Positions 1 to 64,000 of a stretch of DNA of 64,000 nt are shown here, one piece after another. Position 1 is the stretch's first letter. Every line of letters begins with the position of its first letter. Source of the stretch: Acholoe squamosa. Its lineage: Eukaryota; Annelida; Polychaeta; Phyllodocida; Polynoidae. The notes beneath the pieces are model-generated. The model did not search any database and had not been told where the DNA came from. It was given only the letters and a program-made list of their open reading frames with translations. The stretch is taken from positions 78,217,972 to 78,281,971 of the forward strand of contig OX439040.1 in NCBI GenBank assembly GCA_949317995.1. Direction: 5' to 3'. A program made the translations under genes and the position numbers.

Positions 1-674
1 CAGTCTGAGGTGCAATGCCAAGATTTGGTACAAATAGCCTGGCTGCACCTCCTAGAAATCAGAATCTCCAGAACCGCTCCAGAGGTAACATCTCCAGTCA
101 TCTCCTGCTACCTGCTATACATCTACACTATGGGGAAACTATGCTAGACAGGCATAGGATTCCATCATTAGTGGCCAGAGGGTATCTTCTACAAGACATC
201 CACCAGAGGGTAAAGTTATTCATTATTACATTATTCCTCTAAGCAGCAGGTCAGGAGCTAGGTGTGGGAACCCACCTAGAACTATGCTGGACATTGTATT
301 ATTATTACCTCACAGGTGGAGTGGAACAGAACATTATACTCTATGAACTATTGTATATTTACTGTATGTGGAAATTACCTGCATACTAACTACTGTGTGA
401 TTGATATTTCTTACATGTTGCCTAAAGCTGAATAAACCAGTGATAACTGGAAATAACACTATTTATAAGAGCTTGATGATCTTTTACACTATATACCACT
501 AGTCATATGATATTTCTCATATGACAACTTGATCATGCACAATTACTAGTATGACAGTGTCTTCCCCTGCATTAGTTCATTTCAATATTTACCCTATGTG
601 GTACTTTAGAATTTGACACTATAACAAGGCCCTACCTCTTGTGTGGACTTACTTTAATGGTCTTTTTCATTGCC
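1..674. other. No gene recognised
   Basis: AT-rich DNA without a convincing coding region. The only ORF of note (15-242, + strand, 75 codons) has no recognisable domain, and no repeat shared with the rest of the window was seen here. Confidence 0.6.
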
Positions 675-850
675 AGGGTCTCAAAAAACTCTGGTGTTGA
701 ATAAGCGTCTGGGTTGAGGGGTATCAAAAACAATCCTGAGCACTAAAAACTATGTTTGATGAAGTGCCTGTCTTGAATAAGGGCTGTGATTGAAGAGGTA
801 TTTGAATCAATAAGTGCCCAGGCACTTTAACAGGCCACTACGATGGATTA
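675..850 (+). repeat. Dispersed repeat, AATAAGC-rich family, copy 1
   Basis: Contains repeated short phrases such as TTGAATAAG, AATCAATAAGTGCC and a closing CAGGCCACTA. The same order of phrases recurs at 52780-52980, and a shorter, more diverged form at about 27640-27735. I infer an old interspersed element of about 180 bp; its class is unknown. Confidence 0.55.
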
Positions 851-2054
851 TAACAATGGTTCCATGACAACCCACCGTTTGGTGCATCTATATCCAAAGA
901 CAATTGATTAATTCTATTGGTTGCATTGAAATGACCCCACAGCTACTTCTCGTTTATAAAACAATTACCAGTAAAATAGATGTCTTAAAATAGAAAGCCA
1001 TTAGCCCAGTTTATAGCTGATACAAAGCTGCAGGTCTGTTAGCAGCAGACGACGATATGTCACTGCACTCCCTAACATAGAAATAGAGGGTGGTGGTGGT
1101 CTACTTTGAGACTGGCGTAGAATTAAGTAGTCCAATATTGTAAAAAAAATAAATGGTCATGTAAAAATACTGTGTCTTCATAACAATAACTCTATAGAGC
1201 AGTTACTCCAGAATTATCAGCTAGAGAACCCATCTTAAGTTCATCAAAATCATCAATTTGAAAAAGCAAATGGCTGATTTAGATATCAGGGCCCCTTTTA
1301 ACTGTAGTTAAGAGCGAATTTGATTAATTTGGCCGGAAATATGGGTTAAACAACAAGGGTGCTCCCTCTTCTCTTTTCAATCCTGCTTGTCCATTACAGT
1401 CCTATAACAACACTATTTCTTTAGCGAAACATGTCAAACTGCCTCTATTGAAGGATTTCTGTTGTTGAGAAATCTAAAAGACTTTCCCCAACTAAGCATT
1501 CAAAGACACTTTATATCCCTTATTCCTCTGTTAAAAGGGCATGGTCAGACTAGGCCGTGACTGCCTTGGCCTGATAAGCTTTCTAAAGTCAGCCTTAAGA
1601 AATCAATCGTTTTAAAAAAAAAATAATGAGACCAATCTAGTTCCAGATCCCTTAATTAAAACTACATGCAGCTTTCTGAAATTAGCAAAATTCCAAGGTC
1701 CTGTTATAAAACAATTTGTGAACTTAACTTTGTCTACACAGAGTTTGGCCTGAAATGCCTGTCTGCATACCACTTGAAATTGATTCCAGCATAATATTTA
1801 TAATCTGGTCCAAGCAGAATTATTAACTCCTCAAGGTCCATGTTCCTTTGTTGTCATGATTCACCAAAACTGTGTAGCAAGTCAACTTTTGAGACCTACC
1901 AAAGTATTCGCTACATTTACTGCAGAATCTAAGGGTACAACAGCTGTAATCTTGCATATCCCACTAGATTCAGATTAAGTTATAGCAGTAGGGATCCTGC
2001 AAAAGCAGAAGCCCTTATCTGACCTGGCCATAGTGATGCTAAAATAAGTAAATG
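851..2054. other. No gene recognised
   Basis: About 1.2 kb without an ORF above 60 codons in any frame and without repeats recognised elsewhere in the window. Several A-runs are present, for example near 1141 and 1613. Confidence 0.6.
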
Positions 2055-2077
2055 CTCTCTCTCTCTCTCTCTCTCTA
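2055..2077. repeat. (CT)n microsatellite
   Basis: Uninterrupted CT dinucleotide run of about 11 units just upstream of a perfect palindrome. Confidence 0.9.
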
Positions 2078-2106
2078 TTAACAAGTGTGAAAGCCACATC
2101 ATATAT

Positions 2107-2172
2107 GAAATGGTATATATGCATCCAACTGATCTTATATATAAGATCAGTTGGATGCATATATACCATTTC
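2107..2172. repeat. Perfect 66-bp palindrome
   Basis: Two 33-base arms are exact reverse complements around 2139/2140 with no spacer; the centre reads TTATATATAA. Such a perfect arm pair would form a cruciform or hairpin. The short ORFs covering it on both strands are by-products of the symmetry. Confidence 0.95.
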
Positions 2173-2472
2173 CCCCAACTTAACAGGCCTAGGGGATAGC
2201 CACTGTAGCTCTGAGACAGAATTAAATCACCTTTTAAATTACCCTTATTACTGTAACTGGATTGGGCCACACAAACATTTTGCGTTAGGACCAGAATAGT
2301 GCCATTAGGTTCTAATTCAGTAACTGCTGTTCTATTTATAGACTGCTGATTGTCAGATTAGGAGACCCAGGATGTAAATATTTTACAAACATGAGGAGAT
2401 TTGTTTTGTAGTTTAGAGTAATCTTTTAAAGGCCATTTGGCTCTGTCTCACCAGTTTGATGCAACTACGTTC

Positions 2473-2552
2473 GGGGAGGTTTCTGTCCGGGGAGGTTTCT
2501 GACCGGGGAGGTTTCTGACCGGGGAGGTTTCTGACCGGGGAGGTTTCTGACC
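2473..2552 (+). repeat. Left 16-bp tandem array of the composite element
   Basis: Five units of GGGGAGGTTTCTGACC start at 2473, 2489, 2505, 2521 and 2537, one with a single substitution. The reverse complement of the same unit forms the arrays at the right end, from 8063. Confidence 0.95.
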
Positions 2553-2750
2553 GGGAAAAAGATATGGCCAATTGTGCCACAAATATATGGGGTGGCAAGA
2601 AATTTATCAATCTAAAATAAAGTCAGGATAGGATCAATCCTTTATTGACTGAAAAAAACTAAACCTTTCTGTGATAGAATTCAAAATACAGGTCAATTCA
2701 TGTTTTTATAACTGCCGGTCAGAAACCTCCCCGGTAAGAAACCTCCATCA
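2540..2750 (+). repeat. Internal direct repeat, left copy
   Basis: About 200 bp that recurs in the same orientation at 8135-8345. Shared phrases include TGGCCAATTGTGCCA, GGATAGGATCAATCCT and TATAACTGCCGGTCAGAAAC. Each copy is bounded by the 16-bp unit in one orientation on the left and the other on the right, so each copy looks like a small foldback element of its own. A partial third copy is at 8463-8545. Confidence 0.85.
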
Positions 2751-3351
2751 GGTCAGCCCCTTAAAACAAAGAAGAGAGGGCAAATAAGTAAGGTAAAACA
2801 GTAGGGATAGAAAGATGTCCATCTAAGGAAAAGGGAGGGAAGGCTGAAGATCAAGATTTTTTTTTGGACTTGCCCATTGCATTAATGAACTGCTATGTTA
2901 ATTAAAATAATGCTATAGAGCAGACCAAGTTTTATTGATTTTTCAAAGGAAAGTCACAAATGAAACAGTACAATAACTTCATGGATCTTGACAAATGTCA
3001 ATATGAACACAATCAGCAGATGGAAAAATAGGGACTGGCAATATTCACTCAATAGGTTATTAACATAGAAAGTACAGACAAACAAATTAAAAGCAAAAAG
3101 AGATAGATAGTAAATAATATGTCATACATAGAGATTTGTGTGTCTACACATTATTTCAGTACATCATCATTACAGCTAAATACACCTTGTCTTTAGTTCA
3201 AATAAGTGATAATTAGAGTTGGTAGTATATGCTGTTATATGCATATGGGAACATCAGCAATATCAATATGGATGTAAACATGAAAAAGGATATGAATGTG
3301 AGTATGAATATGAATATGAAGCGGCATGGTTTCCACACCTGCTTTTCATTA

Positions 3352-6046
3352 TCAATTATAACCCAATTTCAGGTTCAACCTTATATCTTCAGTCTTTGAT
3401 TTCTTATACATTAAGCATAATAATAGCATGTCAAATCTTTTCTCTAACACTGGAACCTTACAAGTTTCATGCAACTCCTTCACACTATACCGTCTAATAT
3501 TGCATTTCAGAAAACTCTAAGAGCTCTATTTTGCAGTAATTGTAATGCCGCAAGACCATCCTCATTAAAAACTAGTACTTATAAATGAACAATATTCTAT
3601 AATTGGTCTGATTGTAAATCTTTACACTTTGCTCTTGTGTTAAAAACTTTCTTAACTTAGCAAACCTAAAAAGTTTATTGCATATATTTCTTTTAATAAT
3701 TTTAATCTGTTTATCAAAACTAAGTTTACTGTCAATATGTACACCTAGATATGGAAAGAAGGTGACAGTTTGCACAGTGCTGCCATTGAAGTCTATAGTA
3801 GAATCCGGATATCTTTTTAATTTATGAGCACTACAAAACCACATAAATTTTGTTTTAGTTGGATTTACTGTTAGTCTGTTTTCGATAACCCAACGCTTAA
3901 AGTTAATTACATCTTCATTCAAATTCTCATTAACCAAGTCTACATCTTTGTTAAAACTATAAATCAAAATGTCATCGGCATACAGTTTAATCTTGCATTC
4001 TTTTAAGACCTTAACAACATCATCAATATATAGGACAAACAACAGGGGACCTAAAACGGGTCCTTGAGGGACACCGTAATCAATATCTCGGTTTGAGGAC
4101 AATTTATTACCATAGCTACTTCGTTGTTTTCTATTTTCCAGGTAACTTTTAAACCATAGAAAATTAGATTTACTCAAACCAAGTTTACTGAGTTTAATTA
4201 GCAATTTTCAATGTAATACACTGTCAAATGCTTTAGTGAAGTCTATAAATAGAGCCCCTGTTATCAGACCATTGTTTCTACATTCATAAAGCTCATTAAC
4301 AAAGTCAAAAGTGGCATCACCAGTACCTGTCCCTTTTTTGTAACTATATTGGTTTTCACAAAAAGTACCATTTTTCTTCATACTTTCACATAAGTAATAA
4401 TACATAATTTTCTCAATGACTTTAGACGGCATTGGTAGTATTGATATGGGTCGCCAATTTTTTACCATAGCCAAATCCCCATCCTTAGGTAATGGTCTTA
4501 CAACTGCCATTGCCCAACATTTTGGAAAAATACCCCTGTCGAAACTAATTTGTATCAGATGAGTGAATTGATTTATCAACAACAATAATGCACAATGTAG
4601 TATATCTCCCCTTATTCCATCTATGCCTGATAACTTATTTTTATCAATTTCTTTTAGAGCAAAATGGACATCCCACTTATTAACCTTAATATTCTGATCT
4701 AAGAAGTTTTCATTTGCCAATAGTTAATCTATATCTAGATTATTATCCACAAGATATTGATCAGTTCCAACAGCAGCAATATGCAGATCCTTACCAATAT
4801 TACAAAAATAGTCATTTACATATTCACAAACATCATCAGAGGTTACATCAGCACCAGTTATATGATGTCTCATGTCTGGATACACAATAGAATTCGAATT
4901 TTTAAACAAGTTATTTATGTGTCTCCAGAATTTTTTGGGATTACCATAACTTACTTGCAACTCTTGCATGACACCACCAATTTGATTTGCTTTAATTTTC
5001 TTTCTAATTTTTCTTCGACAATCCTTTATAGCTTGCTTTTCCTGAACACTTTTATTGGCACTATAGAGACGTAACCATCCTTCTCTTTCAAATACTAAAT
5101 CCATTACTTCATCATCAATCCATGATCTCCTACTTTTTTTAATGTATCGTTCAACATGAGGGTGAAAAGTGTCCAAATATTCAATTAACGGAGTCAATAA
5201 CATATCCCATAATATATCAGGATCAACAGTAATATTATAATAGGGTGACATGATTCTAAAAAATCTCTAAATCTGTCTTCATTAAAGTTTCTATAATCTC
5301 TTCCTCTATACTTAGTGCTAACATAACTGATATTCTCATGTCCTCTACAACCAAAAACTGGGAGGTGATCAGAAATTAGGGCAGAGACCGTACTTGCATT
5401 AGTTACATCTAAGCTATTTGTAATTATGTTATCAATACAAGTACCACTAAATGGTCTTGTCACCTCATTAATTAGTATTTTCCATCCAATATCCTTGCAC
5501 ACATTTCTGAAACTTTCACACCCTGCATCATTTTCATCATACATATTGAGATTAATATCACCTAAGATCCAAGTAACATGCCTACCATGATTGTTGTTAT
5601 ATTCGGAAACCAGCGATGGATCGTAAGAAATTAATAAAATTTGGTACATTTGTATTTGGGATTCTATAGATAGAGACAATCAATAAATCCTTTTCACCAG
5701 GAAGGTTTAACATAATAGCAATACTTTCATAATCGATGGTCTGTATGGTAAAGTCATTTACAACTCTAATATACTGCCCTAGGCCAGCCTTCACACTTAG
5801 GCTAACTCCTCCACAGTTTTTACCAATTCTATCATTCCTATACAGTAACCCATCCTCTTTATTAATCAGGCCATCAGGTGAGGCAGGCTTCAGCCAGGTT
5901 TCACATAGACATATTATGTCACTCCTTCCTAATATCCCATAGATTTCATTATATTTGTCTTCAAAACTATGACAATTTATTGACGGAATTACCAGTCCCC
6001 TCCTCTCCCTGAAATCACTAACACCACAACTACACCTATTACATCA
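3352..6046 (-). pseudogene. LINE ORF2: apurinic-type endonuclease plus reverse transcriptase, broken
   Basis: An N-terminal endonuclease/exonuclease/phosphatase domain is visible from about 5995 (CETWL motif), with GDINLN at 5545-5562 and SDHLPVF at 5353-5373. It would nick target DNA. The reverse transcriptase follows: RPISILP, FIDFTKAFDS, GVPQGPVLGPLLF and the catalytic YADD at 3971-3982, which is intact. The thumb/C-terminal part (EYCSFIST, LQNRALRVF, KELHETCKV) continues to a TGA at 3352-3354. Breaks seen: TGA at 6044-6046, frameshifts near 5615, 5245 and 3600 and again near 3510, TAA at 4724-4726 and TGA at 4208-4210. The true start is uncertain; a TAATG overlap with ORF1 at 6132-6136 is the likely original junction, but that ATG now meets TAG after five codons. 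Confidence 0.9.
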
Positions 6047-6133
6047 GGCCCATCCAAGTCTACAAGAATACAGTACTAAGTCTATGGCAAGCCATAAAGA
6101 AAAGGGACACTGTCTACTTACCACTATTTAACA

Positions 6134-6630
6134 TTACAACACAATCAATGGCTTATTTCTCTCTTTCTCTCTAATCAGGCACCTGGTTGCCATGGTTATC
6201 TTACCATCTAGGTTCTGCCCCTTCACTCTACCCTGATCATATGCTTCAGAACTGTATACAAACCCACCGCCCCAGATCATATCCCTACAACCTTCCACTA
6301 GGATGGTTGAGCCTGTTCCTAGAAGTGATTTTCTTGGCCCCTCACATTGATCATACTTGGCACTAATGAGTGCATTCATATATTTCTGTGAGACTGTGTG
6401 CCAGTAATGGCCTGGTGGTGCTTTGTAATGCTTACATTTGTTTTTGATTTTCTTGGCACTGGTAATTTTCATGATGTCTGAGGCAAGCCTGTGGTAACCT
6501 AACTCTCTCAATTTAAAATAGAAATAACCCTGCTCTACACTACAGAACTCCATGGTTTGACCAAGGACATCAGCTTTAAATGTGCATGGGTACTAGTTGC
6601 TTAAGAAACTGTTCTTGCCCCTGTAGATCA
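6134..6630 (-). pseudogene. NADAR (YbiA/DUF1768-like) domain at the end of ORF1
   Basis: The fold is recognisable from its ordered motifs: YRGKNSFLSN then, after the TAG, YPCTFK; SVEQGYFYFK (Glu at codon 507); WHTVSQKYMNALISAKY (Trp 551); LLGTGSTILVE (Glu 587); RDMIWGGG (Asp 591, Trp 594); and GQNLDGKITM (Asn 614). These correspond to the family's LSNFYP, SxEHYxQxxK, VMxxALxAKF, LLxTxxxxLVE, DxxWGxG and GxNxLGxxLM motifs. NADAR proteins hydrolyse N-glycosidic bonds in riboflavin-pathway intermediates (YbiA) or remove ADP-ribose from guanine in bacterial DarT2-linked systems. What this copy would act on is unknown. From codon 488 to the end there is no stop, so this is the best-preserved part of the frame. 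The family assignment is from motif reading, not a profile search. Confidence 0.8.
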
Positions 6631-8053
6631 GACCAGCTTTGGTCTGCCTTTGGTGAACTTCAGGATTTTGTTCATCATCTTCACCATCATCATCTTCCTC
6701 GTCAGTACTAATAGATCCTGGAGAGCTCATCCCCATAACCTTATTTTTACTATTCCTGACTCAATCAGTTTGGGTTTGAACCCCTTTTGTATGGCTAGGC
6801 CACATACAAGGCCTTCTCTTCTGGTCTCTAATTTCCTTAGGCTCATCATGCTGCACCCAGACTTGGTCTTCTTTTAAGGGGGTTCTAAGCTTCCACTTGT
6901 TGTCTAATACAGATCTTTTAATTCTCATGTTGGAGAGACACACTTTAATTGGTGCCTTCCAACCATTATTGGTGCGCTTAATGTCTAAGATGTCATTCCA
7001 AGGATCATAGACAACTCCCATGGCAACACAAAGACCATCAAATGTTTCATATAGGTTTTCACTATACTGGTAGTGTATACCTTTAATTATGAGATTGCGC
7101 TCTAGGGCTGGTTGAGTGTGCTTCACTCCACTCAATTGCTTGACAACACCAGCACACATACTTAATACATTACAAGTTTCCTCTTTAGTACTAAGGCTAT
7201 AATTGGCTTGACCTAAATCTGATACATTTAATTGTTTTGCAATTAGGCCATCTATTGTTATTTGCTGCGCTTTCACCTGTTCTCGCAGTGTATCTATTTC
7301 CTCCAGTTTCTCATTTAGGAAGGAATCATCACGAGGGGCCATTTCTTGCAGTTTTTTAGATACCACATCCTCAACAAGGCTATCTAAGTCAAGCTCATCT
7401 AACAGCTGATCTTTCAGTAGATCAGTGTCAATTGGTTTGTGTGTATTCAGCCTTTGATTAATAGTGTCAATATCTGCTCTCAAACCTGTCTGAGTATTAG
7501 CACACCTTTGCATGTCCTTATTGACCACCTCTTTGTAGTCATCTAATTGCCCACTTAATCCACAAGAATACTCATGATGGCTTTTACAAGTGGACCCAAT
7601 AGCTTTCATTTCCTCCTGCATTGACTTAATATTCTGTTCATGAGTGTTAATATGGTTTGTATTACTAGTTACTTGCTCCTTATGTACCTTTAGGCTAGAA
7701 CTGAGGTCAGTAATACAATTTCCTAAGTTGGTGTTCATATTAGCAATCATTTGAGCCAATGCCTCAATAGTATTAACACCTTCTGGATTGCTATTAACCT
7801 CAGTGCATACCCTCTCAGTAGAAGGTACTGGTGGGGGTGGGGGTACCTAATTACCAACAACATTGGGTCTGATCACTCCTTGACTACCAAGTATTACACC
7901 ACCCCCAAGCAAATAATCCACTGAATAAATGGTAGGGCTTTTATCCAGACTAATTTTCTTTGGAATCTGACCTTGAGTTCGACTACCCTTACCTGATGAA
8001 TCAATAGAACGTGTGCCATAAGATAAGTTGCATACTAGCACTGTATTCTTCAT
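6134..8053 (-). pseudogene. LINE ORF1 with coiled coil, RNA-binding-like domain and C-terminal NADAR domain
   Basis: A single frame of 639 codons runs from an ATG at 8053 to TAA at 6134-6136, interrupted only by in-frame stops at 7847-7849 (TAG, codon 69), 6761-6763 (TGA, codon 431) and 6593-6595 (TAG, codon 487); no frameshift is needed. Codons about 99-275 are heptad-like and charged, as in LINE ORF1 coiled coils. Codons about 317-413 resemble the RNA-binding part of ORF1-type proteins, with RNLIIKGI near the start and a basic end. Codons 451-461 are almost all Asp/Glu. Codons about 475-635 are a NADAR (YbiA/DUF1768) domain. In retrotransposons ORF1 binds element RNA; a NADAR part would add a predicted nucleotide or ADP-ribose N-glycosidase function. 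An ATG overlaps the final TAA (TAATG), a layout known for LINE ORF2 reinitiation. Confidence 0.8.
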
Positions 8054-8062
8054 CAAGACATC

Positions 8063-8125
8063 GGTCAGAAACCTCCCCGGTCAGAAACCTCCCCGGTCAG
8101 AAACCTCCCCGGTCAGAAACCTTCA
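8063..8125 (-). repeat. 16-bp tandem array directly upstream of LINE ORF1
   Basis: Units GGTCAGAAACCTCCCC start at 8063, 8079, 8095 and 8111 (last one partial). They are the inverse of the left array. Relative to the LINE they sit just before the ORF1 start codon, where tandem monomers act as promoters in some LINEs. A promoter role here is inference. Confidence 0.85.
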
Positions 8126-8134
8126 TTATGTGAA

Positions 8135-8600
8135 GCTTTCTGACCGGAAAAGAGATGGCCAATTGTGCCATAAATATTTATAAGGGGTGGCAAAAAATTT
8201 GTCAGTCTAAAATAGAGCCGGGATAGGATCAATCCTATATTGACTGAAAAAACTATGCCTTTCTGTGATGGAATTCAAACTACAGGTCAATAGATATTTT
8301 TATAACTGCCGGTCAGAAACCTCCCCGGTCAGAAACCTCTTTGACAGAGGAGGAAGTCAAGAAAATTTTCCTTGTTTGTTTGTCCTGAGTCTGGAAAGGA
8401 ACAAAAAGCATAGGGAAGGGTGCCCTGGACCATAAGGAACATGGGGGAAGTGAGGAAATAGTACCTTTCTGTGACCACTTTCAAACTGGAGGCTAAATTA
8501 ACTCTGTAACTGCCGGTTAGAAACCTCGGTCAGAAACCTCGGTCAGAAATGGTCAGAAACCTCCCCAAACGTAGTTGCATCAAACTGGTGAGACAGAGCC
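8135..8600 (+). repeat. Right end of the composite element: internal repeat copies and terminal inverted repeat
   Basis: Holds the second copy of the 200-bp internal repeat (8135-8345), a partial third copy (8463-8545), more GGTCAGAAACCTC units (8311-8340, 8515-8568) and the right terminal inverted repeat (8556-8600). Confidence 0.85.
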
Positions 8601-8604
8601 ATTT

Positions 8605-9489
8605 ATATTCTCTCATTGCCATGCTACATCATGCATCGGACTGCATTGGTAAATTAAACTGAAAATTTAAAATTCACGAGTTTGTGTGCGACATAAGTTC
8701 TGCATGATGGTTGAGCGCTTCATTGACAAAGTGCATCTTGCATGTCTATCTCATGTAATAGCATCTTCCCCAGGTTTTCACCACTTCCACAGATCTATTA
8801 TCTTTTAGGGAAAACATAAGACATGAATTGGAGCCTTCCACTGTGCAGAAATCACGGGGCAGTTCCATGATCTCTCCCTGATGTTTACCAAATCTAAGTC
8901 TGCCACTGCCATAATTGGTCAGGTGCAGGGATAAGTGAACACGTCTAGTATGAAAAGTCACAAAACATCTCCGCTCAAACCAAAGAGAGGCTGGGTGCAT
9001 TCATACTGCCAATAAGGGCTGACTAAGCTAATGGTCGATACAGTCAGACATTGGTATCTGGACAGGAAATGAAAACGCCATTAGTTGTTCTGATGTTGAC
9101 AGTTAATTCTCATGGATTAAGGGCCAGGTCATTCATTTTCAGGTCGAGGAGGTGGGAAAGCTGGATAGATCCGAGGGCAGCATTTTGAAAAAAATCTTGC
9201 TAGTGGGAGGTCAAATGAAACCAAATAAACTTTCATATTTGGGGAGGGGGGTAGAACTAAATATGGGTAACTGAAGTACCTATCACGACACGCATATCCA
9301 ATATGGGAAGGTCATTTTCTTTGTTAGGTCTATCAAACTGCATGATAACTGTTATCCTTGTGGGGGTGATGAAAGAAAAGTCACAAAGCCCTCCCCTTGG
9401 CCACAGTTTACGATGAATGACTGGGCTCAACACACTACAATAGCTCACAGCCCTAATTCAAATGCTATTCCTATTTGAATTTTGGTACG
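8605..9489. other. No gene recognised
   Basis: Short ORFs only, with no domain resemblance and no repeat shared with other parts of the window. Confidence 0.6.
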
Positions 9490-10937
9490 ACCTCTGGAGC
9501 TTAATTCAAAACATCCTGGGATCCCAACCCCAGCGATCTTAGTGTAGGCACATATCATAAGACCTGGCTGGTCTACCCTATGTAATGCAGTGGTTGCAGG
9601 CCTGTCCAGAATAGCTAGTCCTGGGATCACTTCACTATTCCATTTCCACCACTAAGATCACTGCGATCTTAGTGAAAGAAATGCATAGTGGTTTCACCAG
9701 GGTACAAGAGCACTTACAGGGAACACTCCTGATCGAAAGAGTGAATAGCCTGCTGCATACATAAAGAGGGGAGGGAGGACATTTGCTGAGTGTCCTTGAG
9801 GGCTCTTAGGGCTACTCATGCGTTAAGTGCACTGTAAGGTAATTCTTCCCTTCTCTCTCTTTGTCCTGGGGGGAGGGCACAATGCTTCTAATAGGCAAGC
9901 ATAAATCATACATTCATGGGAACTCTTGAATACTGTATGGGAGTCAACTGCACCCTGTGCTCTTTTGTTAGCCCATATGGGGATGGGGAACGATGGTATA
10001 AGCACTCTTGTGAAGAAGAGTGACTCCACAGCTATTCCTTTATTTTGGGACTCTTACCCCTGTGCCTAGTCAGTACTTCTTGGAATAGTGTAGGAGGGCT
10101 GAGGCTAAGATCAATGCGATCTTAGTGCTGGCTAGGATATGTGAACCCAGTCAACTCTTAAGATCGCTTAATAGGATAAGGCTGATTTATTCCTAAGATC
10201 GCTGGGGTGGTGATCCCAGGATGTTTTGAATTAAGCTCCAGGAGCTAAATTCAAAAGAGCTTAATTCAAAAGATCCTGGGATCACGACCCCAGCGATCTT
10301 AGGAATAAATCAGCCTTATCCTATTAAGCGATCTTAAGAGTTGACTGGGTTCACATATCCTAGCCAGCACTGAGATCACATCGATCTTAGCCTCAGCCCT
10401 CCTACACTATTCCAAGAAGAACTGACTAGGCACAGGGGTAAGAGTCCCAAAATAAAGGAATAGCTGTGGAGTCACTCTTCTTCACAAGAGTGCTTATACC
10501 ATCGTTCCCCAGTTGTTCCCATGAATGTATGATCTATGCTTGCCTATTAGAAGCATTGTGCCCTGCCCCCAGGACAAAGAGAGAGAAGGGAAGAATTACC
10601 TTAACGCATGAGTAGCCCTAAGAGCCCTCAAGGACACTCAGCAAACGTCCTCCCTCCCCTCTTTATGTATGCAGCAGGCTATTCACTCTTTCGATCAGGA
10701 GTGTTCCCTGTAAGTGCTCTTGTACTCAGGTGAAACCACTATGCATTTCTTTCACTAAGATCTTAGTGATCTTAGTGCTGGAAATGGAATAGTGAAGTGA
10801 TCCCAGGACTAGCTATTCTGGACAGGCCTGCAACCGCTGCATTACATAGGGTAGACCAGCCAGGTCTTAAGATATATGCTTACACTAAGATCGATGGGGT
10901 TGGGATCCCAGGATGTTTTGAATTAAGCTCCAGAGGT
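9490..10937. mobile_element. Giant palindrome of two inverted TIR elements
   Basis: Left arm about 9490-10242 and right arm about 10257-10937 are near-identical inverted copies joined by roughly 15 bases. Each arm is itself bounded by inverted copies of AGCTTAATTCAAAA followed by CATCCTGGGATC, so each looks like a complete non-coding TIR element with subterminal CTAAGATC/GATCTTAG motifs. The right arm lacks about 60 bases present in the left near 9930-9975. TTAA flanks the TTCAAAA ends, but the flanking bases are also symmetrical, so the target-site duplication is uncertain. No coding sequence is seen. Confidence 0.85.
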
Positions 10938-10943
10938 GCAGTT

Positions 10944-11358
10944 GAAGTCTCTTAAGAAAAACCCTGCAGGTTGCGCGTCTCCGCCATAGTGTCAACGTTC
11001 CCTGCCATGCAGCAGTCCTGCCATCTGGTGTATAGACAAAGTACTACCATTCTTCTCGGACACTGAACTTGTAGTCATTTTGAGTAAATATAGGCTTCAA
11101 ATCATCTATTGTACCTTGGCAAGACTAAATAGAAGGTCTATTCTTTGTTGTGTGAACCCGAGGAGGCACCAAATTTAATATAAATGGAGTAAATTGAATG
11201 TTATTCTCAGTGGACCGGCTGGTGTGTTGGTAAACAAGAATCCAATATGGCGGAATCGCTTCCTCCTCGTCCGTGTTGACTCGCATCAAATTCTTTGATT
11301 TTAAAGATAAATACTTAATATAGAGGTTGAAACTATGGTATAAAGAGCATATTTAAGC
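10944..11358. other. No gene recognised; ATGGCGG-containing stretch
   Basis: At 11247 an ATGGCGGAATCG sequence opens a 10-codon ORF that ends at TGA. It resembles the start of a first exon or a YY1-type initiator (ATGGCGG), but no donor site or continuing frame was recognised. Confidence 0.35.
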
Positions 11359-11464
11359 TTTATTGATGCACTCGTTGATTTTAGTCACTTCATACAATGA
11401 ACTCGGGCATATATCGCCCTCGTTCATTGTATCTGTGACTAAAATCAACTCATGCATCAATAAA
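11359..11464. repeat. Imperfect 106-bp hairpin
   Basis: TTTATTGATGCA at the left and its reverse complement at the right bound arms that share GATTTTAGTCAC, ATACAATGAAC and GGGC with small internal mismatches. Confidence 0.9.
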
Positions 11465-11528
11465 CCTATTATTATGTCCTCTAAATGAATCATTAACAAG
11501 GCGCTAAGTATGCGAATGCAGTACATTC

Positions 11529-11751
11529 TTTAAAGGCCTCTCATACATTAATGCATCATGCCAATTGGTCGTCATAATGCAACAATAAAGTTGGAGCATC
11601 ATGCCAACCCTTTCGCAGTTTAGGTATCATCCCTGTAGGGTCAGTATGATGCTCCAATGAAGTGCCGGCAAGCAGCCTCGCCAGCACTTAATAGGTGCAT
11701 CATGACAACCAATGGGCTTGATTCATTAATGTATCAGGGGCCATTAAAGGG
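11529..11751. mobile_element. Family P palindromic element
   Basis: First copy of the most common repeat in the window. Consensus ends are AACCCTTTAAGGGCCGCTG and its inverse. Inside are alternating inverted pairs around CAATGAAGTGCTGGCGAG and GAATGCAGCCCTGGCGAG, each next to GATGCA/TGCATC. No coding capacity; a MITE-like foldback element. This copy is slightly diverged (CTTTAAAGGCC end). Confidence 0.85.
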
Positions 11752-12254
11752 ATAGCGCCATGCTACAGGTTCTTATTCAGGACATAATTGACAATGTATT
11801 TCTCAATCCCAAAAACCCTGTAAACCCAGCACATATTCATGAGCAGTGCTTATTTGACGCAGCTTTCTCTTTAGCTTTACATTTTGGCCAGGTTGATGAG
11901 TACTGAGCAGGTAGTAAGGTATAGGGGGGGGGGGTTGCAGATGGAAGGTGGGGAATATGAGGGTGCAGCTGTGTGCCAGAGTGGGCTAATTGCCTGAGGA
12001 ACAATAGACCATTGACAACCAGCGCTTTTTGGTTGTTTCTGTTTGATGGGGGCTACTAGAGTCCCCCAATTAGTAGTAGGGTGATAGGAGAGGAATGCAT
12101 CACGGTTATTAGTTATCAAGATACATGAATTCAGCCCTGGTAAGTGATTCGCGTAGTAACATTCAAGTATCATGCAAACCCTAAAGGATCGATATTCACC
12201 CCACAGAGTCTCCATGATGCTCCAATGAAGTACTAGGGAGTGTGCTTTGGTGCA

Positions 12255-13934
12255 GTCCTGTATTAGTGATGGACTCCTGTATTAGTGATGGACTCCTGTA
12301 TTAGTGATGGACTCCTGTATTAGTGATGCCCTCCTGTATTAGTGATGGACTCCTGTATTAGTGATGGACTCCTGTATTAGTGATGGACCCCTGTATTAGT
12401 GATGGACTCCTGTATTAGTGATGGACTCCTGTATTAGTGATGCCCTCCTGTATTAGTGATGCCCTCCTGTATTAGTGATGGACTCCTGTATTAGTGATGC
12501 CTTCCTGTATTAGTGATGGACTCCTGTATTAGTGATAGACTCCTGTATTAGTGATGCCCTCCTGTATTAGTGATGGACTCCTGTATTAGTGATGCCCTCC
12601 TGTATTAGTGATGGACTCCTGTATTAGTGATGGACTCCTGTATTAGTGATGGACTCCTGTATTAGTGATGGACTCCTGTATTAGTGATGCCCTCCTGTAT
12701 TAGTGATGCCCTCCTGTATTAGTGATGGACTCCTGTATTAGTGATGCCTTCCTGTATTAGTAATGCCTTCCTGTATTAGTGATGGACCCCTGTATTAGTG
12801 ATGCCTTCCTGTATTAGTGATGGACTCCTGTATTAGTGGTGCACTCCTGTATTAATGATGCCTTCCTGTATTAGTGATACCTACCTGTATTAGTGATGGA
12901 CCCCTGTATTAGTGATGCCTTCCTGTATTAGTGATGGACTCCTGTATTAGTGGTGCACTCCTGTATTAGTGATGCCTTCCTGTATTAGTGATGGACTCCT
13001 GTATTAGTGATGGACTCCTGTATTAGTGATGGACTCCTGTATTAGTGATGGACTCCTGTATTAGTGATGCCCTCCTGTATTAGTGATGCCCTCCTGTATT
13101 AGTGATGGACTCCTGTATTAGTGATGCCTTCCTGTATTAGTGATGCCTTCCTGTATTAGTGATGGACCCCTGTATTAGTGATGCCTTCCTGTATTAGTGA
13201 TGGACTCCTGTATTAGTGGTGCACTCCTGTATTAGTGATGCCTTCCTGTATTAGTGATGCCTTCCTGTATTAGTGATGGACCCCTGTATTAGTGATGCCT
13301 TCCTGTATTAGTGATGGACTCCTGTATTAGTGGTGCACTCCTGTATTAGTGATGCCTTCCTGTATTAGTGATGGACTCCTGTATTAGTGATGGACTCCTG
13401 TATTAGTGATGGACTCCTGTATTAGTGATGGACTCCTGTATTAGTGATGGACTCCTGTATTAGTGATGCCTTCCTGTATTAGTGATGCCCTCCTGTATTA
13501 GTGGTGCACTCCTGTATTAGTGATGCCTTCCTGTATTAGTGATGGACTCCTGTATTAGTGATGGACTCCTGTATTAGTGATGGACACCTGTATTAGTGAT
13601 GGACTCCTGTATTAGTGATGGACTCATGTAGTAGTGATGTCCTCCTGTATTAGTGATGCACTCCTGTATTAGTGATGCACTCCTGTATTAGTGGTGCACT
13701 CCTGTATTAGTGATGGACTCCTGTATTAGTGATGGACTCCTGTATTAGTGATGGACTCCTGTATTAGTGATGCCCTCCTGTATTAGTGATGGACTCCTGT
13801 ATTAGTGATGCCCTCCTGTATTAGTGATGGACTCCTGTATTAGTGATGGACTCCTGTATTAGTGATGCCCTCCTGTATTAGTGATGGACTCCTGTATTAG
13901 TGATGGACTCCTGTATTAGTGATGCCCTCCTGTA
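12255..13934 (+). repeat. 19-bp minisatellite
   Basis: About 88 copies of CTCCTGTATTAGTGATGGA and variants (ATGCC, ATGCA, GGTGCA) in 1.68 kb. Variant units recur in the same order in blocks (for example around 12770-12960, 13130-13230 and 13270-13360), so there is higher-order structure. It begins a few bases after a truncated family P fragment (12211-12240). Confidence 0.95.
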
Positions 13935-15440
13935 AAGCAAAGGACATTGCAAGCAAATTGGTGCGAACCTTGAAGTGCAGAACTAAGGAGGCAGATATCT
14001 ATTCTGATTCTATGGAGCAGTGTATTGATGTTCCTTTAGTCTCTATTTATCCACTCTTTCTGTTCGCCTTTATCTCATGCCCGTCATTTCTTTTTTGTCT
14101 GCAACCTCTCAATACAATATTAGGACTTTGCAGTGATGAACACAAAGAAATACTTAACAGTGTAGTTTGATACTGCAATAAATATCGGTTTTGATAAGCT
14201 GCTTATGGCATGTCTCAGCATTCAAGCTTTGTATGGTGTTCTACACATTTGATTGGTTCTAATAGGCGCAAGTTAACTTGTTTAAAAAGGGCAAATGTGC
14301 AGGTTTTACTTTTCAGTTATTTAGAGCTTGCCTTCCGCTTTCCTGTTATTTACCAATTCCCCCCCCCCTTTATATACATCAATAAAGACAAGAACAGACA
14401 GTGAATACAAACGCCATATCAATCCATCCCTGATTCATCACACCAACAACCACCCTCTCTGTTACCGGGGAAATATATGAGGATTCCGATAGGGGGCGCG
14501 TCAGAGCCACTCCTCCGTTGTTTTCATTCTGACATTCCTCTGTGCCACAAGAGCCCTTACAACATCCAACTCTCCACCTGCAGAGCTTGTATGACTCTCT
14601 CTGCATGAACCTTAAAATCTTTTGTTGAAGAAGGCGAGAAAGGAGTACTACTTTTCTGGTTTCCGATCCGCGTCACACCCTGGCCATTTCCTTACACCAT
14701 AAATAGTCCTTGCAACTATGTTTGATTTCTAACATCAAATTAAAACTGACATGTCTGTAACTTGCAGGATTGGTTGTTTACACGTCCCTAAAAAAATATG
14801 TAAATGGTCAAATCTATTATAAATGACATGTATCTTTCAAACAGATTTGGTCCCTGGTAAAGTGACGAGGAAGGTTCAAACCAAGATACAGTGAGTGCCC
14901 GGAGCAAAATCTCTTCTGACTGGAGATTGAAAACACCCCCCCCCCCTGCATCTCGTCTCCAAGACAACCAGCACCTTACTACAGCAGAATTTGCAAATGT
15001 CAAACATGATGTATTTGGACGTGGTGAATGTGGCCTGAACTGCTGGCAGACAGCAGGCCCTCCTTGTCACCTAACACATACCAATTAGTGTGGTGCTGGC
15101 CATATGTGCCAATTATCCCCTTCACCCAACAGCCTTATTAAATCCATAGCACTGTAGTACCCCCCCCCCTCCCTGACAGGAGGGAGGGTACTGTTTGGCC
15201 AATATCTTGAAATCTGTCACTGTCTCGCAAAAAAAGGGTAGGGTAGATAGACCTAAAGATGGCCATTCATGTGCAGGTTTTCAACATTTCAGTAGGATTA
15301 CGGTAAAGGTTAGAATGTATATATCAGAGCTTATACCATGATTTCTGGCTTACACAGTGCTTTTTGGGGTCTATTCCCATCCACATATCTGTCGATATTG
15401 CACACCCTAGAGGCTGTAACTTCAATTTTGGAAGGCGTGC
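13935..15440. other. No gene recognised
   Basis: Short unsupported ORFs only. Contains C-runs at about 14358 and 14937, and a small hairpin with GTACCCCCCCCCTCCCT and its inverse at about 15157-15193. Confidence 0.55.
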
Positions 15441-15525
15441 GGTTATCCTGGATAACAGCACGCCTTACATGGATAACAGCACGCCTTACATGGATAACAG
15501 CACGCCTTACATGGATAACAGCTGC
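15441..15525 (+). repeat. 21-bp tandem repeat
   Basis: About 3.6 copies of GGATAACAGCACGCCTTACA(T). Because 21 is divisible by three, all frames stay open and create repetitive short ORFs on both strands; these are not genes. Confidence 0.9.
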
Positions 15526-15649
15526 CGGGCGACGAGGTGTATTATACACAAACATAACAGCGAGAAGCAATGAAATCTTTAGCCGTGTGCCGCTGCCTGT
15601 CCAAACCGAGACGGCCGCTGCCGCTGTCCGCTGCCGGGGAAGGAGGTGT

Positions 15650-15785
15650 ATGTACCTGTGTACACACACTATGCCTGGCTGGCTTCGATCGAGTCCCGGG
15701 GAGGGGGAATAATTTTTGTTTTCAACTTGAATTTATTGGTATAATATTGATTATTTATTGGTTTCGTGGTATAAAATAAGTAGAC
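15650..15785 (+). repeat. SINE body / dispersed repeat, inverse copy at 57725-57865
   Basis: Shares GGGGAGGGGGAA, TTTTCAACTTGAATTTA and ATTGATTAT with the reverse complement of 57725-57865, in the same order. In the other copy this body lies next to a tRNA-like head, so it is probably the body of a tRNA-derived SINE. Confidence 0.7.
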
Positions 15786-15892
15786 AATGGCTAACACATG
15801 ACTCGTGGGTGTTATCGACGATAATAACACTCGGCCTACGGCCTCGTGTCATTATCCGTCGATAACACCCACTCGTCATGCGTTAGTCATTG
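15785..15892. repeat. 108-bp hairpin
   Basis: Arms share TGACTCGTGGGTGTTATCGA and its inverse with few mismatches around GGCCTACGGCC. Adjacent to a second hairpin at 15940-16004. Confidence 0.9.
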
Positions 15893-15939
15893 ATTACTTG
15901 TTCAATAATCCAGTGAGACTTTCTAGTAAGCTAATGGAT

Positions 15940-16004
15940 GATGGATATCGGGGCCCTAGGGCTGTATATACAGCATATACAGCCCGTGGGCCCCGATATT
16001 CATC
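15940..16004. repeat. 65-bp hairpin
   Basis: Arms GATGGATATCGGGGCCC and GGGCCCCGATATTCATC flank an inner pair GGGCTGTATATA/TATACAGCCC. Confidence 0.9.
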
Positions 16005-16427
16005 ACCTAATAGGTTTATACCACCATTTCCTCCATTTTGTATCAATTTCTTACCTGATATCCACAGAATATAGCCAGGAGAAGATATTTTGTAAGTGCA
16101 AGCAATACGGCCCGGGTCTGCTATGCGCGAAGCCATTGTTTTTGTTCCTTGCCGGGAGAGGTACCGCCATGTTTACACTCACTTTTCGTATGGCCATAAT
16201 GCACGGGCCGCGACTCGCGTATGTTGGGAAAATCAATGGATTCTTATTTATATCGAAGAAAATGGAGAAAATTAGCACGTATTCCTTGTCTATGGATCGA
16301 AAACTTATTGGGATTTCGATATTATAACATGTCAAGGTTGGAATCAAGACGAAAACTGACTGGAAACATAGCACTAGGACCTCAGGTTAGAACTTATTTA
16401 CTTTCGCATTGGGTTTCATCACCGTTC

Positions 16428-16500
16428 AGTGTGGCGCTATGGCTAAGGTCTTCGCCTATCTCCACTGCGGCCGGGGTTCAATTCTCCTACGAGTTGGGAC
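16428..16500 (+). repeat. tRNA-derived SINE head (degenerate)
   Basis: A box A-like GTGGCGCTATGGCTAAGG and a box B-like GGGGTTCAATTCTC are about 45 bases apart, the spacing of a polymerase III internal promoter. No intact cloverleaf was found; I take it as SINE-derived. Confidence 0.5.
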
Positions 16501-16540
16501 GATTTTTCACATTGAAACAATGGCGAGACTGAATTTGTAT

Positions 16541-17937
16541 GTCCGCCAGCGTCTCCCATAATATTCTAAGTCCAACTTGACCCCGAAAAAGTATATACCA
16601 AAAATTTCAAAAATGCACATGAGTGGTATATGCAGAATAATGCATGGCTAAACTGCATATAAACCCACCGGAAATCCCGAAATCGTGGTATAACCCAAAC
16701 TATTCTGGCCATGAATCCTTTGATGCAATCCCACACAATCAATGGTTTTGATTGGATTAAACGCATTGATATGTGTGTAAGGAGTGGTTGACTGAAGGTG
16801 AAATAGTGGTTGTCTCAAGGTGAAATTGGTAGGTCCTAGAAAATATATTCCACACTGAAAGGATTGAACATTTCTGTACTTTTTCTTATGCTATTATCTA
16901 GTTATTTTATTCATCTATGCCTACAGGCAATATGAGCTACATTTTATCAATTTTAATGTTCAAAATATGCAACCAAAGTTGGAAAATTCTGATGAAATAG
17001 CCAGTTTCTCAGACATGGGTACTTTAGTTAATAATTACACAATGATAATTACATAATACATCCCAGTAGATCATTCCATGGGGTATAATACCACCTCTGT
17101 TTAAATCATATTAGGATCCAAAGCCGAGGAAATACATGTAAATGTGAAAAAAAAATAAGGTGACAGGTGGACGACTCAAGGTATGCGGTCGTCGTTGGGT
17201 GAATCTACCCTATACTGAAAACTTTTTTTCTTTACTTTTCTTTCTCTGGTCAAATGTCCTTATCCAGCTTCTTCCCTTTTTCAGGAGGTTAATTCAAAAC
17301 AATTTATCACTGTTTTGATTTAACCTCTTGGTTTTCCAACCAGACCCGGCTTTTACGAGATGGGGACTTATTTTTGGGTCCTGAAACCGGCCAATTATTG
17401 AGAAGTTTATGTTATAAGAGAGACAAGCAGCTTTCTGAGATGTAGGTCCTATAAGGGTATGAATATATGTAATAAACGTTGACCGTATAGCCACCACTGC
17501 CCAAGCTGTCCCTATCTCATAAAAATAATTCTCACAACATAAGGACTTTTTGTGACTCACAAGGCTATGTCCTGACATACGGTGTACCGATTGTAGGCAT
17601 GAGATGAGGGTGACACAAGGGACTACATTTTTATGGGCGGAAGGACACCTTGGGGTGGCAGAGGAGTTGAAGAATTAATGGGCACGACATGCAGCCGCGC
17701 ATAGATGTGGTACCAGGAGGTTGTGTGGGAGGCTGGGAAAAGTACAGGGGCTAGGTGCCATGGGGATCCACTGATATTGGTAGATTTCAGGGGGGGGTTA
17801 TCAAAAATTATTTTCGACCCCTTGACCGTGGAAGGCAAAACTTTCAATCTTTTGAGCCCTTTGGAGGGTGGGTTTTGACCTTAGAGAGGGGTACATAATA
17901 CTTTTCGCGCATCTGCAAGCAAAATCCATACTCACAC
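16541..17937. other. No gene recognised
   Basis: No convincing ORF. Short phrases on the theme GGACG(T/A)CTCAAGGT occur at about 17168 and again at 38527, hinting at an old dispersed repeat. Confidence 0.5.
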
Positions 17938-18174
17938 TGAGAAAAAAATGTTACTCACTTGAGTCTAGACTCAGACTCAGCCAAAATGAGTATGATTCGA
18001 GACTCGGCCTGATCCTTGAATGATTCTCAGGCAAAGCCAGAGTATCACTCCAGGATCAGCCTCAGGATCTGTCAGAGTATCACCCCAGGTTCAGGCCGAG
18101 TCTCAAAATATACTCATTTTGGCGACATTGCCTGAGTCTGGATCTAGACTCAAGTGAGTAACATCTTTTTCTCA
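17938..18174. mobile_element. 237-bp foldback element
   Basis: TGAGAAAAAAATGTTACTCA at the left matches the inverse at the right end, and the arms continue with ACTTGAGTCTAGACTC and GAGACTCGGCCTGA. Non-coding, MITE-like. Confidence 0.85.
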
Positions 18175-18889
18175 TTGCATGCAAGTCAGTGCAAGCAACC
18201 TTTAATGCATGGTTTTCTGAATGTTCCCCTTGAATACTCATTAGATTTTGCTAATCCCCACGCATGATACAAAAGAGGACCTTAGAGCTACCCGCATTGT
18301 GTAGTATGGAAGCCGACGTGGGCCACCATGTAGACATGGCTCTGTCCCTTAGTGATTCTGCACATATACCATACATAGTAGTATAGAGACTACTAAGGTG
18401 TATGTGGTCTTTGCTGTCAAGTGTAAAAATCTGCTGTCAGTCTGTCAAGTATTGTATTCTAGTTTGCTGTCAAGGGAAAGAATCTGCTGTCTGTCTGTCA
18501 ATTTCCTTATTGATGCTTGTGACAGGCATCCTTTAAGCCTGGAAGCAATGAATGCAGGGATACTGGGTGGGAGGGAGAGAGGGAAGGAGGGGGTAGGAGG
18601 AAGGAAGGGAGGGAATGAGTGAAGGGAATGAGTGGAGGGAATGAGTGGAGGAATGAGTAGAGGGAGGGACAGAATGTGTGAATGGCTGAATTAATGAGTG
18701 AGTAAAGGGAGGGAATGAAAAAAAGGGAGTGAGGGAGGAAGGGAATGAGTGAGGGAAAGAAGGGAATGCAGAAAGGAGTGAAGGACTGACAGAGTGAGTG
18801 AGGAAGAGGAAGGGAGGTAGGGAGTGAGGCAGGAATGACAAGATGGTAGGCAGGAAGGAGTGAGTGAGTGAATGAGATGGAGTGAGTGG

Positions 18890-19800
18890 GCCAAATAGAG
18901 TCAGATGGACCCAAGTTGGGTAAATTCGGTCAATATGAGTCAATATTGATCCATTGGCCCAAGATTGGGCCAAATTATGTCAGATCGAACCTAAGATAAG
19001 TTAATTAGGTCAAAAAAGGTCCATCTAGGTCAAACTGGGTAAAGGTGACCAAAGGTGGGTATATTAGGTCAAAACAGGTTAATCTAGATCAAACTGGGTA
19101 AAAGTGGCCCAAATTATGTTAACTGGGTCAAATTAGGTCAATATAGGTCAAAATTCACCTATGGGAAGCAAAGTGGGTTAAATCAAGGTCATATGGATCA
19201 AAAAAGGTCAAATAGGCCAAATATGGGTCAACTGTATAAACTGAAGTCATATTAGGTCGAAATTAGTCAAAATGGGTCACATATGGTCAGGTTGGCTAAA
19301 AATAGGTCAGTTTCATTAAATTAGGTCAAATAGGTCAAAGTAGCCAAAAATGGGTCAATCACATCAGGTGAAGTCAAAATGGGTCAAAATAGGTCATATT
19401 CAGTCAAGTTGGATCAATTAAGGTTGAAAATGGGTCAAGTGCATCAAATCAAGTCAAATTAGGTTAAACTAGTTTAATTAGGTCATATTGCACAAAAATG
19501 GGTCAATTGCATCGAATTAGGTCAAATAAGGTCTAAATAGTTAAATGTAGGTCATATTGGGTCAAATTTGATTGAGTCAGCAAAAAATAGGTCAATCATA
19601 TTAGATGAGGCCAAACTAGGTCAAATTTGGTCAAATCAGCTGAAGATAGGTCAATTACATCAAATTAGGTCAAAATAGGTCAAATTGTGAGGAAAATAGG
19701 TCAATTGTTGCAAATTAGGTCAAAATAGGTCAAACTGTGAAAAACTAGGTCAAATGTGCTGAAAATCATTTAATGAGGTCAAATCAGGTCAAAAGGGTGC
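18890..19800 (+). repeat. Degenerate AGGTCA hexamer array
   Basis: Dozens of AGGTCA motifs, commonly as AAATTAGGTCA or AAAATAGGTCA, spaced irregularly at about 8-20 bases. These 11-mers fit the WAWNTRGGTCA consensus of ROR/REV-ERB-type nuclear receptors. The mirror array with TGACCT follows at 19805-20160. Whether any receptor binds is unknown. Confidence 0.8.
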
Positions 19801-20783
19801 AATATAGATGATTTGAACCTATTTTGACCTACTTTGACCAAGTAAGTCCATTTTGGCCAATTTTACCTTCTCATGGTAGAATTTGACCAATTTGACCTAG
19901 TTTGACACAATTTGACCTAATTTACATCAATTGACCTGTTTTCTGCTAACTTGACCTAGTTTGTCATTATTTGACCTTTTTTTTCCAACTTTGACCTCAC
20001 TTGGTGTATTTGACCTATTTTCAGCTATTTTGTCACAATTTGACCTACTTTCACCTTATTTAATATAATTGACCTATTTTCACCTGATATGACCAACTTT
20101 GCTCATACTAGGTCCATCTGACTTAATTTGACCCGATAAACTAATTTGACCTATTTTGATGCATATTAATCTGACTTGACTCACTTCACTCCATCAAACT
20201 CAAAACTCACTCCACTCCATTCTTCTCCCTTGATTCGACTCAATTCAATTGGAATTCAGTGAGTGGGATCAACTAACCTCCACTCACCTTCAGTCATTCC
20301 ACTCCACTCAACTCAACCACTCCACTTCATTCCAATCCACTCCACCCAATCCATTCATTTCAATTCAACTCCATTCACTCCATCCGAGTCACCTCCACCA
20401 CTCTACTCCATCCCTTCCCTTTTTCCATCCCTCCCCTGACTCACTTGTTCCCTCCCTCCATTCCTGACTCACTCCCTCTCTCCCTTCATCTCTCCCTCAC
20501 TCACTCAATCATTGCCTCCCTCTCTCTGCTCATTCCCTCCCTCCTTCTACTCATCCCCTCCCTGTCTGCCTTTTCCATGCCTGCCTGCCTGCCTGCCTGC
20601 CTTCACCCTGTTTCCTTGCCTATCTGCCTCCTTCCCTCCTTCCCTCACCCCCTCCCTCCTTCCCTCACTCCCTGCCTCACTCCCTCACTGCCTCACTCAC
20701 TCATTCACTTACTCACTCACTCCCTCCCTCCTTACCTCACTCCCTGCTTCACTCACTCACTCACTCACTCACTCACTCACTCA

Positions 20784-21038
20784 TAGCTTTGGGGCCCCCA
20801 AGGGGACCCCCCCTGAGGTCACAATGTCGCCAAAATGCAAGGCTTCAGGTCACATGTCACTTTTTTAGGGGGTAAAACATGTCTAATAATCTCAAAATTT
20901 AAGGCTCAGATCAAATGTCACTTTTTTATGGATTGGACATGTCACATGTCACTTTTAAAAGGGTACAAAGTCGAAATGTCACCAAAAAATGGCCAAATGT
21001 CGCCATGTCGTTTTTTACCCCTTGGGGGCCACAGCTTT
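20784..21038. mobile_element. Nested TIR element in the right arm of the 3-kb foldback
   Basis: Inverted ends AGCTTTGGGGCCCCCAAGGG (left) and the matching CCCTTGGGGGCCACAGCTTT (right). The interior repeats short GTCACTTTTT and ATGTC phrases. No counterpart exists in the left arm, so it probably inserted later. Confidence 0.7.
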
Positions 21039-21514
21039 GACCCTTGATCCCTGTATCCCTCATTCAGTACTTCCAAGCTTGAAGAATACCTGTCACAAGC
21101 ATCAATAAGGAAGTTGACAGACAGACAGCTATTATTTTCCCTTGGCAGCAACCTACAATACAGTACTTGACAGACTGACAGCAGATTTTTACACTTGACA
21201 GCCAAACACACTCACACATGTATAGTCTCTATACTACTATGTATGACTTGAGTAAAAATCACTAAGAGGCAAAGGCATGTCTACATGGTGGCCCACGTCG
21301 GCTTCCGTAGTACGGTGCTATAGAATTGACCCAGGTGGATCTAAAACTATACGCCATGGATTGCAGGATTGGGGGATGTAGGTGCCATGATGGAAATGAA
21401 CCAGGTGTTCACCCACCACCTGTCAGGTCTACCACCTGTTGGTGAAGGTCATGGTGGTACTGGTGGTGTGGGAGACTGTTCGCATAAGCTAAACTGAGCA
21501 CTGATAGGATATAG

Positions 21515-21770
21515 GTACCCTCTTATGTTAAAAAAAAATTATGTTCTGTTTCACCACTTGTACTCACCACATTAGATTGAAAAGTCACCTGCCTTGTTTA
21601 AAAATAGAGTGCATTGCACAAGCAGGTACACTACTGTATGGCTCTCCTTTTATTGTTCTAGTTTTTAGTAGCTATCATTGTCAATGAAATATACTTGTAC
21701 CTGACTGACACTTCTGTGCAACATGAAAAAGGTCAACACTGAAAAAAAGTGACTGCTGCAGGTGAGGCAT
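21515..21770 (+). repeat. Dispersed repeat R, copy 1
   Basis: Shares GGTACCCTCTT, ACTCACCACATTAG, CTGCCTTGTTTAAAA and GTGACTGCTGCAGGT, in order, with 36697-36805 and/or 59557-59745. Class unknown. Confidence 0.65.
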
Positions 21771-21789
21771 TTCTTCGGCAAAACTACAC

Positions 21790-23131
21790 TGTAAAAAAAT
21801 GTCGTTGAAACAACAGTGAAATCCTTGTCCCAAAGTTGCCAGAGATCCGTCGCTATTCACAGATATTTCTTTTACATTTGTGTATGACTGTACTGCCACC
21901 TGGGGCTTCTGGTAAAAGCTTCAATGGTTCACTGCAATACAATTCTACAATGTTGTTGTACAGTAATACATTAGCCCCTATGTGCAACACCCTCCCTCCA
22001 AGTGTCATATCGTATTGCTGTCAGTGCAGGTGTACGATGGAGGTGCATCAATAGATGAAATGTGGCCTTCAAAGGGAGCAGAGTGAAAAAAAACAATGCA
22101 GGAACTGTCATGTTTGAGTACTTGTCTGTAGAGGAGCTTATCAATGGCCTACCACTAACCCCAATTAGATGGTAGCAAAATCCATCACTTTTAATGGAAG
22201 TATCTGATTTGCATGGTATTGAAAAGGCTGCACTAGTCTTTTGACCATTGGTAATTGGAGCACAGCATGTTTTAAGACAAGCAACACACTTTGTACTCAG
22301 TGACATGCTTGCTCCAATAGGGGCAGTGTTATTTTACTACCATTACCCTCAATGATAGCAATGGAAAATGACAGTGGACAGCACCTTGGAAGTGATTTTC
22401 AGCATATATCACACCATATATCCGATATTTTAAACTATCAGTTGATAAACATAAATTATTATCTTCCAAATTTACTGGAGATAAGAATTTAATTCATTTT
22501 TTATGTACTTTATTGAAATCTTGCACCATAAGTGCTTGGTGCAAAGATAAATTGCCGATATGCGCAGATTGGCGAAATGCGCCTAATGTATACACAATGA
22601 CAGCATGATATTTCCAATGAAACAAACCTCCTTAAAATTTAGGAGTCACCCCCTCGGCCATTCAAGTCCCATCCATTGTCAACTTGTTCTGTACTAATTA
22701 CTACAGGAAACTGTCGGAATAAATTATGCATTATTATTGACCCCTGCCACAATATTCTGCACCTTCTTGCATTATCGCTCATTCCTTTGCACAGTATGAA
22801 GAAATCACGTAGCAACAACTAGCACGTCGTGATCAGTTCTGTAATTGGTAATTACAGACCTGGAGGGGATTTCTCAAATCCGTAGGAGTGGAACCCTGCA
22901 GAATGATTTGAAGGGGACTATAGTAGAAGGCCAACCGTAAACCCATATTATAATAATCATTTAACGTAAAAAAAGGTTTGATTTTAAGGTTTAAAATACC
23001 CCAAAAAATAGTTTTACATTCTCCAATTTAGGTTTTGTCTTTTCTTTCTACGTATAAATTTTTTTGGGTGGTCCACTCATATCGGTTTTGGAAATTGAGC
23101 ATGAATGCTTGGCACCTGTCAAGTATGTAAT
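21790..23131. other. No gene recognised
   Basis: Only short unsupported ORFs; no repeat seen elsewhere in the window. Confidence 0.5.
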
Positions 23132-24116
23132 CCTCTTAGGGACGCTGGTGCATTAATGCATCATACTCATTTGCCAGAATGATACATGAAGGCAGCCCTG
23201 GCGAGTAAGTCACCATGGCTGCATGTATGCATCATGCCGACCATACAGGGTCGATACACTCTCAAAGGGTTGGCATGATGCTCCAGTGGAGTGCTTGTGA
23301 GTAGACTTGCCAGCATTTCATTTGTGCATCATGTCGACCAATGGGGCACGGTGCACTGCTGCATTAGCGGTCTTTAAAGGGTAAATGGTTTGATGGGTGT
23401 AACACATTATATTACTAAGTGGCCCTTGAGAGGTTAAACAGCGGCACACTTGTAATTATACAGCCATGACATGTATAATTTAGTCAGTACGACAGAAGTA
23501 ATGAAATTACGCAGTCAGCATTATGATGTATGCTTAAACCTCCAAGGGTTCCATGATACCTTTCGGTTCATGCTACTTTATTGTCATGATGCACCAATGC
23601 AGTGCTGGTGAATCTAATTAATGGCACTGCATTTGGGCATCATGACAAGACTTGTGCATCATACCAAACTCATTTAATGCTCACGATGCATGGATGCAGC
23701 ACTGGTGATCTGCACTAGCAGTCTCAAAGGCTGCATCCATGCATCATGACAACCAGTGGGCATCATGGATGAATGCATTAATGCTTAACCCTTCATAGGC
23801 CGCTGATTTATTAGTGCATCCTGCCAATCGGTCATCATGATGCACCAATGAAGTGCTGGCAAGACTGCTTGCCAGCACTTCATTGGACCATCATGCCGAC
23901 CCTATACAGGCATTGATACATATACTCCAAGATTGTCGGCATGATTTGCTAGTACTTCATTGGTGCATCATGCAGACCCTACATGCATTGATACATGTAC
24001 TCCCAGAGGGTCAGCATGATGCTTGAATGCAGCACTTGTGAGGTACTCGCCAGGGCTGCATTCATGCATCATGATGACCACTGGGTATGATGCATTAATG
24101 CATGAGTTACCCTTAA
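23132..24116. mobile_element. Cluster of three family P elements
   Basis: Three neighbouring copies at about 23132-23400, 23531-23750 and 23785-24116. The last is the most complete, starting TTAACCCTTCATAGGCCGCTG and ending TTACCCTTAAATGGTTAA. Each shows the paired CAATGAAGTGCTGG and ATGCAGC stems. Confidence 0.85.
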
Positions 24117-24666
24117 ATGGTTAAATCACACCACCCAGTGATTCTTGTTGAAGGGATTTGTGCGTATGATGCCCTCATGGAGGCCTCCTCCTCTGCCTAC
24201 AGATGAGAATGATATTTTTGAAGCATGGTACAAAATGGTATGCTTAATAAATCTATAAAATTCCTTTGATCACCATACAATATTACATAGTACCACTTAA
24301 AAACAGATATAACCTTCAATTTAGGCAGTTGATGAAAAAAAAGTGTAGTGAGTGAATTCCATTTCTAACACTATTTAAAACATTATATCTTGTTGATGTG
24401 ATATTCTCAGTATCAAAAATGCATTGTCCTTCTTGATGTTTAGTTTATCAGTTGATACCAAAAGATTGAATAGGTTACTATACTTTATAGACTAATTTCA
24501 TAAATACACTAGGTAGTATATATGAGGTTGCATTTTCAGCATCACCGTAAGGTTTTCATGAATATTATTTGGGTCGGCACATTCCTTGGTGAGCATAAAC
24601 ATATAGTATACTGGGAGATGTGTTAAATGTAGACAGGAAGGTAGCCCCGGGGACAAGGCCAACCTT
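24117..24666. other. No gene recognised
   Basis: AT-rich, no supported ORF or repeat. Confidence 0.5.
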
Positions 24667-24909
24667 TGGCCCTTTAAAACCACATAATGCCCAAATGTAC
24701 CTTTTGCCGTCATTAGGCAGGAATGCAGCCCTGGTGAGTATCTCGCCAGGACTGCATTCATGCATCATGCCGACCCTACAGGGTTGATGCACTTACATCG
24801 GGTCAGTATCATGCATCAATGTAGCAGCAGACTCACCCGTAATTCATTTGTGCATCATGCCAACAAATCATGAGCTGTGCATTAAATACATCAGCAGCCT
24901 TTAAGGGGA
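24667..24909. mobile_element. Family P element
   Basis: Bounded by GGCCCTTTAAAA and CAGCCTTTAAGGGG; contains the GAATGCAGCCCTGGTGAG stem and its inverse. Confidence 0.8.
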
Positions 24910-25088
24910 AAGGGAGAAGTGAGACATCAGGACTACATTTATGCATCTTTGATCAGACTATAAATCAACATATATAGTGATGAGTCCTTCCTCTCCTTCC
25001 CCGTCTCACTCATTCATCATGGCTGAGTGCTGCAGACAGCTATAGTGTTTGAGGAACAAGACAAGCAGGGAGCTGAACCCTTTGATGG
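24886..25088 (+). repeat. Direct duplication, copy 1 (copy 2 at 25971-26168)
   Basis: Near-identical 200-bp segments about 1.08 kb apart, sharing TTTATGCATCTTTGATCAGA, CCTTCCTCTCCTTCCCC and CAGCTATAGTGTTTGAGGAA. Both begin at the end of a family P element, so the duplication probably included that element. Confidence 0.85.
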
Positions 25089-25251
25089 TTGTTCATCATG
25101 CTGGTCTGTTTTGGCATATGTGCTAAAATTGGTGCACAGTTATATGCAGTGATACTGCTTACACACACTCTAGCAGCAACTGTCAATGGGCTATAAATAC
25201 CCCTATACGTAAGCAGTACAACCACCTGCACGTAAGGTACAATGTACTTCA

Positions 25252-25511
25252 GGAGGCCATTTCTTAACACACTTCGACTGCTGTCCTTTAAATCGTAGTG
25301 AGAACCTAATGATTTGGCCATAACAGTACCATGCACTAGTAGTCCCTAATATCTGCACCAGTATGACTGCCCTACTAAACCTTATGTGATTACTGCATAT
25401 CTGCTAATCGTAGTGAGCAGTCATAGGGCAGTTCCTAAGATAGCCTGGCTTATCCTTGGCATTTTTAAATCGTAGTGGCTGTGTGTAGTCGTAGTACATT
25501 GAGAAATGGCA
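25252..25511. mobile_element. MITE S, copy 1
   Basis: About 260 bp starting GGAGGCCATTTCTTAACACA and ending in the inverse (CATTGAGAAATGGC). It contains repeated TCGTAGTG motifs and is strongly similar to 27286-27549. The right end is slightly eroded. Confidence 0.85.
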
Positions 25512-25728
25512 TCCCGGTATGTAGGTTCATATCTACAGCAGGTACAACTGTATTTCAGAATCATAAGGACTCGACTGTATACCCATGTGGTGGGCAGACC
25601 GTGGATGTTTATCCCTTGACCACCAACTTATCCTTTATCTCCATGCAATGGATGGTAAATGTTAAAGTGTGTCTTAGGGAATGATTAATTATTTTTAAAT
25701 TGACCAACGCCCTCGACGATCTCACACC

Positions 25729-26000
25729 CTTTTAACCTATAGTGACGTTGATGCACTTACATAGGGACAGTATCATGCATCGATGAAGTGGCAGACTCAC
25801 CAGCACCTCACTGGCACATCATGCCAACCAATAAGCGATGCGCTAATTCATTTGCGGACTTAAACCCTTCAACAGCTGCTCAGCATGATGCACCATTGAA
25901 GGTGATAATTCAGTAATCATCAAAGCTGCATCCATGAGTCAGAACGACCAATGGGATTGATGCATTAATGCATCAGCGGCCCTTAAAGCTTTAAAGGGAT
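25729..26000. mobile_element. Family P element
   Basis: Starts at TTTTAACCTATAG and ends CATCAGCGGCCCTTAAAG, with degenerate inner stems. Confidence 0.75.
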
Positions 26001-26168
26001 AGGGAGAAGTTGGACTAGATTTATGCATCTTTGATCAGACAATAAATCAACATATTGTGATGGGTCCTTCCTCTCCTTCCCCATCTCTCTCACTCATCAT
26101 GACTGAGTGCTGCAGGCAGCTATAGTGTTTGAGGAACAAGACGAGCAGGGAGCTTAACCCTTTGATGG
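25971..26168 (+). repeat. Direct duplication, copy 2
   Basis: Second copy of 24886-25088; few substitutions and small indels. Confidence 0.85.
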
Positions 26169-26310
26169 CTGCTGATGCAGGAGTACATCATGCCCATTGG
26201 TCATCATGATGTACCAATGAAGTGCTGGCAAGTCTGCTCTTCACCACTTCCTTGGAGCATCACACCGACCCTCCTGGAGTATAATTATGTATCCACCCCG
26301 TGGATACATA
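26153..26310. mobile_element. Truncated family P element
   Basis: Left half only: TTAACCCTTTGATGGCTGCTG, then the CAATGAAGTGCTGGCAAG stem and its partner. It breaks off near a short inverted pair TATGTATCCAC/GTGGATACATA. Confidence 0.8.
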
Positions 26311-26643
26311 ATGCAATGGATTGTACATGCAATGGATTGTACATGTTTGTTTTTTTGTGTTTTTTTTTTTTTAATTTTTTTTTTATAATTTGAAAAAATA
26401 AATCAGAATCATGTAAGCCTAAATGATATTCGGTCGACTGTCCACTTAGTTAACTCAGTTCCATTTCTGAAGTTAAGTGTGAAAGTTTTGGGTGGTAATA
26501 TTTCTATTGGTGTATATAGCGTATGACCTAGCAAAAGGAATACACATTATTAACGCATCACTACAAATACCTTACACCATCAGTGTGTTATAGTGTGTCT
26601 TATATCCAAATTATAAACTAAAGGTATATTCTGACCTGACCTC

Positions 26644-26736
26644 CCAGACCTGACCCAATTCACAAAACCTCCTGCCAGAACTGACCCAATTCACAAAACC
26701 CCCTTCCAGAACTGACCTAATTCTTCAAACCTCCTG
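26644..26736 (+). repeat. 31-bp tandem repeat, three copies
   Basis: Units of the type CAGAACTGACCCAATTCACA followed by AAACCTCCTGC, with a few substitutions. Confidence 0.85.
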
Positions 26737-27285
26737 CTGGCCCCCCTACCTGTAGAAAGTAAAAATAAACATACAGTAGGAACAATGGGGTGCAGAACCA
26801 GGTGGAGTATAATGAGGAAATAATGACACTCTGACATTTTAAATGTATACAAGTGCACCATACTTAATTTTTCCGTAATAAAATCCAATTTTAAAGATTA
26901 AATTCAAAATATTTCTGTCTAACCGGTTTTGTCTTCTATATGAACCACACTTTCACTCCACAAATTCCTATTTAGTGATTAGTGTTTGTCTCCAGACAGT
27001 CACTTATAGTGACATATCATGTTAATTATAGCATAATCAACAACTCGATCAAGTCTAGATGGCCCTTTAAGTACTAGTGTTTATGTCGTTTAAGGTGATA
27101 TATACTGTGCATGACCATAACCTGGGTTCGGCTAATTTGACCAATCTAGAACTCACCTGAAGGTGTTAATTGTAAACTTCTTGTAGTGCAGATGCTGTGA
27201 AAGGTAAATATTCCCCCTGTGCCTGATTTGACATGGATCAACTAGTTGATGACATAGCAGATAACTACATGTTTAACATGACCCT
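26737..27285. other. No gene recognised
   Basis: No supported ORF or repeat. Confidence 0.5.
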
Positions 27286-27549
27286 GGAGGCCATTTCTTA
27301 ACACACTACGACTGCTGCCCTTAAAATCGTAGTGAGAACCTAATAATTTGGCCATAACAGTACCATGCACTAGTAGTCCTTAATGTGTGCACCAGTACGA
27401 CTGCCCTACTGAACCTTATGCAAAATACTGCATAGCTGCTAATCGTAGTGAGCAGTCGTAGGGCAGTTCCCACGATAGCCTGGCTTATTCTTGGCATTTT
27501 TAAAGTGTCATGGCTGTGTGTAGTCGTAGTGCATTGAGAAATGGCCTCC
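27286..27549. mobile_element. MITE S, copy 2
   Basis: 264 bp with terminal inverted repeats GGAGGCCATTTCTTAACACA (left) and the inverse of GGAGGCCATTTCTCAATGCA (right). TGACC occurs on both sides of the ends, giving a possible imperfect target-site duplication. Non-coding. Confidence 0.85.
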
Positions 27550-27639
27550 TGACCTAATTAGCCAATCTATAAGACGACTGAAGTTGAAGATCTTAAATAA
27601 GTGCAAGCAGTATAAGGGGATTAAACTTGATCTTAGGTA

Positions 27640-27735
27640 CTAAAACCATTATTCAAATAATTGCCTGTCTTTTATAAGCACTGTTGGTACAGTACGATTG
27701 ATAGCAATGAGTGCCCGGGCGCTTGTAGAGGCAAC
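27640..27735 (+). repeat. Dispersed AATAAGC-rich repeat, short copy
   Basis: ATTCAAATAATTGCC, TTGGTACAGTACGATTGA and GAGTGCCCGGGC parallel phrases of the copy at 52780-52980. Confidence 0.45.
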
Positions 27736-28841
27736 TATGGTAAATGCATTCTTCTAGTGTAAGGTAATTCATATTCAGACTCACCCTTATTTGACATGTA
27801 TCAATAATTTGTTCATAATGCATGATCTATAAATACATATGTATAGATTTAATATGACCATGACATGGATTTGACCAATTAGGACAGTCTTTAATAATTA
27901 AATTATCTATCGACACAAGGCCAAAAGTAGCATAGTAGTTATAATTTCCTGGGCACCCTTTTTTATTGAGTCGTGAAGAACATTAAGAATAAGAAAGAAT
28001 CCCTCTCCATTTTGCGTATTGTGATACTGTTTTAAGTGCTTATATAAGATCTATTTCAGTACCTCCTTACCCCCAGCGCCTGTTCAGAATAGACGCTTAC
28101 TTGAGACTGTGGTACTTGAACGAGGCACCACACCAAATTTTCAAACAAGCTGAATGGGGAATGTTTTATGCTTCAGCCGATTTTTGGACAATTGTACAAA
28201 AGGTCGAATGATTAACGAGTCAACGTATTCTCCAACATCTGTTTCTTATAAATGTGAGTCTCCTTTATTTCAATCAGAACACTCATTGATTCGACTGATG
28301 CGTTTTATGGTTCAGTTAGTCAAAGAAATAGAAAGGGGCCTGTAGCCCTACATCTTACCCTCAAACCACTTCTTGTTATAGTTTTCTGAAATAAGCATAG
28401 ATACACGTAGATGATTTGCCAGTTCCTGTTTTATTTACTTGACTGTTTTCTTTTTTACTTAATAATATATTCATTGTTTTTTTTTTTCCTTTCCTTTGCT
28501 TATTCTTCCTCTGGTTTCTACCAGCCCCCTTTCGTTTTTTTTCTTCTTTTTTATAACCATTCTTAGAGTATGTATTGACTCTAGGACATGGCATTAGGGA
28601 AGACAAAAATACTGCATAATTGAAATAAAATCTTAATGCTGATATAATTTGTTTTTTAATAGATTGTCTTTCCTACCTTCTCGTGTTGCAGGTGAAGAGT
28701 TCCAGGTGTAATTGAAATACGAGGACGTAGCGTCCTTGACAGCCAGCACGGGTATCTGGAGGCACGCCAAGTGATATCTTGGCACATCTTGGTATAGCTA
28801 CACTTTAAGGAGCAATAATCTTTTAACATCAGAGGATGGGG
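27736..28841. other. No gene recognised
   Basis: Contains T-rich runs near 28475-28560 and no supported ORF. Confidence 0.5.
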
Positions 28842-28992
28842 TGGCAAGTAACTTCCCAGGGCTACATTCAGCCATCATGCCAATGATACGCCAATGAAGT
28901 GCTGGTGAGTAGTCTGGCTGGCACTTCATTGGCGCATCATGACGACCGATGTGCTGGATGCACTCTAGCATTAGCCTCAAGTAAAGGGTTAA
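28842..28992. mobile_element. Family P element, partial
   Basis: CAATGAAGTGCTGGTGAG stem and inverse are present; the left end is truncated and the right end reads AAGTAAAGGGTTAA. Confidence 0.8.
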
Positions 28993-29277
28993 GGAGAGGG
29001 GAGGGACAAAAATGACCTTTTCTTCTTTTATCAGCAAAGGTCTGGCGCATTAATATCTAGGGTCATATAAAGTTTTAAGGTGCACATTTATGCCTGAAAT
29101 TCGGCTCCTCTGGCATAGGCAACTAAAAGATCTTTAGGGAGAGAAGGCAATTTTGTCCAACCCCTTTTGCTAAAAATAAAGATCACTTCCTTACCAAATC
29201 AAAATATCAACTTACGAAGCCCTGGTTAGACTATCCTGAAGTGCATCAACCCTGTCAGGGTCAACACAATGCATAAA

Positions 29278-30975
29278 TGTAGCCCTGGCGAGTCACTCGT
29301 CAGGGTTATGTATAACCCTGGCGAGTGAAGTTATGTACAACCCTGGTGAGGGAGGTTATATACAACCCTGGTGAGGGAGGTTATATACAACCCTGGTGAG
29401 GGAGGTTATATACAACCCTGGTGAGGGAGGTTATGCACAACCCTGGCGAGCGATGTTATGTACAACCCTGGCGAGTGACGTTATGTACAACCCTGGTGAG
29501 GGAGGTTATATACAACCCTGGTGAGGGAGGTTATATACAACCCTGGTGAGGGAGGTTATGCACAACCCTGGTGAGGGAGGTTATGCACAACCCTGGCGAG
29601 TTATGTTATGTACAACCCTGGTGAGTGACGTTATGTACAACCCTGGTGAGGGAGGTTATATACAACCCTGGTGAGGGAGGTTATATACAACCCTGGCGGG
29701 TGACGTTATGTACAACCCTGGCGAGTGAGGTACAACCCTGGGGAGTGACGTTATGTACAACCCTGGTGAGTGACGTTATGTACAACCCTAGTGAGGGAGG
29801 TTATATACAACCCTGGTGAGTGATGTTATGTATAACCCTGGCGAGTGACATTATGTATAACCCTGGTGAGGGAGGTTATATACAACCCTGGTGAGTGATG
29901 TTATGTATAACCCTGGCGAGTGACATTATGTATAACCCTGGCAAGTGACGTTATGTACAACCCTGGCGAGTGACGTTATGTACAACCCTGGTGAGTGACG
30001 TTATATATAACCCTGGTGAGGGAGGTTATATACAACCCTGGTGAGTGATGTTATGTATAACCCTGGCAAGTGACGTTATGTACAACCCTGGCGAGTGACG
30101 TTATGTACAACCCTGGTGAGGGAGGTTATATACAACCCTGGTGAGGGAGGTTATATACAACCCTGGCGGGTGATGTTATGTACAACCCTGGTGAGTGACG
30201 TTATATATAACCCTGGTGAGGGAGGTTATATACAACCCTGGTGAGTGATGTTATGTATAACCCTGGCAAGTGACGTTATGTACAACCCTGGCGAGTGACG
30301 TTATGTACAACCCTGGTGAGTGAGCTTATGTACAACCCTGGCGAGTGAGGTTTTGTATAACCCTGGCGAGTGAGGTTATGCACAACCTGGCGAGTGAGGT
30401 TATGCACAACCCTGGTGAGTGACGTTATGTACAACCCTGGCGAGTGACGTTATGTACAACCCTGGCGAGTGACGTTATGCACAACCCTGGCGAGTGTCGT
30501 TATGTACAACCCTGGTGAGTGACGTTATGTATAACCCTGGCGAGTGATGTTATATACAACCCTGGTGAGTGACGTTATATACAACCCTGGTGAGTGACGT
30601 TGTGTATAACCCTGCTGAGTGACGTTATGCACAACCTTGGTGAGGGACGTTATGTATAACCCTGGTGAGTGAAGTGATATACAACCCTGGTGAGTGACGT
30701 TATGTATAACCCTGGTGAGTGAAGTTTTATACAACCCTGGTGAGGGACGTTATGTATAACCCTGGCGAGTGACATTATGCACAACCCTGGTGAGTGACGT
30801 TATGTATAACCCTGGTGAGTGAAGTTATATACAACCCTGGTGAGGGACGTTATGTATAACCCTGGCGAGTGACATTATGAACAACCCTGGTGAGTGATGT
30901 TATGTATAACCCTGGCGAGTGACGTTATATACAACCCTGGCGAGTGACGTTTTGCACAACCCTGGCAAGTCACTC
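29278..30975 (+). repeat. 25-bp minisatellite derived from family P
   Basis: About 68 units of the type TTATGTACAACCCTGGCGAG plus TGACG. The first unit continues a family P fragment (29241-29310) where GTAGCCCTGGCGAGTCACTC and its inverse form the usual stem, so the array appears to have expanded from one arm of that stem. Sub-variants GTGAGGGAGG and GCGAGTGACG alternate in blocks. Confidence 0.95.
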
Positions 30976-31053
30976 TACATTGATCTATTCTGGCAGCCCT
31001 TTGAAGGAAAAGACAACCCTTTTTTCATGATGGCTTACATTGATAGTACTTTT

Positions 31054-31443
31054 ATTGAATAAATAGATTCAGCCATAGGAACATATAACACATCCACTAT
31101 CATAAGGGCAGGAAGGAGAGCTCTCTAATTCAGAGTATGATGTCACAGGAGACCAGATGCAGCCCATTATTGACTGCACAGTATGTCTCTCTCCATATAA
31201 ATAGTGCTTACAAGTGTCTGTAAATCCTGCTTCCACATTTCCTCATATTACCAGTGCTACAATAGACAAATTGGGTTACACTGCATGATAAAAGGTTGTT
31301 TTACATTTTACTGTTACCATTAAAACATATCTCGTAACACCCTCTATGCTCAAACATTGCAGCACCTGATGCATCTGGTCTCTTGTGACGTCATACTCTG
31401 CAGCAGATGTGTTATAAAATATGACTGAATCTTTTTATTCAAT
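31054..31443. mobile_element. 390-bp TIR element
   Basis: Ends ATTGAATAAATAGATTCAG (left) and CTGAATCTTTTTATTCAAT (right). Inner arm pairs include ACACATC/GATGTGT and AGTATGATGTCAC/GTGACGTCATACT. Non-coding, MITE-like. Confidence 0.8.
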
Positions 31444-31570
31444 CAAGATACTACCAAAATGATCTATCATGAAAATAGGGTTGTATTTTCCTTTAAATGA
31501 TAAAAGTGCTATCACCTAAATACTCGTTTAATGCTTGTGCACGTTGCTAGGGCTGCATCCGTGCACCATT

Positions 31571-31735
31571 AAAATCAAAAGGCAAGATACATTTATTAAA
31601 ATCAAACGGCAAGATACATTTATTGAAATCAAAAGGTAAGATACATTTATTGAAATCAAAAGGCAAGATACATTTATTGAAATCAAAAGGCAAGATACAT
31701 TTATTGAAATCAAAAGGCAAGATGGATTTATGCAG
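31571..31735 (-). repeat. 27-bp tandem repeat
   Basis: Six units of the type GGCAAGATACATTTATTGAA plus ATCAAAA. The nine-residue periodic ORFs on the minus strand arise because 27 is divisible by three. Confidence 0.95.
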
Positions 31736-33262
31736 GGTCTGACTTTTGTGGGTATAGGTACCAACTATGTAGTCCCACCTTTCCATGCTTGAGGAATTTG
31801 ACATCCCTATGTGTATAAAATAGCCCCTACTAAGTTTCTCTTACTATATTAAGCAATATATATTTTCAAAACAAAATAAAAAAAACAACAACTCAAACTT
31901 CTATAACAATGGTAAATTTATAAATTAACATAACCAACATTCAAAAATGTTTGAGCATGAAATCAAGAAAATATTTATCCAGGAAGTCTTAGCCCCCTAT
32001 TTCTTTTCATACCAAATGAGTCACCCCCCCCCCCCACTATATCCCCCAGGTCCTACGGCAGTTAAAGGTAAACCTCATCTTGCCCTCAGGCCACTTCCTC
32101 TACTGACAAAGTTTGTGTAATGAAGATTTATTCTCTTACTTTTGTCCAGCAGCGGTGAGTACCTCTTCGTATGTCTTTTATAGGTCACTAGATAGATGCA
32201 GACAGCCAATCATATCTTAACCCTGTCAGCGCAGGGTCCATTGGTCAGCAAAAAAAATAAAATGGTGACTTGACTCGCCAGCACTTCATTTTATATCATC
32301 CCTTGTTTTAAAGATCTAACCCTTTAGCTAATCATGTTCATGTCAATAATGGCGGGGAGGGGTAGATTTTGATGGATTATGCATGTTGAATAGATCTTTA
32401 AAGTATGCCCTTGACTGATGGTGCAAAGGTATGATTTTGGATTGTTAACCCTGTCCCTTTTTCGTAGTCTATTAAAAATGCAACCAGTGCTATGTAGTCC
32501 TTAAACCTTTAAGATCCACATAGTACTTGGCTTATTCCATTGTGCCCGACCTCCAGCAATGTAAGACACCACCCGCCCCTTCCTCAACTTCATCCAACTG
32601 CAGGGAAGGAAGACCTATTTACAAAAAAAAATATTTGAGTATATTGTGTGACCTATGTCAAACATTAATCCAGAGTGTTCATCGTAAGTTGCTGTTTCTT
32701 CTTTTTTCATTTCAAGGAGCTCACGTGTTGCAGTCTTCATTCATCATAATGGGGAAGGAGAGATTACTATCTAGGTTATCCCTAATTTATAACTAGCCAA
32801 AATAAAAAAAAAAAGTTTTGTTTACTGCGCAAGATTGCCACTGAACCCCTTTAGAAACATATTTGGGTCAAAGAACTAGTCTCATACTTTCACCATAATA
32901 TTATACTCTATTTCACTATGCAGTAGGTACAATGTATATCCTATGCTCTTCAAACCCCCCTCCCTCACCTCCAAAAAAGGGGAAAAAAAGAAAAAGGGGG
33001 GGGAAGAAATGCTGCATCCTTCGCACTGTCTCGGTTCTGACCGTCGTCGTTGTGTTGCATGCATATCAATACCATATATGTATACAGAATGTATAGCTAT
33101 ATTATTCCATTCTGCATTGGGCCTGGTTTAGAGGTCAAAGGTCACACCTTGAGGCTCTAATGTATTCATGAGCCTGGGGTGCCTCTTCTTGCATCTGGAC
33201 GTTTTCTCATATGCCTCATTTGCACTTACTTCTCTATACTATTGCCATATGTCCACATAGAG
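31736..33262. other. No gene recognised
   Basis: Holds a C-run at about 32026, a degenerate family P fragment near 32260-32300 and a purine-rich run at 32975-33010. No supported ORF. Confidence 0.5.
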
Positions 33263-33378
33263 AATAAACAACAACTTTCTTCACATCGAGACTGTCTGTT
33301 GTCCTATAAATGCACTCAAATGCATTTGTGCATTATAGGACAACAGGCAGCCAAGATGTGAAGAAGGAGTTGTCTATT
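33263..33378. repeat. 116-bp hairpin
   Basis: Arms share TTCTTCACATC, CTGTTGTCCTATAA and TGCA in inverse order around CTCAAATGCATTTG. Confidence 0.9.
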
Positions 33379-34011
33379 GTCTTATAAAACACTGAACATT
33401 TCATTCAATACAATCAAGAACCCAATCACGGTCTAGACCAATTAATAGCCCTTGACTTGTTTACAACTATGATGACATTACCCAGGTGTGCATTATACTC
33501 CTATAATGCACTCAAGGTCACTTCTAATGCTCAGCAGAGTAAAACCCATTTTATAAAGGGCGATAGAAATTGTATAACAATAGAATATTTCTATCCAGCG
33601 TTCACTTCGGGTACATGATGTTAACAGATGGTTTATTTAACTTGGTGGATTTTTTTACTTCCTCCTACACAAAATGTACTTTTCTTTTCAGTCATTCTAT
33701 TTATTACGGATATGATACCTACGCATCCATGGATTGAAGCAAAAATAAAATGAAGTATTATAAATTTGATGTCACAAAAAAAACCTAATTCACCTAGATG
33801 GGTCCACAGATTTACAAATTATAAATACTGCTAATGGTTCTCACTCTGCCAACACCATGCCCTGGAGGTAGGCTTAATGCCATGTGTTTGAAGGCCCCTG
33901 TCAATCTGCCCTGGAGGCTGACAATTGCCTATTAGTGCCTATTCTAAAAGCAATACCAATAACTCCCTCCTGGGCCTAGCACAAAACCATCTGTTCATAG
34001 CTCAAAATCAG
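33379..34011. other. No gene recognised
   Basis: No supported ORF or repeat. Confidence 0.5.
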
Positions 34012-34969
34012 CTTAAGCCTTCAAGGGCCGCTGATGCAGGAGTGAATCATGCTAATTTGACGTCACGATGCACTAATGAAGTGCTGACAAGACTTCTTGC
34101 CAGCACTTCATTGGAGCATCATGCCGACCCTCCGGGATGATGATCAACCCCACAGGGTCGCCATGATGCACACATGACGCCCTGGTGAGTATACTCAGAT
34201 CAGCAGGGCTGTATTCATGCATCATGAAAACCAATGGGCGTTAAAGGGTTAAGACATTTCAAGGAACAACCAAAGGGAACCACCAACCACACATGCACAT
34301 GAAAAAAAAGACAAAAAAAAATCAATGATAATAATCACCGTACCCATCAAATGAGGCCGATTGAAGTCGCCATTTCAAAATGATAGTGCAGAAAGAAAAT
34401 GGACTGTTTGTTGTTAAAAGCACGTTTGACATTTCGCTGTAAGGCCCTGAGGGCCAGTGTAGTAGTGACACCGTGTGGATACCTAGTATGTTAACCCTTC
34501 AAGGGCTGCTGATGCACTAATGCATCATGCCTATTTGTCGTCATGATGCACCAATGAAGTGCTGACGAGACTGCTCACTAGCACTTCATTGGAGCATCAT
34601 GCTGACCGTCCTGGAGTGTATCAAACAGGCAGATGCTTGAATGCAGCTCCGGCGAGTTATGGTACTCGTCAGGGCTGCATTCATGCAGCATGATGAGCAA
34701 TGGGCATGATGCATTTATGCATCAGCAACCCATAAAGGGTTAAAGGTGGATACTGTATCAATGTATCATGCCCATTGGTCGACATGATGTGGGAATGTAG
34801 CCCAGAGCTACATTTGTGCATCATGCCAAATCTACAGGTTTAATACACTCCCAGACGGATGTCAGCATGATGCATCAATGAAGTTCCAATGTGCAGACTC
34901 TCCAGCACTTCACTGGTCCAATTGCTTGGCATGATGCATTCTTACATGAAGCATCCCTTAGAGAGTTGG
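34012..34969. mobile_element. Three family P elements
   Basis: Copies at about 34012-34252, 34491-34742 and 34743-34969. The second is nearly complete, with TTAACCCTTCAAGGGCTGCTG on the left and CATCAGCAACCCATAAAGGGTTAA on the right; the third directly adjoins it. All carry the paired CAATGAAGTGCTG and GAATGCAGC stems. Confidence 0.85.
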
Positions 34970-35139
34970 CTAGTAAAGCCTGATCTGGCCCGAGGCGGGA
35001 AGGCTTTTCAGTTTGCAGCCGCCAATTTCATAATCACAAATCAATGGCTTGGCCTGCATGGCAGCGGGTACAGAGGCTGTGGCCAAAGTGAAATCAAATA
35101 CTTTTATACTGAAGAACATTGGAGCTGCCACCATTACCT

Positions 35140-35377
35140 TACCCTTTAAGGACTGCTGATGCATCATGCATATTGAGCATCATGATGCATGAATGCAGCC
35201 CTGGCGAGTGACTCACCAGGGCTGCACTCAAGCAACATGCCGACTCTGTGGGATTTTCATACACCCGCAGCATTGGTATAACGCTTCAATGAAGTCCTGG
35301 CAATCAGCACTCCATTGATGAATCATGAAAACCAATGGGCATAATGCACCCCTGCATTAGCAGCCTTTAAGGTGTTA
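35140..35377. mobile_element. Family P element
   Basis: TACCCTTTAAGGACTGCTGA at the left and AGCAGCCTTTAAGG at the right; the GAATGCAGCCCTGGCGAGTG stem pairs with its inverse. Confidence 0.85.
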
Positions 35378-36696
35378 GAAGCTGTTACTTCTGTGGGGAG
35401 AGGAGGAGACTTTGTTCTTCTGGCTTTGCCCCCCCCCTCTCCTCCCTTGAGAGCTGGAGGGGGGGCAACCATTGGTAATACATCCCCCGCCTCCAGGGAC
35501 GACTCTCTAATCCTCTACTGCTCACAATGTACTTAAATGCATCATGGCCATTGGTCACCATGATGCATGATATCAGTTCTAGTGAGTAACTCCCCAGTGG
35601 GCTGTTGCGAAAAGATTGAGTTATTGCTTTTCAGGGTAGGTACCTCACTTCCCACGTCCCTCCTCTACTTAACCACTCAGAATCACTTCTGGCACTCTAC
35701 CCAAGAAGTAGTCACTTTCCCTCAAATCAAACTGTGTTGCCTAAAGTGGTCACGCCTGAGTGCTTCCCAGACTGCCCACACCTACAAACTTATGCGACAG
35801 AGTGTAGGAAGCAACTTCAAGTTGAGGGTTTGTTATTAAGCACTTCTGGACCACTTCTGTTGGGAAGTGCCATTTGGCAATGCAATAGAGGAGAGACTAC
35901 CAAAGATGAATGCCTTCCGTTTTTGGAAGTACACCACCAACAGAAGTGACTTCCAATGGTTTAGCAACAACCACCTGTGCTACTACAACTATGCCTCACC
36001 TGACCCTTCAGAATTGAATATAAGACACTCCAAAAAAGAGTCGACATTATGCACCAATACAGTGTAGAATAGTAGATGCACCAGCACTACATTTATGCAT
36101 CATACTGACAAAAGAACATGGACATGCCTTGGCCCTTAAAGGGTTTAAGTTACCTAAATGAGAAAACAGGGCTGGTGGCTGCAGAAGGAATATAAAGGAT
36201 GCATATCTAGCCGATGTCAGCCCATATAGGAAGCTGCTTTTTTTTCCTTTAGTTTTTTTTTTTTTTTGGGGGGGGATATAGCCTTACATAGGAGGGCCCT
36301 CCTTAAACTATTGTTGGGGGAGGCCCCTCCTTTTTTTACTACGTTCATGTGTCATGTCTAATAATAATGATGAATTCCATTCAATTGCATATAGAACTTA
36401 TTAAAAAAGACACCAGAACATGTTGAGCTTTCCCACCTGTGCACGTTGAAATGTAAGCTGATAGGAATGATGTTGGTGAGAGAGAGATTTTGGCAAGACC
36501 CTCCAGAACGTCCAATGAGGCTCACTGCGCGTTTATCCTCGTGAAACAGCCGCGCCTTATACCTGAGGTATAACGGTACCAAATACATGTATGTATGTGT
36601 AGGGGCAGTGGATGGTGGTTGTAGCTGATGGGGAGGAGTGTAGGGGCAGTAATTCTCAGGAGCGTGTTGCTCCTATGGTAGAAAGAGCTGTCAGTA
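35378..36696. other. No gene recognised
   Basis: Three overlapping + strand ORFs (35567-36067) have no recognised domain. Family P fragments lie near 35537-35600 and 36040-36140, and G/T-rich runs near 36236-36270. Confidence 0.5.
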
Positions 36697-36805
36697 GGTA
36701 CCCTCTTTTCAAAAGAAGTCATGCTCTGCTTCAGCATTCAACTTGCACTCACCACATTAGTCTGAAAAGTCATCTGCCTTGTTTAAAACAGAGAGAGCTG
36801 CACTA
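36697..36805 (+). repeat. Dispersed repeat R, copy 2
   Basis: Shares GGTACCCTCTT, CACTCACCACATTAG and CTGCCTTGTTTAAAA with the copy at 21515-21770. Confidence 0.65.
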
Positions 36806-36957
36806 TATTATTATTATTCTGACTGACTGACTTCTCCTAACTAGGTACCTACTCAAATCCCCCTTTTTTAGCACCATACTTGAATGACCACTTGTGAGCA
36901 ACAAAAGGGACAAGTTATAGCTACATGAAAAGAAAGGACAGGAAACAAGGGCATTTT

Positions 36958-37218
36958 TAACCCTTTAAGAGCCGCTGATGCATTTTTGCATCATGCCCAT
37001 TGGTCTTCATGATGCACCAATGAAGTGGTGGTGAAACTGCTCTCCAGCACTTCATTGGAGCATCATGCCGACAACCCGGGTCAATATATAAGCTCCCAGA
37101 GGGTCAGCATGATGCTCCAATGAAGTGCTGGCAAGCAGTGTCGCCAGCACTTCATTGGTGCATCATGATGACCAATGGGCATGATGCATTCCTGCATCAG
37201 CGGCCTTGAAAGGGTTAA
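36958..37218. mobile_element. Family P element, best-preserved copy
   Basis: TTAACCCTTTAAGAGCCGCTG and CAGCGGCCTTGAAAGGGTTAA bound it. Two CAATGAAGTGCTGG stems with partners and several GATGCAT/ATGCATC pairs make nearly the whole element fold on itself. Confidence 0.9.
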
Positions 37219-37360
37219 TCAGCTCTTCCTTTTACTATAAAAGCAACACCCTCCTGTACTCGGTTGACTGACACCCAGGGAACAGTCTCCGGGTAATCAC
37301 TGCCCCCTAGTGTGTATCATACCGATCTGGGTGTGGTTGGAAGGTGAGAACATCAGGCCA

Positions 37361-37432
37361 GGGGAAGTAGCTCAGAGGTAGAGCAGCCGCTTCGAAGTTG
37401 GAGGGCCCCGGGTTAGGATCCCGGATTCTCCA
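37361..37432 (+). repeat. tRNA-derived SINE head, copy 1
   Basis: 72 nt with box A TAGCTCAGAGGTAGAGC and box B GGGTTAGGATCCC. Same length and frame of stems as 57384-57455, 61938-62009 and 62302-62373. Acceptor and anticodon stems are imperfect here. Confidence 0.75.
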
Positions 37433-37569
37433 GAACGTTTTCACTAATCTCTACATATGTATAACTGTGTAACACCTTAACCTGACTCTGTGGCACTTGT
37501 CCAAATCAATTCATCACTCAAACAGATTCAGCAGTAGATTTTTGGACATCCGCCACTAGGGGAAGTTCA

Positions 37570-37834
37570 TTAACCATTTAGAGACCGCTAATGCATAAAT
37601 GCTAATTGCCTACCGGTCGCCATAATGTATGAATGCAGCAGTGAAGAGCAGCTCACCAGGGCTACATTCAAGCATCATGCTGACGCATATATGATTGATG
37701 CACTCCAATATAGGGTCGGCATATGATGCTGAAATTAAGTGTCGGCAAATTCTTTGGACATAACTTCATTGGTGCATTATGCCCACTTCCATGGAGTATG
37801 ATTAGCCCCGTGAGGTTGGCATATAATTAAAGAG
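37570..37834. mobile_element. Family P element, diverged
   Basis: Left end TTAACCATTTAGAGACCGCT; inner GAATGCAGC and CATTGGTGCAT phrases remain; the right end is eroded. Confidence 0.7.
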
Positions 37835-38217
37835 TTCAGTTTTTCCTGCAGCATTACTCTAGCATGCTGGTAATCATGGGAGTGTACTAGTTACCAAGCC
37901 GAGTCTATGTAGGTGTTATCAATATACTAAGAGAGGGTTGGCCACTCAAGGGCATTTGCTGCCCTCTGGCAGATATCCTTTGAACTAGTTCCTAAACATA
38001 TAGCCATGAATGACAGAGGTGAGGAGGGATTTTGCCAAAGTTCCCCCTCACCTCTGTCACCAATGGCTATATATAGAAATAGAGCTGCCAGAGGGCAGCA
38101 TCAGTCCTAGAGTGTCACACCCTGTCCTTAGTATATAGATAACAACTATGCAGACTCAACTTGGTAACTAGTTTATGCCCATGCTGGTAATAAACATCGT
38201 CATCCTAAATTTACTAA

Positions 38218-38304
38218 ATGCAAGAAACTTGCCAGGGCTGCATCCATGCATCACGAGGACCAGAGAGTGATACATCAATGAACTATCTGCCTTCAAAGGG
38301 TTTA
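38218..38304. mobile_element. Family P fragment
   Basis: Right half only: GCCAGGGCTGCATCCATGCA then TTCAAAGGGTTTA. Confidence 0.65.
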
Positions 38305-38665
38305 GGCACTGTACAGCAAATAAAGGCTTAACCTTTTAATCCCTGGAATTAAGCTTTAACCGATTTTCATTTGAATTTAGCCACTACAAAACATACATTT
38401 ATATTATGATGCAATGCTTTAACTAATGCCATTTTATTGCATATTCATACAAGATACGAATTCATTTGTTTTTTTAAATTGACAGTTTACCCAAAAGGGC
38501 TTTATTAAAAGAGTGGATATTAAGTGGACGTCTCAAGGTGCACAATGAACGTCTCAAGTTGTTCAGGTGAAGATTTATTGAACAGAATGGTCTTAGAAAG
38601 GGTGAAAAACCACTAGTACAATGTACACATGGAATTCCGAAATGTAACAGGTATTAAACATCTTA

Positions 38666-39151
38666 GGGCCTTTCTCCACTAGGCGACAATTAGCCACAAC
38701 GACCATCGGTACCGTATGTCAGTATGTGATTGGGTTTGGGGTACTTCTACAGGAGGGTGTTGCGAAAGGACAGGAATTCAATTCTGTCGGAGGTGCTATT
38801 CCCAAATGGGAACTGACTACCCCCAAGCAATGACTTCTCCCCTGTTTTGCAGCAAGGTAATAGGTTATAGAATGGATTCTTAAGTTTTCATGAATTGGGG
38901 AATGCTTTCCAGTATGACTTACATTAAGAGGATTGATTCTGAGTGTAAGGTAAGAAGTTTGTTCTGAGCAGCAGAACAGCCAGGAACTGGAAGGTGAGTT
39001 ACGTCAGTGAGAATCCGATTCCGATTCTTTTCGCAATAGCCTCCAGTAGACCTATCGGTACCCAGATCGGTACCAAATCGTCTCAAAAAATCAAACATGT
39101 CATGACAGATATGTGCATCGTTCGTGATCATCGGATAGTGGAGACAGGCCC
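38666..39151. mobile_element. Harbinger-like MITE
   Basis: 486 bp with terminal inverted repeats GGGCCTTTCTCCACTAGGCG and, inverted, GGGCCTGTCTCCACTATCCG. The three bases TTA flank both sides directly (38663-38665 and 39152-39154). A 3-bp TWA target site and GGGCCTGT-type ends fit PIF/Harbinger elements. No transposase; the class assignment is inference from ends and target site. Confidence 0.75.
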
Positions 39152-39344
39152 TTAGAGCTAAATTGTCTTCTAATATAGTAGACCATCTATGCAGTATAAA
39201 GGGTTATAACCTGTTATACATTTTCCTATATATGGAATCATATTGTGTTTTATAGCAACACTTAAATGAAATTCACCCTTCATTGTTACAATCAACACGC
39301 CAAGAGAGGGTTAAAATGCAGAACAATGGCAGAAGTGTGTAAAT

Positions 39345-39600
39345 AAAATAATAGACATCTATAGCCACGAGAAAGTAGTGTTCAATTGATGTAACCTTGT
39401 ATTGTGCTTTTAGATATGAAAGGTGCGTTAGTACCTTAACATACAACACATCCAAGCACCTCGTCCCTGATGACATACATGTATACATGCACCGGGGTTA
39501 TTCTGGGATATATCAATAAAGTTTAAAGTTTGTAAACCAAGGGTATTGGCAGCTACAGGGGCATGGCAGAAAAGGGTAAGGACATGCCACCCTCCCCAAT
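39345..39600 (+). repeat. Dispersed repeat T, uninterrupted copy
   Basis: Shares ACGAGAAAGTAGT, CCTTAACAT, TATCAATAAAGTTTAAAGTT and GGTATTGGCAGCTACAGGGG with 45060-45150 plus 45800-45930. The second copy is split by a SINE-containing insertion. The AATAAA-containing phrase near the end suggests a retroposon or transcript 3' end. Confidence 0.75.
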
Positions 39601-39716
39601 AATCGGATGGTCCCCACTTTAGTCATCCCTGCCCCCTCCCGATAGATACATTTATAGTGAGGAGGGATGCAGGGATATATGTGCTTCTTACCCCTTTGGC
39701 CATTTTATGTGTTTAT

Positions 39717-42700
39717 AAGATCTATCACCGCTTAAATGAGAGATCTATCACCGCTTAAATGAGAGATCTATCACCGCTTAAATGAGAGATCTATATCATT
39801 GCTTAAATGAGAGGTCTATCACCGCTTAAATGAGAGATCTATCACCGCTTAAATGAGAGATCTATATCATTGCTTAAATGAGAGGTCTATCACCGCTTAA
39901 ATGAGAGGTCTATCACCGCTTAAATGAGAGGTCTATCAACGCTTAAATGAGAGATCTATCACCGCTTAAATGAGAGATCTATCACTGCTTAAATAAGAGG
40001 TATATCACCCTTAAATGACAGTTATATCACCGTTAAATGACAGGTCTATCACCCTTAAATGAGAGGTCTATCACCCTTAAATGAGAGATCTATCACTGCT
40101 TAAATGAGAGATCTATCACTGCTTAAATGACAGGTCTATCACCCTTAAATGACAGGTCAATCACCCTCAAATGAGAGGTCTATCACCCTTAAATGAGAGG
40201 TCTATCACTGCTTAAATGAGAGGTCTTTCACCCTTAAATGACAGGTCTATGACCCTTAAATGAGAGGTCTATCACCCTTAAATGAGAGATCTATCACCCT
40301 TAAATGAGAGGTCTTTCACCCTTAAATAAGAGATCTATCACCCTTGCATGAGAGGTCTTTCACCCTTAAATGAGAGGTCTTTCACCCTTAAATGAGAGGT
40401 CTATCACCCTAAAATGAGAGGTCTATCACCCTTAAATGAGAGGTCTTTCACCCTTAAATGAGAGGTCTATCACCCTTAAATGAGACATCTATCACCCTTA
40501 AATGAGAGGTCTATCACCCTTAAATAAGAGGTCTATCACCCTTAAATGAGAGGTCTTTCACCCTTAAATGAGAGATCTTTCACCCTGAAATGAGAGGTCT
40601 ATCACCCTTAAATGAGAGGTCTATCACCCTTAAATGAGAGATCTATCACCCTAAAATGAGAGGTCTATCACCCTTAAATGAGAGGTCTATCACCCTTAAA
40701 TGAGACATCTATCACCCTTAAATAAGAGGTCTATCACCCTTAAATGAGAGGTCTATCACCCTTAAATGAGAGATCTATCACCCTAAAATGAGAGGTCTAT
40801 CACCCTTAAATGAGACATCTATCACCCTTAAATGAGAGGTCTATCACCCTTAAATGAGAGGTCTATCAGCCTTGAATGAAAGGTCTATCACCTTTAAATG
40901 AGAGGTCTTTCACCCTTGCATGAGAGGTCTTTCACCCTTAAATGAGAGGTCTTTCACCCTTAAATGAGAGGTCTATCACCCTAAAATGAGAGGTCTATCA
41001 CCCTTAAATGAGAGGTCTATCACCCTTATATGAGAGACTTATCATCACTTAAATGAGAGATCTTTCACCCTTAAATGAGAGGTCTATCACCCTTAAATGA
41101 GAGATCTATCACCCTAAAATGAGAGGTCTATCACCCTTAAATGAGACATCTATCACCCTTAAATGAGAGGTCTATCACCCTTAAATGAGAGGTCTATCAG
41201 CCTTGAATGAAAGGTCTATCACCTTTAAATGAGAGGTCTTTCACCCTTAAATGAGAGACTTATCATCACTTAAATGAGATCTTTCACCCTTAAATGAGAG
41301 GTCTATCACTCTTAAATGAGAGGTCTATCACCCTTAAATGAGAGGTCTTTCACCCTTAAATGAGAGGTCTATCACCCTTAAATGAGACATCTATCACCCT
41401 TAAATAAGAGGTCTATCACCCTTAAATGAGAGGTCTATCACCCTTAAATGAGACATCTATCGCCCTTAAATGAGACATCTATCACCCTTAAATGAGAGGT
41501 CTATCACCCTTAAATAAGAGGTCTATCACCCTTAAATGAGAGGTCTTTCACCCTTAAATGAGAGATCTTTCACCCTTAAATGAGAGGTCTATCACCCTTA
41601 AATGAGAGGTCTATCACCCTTAAATGAGAGATCTATCACCCTAAAAATAAAGGTCTATCACCCTTAAATGAGAGGTCTATCACCCTTAAATGAGACATCT
41701 ATCACCCTTAAATAAGAGGTCTATCACCCTTAAATGAGAGGTCTTTCATTCTTAAATGAGAGGTCTATCACCCTTAAATGAGAGGTCTTTCACCCTTAAA
41801 TGAGACATCTATCACCCTTAAATGAGAGGTCTATCACCCTTATATGAGGGACTTATCATCACTTAAATGAGAGATCTTTCACCCTTAAATGAGAGGTCTA
41901 TCACCCTTAAATGAGAGGTCTATCACCCTTAAATGAGAGGTCTATCACCCTTAAATGAGACATCTATCACCCTTAAATGAGAGGTCTATCACCCTTAAAT
42001 GAGAGGTCTATCAGCCTTGAATGAAAGGTCTATCACCTTTAAATGAGAGGTCTATCACTCTTAAATGAGAGGTCTATCACCCTTAAATGAGAGGTCTTTC
42101 ACCCTTAAATGAGAGGTCTATCACCCTTAAATGAGATATCTATCACCCTTAAATAAGAGGTCTATCACCCATAAATGAGAGGTCTATCACCCTTAAATGA
42201 GACATCTATCGCCCTTAAATGAGACATCTATCACCCTTAAATGAGAGGTCTATCACCCTTAAATGAGAGGTCTATCACCCTTAAATGAGAGATCTATCAC
42301 CCTAAAATGAAAGGTCTATCACCCTTAAATGAGAGGTCTATCACCCTTAAATGAGACATCTATCACCCTTAAATAAGAGGTCTATCACCCTTAAATGAGA
42401 GGTCTTTCATTCTTAAATGAGAGGTCTATCACCCTTAAATGAGAGGTCTTTCACCCTTAAATGAGACATCTATCACCCTTAAATGAGAGGTCTATCACCC
42501 TTATATGAGAGACTTATCATCACTTAAATGAGAGATCTTTCACCCTTAAATGAGAGGTCTATCACCCTTAAATGAGAGGTCTATCACCCTTAAATGAGAG
42601 GTCTATCACCCTTAAATGAGACATCTATCACCCTTAAATGAGAGGTCTATCACCCTTAAATGAGAGGTCTATCAGCCTTGAATGAAAGGTCTATCACCTT

Positions 42701-43940
42701 TAAATGAGAGGTCTTTCACCCTTAAATGAGAGACTTATCATCACTTAAATGAGATCTTTCACCCTTAAATGAGAGGTCTATCACTCTTAAATGAGAGACT
42801 TATCATCACTTAAATGAGGTCTTTCACCCTTAAATGAGACATCTATCACCTTTAAATGAGAGGTCTATCACCCTTATATGAGAGACTTATCATCACTTAA
42901 ATGAGATCTTTCACCCTTAAATGAGACATCTATCACCTTTAAATGAGAGGTCTATCACCCTTATATGAGAGACTTATCATCACTTAAATGAGATCTTTCA
43001 CCCTTAAATGAGAGGTCTTTCACCCTTAAATGAGAGGTCTTTCACCCTTAAATGAGAGATCTATCACCCTTAAATTAGAGATCTATCACCCTTAAATGAG
43101 AGGTCTATCACCCTTAAATGAGAGATCTATCACCCTTAAATGAGGCGTCTATCACCTTTATATGAGAGACTTATCATCACTTAAATGAGAGATCTTTCAC
43201 CCTTAAATGAGAGATCTATCACCCTTAAATGAGAGGTCCATAACCCTTAAATGAGGGGTCTATAAACCTTAAATGAGAGGTCTATCACCCTTATATGAGA
43301 GACTTATAATCACTTAAATGAGAGATCTTTCACCCTTAAATGAGAGATCTTTCACCCTTAAATGATCTATCACCCTTATAGGATAGGTCTATCACCCTTA
43401 AATTAGAGGTCAATCACCCTTAAATGAGAGGTCTATCACCCTTATATGAGAGACTTATAATCACTTAAATGAGAGATCTTTCACCCTTAAATGAGAGATC
43501 TTTCACCCTTAAATGATCTATCACCGTTATAGGATAGGTCTATCACCCTTAAATTAGAGGTCAATCACCCTTAAATGAGAGGTCTATCACCCTTAAATGA
43601 GAGGTCTATCACTGCTTAAATGAGAGATCTTTCACCCTTAAATGAGAGGTCCATAACCCTTAAATGAGAGGCCCATCACCCTTAAATCAGAGATCTATCA
43701 CCTTTAAATGAGACATCTATCACCTTTAAATGAGAGATCTATCACCCTTAAATAAGAGATCTATCACCCTGAAATGAGAGATCTATCACCCTTAAATGAG
43801 AGGCCTATCACCCTTATATGAGAGACTTATCATCACTTAAATGAGAGATCTTTCACCCTTAAATGAGAGATCTATCACCCTTAAATGAGACATCTATCAC
43901 CTTTAAATGAGAGATCTATCACCCTTAAATGAGAGATCTA
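39717..43940 (+). repeat. 4.2-kb satellite of 22-23-bp units
   Basis: Roughly 190 units of GAGGTCTATCACCCTTAAAT plus GA. The first ten or so are 23 bp with CACCGCTTAAATGA, and the rest mostly 22 bp. A divergent unit, GAGACTTATCATCACTTAAA, recurs inside multi-unit blocks, showing higher-order duplication (for example near 41030, 41250, 41850 and 42510). Confidence 0.95.
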
Positions 43941-44261
43941 CATCCTCAGCCCCGATTGTAAATCGGCAATAGCTTGCCCTGTACTGGGTATGGGGCAAGC
44001 GCCTACTGTTTTCCAAAAATAAAAGCAATGTACTGTAAATAGCTTGGCGCAGTTTGTATCAGCCCTTAAATGTAGGACTGCACTCAAACACCTGCACAAA
44101 TGCCAATCCAACAAGTATAATACCAAACGTTTTAACTGACGATTTGCTATCCTATGATGTACATAACTTTGAACATTAAACCTATTTATAAGAGTTGTCG
44201 CATTGTATTGAAGTGTTAATGTTCTAATTAAAAAAGATGCTCATCTATATCTTATACCCTC
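43941..44261. other. No gene recognised
   Basis: No supported ORF; borders the satellite. Confidence 0.5.
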
Positions 44262-44430
44262 TGTCTGTCCGTCTCTGTCTCCCTTTCTCTGTCTTTCTGT
44301 CTCTCTGTCTTTCTGTTTGTCTGTCTGTCTGTCTCTGTCTCTCTCGCTCTCTCTCTCTCGTTCCGTCTCTCTGCCCTTTCTACTGCCTCTCTTCATCTCT
44401 TATCCTCTCTCCATCCCTGTCTCTTTCTCG
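44262..44430. repeat. CTGT/CT-rich microsatellite
   Basis: Imperfect run of CTGT and CTCT units. The Leu/Ser/Val-rich ORF across it (44237-44485) is low complexity. Confidence 0.85.
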
Positions 44431-44682
44431 CTTGGGGAGCAGCCAGCCTTATTCCAAAGCATTTTCTAAGGTACTCGCTAAATAATGATGAATTTACGAT
44501 AAAAAAAAGCCATATGTACAGATCTAGTAGGTAAATAGCTATCGTGCTAATCGGATAGATTATTCACATGACATTGCTCTAAGTCTATTCTCTAGAATAG
44601 CAGGTGGTAGGTAATCTTCACCACTGTCTGGGTGATATCATCTGCTTTGTCTTAATATTAGCAAAGCTCTTTCAGAGAACGC

Positions 44683-44822
44683 CTTAAGCCTTTAAGGGCC
44701 GCTGATGCAGGCGTGAATCATGCCCATCGGTCATCATGATGCACCAATGAAGTGCTGGCGAGACTGCCGACCAGCACTTCATTGCAGCATCATGTAAGTT
44801 TGGCATGATGCATCAATGAAGC
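44683..44822. mobile_element. Family P element, truncated
   Basis: CTTAAGCCTTTAAGGGCCGC then the CAATGAAGTGCTGGCGAG stem and its inverse; the right half is missing. Confidence 0.85.
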
Positions 44823-45059
44823 CTCGCTGTCATCAGCTGCTTGTAGCTGTGCCCTGATTGCCATCAGCTGCATGTGGCCCAAACAGTGACAAGATTTCCC
44901 ATGGCGTTAAGGTCCACATTTCGTCAGTGCTGCAGGCTTCAGGCATGTCATTTCTGTCCAATGAATGTATAGTACTAAAGTAGTGCATATATGGAGCGTG
45001 AGGATTTAAAGGGTTAAACTCCATTACAACGGCAGACGTATACATATCTGAATACAACA

Positions 45060-45930
45060 ATAGAAATCTAGCAACGAGAAAGTAGTCTTAAACTGATCTA
45101 ACCTTGTGCTTTCAGATATCAAAAGGTGTGTTAGTGCCTTAACATGCAACACATCCTCAATGACTCGAACCCGGATCTCTGGCATGACATTCCAGCATGC
45201 TAACCATTACACCACAATCCCGTGCATAATATTTCCACCTTCCAACTACACCTGGATCGGTATGACACACACTAGGAGAGCAGTGACCACCAGGTAACTG
45301 GCTCCTGAGAGACGGTCTACCAGGTACAGGGATTTCTGGTCCCCTACACTCATCCCAATTAGATTCAACCTAGGGTTCCTACAGATTCCCGGGACTAGTA
45401 CTGAGTCATGTCCAGGTCCCGTATGTTCCGTTCCCGGAACCACCTGGAGGTGCTCCCTGTTTCCAAGGCCCTCAGTACCAGCAGGTTGAAACGTATCTGT
45501 GTCATACCGGCCCAGGCACCGAGTTCCCCGATCCCCTATCACAATGATGTGAGGACCGGCTCGGTGATCCTACCAGTGGAGAGGACTGTAAAAATATCTA
45601 GGATCACAGGGACTCAAACCCAGATCTCTGGCATGACATTCCAGCATGCTGACCATTATACCACGATCCCATGCCTGATATTTCCACCCTCCAATTACAC
45701 CTGGATCGGTATGACACACACTAGGGGAGCAGTGACCACCAGGTAACCGGCTCCTGAGAGTCGGTCTACCAGTTACAGGGATTTCCGGTCCCCTACACAT
45801 ATATATGTGTACCTAAGTTATTCTGGGAAATATCAATAAAGTTTAAAGTTTGTAAACCAAAGGTATTGGCAGCTACAGGGGTATGGGAGAAAAAGGTGAG
45901 GGTAGGGGCCTGCCACCCTCCTCAATAATC
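45060..45930 (+). repeat. Dispersed repeat T, copy split by a SINE-bearing insertion
   Basis: Left part 45060-45150 and right part 45800-45930 match 39345-39600. The intervening 650 bp is absent from that copy, which therefore shows the pre-insertion state. Confidence 0.75.
45150..45800 (-). mobile_element. tRNA-derived SINE, 1.4 tandem units
   Basis: A 190-bp segment (45160-45349) is repeated at 45609-45799, a spacing of about 450 bp. On the minus strand each repeat contains a tRNA-like head: box A-like GTGGTGTAATGGTTAGCAT and box B-like CCGGGTTCGAGTC (45162-45221 and 45610-45670). The 260 bp between the copies have no recognised relative. Confidence 0.75.
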
Positions 45931-45950
45931 CTCAATAACCCTCTGTAGCC

Positions 45951-46053
45951 TTCAATGCAGTGCTGGTGAGCAGTCTCGCCAGCACTTCATTGGTGCAACA
46001 TGACGACCAATGGTCATGATGCACTCCTGCATTAGGGGCCTTTAAAGGGTTAA
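45951..46053. mobile_element. Family P element, right half
   Basis: CAATGCAGTGCTGGTGAG stem with its partner, ending GGGGCCTTTAAAGGGTTAA. Confidence 0.8.
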
Positions 46054-46218
46054 TTAAACCGAGGCTCCAAAGCTACAGTAGTGTTACCAGTGGCACACAT
46101 ATCCCTTTGTTCTGTTTGTAATTGTTTGCATTTAAAGTTGAGGAAGAAAGGTACTAATGTAATGAAAAACTCACATAACGGTAAGTCCTATGAAATGCAA
46201 GTGCAAATGTTGTGGTGC

Positions 46219-46422
46219 GCCTTGAACGTGATTGATTGATTGATTTGTGTTTACAGCACTTTAGCGGCACTAAGTGGCTATCCCATGCTTCACAGGTTGA
46301 TAATTTAACAGAGGAATGTGTCAGTGCCCACACATATGTGCACCACACACATCCTGAGGGGATAGGAAAGAGGAGATATAGACCCTTTTAAGTGGGCTAG
46401 GGAAACCCGGCCTTGAACGTGA
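46219..46422 (-). mobile_element. Retroposon fragment with 13-bp target-site duplication
   Basis: GCCTTGAACGTGA occurs at 46219-46231 and again exactly at 46410-46422. The 178 bp between them begin, on the + strand, with a TGAT tandem run, which is the inverse of a 3' (ATCA)n tail. Short tandem tails and variable target duplications are typical of LINE 3' ends and of SINEs that borrow them. Confidence 0.85.
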
Positions 46423-47362
46423 GGATAACATATAGAACAATACTAAAATGAACAGAATTTCCAATTCTTATTACCCCATATTAAAATCGTCGTTGCTTCG
46501 TTGCTGGTACGTCTACTGCAGCATTCTAATACAGTTAGGGCTAGTTCATGCTGGTACCAGATAAGTCAAAAGAGGCTATTGTATTATTTTTTTTTCAAAA
46601 TTAACTCAATTTTTTTCTTTGATACTAACTTTTTTTTTTTTATTAATTTTACATCTTCAGATATGATGGACCTTCCCCCCCCCTGGCAAGTAATTCCTGG
46701 CTCTGATTTGTGCTAAAGAAAATACTAGCAAATACCCTCGCCATTTTTGGACGTGCGTTCATGGCCGTATCTAGATCAAAGGTCAAAGGTCAAGGCCGTT
46801 TGTACAGCCACAGATGCGGCCACAAATCACCAAATGGCGCCACAGATTTTGCCACCCTGAGAGCAGAGCATTAAGTTTCAATGAAAATCGTGGCTGCCCC
46901 CAGCCCCGGGCTCCAAGCTCCCCAGTTACCCGGCAGAATAGGTCCCAGTTCGGCGTGATAATAGGCTGCAGTTTGGCGTAAGGATAGGCCCCAGTTTGCC
47001 ATGAAAATAGGCCCCAGTTTGAGAGAAATGGTTTGGCTACCCCCCTAGTAAGGCACTAGTCTCCATAAAAAAAACACCTGTAGACACTGTTTGCTAGTTC
47101 TGCTATCAACCACTACGTGTCTCTACCATTTTGGGAATACTGTAGAATAAGACTCCGAGGTAGATGTCAACCCAATCTTATCCCCAAAGGCAGTGAGTAT
47201 TGGTTATTTAACGCCATTCTGACAGCTGAGGTCATATCCATGGTATATAGTTTCACATATAAATGTGTATTGTTGCTCACACATGTATGTGTACCAGACA
47301 CATAGTATGACGGGGGGGGGTTAATATAAAATTATTTGTTTTGTGTACATTGTATACAATGG
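46423..47362. other. No gene recognised
   Basis: T-rich runs at 46575-46650, then a locally repeated phrase AATAGGC(C/T)(C/G)CAGTTTG near 46940-47020. No supported ORF. Confidence 0.5.
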
Positions 47363-47596
47363 TTAACCCTTCAAGGGGCGCTGATGCATCAATGCATCAT
47401 GCCCTTTCGTCATCATGATTCACCAATGGAGTGCTGGCGAGACTGCTTGCCAGCACTCCATCTGAGCATCATTCCATCCCCCAAGGGTCAACATAATGCT
47501 CCAATGAAGTGCTGGTGAGCAGTCTCACCAGCACTTCATTGTTGCATCATGACGACCAATGGATATGATGCATTAATGCATCAGCGGCCCTTAACT
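47363..47596. mobile_element. Family P element
   Basis: TTAACCCTTCAAGGGGCGCTG at the left and CATCAGCGGCCCTTAA at the right; two CACCAATG(G/A)AGTGCTGG stems with partners. Confidence 0.9.
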
Positions 47597-47924
47597 ATTA
47601 ATTTCTATTGTCCAATTACCGTATCGTCATGAATACTGCCCTTAAACAAGACAGCTACTCATTCGAGGTCTACACTGAAGGCTTAAGAGCCATTTTGACC
47701 CCCGCCCCTTTATCCATGGAGCTAACTTGATACCAGCGCTTATTCAAAACCCGCCACTCACCTGTGCTGGTACAGTAATATTCACATGATATAATGCTGA
47801 GCCATGGGGCACACATTGTAGTCACGTAGATATTCTCTGTGGAGATGAGATATCTACTAATAATAGCCACTCCCATGTAGCCATATAAATCCTACCCCAG
47901 AGCCAACTTGCTATTTTTCCCCTC

Positions 47925-48110
47925 CAATGACGTCATAGCCTCGTTCTGGGACCACTTGACCGGCGCCATGACAACATGTCTGTAATAAGCTACAGCTAGA
48001 ACTCACTTCCGGTCTGCACATGCGCCACTGGTAGGGTCCCCAGCGGCAAGGGGCTTCAACTGGTGGGCGTAGACTGGTGGTCTTTTGGGAACTCAGGTAA
48101 ACACACAGGG
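47925..48110 (+). promoter_or_regulatory. Candidate promoter with CRE, ETS and NRF1-like motifs
   Basis: CCAATGACGTCA (CCAAT fused to a full CRE, about 47925), CACTTCCGGT (ETS core, about 48004) and CACATGCGCCA (NRF1-like half site, about 48018) fall within 100 bp. CAG|GTAAAC at about 48096, a plausible splice donor, follows. This combination is common in animal housekeeping promoters. No coding first exon was recognised; the ORF at 48063-48371 has no ATG start. Confidence 0.35.
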
Positions 48111-49040
48111 GAGTGGAGACTTGCAAAACTAGGGACTTTGGAATGTCACGCCATTCTACCACTACTTATAGGAACACTACTTATAGTTGTGGAGCAGCCG
48201 GCTCAAATGTCAATATTTACAAAAGACCTGCTGTTGAAAGCAGCACAAGATATGAGAGATGGATCTGGGTATTTTAATAGTGCTGAATCTAGATCGGGTA
48301 TGCATAGCTCAATCTGTAGATCGGAAAAAGGTCAAATCAAAGGCCAAAGGTCACCATACTATTGCAATTGATCATAATCAACTAGGATACATATGAATGG
48401 GGAATTCATTGTGCACTAAGGACCTCAACTGTAGTGTTAATGAGTGGAAAAAGCCTTTTCCCTGTCCTATATTGAATACCAGATTGTGACTTTTGACCTT
48501 TAATTTGACCTTGTTCTGAACTAGGTATGGAGATACACACTAAGATTCAAAATCAGCAACCTCAATTTACCCTGATACAACCTCCAAACCTTGTGCTGCT
48601 CTTGACCTGATTCCAGACTGGCTCCCCAACTATTAGGTGTCAGAAAACGGCAGGAGAGTCTTGCTAAATGACAAGAAAGAAGAGCCTCTCTGAATATTTC
48701 AGGAGAATACTGAGTAAAATACCAGAAAGCAGTAGATTTTGTGTTTTTGGGTCATTTTTGGACTTTTATGGCTCTGGAGAAGGAAGTTGTGAACCAATCT
48801 TGACTTACATAGACTCATTTGATAGAGAACACTTAGGGCTATCCGAAAAATGTAAATTAGTGGTCATCCATCATAAACTTTAGGACTTATAGCCTGCCGA
48901 AGTGAAAAAACGGCCAAATTTGTTCTTTTTTATACTTTTTGTATCTTTTACAAGTGTCCTGTATTGAATAAAGAACACTATAGAGTATCCCAAAGTTACT
49001 TTTTGTATTGTATATGATCATAGGTATCATTTCCATGAGG
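48111..49040. other. No gene recognised
   Basis: One ORF of 71 codons on the + strand (48668-48883) has no recognised domain. Confidence 0.45.
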
Positions 49041-49840
49041 TTTGGACATGTTACTAAGTGAGAATTTTTCATGATGTGTCTTTCAAAATGGAAATCAGTA
49101 ATTTGTAATGTCCGGTACCTAAATCTAAATCGGTTATAAAACATGGAAAAAATTAAGCTTCAAAATCTTTGTTATTACCCATATGAAGGGCCCTATCATC
49201 CCCTACTTTGGTGAAGAAATTGTGTGTCTACCAGCATTTGTCTCCATATCAGAACAGCTTATGTTAAATAATTCTGATAAAAGTACTGGACGTTACGTAA
49301 CGTCCGGTACTTTTAACATCATGTAGGAGGCAGTCTACTGTGCATGCATAACTCAAATTTTGTTCCATTCTGTAATTGAAGTCAATAATAGACATTTTGG
49401 CCTTGTTATTTCTTGTGTTTGTTATGCATAATGGTACATTATTAGGGGAGTGTAAATGATTATCTAGACAATTATTTAGCAACACAAATAATGCACGTTT
49501 TCTTTTTAAGTTCACATTTCTTTTTTGACACGATCCTCTTGAATATCCACAATGAGCAGTTTTTGGACAGTAGCAGACCAACAAATCATTTAGTGCTATA
49601 ATCAAATGTAACACGTTTACCTATAAACCTAGAATTCTTCCTTCAAATCTTCCAAATCAATCAATGAATCATGAAGAGGGACATTTTTTTTTCTGTATGA
49701 GCTTCTAAATGATAAGTGTCCAACTATCATCACAAACTAGACAAAAAACTCCTGAAACCATATGAGACATACATAAGAAATATGAGCAAAAAACATCAGA
49801 CCTCTGGCGCCAGCTCTGCTCTTGTGGGCAGAAATGGAAC

Positions 49841-50077
49841 CTAGTTGAGTGGGTGTAGATCAGATTTGGATCCTCCATAGGCATAAAGCCCTTTCTGACA
49901 TATTGAAACCCTATGTTGCAACAGTCCCGACGCACTGACCTCATTTCCGGTCCGATCATCCACCTTACCGGAAATGGAACTGATCCTAATGGTTTTATAT
50001 CGGGTTTTACTTGTGTTGTCTGTGGTTGTGAAGCTTATCCACTGGGATGTTGAGAGGGTGTAGTAGAGTAATATCAT
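49841..50077 (-). other. Short ORF conserved in three duplicated copies, kelch-like phrase
   Basis: The frame stays open in all three copies (here; about 56201-56431; and 60787-61050), ending at the same TAG after SDLHPLN or SDVHPLN. It includes TGNEVSASGLLQHRVSICQK followed by GLYAYGG, similar to the R-x-x-H...LYVYGG core of a kelch repeat. It is 70-90 codons long and no partner blades were found, so it could be a stray exon carried by the duplication or chance. An overlapping ORF (49705-49959) is open too. Confidence 0.25.
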
Positions 50078-50550
50078 GATTAAAGGTGAGAGCTTGGCTC
50101 ATAATAGAGAAGAGTAATATAAAGATTGGAAGTGATCGCTTAGCTCTTAATATGGCTATATGGTATCAATGGATATGATAACTTTGCATGTCAATAAACT
50201 ATGGGCAGCATGATACCCCTTAGATGCCACTGATGCAGGACTGCATCATTTACATTGCTTGGCATGCTGCATTGATGAAGAGCTTGTAAGTATCCACACT
50301 TCATTGGAGCATCATCCTGATGCTCTTCAGGTGTATCAACCCATTGGGCTTGGCATGATGCATGGATATAGCCTTTGCGAGTTATGTTCATGCATCAATG
50401 CATTAGCAACCGTCGAAGCAGTGCATTAGCATGTATCACATAAACCCTTGAGAATGCATTCAATTCATATAGTGGGCATCATGTATGAAAGCATAAGTCT
50501 CTCCAGGGCTGCATTCTTGTACCGAGGGATATATAGATTAATGCACTATG

Positions 50551-50610
50551 CTCGGGTTCCAGTCCCGGTTTCTCCATGACATTTTCCGCTGACCACTACG
50601 TATGCTTTTT
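50551..50610 (+). repeat. tRNA-derived SINE, 3' part only
   Basis: Box B-like GGGTTCCAGTCCC and the SINE body TGACATTTTCCGCTGACC remain; the first half of the head is deleted relative to 62302-62395. Confidence 0.75.
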
Positions 50611-51939
50611 ACTAGAAGATCCTATTTAGTGACCCCACATTTTTGTGGATTTGTTTAGAAGGGTTGAAATGACCATTTTATAATTGATGAATGTGTTTTA
50701 ATTAGTGAGACATATCAATCTGCAGCCTTGGTATCAAAATGAAACTGAAATACATAGTCCATTGTGTGGGTGGGGATTGTTGAAGGAGAGAAGGATGAGG
50801 GGGTGGCTTTTCAACCTAATATCAAGACAGAAAAACAGTCCTCACCATACATTCAAACATACTCAGTTTCCTTTTCTCCCCCTCTCTAGCGTGAATTGAC
50901 AGGGGCCCCCTGGCCTCTGGCGCTTGGGCCGTTTCAATGGCTTCCTGACTTGTGGCTTCCTGGCCGCCTGCCTCGAAGCTACTTTCAGTGGTGGGTTCCA
51001 AATGGCACCACTAGGTGGTATGTGGGTAGGGGAGGGAGGGATAATGTGGTGCTGAGGTAGTGTTGGTAGGGGGAGAAAGAGAGGGAGGGGGAGGGGTGTT
51101 CTTTGTAGTATAAAGTGTTAAAACTATTTAACCCTCTAAGGGTGACTACTGTGCTACTGCATCATGCCCCTTGATTGTTATGGGCCACATTCAAGCGCCA
51201 TGCTAATTCTTTTGGGTCGGTATATACATATACTGCCAGTTAGCCGGCATGACCAATGAAGCGCTGTATAACAGACTCATCAGCACTTAATCGATGCATC
51301 ATGATGACCAGCTGGCCACTCAATACCTTCAGGTCGACATTATTTTGTTGCTTTGGTGTACTATCAACTTACGCAATGTTGGCACATCATCTTGATCCCT
51401 CTACACTATAGATTTGTACTACTTACGCTGTATTCAATGGGGGATGGAATACGATCCTCGCATATTTCAATGGCGCCATTTTGAAATGTATACAGAACCA
51501 TTTAGTTTCATATTTAGGTATGATTATTAGAGGTTTTATGAAAAAAGAATGATTGAACTAGTTAAATAATATACTGTTATGAATTGTTTATGTATATAGA
51601 AGAGAAAGGTCGTGTTTAAAATGGAAATATCCCCGTGCATAAGACTTAATATGAAACTGAGGGCTGGAGCTCTGCTGCTGGCTCCCAACCAAGCCAGGCA
51701 AGGTGTCATGGTGGACCATGTCAAAGTGCGACAACTCAATGCATTGAAAATAAGTAAATATGGTTGTGTTTCTTCATTTTAAAGCAAATCCATCACATCG
51801 TTGAATATGGGACAGCTACACCTCGGGGAATACGAGGCAAAAATATTTGCTTATGTATCAGCCTTTTAAAGGGCATGAGCCTTTTAAAGGGCATGATGCA
51901 TAAGTGCATCATTCCCAATGGTGGCCATGATGCACCAAT

Positions 51940-52166
51940 ACAATTCTTGTTATCCCTTCAGGGCCACTAATGCAGGGGTGCATCATGGTCATCATGATGC
52001 ACCAATTAAGTGCTGCAAGTCTGTTCATTATGCCGATCCTCCACCTGTATTTCTATCTCGTTGGGTCAGCATGATACATGATTGGAATCACCAGGGCAGC
52101 ATCCTTGCATCATAGTGACCGAAGAACATGATGCATTCATGTATGAGCAACCCTCAATTGGTTAAA
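51940..52166. mobile_element. Family P element
   Basis: Degenerate copy beginning near ATCCCTTCAGGGCCACTAAT and ending CAACCCTCAATTGGTTAA. The same element begins again at the end of the window (about 63975). Confidence 0.7.
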
Positions 52167-52605
52167 GGATTTAGGTAGAATGAGGATGGAGGTGGCTGGG
52201 CTGGAGGCCAGCTGTATACATTAGCTGCTACTACAACTTAGCAGGAGGCAGGGCGGAATTCCTCCATACTGAACCTATGGGGTTGATTTACTCCAGGGGG
52301 TTGTCATGATGCTCTAATTCTTCTTGTTCTATTTTCAGCTTGTTTCTGTATCTCTTTTTAGCGATATATACCATTCTCTCTTAGGACACGAAACCACTGA
52401 ACCACCGGATAACACATGAAAAAAATAATATACTCTCCCTTCTGTCCGACGTGTACCTAGAGCATACTGCCTAGTATTCAACACATTTCAAGTTTGGTGT
52501 TAACACTCAGATTTTACACTAGTGTTCCACTGTAAATTCTAGACCTATATAGTTGAATCTTGTTCATCCAGTTTGGGCACCTGGAATCTCGATAAATGTG
52601 GTGTT
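52167..52605. other. No gene recognised
   Basis: No supported ORF or repeat. Confidence 0.5.
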
Positions 52606-52737
52606 ACGGGTTGATATACTCCCAGAGGGTTGGCATGATGCTCCAATAAAGTGCTTGGGAGCAGTCTCGCCAGCACTTCATTGGTGCCCAACCAATGGGC
52701 ATGATGCATTAATGCATCAGTGGCCCTTAAAGGGTTC
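52606..52737. mobile_element. Family P element, right half
   Basis: GTTGGCATGATGCTCCAAT, a GTGCTTGGGAGC stem, and ATGCATCAGTGGCCCTTAAA at the end. Confidence 0.8.
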
Positions 52738-52779
52738 AATGTAAAAGAGGAAGGGTGTGCTTTATAATGGTAGTTACCG

Positions 52780-52980
52780 TTATGGCCCATTTAAGAGGCA
52801 GGGTCTCAAATAAGCTCCGGTCTCAATTAAGCACCAGTCTAAATTAACACTGGGCTAGAGTGGTACTGAAATTCATCTTAACCATGATAACAGTATTCAA
52901 ATAAGCACCCTTCTCATATTAGTGCCTTGGTACAGTGGGATTGAAATCAATAAGCGCCTTAAACGGGCCACTAAGGTACC
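52780..52980 (+). repeat. Dispersed AATAAGC-rich repeat, copy 2
   Basis: GGGTCTCAAATAAGC, CAAATAAGCACC, GAAATCAATAAGCGCC and CGGGCCACTAAGG follow the order seen at 675-850. Confidence 0.6.
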
Positions 52981-53869
52981 ACCTAAACTCCTGGCTGCCT
53001 AGCAGGGGGCAGGTCGGCATGTCACAAACACAGAAATCCTCCTCCTGCCACTGCTACCTCTATCTACTGCACCATTCATTCCCAGTGTGGTCATTTTATC
53101 CTTTAAAGAGAAAGATTTTGTGTCAAATACAGTATTCTGAAATATGCATCACACTAGAGGAGAGCTTCACGTTTATCTGATGCTGTCACAATTGCTTCAA
53201 TGCATCAGGTTCTGCATTGCCTACACAGCTGATGTACCAATGAAGAGCTGGCTAGACAGGGCGGGGGGCAAAGTATTTTTTGTTCCTCACAAAAATTAAA
53301 AAAGTAATTGTCCCAATAGCAGGGAAAAGTTGTCTAGACGTTCAAAGTTTCACTTGGAAGCATGCTTTCAGACCCTTTGAACTGCTTCATGCTACACAAA
53401 GTCCCCCCTCCTTCCCCCCCAAAAAAATTCACATCGCTTCTGATACCCCTAGACTTTTGTTGGTACACCTAGAATTGGGCATGATGCAGAGGCCAATAAT
53501 GTATTTATAGTTCATGCAGATCCTACAGGGCTGAAATGATTACTAGGATTCACATGATTCCCAAAGGAACTCACAGGGGCATTTCCTTTGCAGACAACCC
53601 TATCACAACTGCAAATGCCTGCGTTATTCCTATAGGATTTTTGGTAGGATTTTCGGGGTGCAGTCATAGTGTGTCAAGAATGGGATCCACCCCCCACCTC
53701 CCCCCAAAGTGTCTGCCTTAAAATGTCACTATTCCCCTACTGCCCTCTGTACTGCCTGACTCCATATTACAACATTCAACAGGTGGCCTGAAGGACTGAC
53801 AGCAGCTCAGGGAATTCTTTACTTCTTTATGCCATGACCAAAGCCTACTACAGACAGGCTAGAGGGTAG

Positions 53870-54440
53870 GGGGAAAGGTGATGGGAGGAGGAGGGGTGTT
53901 AAAGTTGGGGAGTGGAATGGGAGAGGTAGGGAAGGGAGAATGGGTGGAAGATGGGGGGAGGGAAGGGGAAGGAGGGGAGAGGGGTAAAAGAATGGAATAT
54001 AGAATGGGAGATAGGGGGAGGGAGGGAGGGAGGGAATGGGGAGAAGGGAGTGGAAGGTGCAGGATAGAGGGGGAGGGGAGAGGGAGAGGTGCAGACAGGG
54101 GTTAAGGGGAGAGGAAGGGGAGGTTAGGGGACAGGGAAGGATGGAGGGAGAGGGAGGGGAGGACAGGGATAGAGAGAGGGAAGAAGAGGGAGGAAAAGAG
54201 CAAGGGGAGAGGAGGGATAGAGCAAGGGGAGAGAAGGGATATAGTGAGTGGAGAGGGATAGAGCAAGAGGAGGGGACTGGCAGGGGATCTGGAAGTCAGG
54301 AGGGGAGGAGAAAAACAGGGATTGGGGGGGGGGGCTGTGGAGGAGGAGAGAAAGATAGGGACAGGAGGAATGGGAGAGAGGGGAGGGATCTGTTGAGGGG
54401 AGCAGGGGGAGGGTAGAGGGGGGAAAGGGAGTGGAAGGGG
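53870..54440 (+). repeat. Purine-rich tract
   Basis: Nearly all G and A on the + strand with many GGGA and GGGG runs; a related tract is at 58800-59140. ORFs here are Gly/Arg/Glu-rich or, on the minus strand, Pro/Ser-rich artefacts. The sequence could form triplex or G-quadruplex structures. Confidence 0.85.
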
Positions 54441-54746
54441 TTGAAGAAGAAGGAGTTTGTCATACAGGGGTTAGAGGGGTGCTGGTTGATGATTTGGTGT
54501 TTATCATCTGCCATCCTCCTACAAGTTCCTGTCAAGACACACGTCTCTGAGGGACATTGATGGATAGCAGCTCGCAGGGACAATGATCTTGATATAACCC
54601 TTTAGTGCCACCTTGCGTATCATCTACGCACCAAGTTTTGAATAAGCCCTGCCAAATGTAAGCATGGGGGAGAGTGTGTGTTGAGATCTAAGCATTAAAA
54701 ACAACCCTATATTCATTCCTGTAAGGCTGTAGTTATCATCATGATG

Positions 54747-54899
54747 ACCCTTTAAGTGCCATTAATGCATCAATGCATGATGTCAACCCAAAGGATGATA
54801 CTCCCATGAAATGTTGGTGAGCAGACTCACATTTCGTTAGTGCATAATACTGACCAATGGGAATGATGCACTTCTACATCATTGGTCTTTGGAGGTTTA
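54747..54899. mobile_element. Family P element, partial
   Basis: ACCCTTTAAGTGCCATTAATGC at left; degenerate ATGAAATGTTGGTGAGCAG stem; right end eroded. Confidence 0.7.
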
Positions 54900-55121
54900 G
54901 GGCACTGTACAACCCTATACAGGGATAAGATTAGGATGTCAGCAGAGGACCTATTAGTTCTATCGGTGCCATTCTATGTTCAGAGGGTGTGTGGCAAGGT
55001 GAAGCCCCCCCTTCACCATTCCTCCTGGTGCCCTGTTGGAGAGCAGGTATCAAAGAACTGCTACAGGAGGAGGACTAGACGTCCCTTGAGGAGTCCTGTC
55101 AGTCTGGGCTCAACAGGGTCA

Positions 55122-57720
55122 TTTCCATGAGGTTTGGACATGTTACTAAGTGAGAATTTTTCATGATGTGTCTTTCAAAATGGAAATCTGTAATTTGTAA
55201 TGTCCGGTACCTAAATCTAAATCGGTTATAAAACATGGAAAAAATTAAGCTTCAGAATCTTCGTTATTACCCATATGAAGGGCCCTATCATCCCCTACTT
55301 TGGTGAAGAAATTGTGTGTCTACCAGCATTTGTCTCCATATCAGAACAGCTTATGTGAAATAATTCTGATAAAAGTACTGGATGTTACGTAACGTCCGGT
55401 ACTTTTAACATCATGTAGGAGGCAGTCTACTGTGCATGCATAACTCAAATTTTGTTCCATTCTGTAATTGAGGTCAATAATAGACATTTTGGCCTTGTTA
55501 TTTCTTGTGTTTGTTATGCATAATGGGACATTCTTATATTACTAAGAGCAACTTCAATTACTTCCATATTTCATTATTTTGGTACCAGATGTTACATGAC
55601 ACAAAACAAGCAATAAAAATGGAACCGGATGGCCTGGATCAGTATCTTTTGGTCTTCTGAGCTGAGGAGATGTACCTTGACAATTTTGTTAAGGTTATAT
55701 AAAGTAATTAGAAAATTAGTTTTTCAGGGCCTTCAAGGGCAAAATCTTACACTTTCTGACGACCTGACCCATGTATGGCTTTACTCGATTTCAGAGTATC
55801 GACAAAATCTAAATGATTATCTAGACAATTATTTAGCTACACAAATAATGCACATTTTCTTTTTAAGTTCACATTTCTTTTTTGATACGATCCTCCTGAA
55901 TATCCTCGATGAGCAGTTTTTGGACAGTAGCAGACCAACAAATCATTCAGTGCTATAATCAAATGTAACACGTTTACCTATAAACATAGAATTCTTCCTT
56001 CAAATCTTCCAAATCAATCAATGAATCATGAAGAGGGACATTTTTTTTTCTGTATGAGCTTCTAAATGATATATAAGTGTCCAACCATCATCACAAACTA
56101 GACAAAAACTCCTGAAACCATATGAGACATACATAAGAAATATAAGCAAAAAACATCAGACCTGTGGCGCCAGCTCTGCTCTTGTGGGCAGAAATGGAAC
56201 CTAGTTGAGTGGGTGTACATCAGATTTGGATCCTCCATAGGCATAAAGCCCTTTCTGACATATTGAAACCCTATGTTGCAACAGTCCCAACGCACTGACC
56301 TCATTTCCGGTCCTATCATCCACCTTACCGGAAATGGAACTGATCCTAATGGTTTTATATCGGGTTTTACTTGTGTTGTCTGTGTTTGTGAAGCTTTTCC
56401 ACTGGGATGTTGAGAGGATGTAGTAGAGTAATATAGTGATTAAAGGTGAGAGCTTGGCTCATAATAAAGAAGAGTAATATAAAGATTAGAAGTGATCGCT
56501 TAGCTCTTAATATGGCTATATGGTATCAATGGATATAATAACTTTGCATGTCAAGAAACATCTATGGGCAGCATGATACCACTTAGATGCCACTTATGCA
56601 GGACTGCATCATTTACATTGTTTGGCATGATGCATTGATGAACAGCTTGTAAGAATCCACACTTCATTGGAGCATCATCCTGACGCTCTTCAAGTTTATC
56701 AACCTATTGGGCTTGGCATGATGCATGGATATAGCCTTTGTGAGTTATGTTGATGCATCAATGCCTTAGCAACCGTCGAAGCAGTGCATTAGCATGTATC
56801 ACATAAACCTTTGAGAATGCATTCAATTGATAGTGGGCATCATATATGAAAGCATCAGTCTCTCCAGGGCTGCATTCTTGTACCATGGGATATATAGATT
56901 AATGCACTATGTGGCCCTCAGAGATCAAACAACTTAGCATAATTGGACTCCTGGGGTCATTTCACATTAATGGTAACTACTTTACTGTGTTGTTGTCTCT
57001 GTAATTGTTATTCTTGTCTGCAGAAGGATTTTCAGAAGGAAAAGAAATTGCTCACAAGGTTATGGCCAAATACAACATAATCATTAAGACAATACAATTT
57101 CCTTAATCAACAGAGACTTTACAAAATTAAGCAAACACTGCCAAACAGTTATAGAGTCTCCTGAATGGGTGATCTACTGATGTCAAGATGAAGAGTCTGT
57201 TATGGGGCCAACAACTCAGAAGTGAATAGTTTTTAACTCATTTATTGTATGTGTAGGGGTTTGTTCCCCCTGTTGGGTGTGCAGAGCCTTCAGACTCAGA
57301 GGGACTGTTCACTTGGTTGTGTCACTCCCCCTATGTATACCATACCGATCCAGGGTAGTTGGAAGGTAGATAATGTCAGGCCAGGGGAAGTAGCTCAGGG
57401 GTAGAGCTTCCGCTTTGAATTTGGAGGGTCCCGGGTTTGAGTCCCTGTTTCTCCATGGCATTTTCCGCTGACCACTACATTAGTAGAGAAACTGAGTGCT
57501 TCCGCCTCACAAGGGGCATCTTTAGAGAGCTCGGTACCTGGGCCGGTATGGTATAGACAAGTGCTTTGACCTGCTAGTGCTAAGAACTTGGAAACAGGTG
57601 GCACACACAGCCGTTCCTGAGAACAGAGGCCTATACGGGTTGTGCTTTGAACAAGTAATCAATGGATAATTCATGATGCATGTGTGGTAGCAAAGGATAA
57701 TTAGACGAGGGCGCACACAA
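55122..57720. repeat. Segmental duplication block Y, copy 2
   Basis: Parallel to 49043-50540 and 60395-62290. Carries about 290 bp (55525-55815) absent in copy 1; part of this (ACTCGATTTCAGAGTAT) recurs at the start of copy 3 near 60367. Contains a family P-like stretch (56570-56920) and a SINE. Confidence 0.85.
57384..57455 (+). repeat. tRNA-derived SINE head, copy 2
   Basis: 72 nt, box A TAGCTCAGGGGTAGAGC and box B GGGTTTGAGTCCC, followed by body GGCATTTTCCGCTGACCACT. Confidence 0.8.
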
Positions 57721-57724
57721 GTCA

Positions 57725-57962
57725 TGAATAATTCTTTGACTACTTATTAGTTTACACGATATCAATAGATAATCAATAGAGTATCATTAAATTCAAGTTG
57801 AAAATAAAAATTGTTCCCCCTCCCCGAGACTCGAAGCCTGCCATAGTGTGTGTAGACAATCGGTACACACAGCGGAAAAAAATATACACCCAGACCGGGA
57901 CGAGTCCCGCCTACTTCTAGCAGTTGAGCACAATACGCTACCCACTGGGTCTCACACCTCAG
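57725..57962 (-). mobile_element. Second tRNA-derived SINE family, with body
   Basis: On the minus strand the head (57962 to about 57885) has box A-like GACCCAGTGGGTAGCG and box B-like GGGACTCGTCCCGG. The body with CTCGGGGAGGGGGAA follows and matches 15650-15785 in inverse orientation. Confidence 0.65.
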
Positions 57963-58110
57963 AGCCCGGCTTGGCTTGGTTTGAACGTATCCAGCAGTCA
58001 TCTATAATTATAGTGCTATTCTAACCTTGCCCATGTGAGAGTTGTTGTGGGGGGTCACAGCCATATCAATGACTTATACAGACCTGGTTCTAACCAAGCT
58101 TTCTCGTCAG

Positions 58111-58185
58111 TCACTGTGGTGTAATGCATAGAAAGTTGGATTTGGGATCAGGAGACTGCAGGTTCGACCCCTACCCTTGCAATGG
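58111..58185 (+). repeat. Third tRNA-derived SINE head
   Basis: GTGGTGTAATGCATAGAAAG (box A region) and GCAGGTTCGACCCC (box B) at normal polymerase III spacing. Confidence 0.65.
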
Positions 58186-58229
58186 TTAATGAGGAGTGGT
58201 GGATAACTGTGGTCCGACTGTATGTTGGT

Positions 58230-59560
58230 AGCCGGTAGCTACAACCTAAACTGCTGGCCACCTAGCAGGGGGCTAGGGAGGATGGTAAAGAGGACCTTTA
58301 CAAACTGAGGCCGACATGTCACGAACCCAGAAACCCTCCTGCTGCAATTGCTCCCTCTATCTACTGCACCATTTAATGCCAGCATGGACATTTTACCTTT
58401 AAAAAACGCTACCTTGCTTTTATGTCAAATAAACAGATTCTGGTTTAGGTAGTGAAATATGTGCCACAATTGATGCACAAATGCCTGAGTCCTTCCTATG
58501 GGATTTTAGGTACGATTTGAAGGATGCAGTCATGGTGTGTTAAGTAATCTTCTCCCGTACTCCTCGCAAACTCCAAGATTCACCCCCCCCACCTCCCCCC
58601 AATTTGTCTGCCTTACAATGTCACTAATCCATCCCCTCACTTCCCTCTGTACTGCCTGGCACCATAATACAACATTCAACAGGTGGCCTGAAGGACTGAA
58701 GGTAACTCAGCCCCCAGCCATGGCTAGGCCATGCAAGGAGAGGGAATTCTTTACTTCTTTATGCCATGATCAAAGCCTACTACAGACAGGCTAGAGACAA
58801 GTTTAGGGGGAAGGTGATGGGAGGAGGAGGGGTGTTAAGGTGGGGGGTAGGTTTGGAATGGGAGAGGGAGGGTGGGTGGAAGAGGGGGAGGGAACGGGAA
58901 GGAGGGGAGAGGGAGAAAAGAAGGCAAGGAAGAATGGAAGGTAGGGAGAGAGGAGATGGATGGGAGATGCAATGGATTCAGAAGATGGGAGGGGAGGGGA
59001 AGGGCAGGGATTGGGGGGGTGGCAGAGGAGGAAGAGGGATAGGGAGAGGAGGAATGGGAGAGAGGGAAGGGATCTGTAGAGGGGAGCAGCAGGAACGGGG
59101 GAGAGAGGGTGGAGGGGGTGTGAGAAGAAGGAGTTTGTCATACAGGGGTTAGAGGGGCATTGATTGATGATTTGGTGATTGTCATCTGCCATCCTCCTAC
59201 ATGTTCCTGTCAAGTCCTAAGGTCCATTGATGGATAGCAGCCTGCAGGGACAATGATCTTTTGTGTTTGTTTCCTTTTTATGAGCCTCCTGACACTTCAC
59301 TTATGTGAATTAATGCATATAACCCTTTAAGTGCCACCTTATGTACTTTTGTGTTACTGCATCCTTTCATTTAAGGGCCAGGTCTTTAACACACACCCTT
59401 CACCCTGTTGCCCTGTTGGAGGGTATGCATCAAGGAGTCCTGTCAGTCTAGGCTCTCCAGGGCCTGGAGAACTATTTCCAACTATGCATGACCACCTTGG
59501 GTGAATCTGTGTTATAGATAGATTTCTGAAGGTTGTCAGTTGACTTTTGTTGCACATAAC
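58230..59560. repeat. Segmental duplication block X, copy 2
   Basis: Second copy of 52950-55120, shorter by internal deletions; includes the purine-rich tract at 58800-59140. Confidence 0.85.
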
Positions 59561-59745
59561 GTAAAAAAGTCAAGTTCTGCTTCCCATTTAAATTGCACTC
59601 ACCACATTAGACTGAAGAAGCCTTTCATTTTTAAATAGCGTGTGTTGCATAAGAGGGTGCCTTACTGTGTGAATCATTCTTTAGAACTCTTGTTTTGAGT
59701 AGCTCAAAAAATCAGGACTGAAACGAAAGTGACTGCTGCAGGTAA
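59557..59745 (+). repeat. Dispersed repeat R, copy 3
   Basis: ACTCACCACATTAGACTGAA and GTGACTGCTGCAGGTA match copy 1 at 21515-21770. Confidence 0.6.
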
Positions 59746-60360
59746 AAATTCAGGAAAAGTGACCCTTGATGAGAGGGACTTTTGCAAAAGTTAGACCCTT
59801 GGTGAGAGGGATTTCAGTCAAAAAGTGGCCTTGCCAGCCACACTACCGTCGGGTGCACCAGTGTCCTGCCCCTGGGCAGGCAGTGATTGAGGACAGTTCT
59901 TCCCAGCTAGCACTACTCGTGCATTTTATGTCATTCTTACGTGAAAACGCATCTTATTTACGTAAAAAAGACATCATTTGGATGAGTTGTGCTAGCAGGG
60001 TTGCCATTGTCTGAAGCTAACTACCAAACATACTGCTCTATGATAAGATGTAATGCAATCACCTATAAAAGTAGACAGAGACTTCATGAGATAAAGCAAC
60101 ACTGCCAAGTTAGTTTTATACAATTGAAAAACACATTTTTCTCCTCCTTAAAAAGTAGGAAAATAAATCTGTGCCCACTCTGAGCTTTCTCCAAAGAAAA
60201 GGGGCTATGAAAAGTATGAGCCAAAGCTCGCTTATGGTTGCAAATGGAGCCTGTTGAAAGGTCATTTATAAAGGAACCTGCACACACAAGCTGCCTGACT
60301 CTTGTGGACAGAGATTGGTGAAGGAGAGACGAAGGAAGGGGTCAGCTTTTCAACCTAATA
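59746..60360. other. No gene recognised
   Basis: Short ORFs without recognised domains. Part of 60110-60300 resembles 62790-63000 (GGGGCTATAAAAAG-type phrase and TCATTTATAAAGGA). Confidence 0.45.
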
Positions 60361-61937
60361 TGAAGACTCGATTTCAGAGTATTGACAAAATCTAAATCTA
60401 AATGATTATCTACACAATTATTTAGCAATACAAATAATGCACATTTTCTTTTAAAGTTCACATTTTTTTTTTACACGATCCTCCTGAATATCCACAATGA
60501 GCAGTTTTTGGACTTTCTCAGTAGTGAACCAACAAATCATTCAGTGCTATAACCAAATGTAACATGTTTACCTATAATTGTAGAATTCTACCTTCAAATC
60601 TTCCAAATTAATCAAAATCATGAAGAGGGACCTTTTTTTCTGTATGAGCTTCTAAATGTTAAGTGTCCAACTATCATCACAAACTAAACCGAAACTCCAG
60701 AAACCATATGAGACATACATAAGAAATATGAGCAAACCACATCAGGACTGTGCTGCCAGCTCTGCCCTAGTGGGCAGAAATGGAACCTAGTTGAGTGGAT
60801 GTAGATCAGATTTGGATCCTCCATAGACATAAAGCCCTTTCTGACATATTGAAACCCGATGTTGCAACAGGCCCGACGCACTGACCTCATTTCCTGTCCA
60901 ATCATCCACCTTACCGGAAATGGAACTGATCCTAATGGTTTTATATCCAATTTTACTTGTGTTGTCTGTGGTTGTGAAGGTTTTCCACTGGGATGTTGAG
61001 AGGATGTAGTAGAGTAATATAAAGATTGGAAGTGATCGCTTAGCTCTCAATATGGCTATATGGTATCAATGGATATGATAACTTTGCATGTCAATAAATA
61101 TCTATGGGCAGCATGATACCACTTAGATGCCGCTGATGCAGGACTGCATCATTTACATTGTTTGGCATGATGCATTAATGAAGAGCTTGTAAGTATCCGC
61201 ACTTGATTGGAGCATCATCCTGATGCTCTTGGAGTGTATCAACCCATTGGGCTTGGCATGATGCATGGATATAGCCTTTGCGAGTTGTGCTCAGTTATGC
61301 ATCAATGCATTAGCGACCATCAAAGCAGTGCATTAGTATGTATCACATAAATCCTTGAGAATGCATTCAATTCATATAGTGGGCATCATGTATGAAAGCA
61401 TCAGTCTCTCCAGGGCTGCATTCTTGTATCGTGGGATATATAGATTAATGCACTATGTGGCCCTCAGAGATCAAACAACTTAGTATAATTGGACTCCTGG
61501 GGTCATTTCACATTAATGGTAACTACTTTTACTGTGTTGTTGTTTCTGTTATTGTTATTCTTGTCTGCAGAAGGATTTTCATAAGGAAAAGAAATTGCTC
61601 ACAAGGTACTTCTATCATTATGGCCAAATACAACATAATCATTAAGACAATACAATTTCCTTAACTAACAGAGATTTTAAAAAAATTAAGCAAACACTGC
61701 CAAACAGTTATAGAGTCTCCTGAGTGAGCGATCTACAAATGTCAAGATGGAGAGTCTGTTATGGGGCCAACAACTCAGAAGTGAATAGCTTTTAACTCAT
61801 TTATTGTATGTGTAGGGGTTCATTCCCCATCCTGTGTGCAGAGCCTTCAGAATCAGAGGGACTGTTCACTTAATTGTATCACTCACACCATTTTTATACT
61901 ATACCGATCCAGGGTAGTTGGAAGGTAGAGAATGCCA

Positions 61938-62009
61938 GGGGAAATAGCTCAGGGGTAGAGCTTCCGCTTCGAATTTGGAGGGTCCCGGGTTTGAGTCCCG
62001 GTTTCTCCA
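61938..62009 (+). repeat. tRNA-derived SINE head, copy 3, near-complete cloverleaf
   Basis: 72 nt that fold as a standard tRNA: acceptor GGGGAAA/TTTCTCC with one G-U pair, D stem GCTC/GAGC, T stem CCGGG/CCCGG. The anticodon stem has one mismatch and the loop would place CGA. Four copies with a common downstream body argue for a SINE rather than a tRNA gene. Confidence 0.8.
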
Positions 62010-62301
62010 TGACATTTTCCGGTGACGACTACAATTTTGGAGAAACCTAGTGGTCCCGCCTCACAACGGGGATCTTTAGAGAGCTCGGTACCTGGGCCAG
62101 TATGGTATAGACAAGCGCTTCAACCTGCTAGTGCTGAGGAACTTGGAAACAGGTGGCACACACAGCCGTTCCTGGGAACAGAAGCCTATACGGGTTGTGC
62201 GTTGAACAAGTAATCAATGGATAATTCATGATGCGTGTGTGTTAGCAAAGGATAATTACACGAGGGCGCAGCTGAGTTGGAAGGTAGAGAATGTCAGGTC
62301 G

Positions 62302-62373
62302 GGGGAAGTAGCTCAGGGGTAGAGCTTCCGCGTCGAAGTTGGAGGGTCCCGGGTTCAAGTCCAGGTTTCTCCA
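62302..62373 (+). repeat. tRNA-derived SINE head, copy 4
   Basis: Same 72-nt layout; box B GGGTTCAAGTCC has a T-stem mismatch. Body ATTTTCCGCTGACC follows. Confidence 0.8.
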
Positions 62374-64000
62374 TAACATTTTCCGCTGACCACCACATAT
62401 GCTTCGTACTGAGAAGACCCTATTTAGTGACCCCACATTTTTTTTGTTTGTTTAGAAGGGTTGAAATGACCACTTTATAATCCATGAATGTGCTTAAATT
62501 AGTGAGACATATCAATCTGCAGCCTTAGTATCGAAATGAAACTGAAATACATAGTCCATTTGCATTCAGCAGTCGTCTAAAACCTCACATATATGAGGTG
62601 CATTCAGCATATTTAAGACGCACCCTGAGTTCAAGTCAGACCTTTGGGGCTTATCCAGGAACCAGGTATTTGATACATGTCCTTAAGATTTTGTCCTGAG
62701 AGGATGGTGCTGCTTTGATATTTAGGATAAACATCTGATTTAGCAATCTTATATTTACAGACCACATGACCTGAAACATACTTTTTGTCCTTCTTAAAAA
62801 GTGAAATGTGTTTTTCTTCTAATATTCTTTTTTCCCCTTATTCTATGCCTGCCTCCATTCAGAATAAGATGGCATATACAAAGAGAAGGGGCTATAAAAA
62901 GCTCCACACAGTGTATGGAGCCAAATCTTGCTTTTTGTTGCCAATGGAGTCTGTTGGGGGTCATTTATAAAGGAGCCTTCACACACAAGCTGCCTACCTA
63001 TTGTGTGGGTGGGGATTGGTGAACGAGAGACGGATGAGCGGGTGGCTTTTCAACCTAATATCAAGACACAAAAACAGTCCTCACCATACATTCAAACTTA
63101 GTCAGTTGCCTTTTCTCCCCCTCTCCAAGCGCTAGCGTGAATTGACAGGGGTACCCGCCTCCGGCGCTTGGGCCGTTTCAATGGCTTCCTGACTTGTGGC
63201 TTCCTGGCCGCCTGCCTCGAAGCTACTTTCAGTGGTGGGTTCCAAATGGCACCACTAGGTGGTATGTGGGTAGGGGAGGGAAGGATAATGTTCTGCTGAG
63301 GTAGTGTTGGCAGGGGGAGAAAGAGAGGGAGGGGGAGGGGTGTTCTTTGTAGTAGAAAGTGTTAAGACTATTTAACCCTATAAGGGTGACTACTGTCTTT
63401 TGGTTCGGTATATATATACTGCCAGTTAGCCAGCATGACCAATGAAGTGCTGTATAACAGACTCATCAGCACTTAATTGATGCATCATGATGACCAGTTG
63501 GCATGATGTAACCTTGCATTACCAGCCGTTATGGGGCCACTCAATACCTTCAGGTCGACATTATTTTGTTGCTTTAGTGAACTATGTACTGATCAACTTA
63601 CGCAATGTTGGCACATCATCTTGATCACTCTACACTATAGATTTGTACTACTTACGCTGTATTCAATGGGGGGATGGAATACGATCCTCGCATATTCAAT
63701 GGCGCCATTTTGAAATTTATACAGGGCTAATTAGTTTCGTATTTAGGTATGATTATTAGAGGTTTTATGAAAAAAGAATGATTGAACTAGTTAAATAATA
63801 TTATGTTATGAATTGTTTATGTAAATAGAAGAGAAAGGCCATGTTTAAAATGGAAATATCCCTGTGCGTACAAAACTAAGGGCTTGAGCTCTGCTGCTAG
63901 CTCCCAACCAAGCCAAGCAAGGTGTCATGGCGGACCATGTCAAAGCGAGACGACTGCGATTGGATGCACCAATAAAATTCTGGTAATCTTTCCAGGGCCA

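Follow-up and report, generated by a model that had tools for sequence, protein, structure and literature searches.

NADAR proteins, one eukaryotic member included, have been reported to cleave guanine-ADP-ribose in vitro, and the rescue of cells by different NADARs is limited to some toxins (PMC11543638, PMC11125620). The physiological role of eukaryotic NADARs, those of animals included, is described as unclear (PMC11125620), and clam and butterfly proteins that ADP-ribosylate guanine are known in the literature. RNA viruses with a NADAR in the polyprotein have also been described, and a counter to host ADP-ribosylation was proposed for them (PMC9503650). For retrotransposons, one sentence of a 2025 paper states that the ORF1s of several Tx1 LINE families of the Pacific oyster, Crassostrea gigas, appear to be NADAR domains; the same paper describes Gypsy LTR elements of Ectocarpus that carry a YbiA-family NADAR in Pol, for which RNA processing was suggested (PMC12477816). 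This was the only paper on NADAR in retrotransposons found among the matches listed in our literature search, subscription papers and Repbase entries aside. Shuffling and transfer of ORF1 between LINE lineages are known (PMC4120745), and the word NADAR is absent from the main texts of PMC4120745 and PMC3905857, which concern the esterase-bearing and shuffled ORF1s of the Jockey superfamily.

We analysed a 64,000-nucleotide stretch of the genome of the polychaete Acholoe squamosa (hereafter, the window), which holds a LINE copy with a NADAR domain in its ORF1. Such a domain in a LINE ORF1 is not wholly new, as it has been touched on in print once (PMC12477816). The oyster Tx1 elements resemble two of our loci, L010 and L018, which are L1/Tx1-like by ORF2; the window family and most of the fetched loci, however, lie outside the L1/Tx1-like group, and the oyster passage is without the copy number, selection and residue changes treated here (PMC12477816). 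The Ectocarpus Gypsy elements are likewise retrotransposons with a YbiA-family NADAR, but they are LTR elements and have the domain in Pol, not in ORF1 (PMC12477816). The antitoxins of DarT1-NADAR systems and the stand-alone and phage NADARs share with the present domain the Pfam family, Glu43, Glu125 and Lys50 (Lys or Arg), whereas here the domain is fused to a LINE ORF1, the genome is without a DarT match and Arg79 is replaced (PMC11543638, PMC11125620). The RNA viruses are alike, by their description, as selfish RNA-based elements carrying a NADAR, and unlike in that we deal with a LINE ORF1 fusion and no virus (PMC9503650). With the Jockey superfamily the likeness lies in the modular build of ORF1, to which an enzyme domain has been added, and in the evidence for ORF1 transfer, and the difference in the added enzyme, which is here a NADAR (PMC4120745, PMC3905857). 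As far as our literature search shows, the new aspects are the presence of NADAR in LINEs outside the L1/Tx1-like group, its scale, the selection on it, its inheritance together with ORF2 and the change at Arg79.

A decayed LINE copy with NADAR in its ORF1

The LINE copy lies on the minus strand at 3390..8014, as do all the features below up to the repeat tract, and is 5'-truncated and internally deleted, as judged from blastn homology to a sister copy, L077, in three pieces (8014..6749, 6751..6027 and 6029..3390) of 97-98% identity. An earlier note on this DNA had reported ordered NADAR motifs within 6134..8053 and gave no strand. We observed the motifs in that interval, on the minus strand, and found each of the four residues named in it (Glu507, Trp551, Asp591 and Asn614) exactly at the claimed codon. 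The NADAR (YbiA-type) domain spans 6137..6634, as assigned from the Pfam profile PF08719 and the catalytic residues; its open part, 6586..6134, matches the profile at 2.5e-18 (67.3 bits against a cut-off of 35.1). The one continuous reading frame claimed for this copy was, however, wrong. Its 639 codons are interrupted by three in-frame stops (TAG 7849..7847, TGA 6763..6761 and TAG 6595..6593, the last replacing a Trp codon found in the other 21 copies read), and the copy has losses of 229 and 797 bp. As homology to L077 starts only at 8014, the proposed frame begins with 13 codons that do not belong to the LINE. An uninterrupted fusion does exist elsewhere, since L077 has a 768-codon frame with the parts in the same order.

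The ORF1 remnant (6134..8014, from frame reading and homology to L077) ends at its natural stop, TAA 6136..6134. The order of the parts is as had been proposed: a part with weak coiled-coil character, the ORF1 body, an Asp/Glu linker, NADAR, and then remnants of the endonuclease region and the reverse transcriptase. The part taken as coiled-coil-rich (approximately 7103..7759, in the open frame 7759..6761) gave weak coiled-coil-type Pfam matches, none above the cut-off. The ORF1 body, possibly RRM-like, follows at approximately 6790..7102 and was recognised by blastp kinship to the ORF1s of other NADAR-LINEs. Next come a deletion point at 6749..6751, where blastn places 229 bp missing relative to L077 and most other copies listed, and the Asp/Glu-rich linker, which is seen in translation at 6653..6730. 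A second deletion point, again from blastn, lies at 6027..6029, with 797 bp missing between ORF1 and ORF2 relative to L077. Downstream, the reverse transcriptase proposed earlier was recovered as a remnant at 3572..4720 with a YADD box and one in-frame stop (RVT_1, 1.1e-9 and 2.9e-18). The proposed endonuclease is present as remnants split over two frames in translation (approximately 5194..6000; a single frame in L077), and a Pfam search with the piece 5679..5194 gave no match. The description of part of ORF1 as RNA-binding-like was not confirmed: the ORF1 body is recognised by BLASTP as kin between LINE families, the match of L1 ORF1p to the LINE ORF1 profile (A3) was not significant (E 0.34), and a weak Transposase_22 match (E 0.082) appeared in one of eight ORF1 members.

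Because of the three in-frame stops, two private deletions and the lost 5' end, the window copy is dead. An imperfect six-base repeat tract at 3259..3320 (minus strand; Tandem Repeats Finder, 67% matches) is a possible 3' tail of the LINE, and inspection of the LINE ends established no target-site duplication. Inverted arms of a 16-bp minisatellite (2438-2555 and 8062-8601) flank the copy, one arm pair around it being 61 nt long, 100% complementary and 5508 nt apart; these arms look as if the LINE had inserted into another repeat element.

NADAR-LINEs across the genome

We searched the genome (1.48 Gb, 63 contigs) with the window ORF1 DNA and obtained 40 scored places, the window itself being one. 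Counted by eye, NADAR is whole in 30 of the 39 others (in one of them the match reaches base 1906 of 1920), partial in 5 and absent in 4 (C18:45167056, C10:7204271, C2:8734981 and C18:26153035). The match ends before NADAR in the last three of these, at C18:26153035 within the linker. All or part of NADAR is thus present in 35 of the 39, which supports the proposed fusion to a LINE ORF1; the earlier note had named a missing NADAR profile match and copies ending ORF1 before the domain as grounds for rejection, and neither applied as worded. In most sister copies the NADAR piece is preceded by the further 229 bp lost from the window. L077 runs unbroken through NADAR and continues into an ORF2 of 854 codons and, after one stop, a further 117. 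By-eye comparison gave ten places with ORF1 pieces including NADAR (nine whole, one partial) together with an ORF2 piece; L078 and L079 are 5'-truncated copies that share with L077 only the inter-ORF end and ORF2. The NADAR stretch is open to the same stop codon in 20 of 21 non-window copies (20 fetched, best matches first, from the 30 whole ones, plus L077), the exception being L083, which has a stop. The catalytic Glu is kept in 21 of the 22 window-family copies read, window included, and is replaced by Gly in L077.

A NADAR profile search of the genome gave 3224 first-look candidates, and all 150 that were scored matched; as only the best candidates are scored, these counts are lower bounds, and the ranking favours matches holding both the ORF1 body and NADAR. 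Twenty loci were fetched, 18 chosen for long frames from the 150 scored and the two highest-scoring (L019 and L020). A downstream ORF2 reverse transcriptase frame with a YADD box was present in all 18 long-frame loci. NADAR stretches number at least 150 in the genome; LINEs hold 18 of the 20 fetched, and LINE ORF1 searches yield many more. Pfam detected NADAR in 10 of 10 ORF1s scanned (1.2e-27 to 1.9e-24, 87-98 bits), and among six ORF2s RVT_1 was above the cut-off in all and an endonuclease family in five, L014 lying below it (5.8e-6). The ORF1 of L008 gave at least 87 matches; 76 of these span body and NADAR, 55 of them stop-free with a frame of at least 400 codons. At least 83 matches were obtained with the ORF1 of L018, and 38 (query included) run from residue 1 or 7 to the end, 27 being stop-free in a by-eye count. 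As the loci were picked for long frames and the window-family stretches came from whole copies, openness of NADAR is overstated for the genome as a whole. L005 and L006, on separate contigs, have zero differences in 946 ORF2 codons, a sign of recent movement.

Several loci have one or two small frames, about 156-390 codons long, between ORF1 and ORF2 (L005 4602-5321, L008 4470-6117, L011 3936-5105; also L007, L009, L012 and L016). By their motifs they are presumably SGNH-esterase-like, which would be a further likeness to the esterase ORF1s of the Jockey superfamily; the three that were scanned gave no Pfam match above the cut-off. A NarE-type transferase match in the small frame of L005 (E 0.0011) was under the cut-off, and this reading was dropped because its neighbours in other loci look SGNH-esterase-like by the same motifs. 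With three ORF1s as queries, no relatives were found in viral contigs.

The long-frame NADAR loci fall into three ORF2 groups. In the ORF2 tree a 100/100 branch splits L010/L018 from the rest, L001-L004 stand on their own long 100/100 branch, and the other loci with the window form the remainder, with several open forks. The match of the L018 ORF2 to L1 ORF2p covers residues 6-887 at 355.6 bits; its endonuclease finds L1 entries as well as 2v0r, an entry named LTX that we take to be the Tx1L endonuclease. L003 and L005 match L1 over the reverse transcriptase only (95.1 and 76.3 bits). By its ORF2 sequence, the L010/L018 family is L1/Tx1-like; the remaining lineages may be CR1-like by their motifs. 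The window family is on the other side of the 100/100 branch from L010/L018 and so outside the L1/Tx1 group, and its own placement is unsure, its long branch joining L005/L006/L013 at 84/75. The ORF1 body is related across ORF2 lineages by blastp (L015-L018, E 3e-9; L008-L018, 5e-7), and the body of L077 finds L012 (4e-7) and L013 (3e-6). L001-L004 are without an ORF1 body related to those of the other families; they presumably carry an SGNH-like C-terminal part after NADAR, by motif, where a SASA match (0.072) was under the cut-off.

Active site, origin and selection

We compared the LINE NADARs with other members of the family by using the residue numbering of the P. nicotianae NADAR (PMC11543638). 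The 19 LINE rows of the alignment represent 14 distinct elements, L001-L004, L005-L006 and L010/L018 being near-identical. The tree and the comparison at Arg79 used 19 of 53 bacterial loci and 3 of 570 phage records, which were gathered with host NADAR and one LINE NADAR as queries; the bacterial rows, found with host NADAR, are thus a biased sample. All 19 LINE rows have Glu43, Trp89, Glu125 and the Asn of the GxN motif, the last being a residue that the discussion in PMC11543638 does not take up. The position of Lys50 has Lys in 16 rows and Arg in 3, and Lys75 (18/19), Asp130 (16/19) and Trp133 (11/19) are kept to varying extents; the window NADAR has all six of E43, K50, W89, E125, D130 and W133. 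The counterpart of Lys75 is needed for the antitoxin action of the E. coli C7 NADAR, and Glu, not Asp or His, at 125 defines the YbiA subfamily (PMC11543638), to which Glu125 assigns all 19 LINE rows. In alignment A1 the families share only 24-30% identity with L003. Among solved structures, 8bau (4e-24) and YbiA 2b3w (5e-21) match the LINE NADAR profile by sequence.

The position of Arg79, which contacts the pyrophosphate of ADP-ribose in the P. nicotianae NADAR (PMC11543638), is different. Arg79 is replaced in 19 of 19 LINE rows (13 Asp, 4 Lys and 2 His), Asp being found in 9 of the 14 distinct elements, and it is present in 16 of 19 bacterial rows of the biased sample, 3 of 3 phage and 2 of 2 host NADAR rows. 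Reversal of charge at this position points to a changed substrate, and the replacement together with the retention of Trp133 in 11 of 19 rows suggests that the substrate may be something other than ADP-ribose. In the window family position 79 is Lys, which retains the charge.

In the free NADAR tree L010/L018 lie among the bacterial rows (84/78, not firm), and the other 17 LINE rows are together (91/88, not firm), most of them apart from the host pair. A single clade of all 19 LINE rows was not rejected (p 0.55), nor was one clade of LINE and host NADARs (p 0.19). A single origin of the LINE NADARs is thus neither shown nor rejected by the sequences.

Purifying selection on NADAR, for which the earlier note had suggested a test, is supported by the sequence comparison between families. 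In seven divergent pairs the replacement difference in NADAR was 0.069 to 0.420 against a silent difference of 0.725 to 0.952, silent sites being saturated or nearly so in these between-family pairs, and in all seven it was lower than the silent difference and than that of the upstream ORF1 part. The clearest pair is L007/L016 (silent 0.806, replacement 0.069). Compared to ORF2, the NADAR replacement difference was lower in one pair (L007/L016, 0.069 versus 0.157) and slightly higher in six, so NADAR and ORF2 are under about equal constraint. The window family alone gives a modest signal, and the case rests on the between-family pairs; within the family, singletons comprise 42 replacement or stop and 21 silent changes, alleles in at least two copies 5 and 8 (p 0.068), and alleles in at least three copies 2 and 8 (p 0.011, a threshold set after the former test). 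Over 13 families, identity in NADAR follows identity in ORF2 (Spearman 0.71, permutation p 0.0001; 0.57, p 0.0017 without L003 and L018), as expected if both descend together.

Possible functions of the LINE NADAR

The earlier note was right in kind in its observation and wrong on the intact frame. Its interpretation, that the element may reverse ADP-ribosylation of its nucleic acid, appears reasonable on sequence grounds: the conserved active site makes reversal of RNA, cDNA or target-DNA ADP-ribosylation plausible, and the altered position 79 is a warning that the substrate may differ. In our main reading, to which we give an even chance, the NADAR would strip ADP-ribose or a related N-ribosyl adduct from LINE nucleic acid, as a counter-defence within the RNP. 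Active relatives of the window copy would produce an ORF1p whose coiled coil and body coat the LINE RNA; each subunit would carry one NADAR enzyme, presumably an active hydrolase, and bring it to the LINE RNA, cDNA and target-site DNA. Host transferases would place ADP-ribosyl or related N-ribosyl tags on the nucleic acid of the element, and NADAR would remove them.

Besides the matches to the NADAR profile and to solved NADARs, the kept active-site residues, the low replacement differences between families, the correlation of NADAR and ORF2 identity and the published cleavage of guanine-ADP-ribose, two observations in the genome favour this reading. NADAR is amplified (150 of 150 scored of the 3224 candidates) compared with Macro, another ADP-ribose domain, with 6 matches from 13 candidates, and the host has PARP-type transferases (37 of 54 candidates matched, some being fragments of the same gene). 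As these searches ignore introns, NADAR, PARP and Macro genes split into short exons are under-counted. Against it stand the replacement of Arg79 in 19 of 19 rows, the loss of Trp133 in some, the fact that NADAR is not the element's slowest-changing part, the modest selection signal within the window family, the Gly in L077, and a search of the genome for DarT-type transferases that gave 0 matches. Searches for the ART family (PF01129) and for haemocyanin (PF14830) gave 0 matches with controls equally silent, so that the former is uninformative.

The changes in the binding site could also suit an N-glycosidase whose substrate has changed and which serves RNA processing or signalling instead of removing ADP-ribose from nucleic acid. 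Glu43, Trp89 and Glu125 are kept, yet Arg79 is changed throughout and Trp133 varies; riboflavin intermediates and small derivatives of ADP-ribose have been named as NADAR substrates (PMC9503650), and RNA processing is what the Ectocarpus authors proposed (PMC12477816). The Lys that is essential in the E. coli C7 antitoxin is, however, kept in 18 of 19 LINE rows, and fusion to the ORF1 body would point to a nucleic-acid neighbourhood. We consider such a changed activity, for example on RNA caps derived from NAD, on a soluble ADP-ribose signal or on a different ribosyl adduct, possible but doubtful. Partial change of binding-site residues, and a sister copy (L077) without the catalytic Glu, could also be taken to mean that the domain has lost its enzymatic function and serves as a folded structural or RNA-binding module. 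This appears improbable in view of the Glu, Trp, Glu and Asn present in 19 of 19 rows despite family identities to L003 of only 24-30%, and of the Glu kept in 21 of the 22 window-family copies. That the fusion is an accident of assembly or insertion, with a host NADAR gene beside a LINE, is hardly conceivable. The genome does have two stand-alone NADAR frames; against this, NADAR follows the ORF1 body in 35 of the 39 other scored window-family copies, 76 of the 87 L008 ORF1 matches reach it (in a ranking biased towards such matches), a reverse transcriptase lies downstream in 18 of 18 long-frame loci, and in the tree the majority of LINE NADARs do not group with the host pair, though a joint clade was not rejected (p 0.19).

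A bolder extension of the counter-defence reading, which we regard as rather unlikely, is that the NADAR-bearing ORF1 was captured a single time and has since moved between LINE lineages as a transferable anti-defence cassette, with a LINE-specific class of substrate. The ORF1 of coiled coil, body and NADAR would have been exchanged between L1/Tx1-like and other lineages, and selection would keep it because it frees the RNP of base-linked ADP-ribose (or of a related, new tag). The opponent would be a host defence by nucleic-acid ADP-ribosylation not yet described, and the change at Arg79 would mark the LINE-specific substrate class. 

The constraint on the LINE NADARs suggests that nucleic-acid ADP-ribosylation, or a related tag, is of importance in the relation of retrotransposons to their hosts. 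The natural variants of these NADARs offer enzymes and a residue change for testing this role.

The two stand-alone frames, L019 4755-5420 (183.8 bits) and L020 4644-5384 (169.3 bits), look like host NADARs, as no YADD-box ORF2 is among the frames listed for either. L019 has a single open frame over the domain and is up to 59% identical to bacterial NADARs. Two PARP matches per frame were found in very large PARP-like genes, with uninterrupted frames of about 1950-2330 codons (C6:5374526, C6:5408624, C6:5438832, C9:57210693 and C9:57798125).

Elsewhere in the window, nested large inverted repeats lie at 9490-10937 (arms of 338, 255 and 89 nt, 97-98% complementary), followed at about 12115-14070 by a tandem array of a 19-bp unit with 87-88 overlapping copies in register. 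Four tRNA-Ser-like genes and one tRNA-Asp-like gene are spread over 37361-62373, and the three Ser(cga) copies may, at a guess, be tRNA-derived SINEs.
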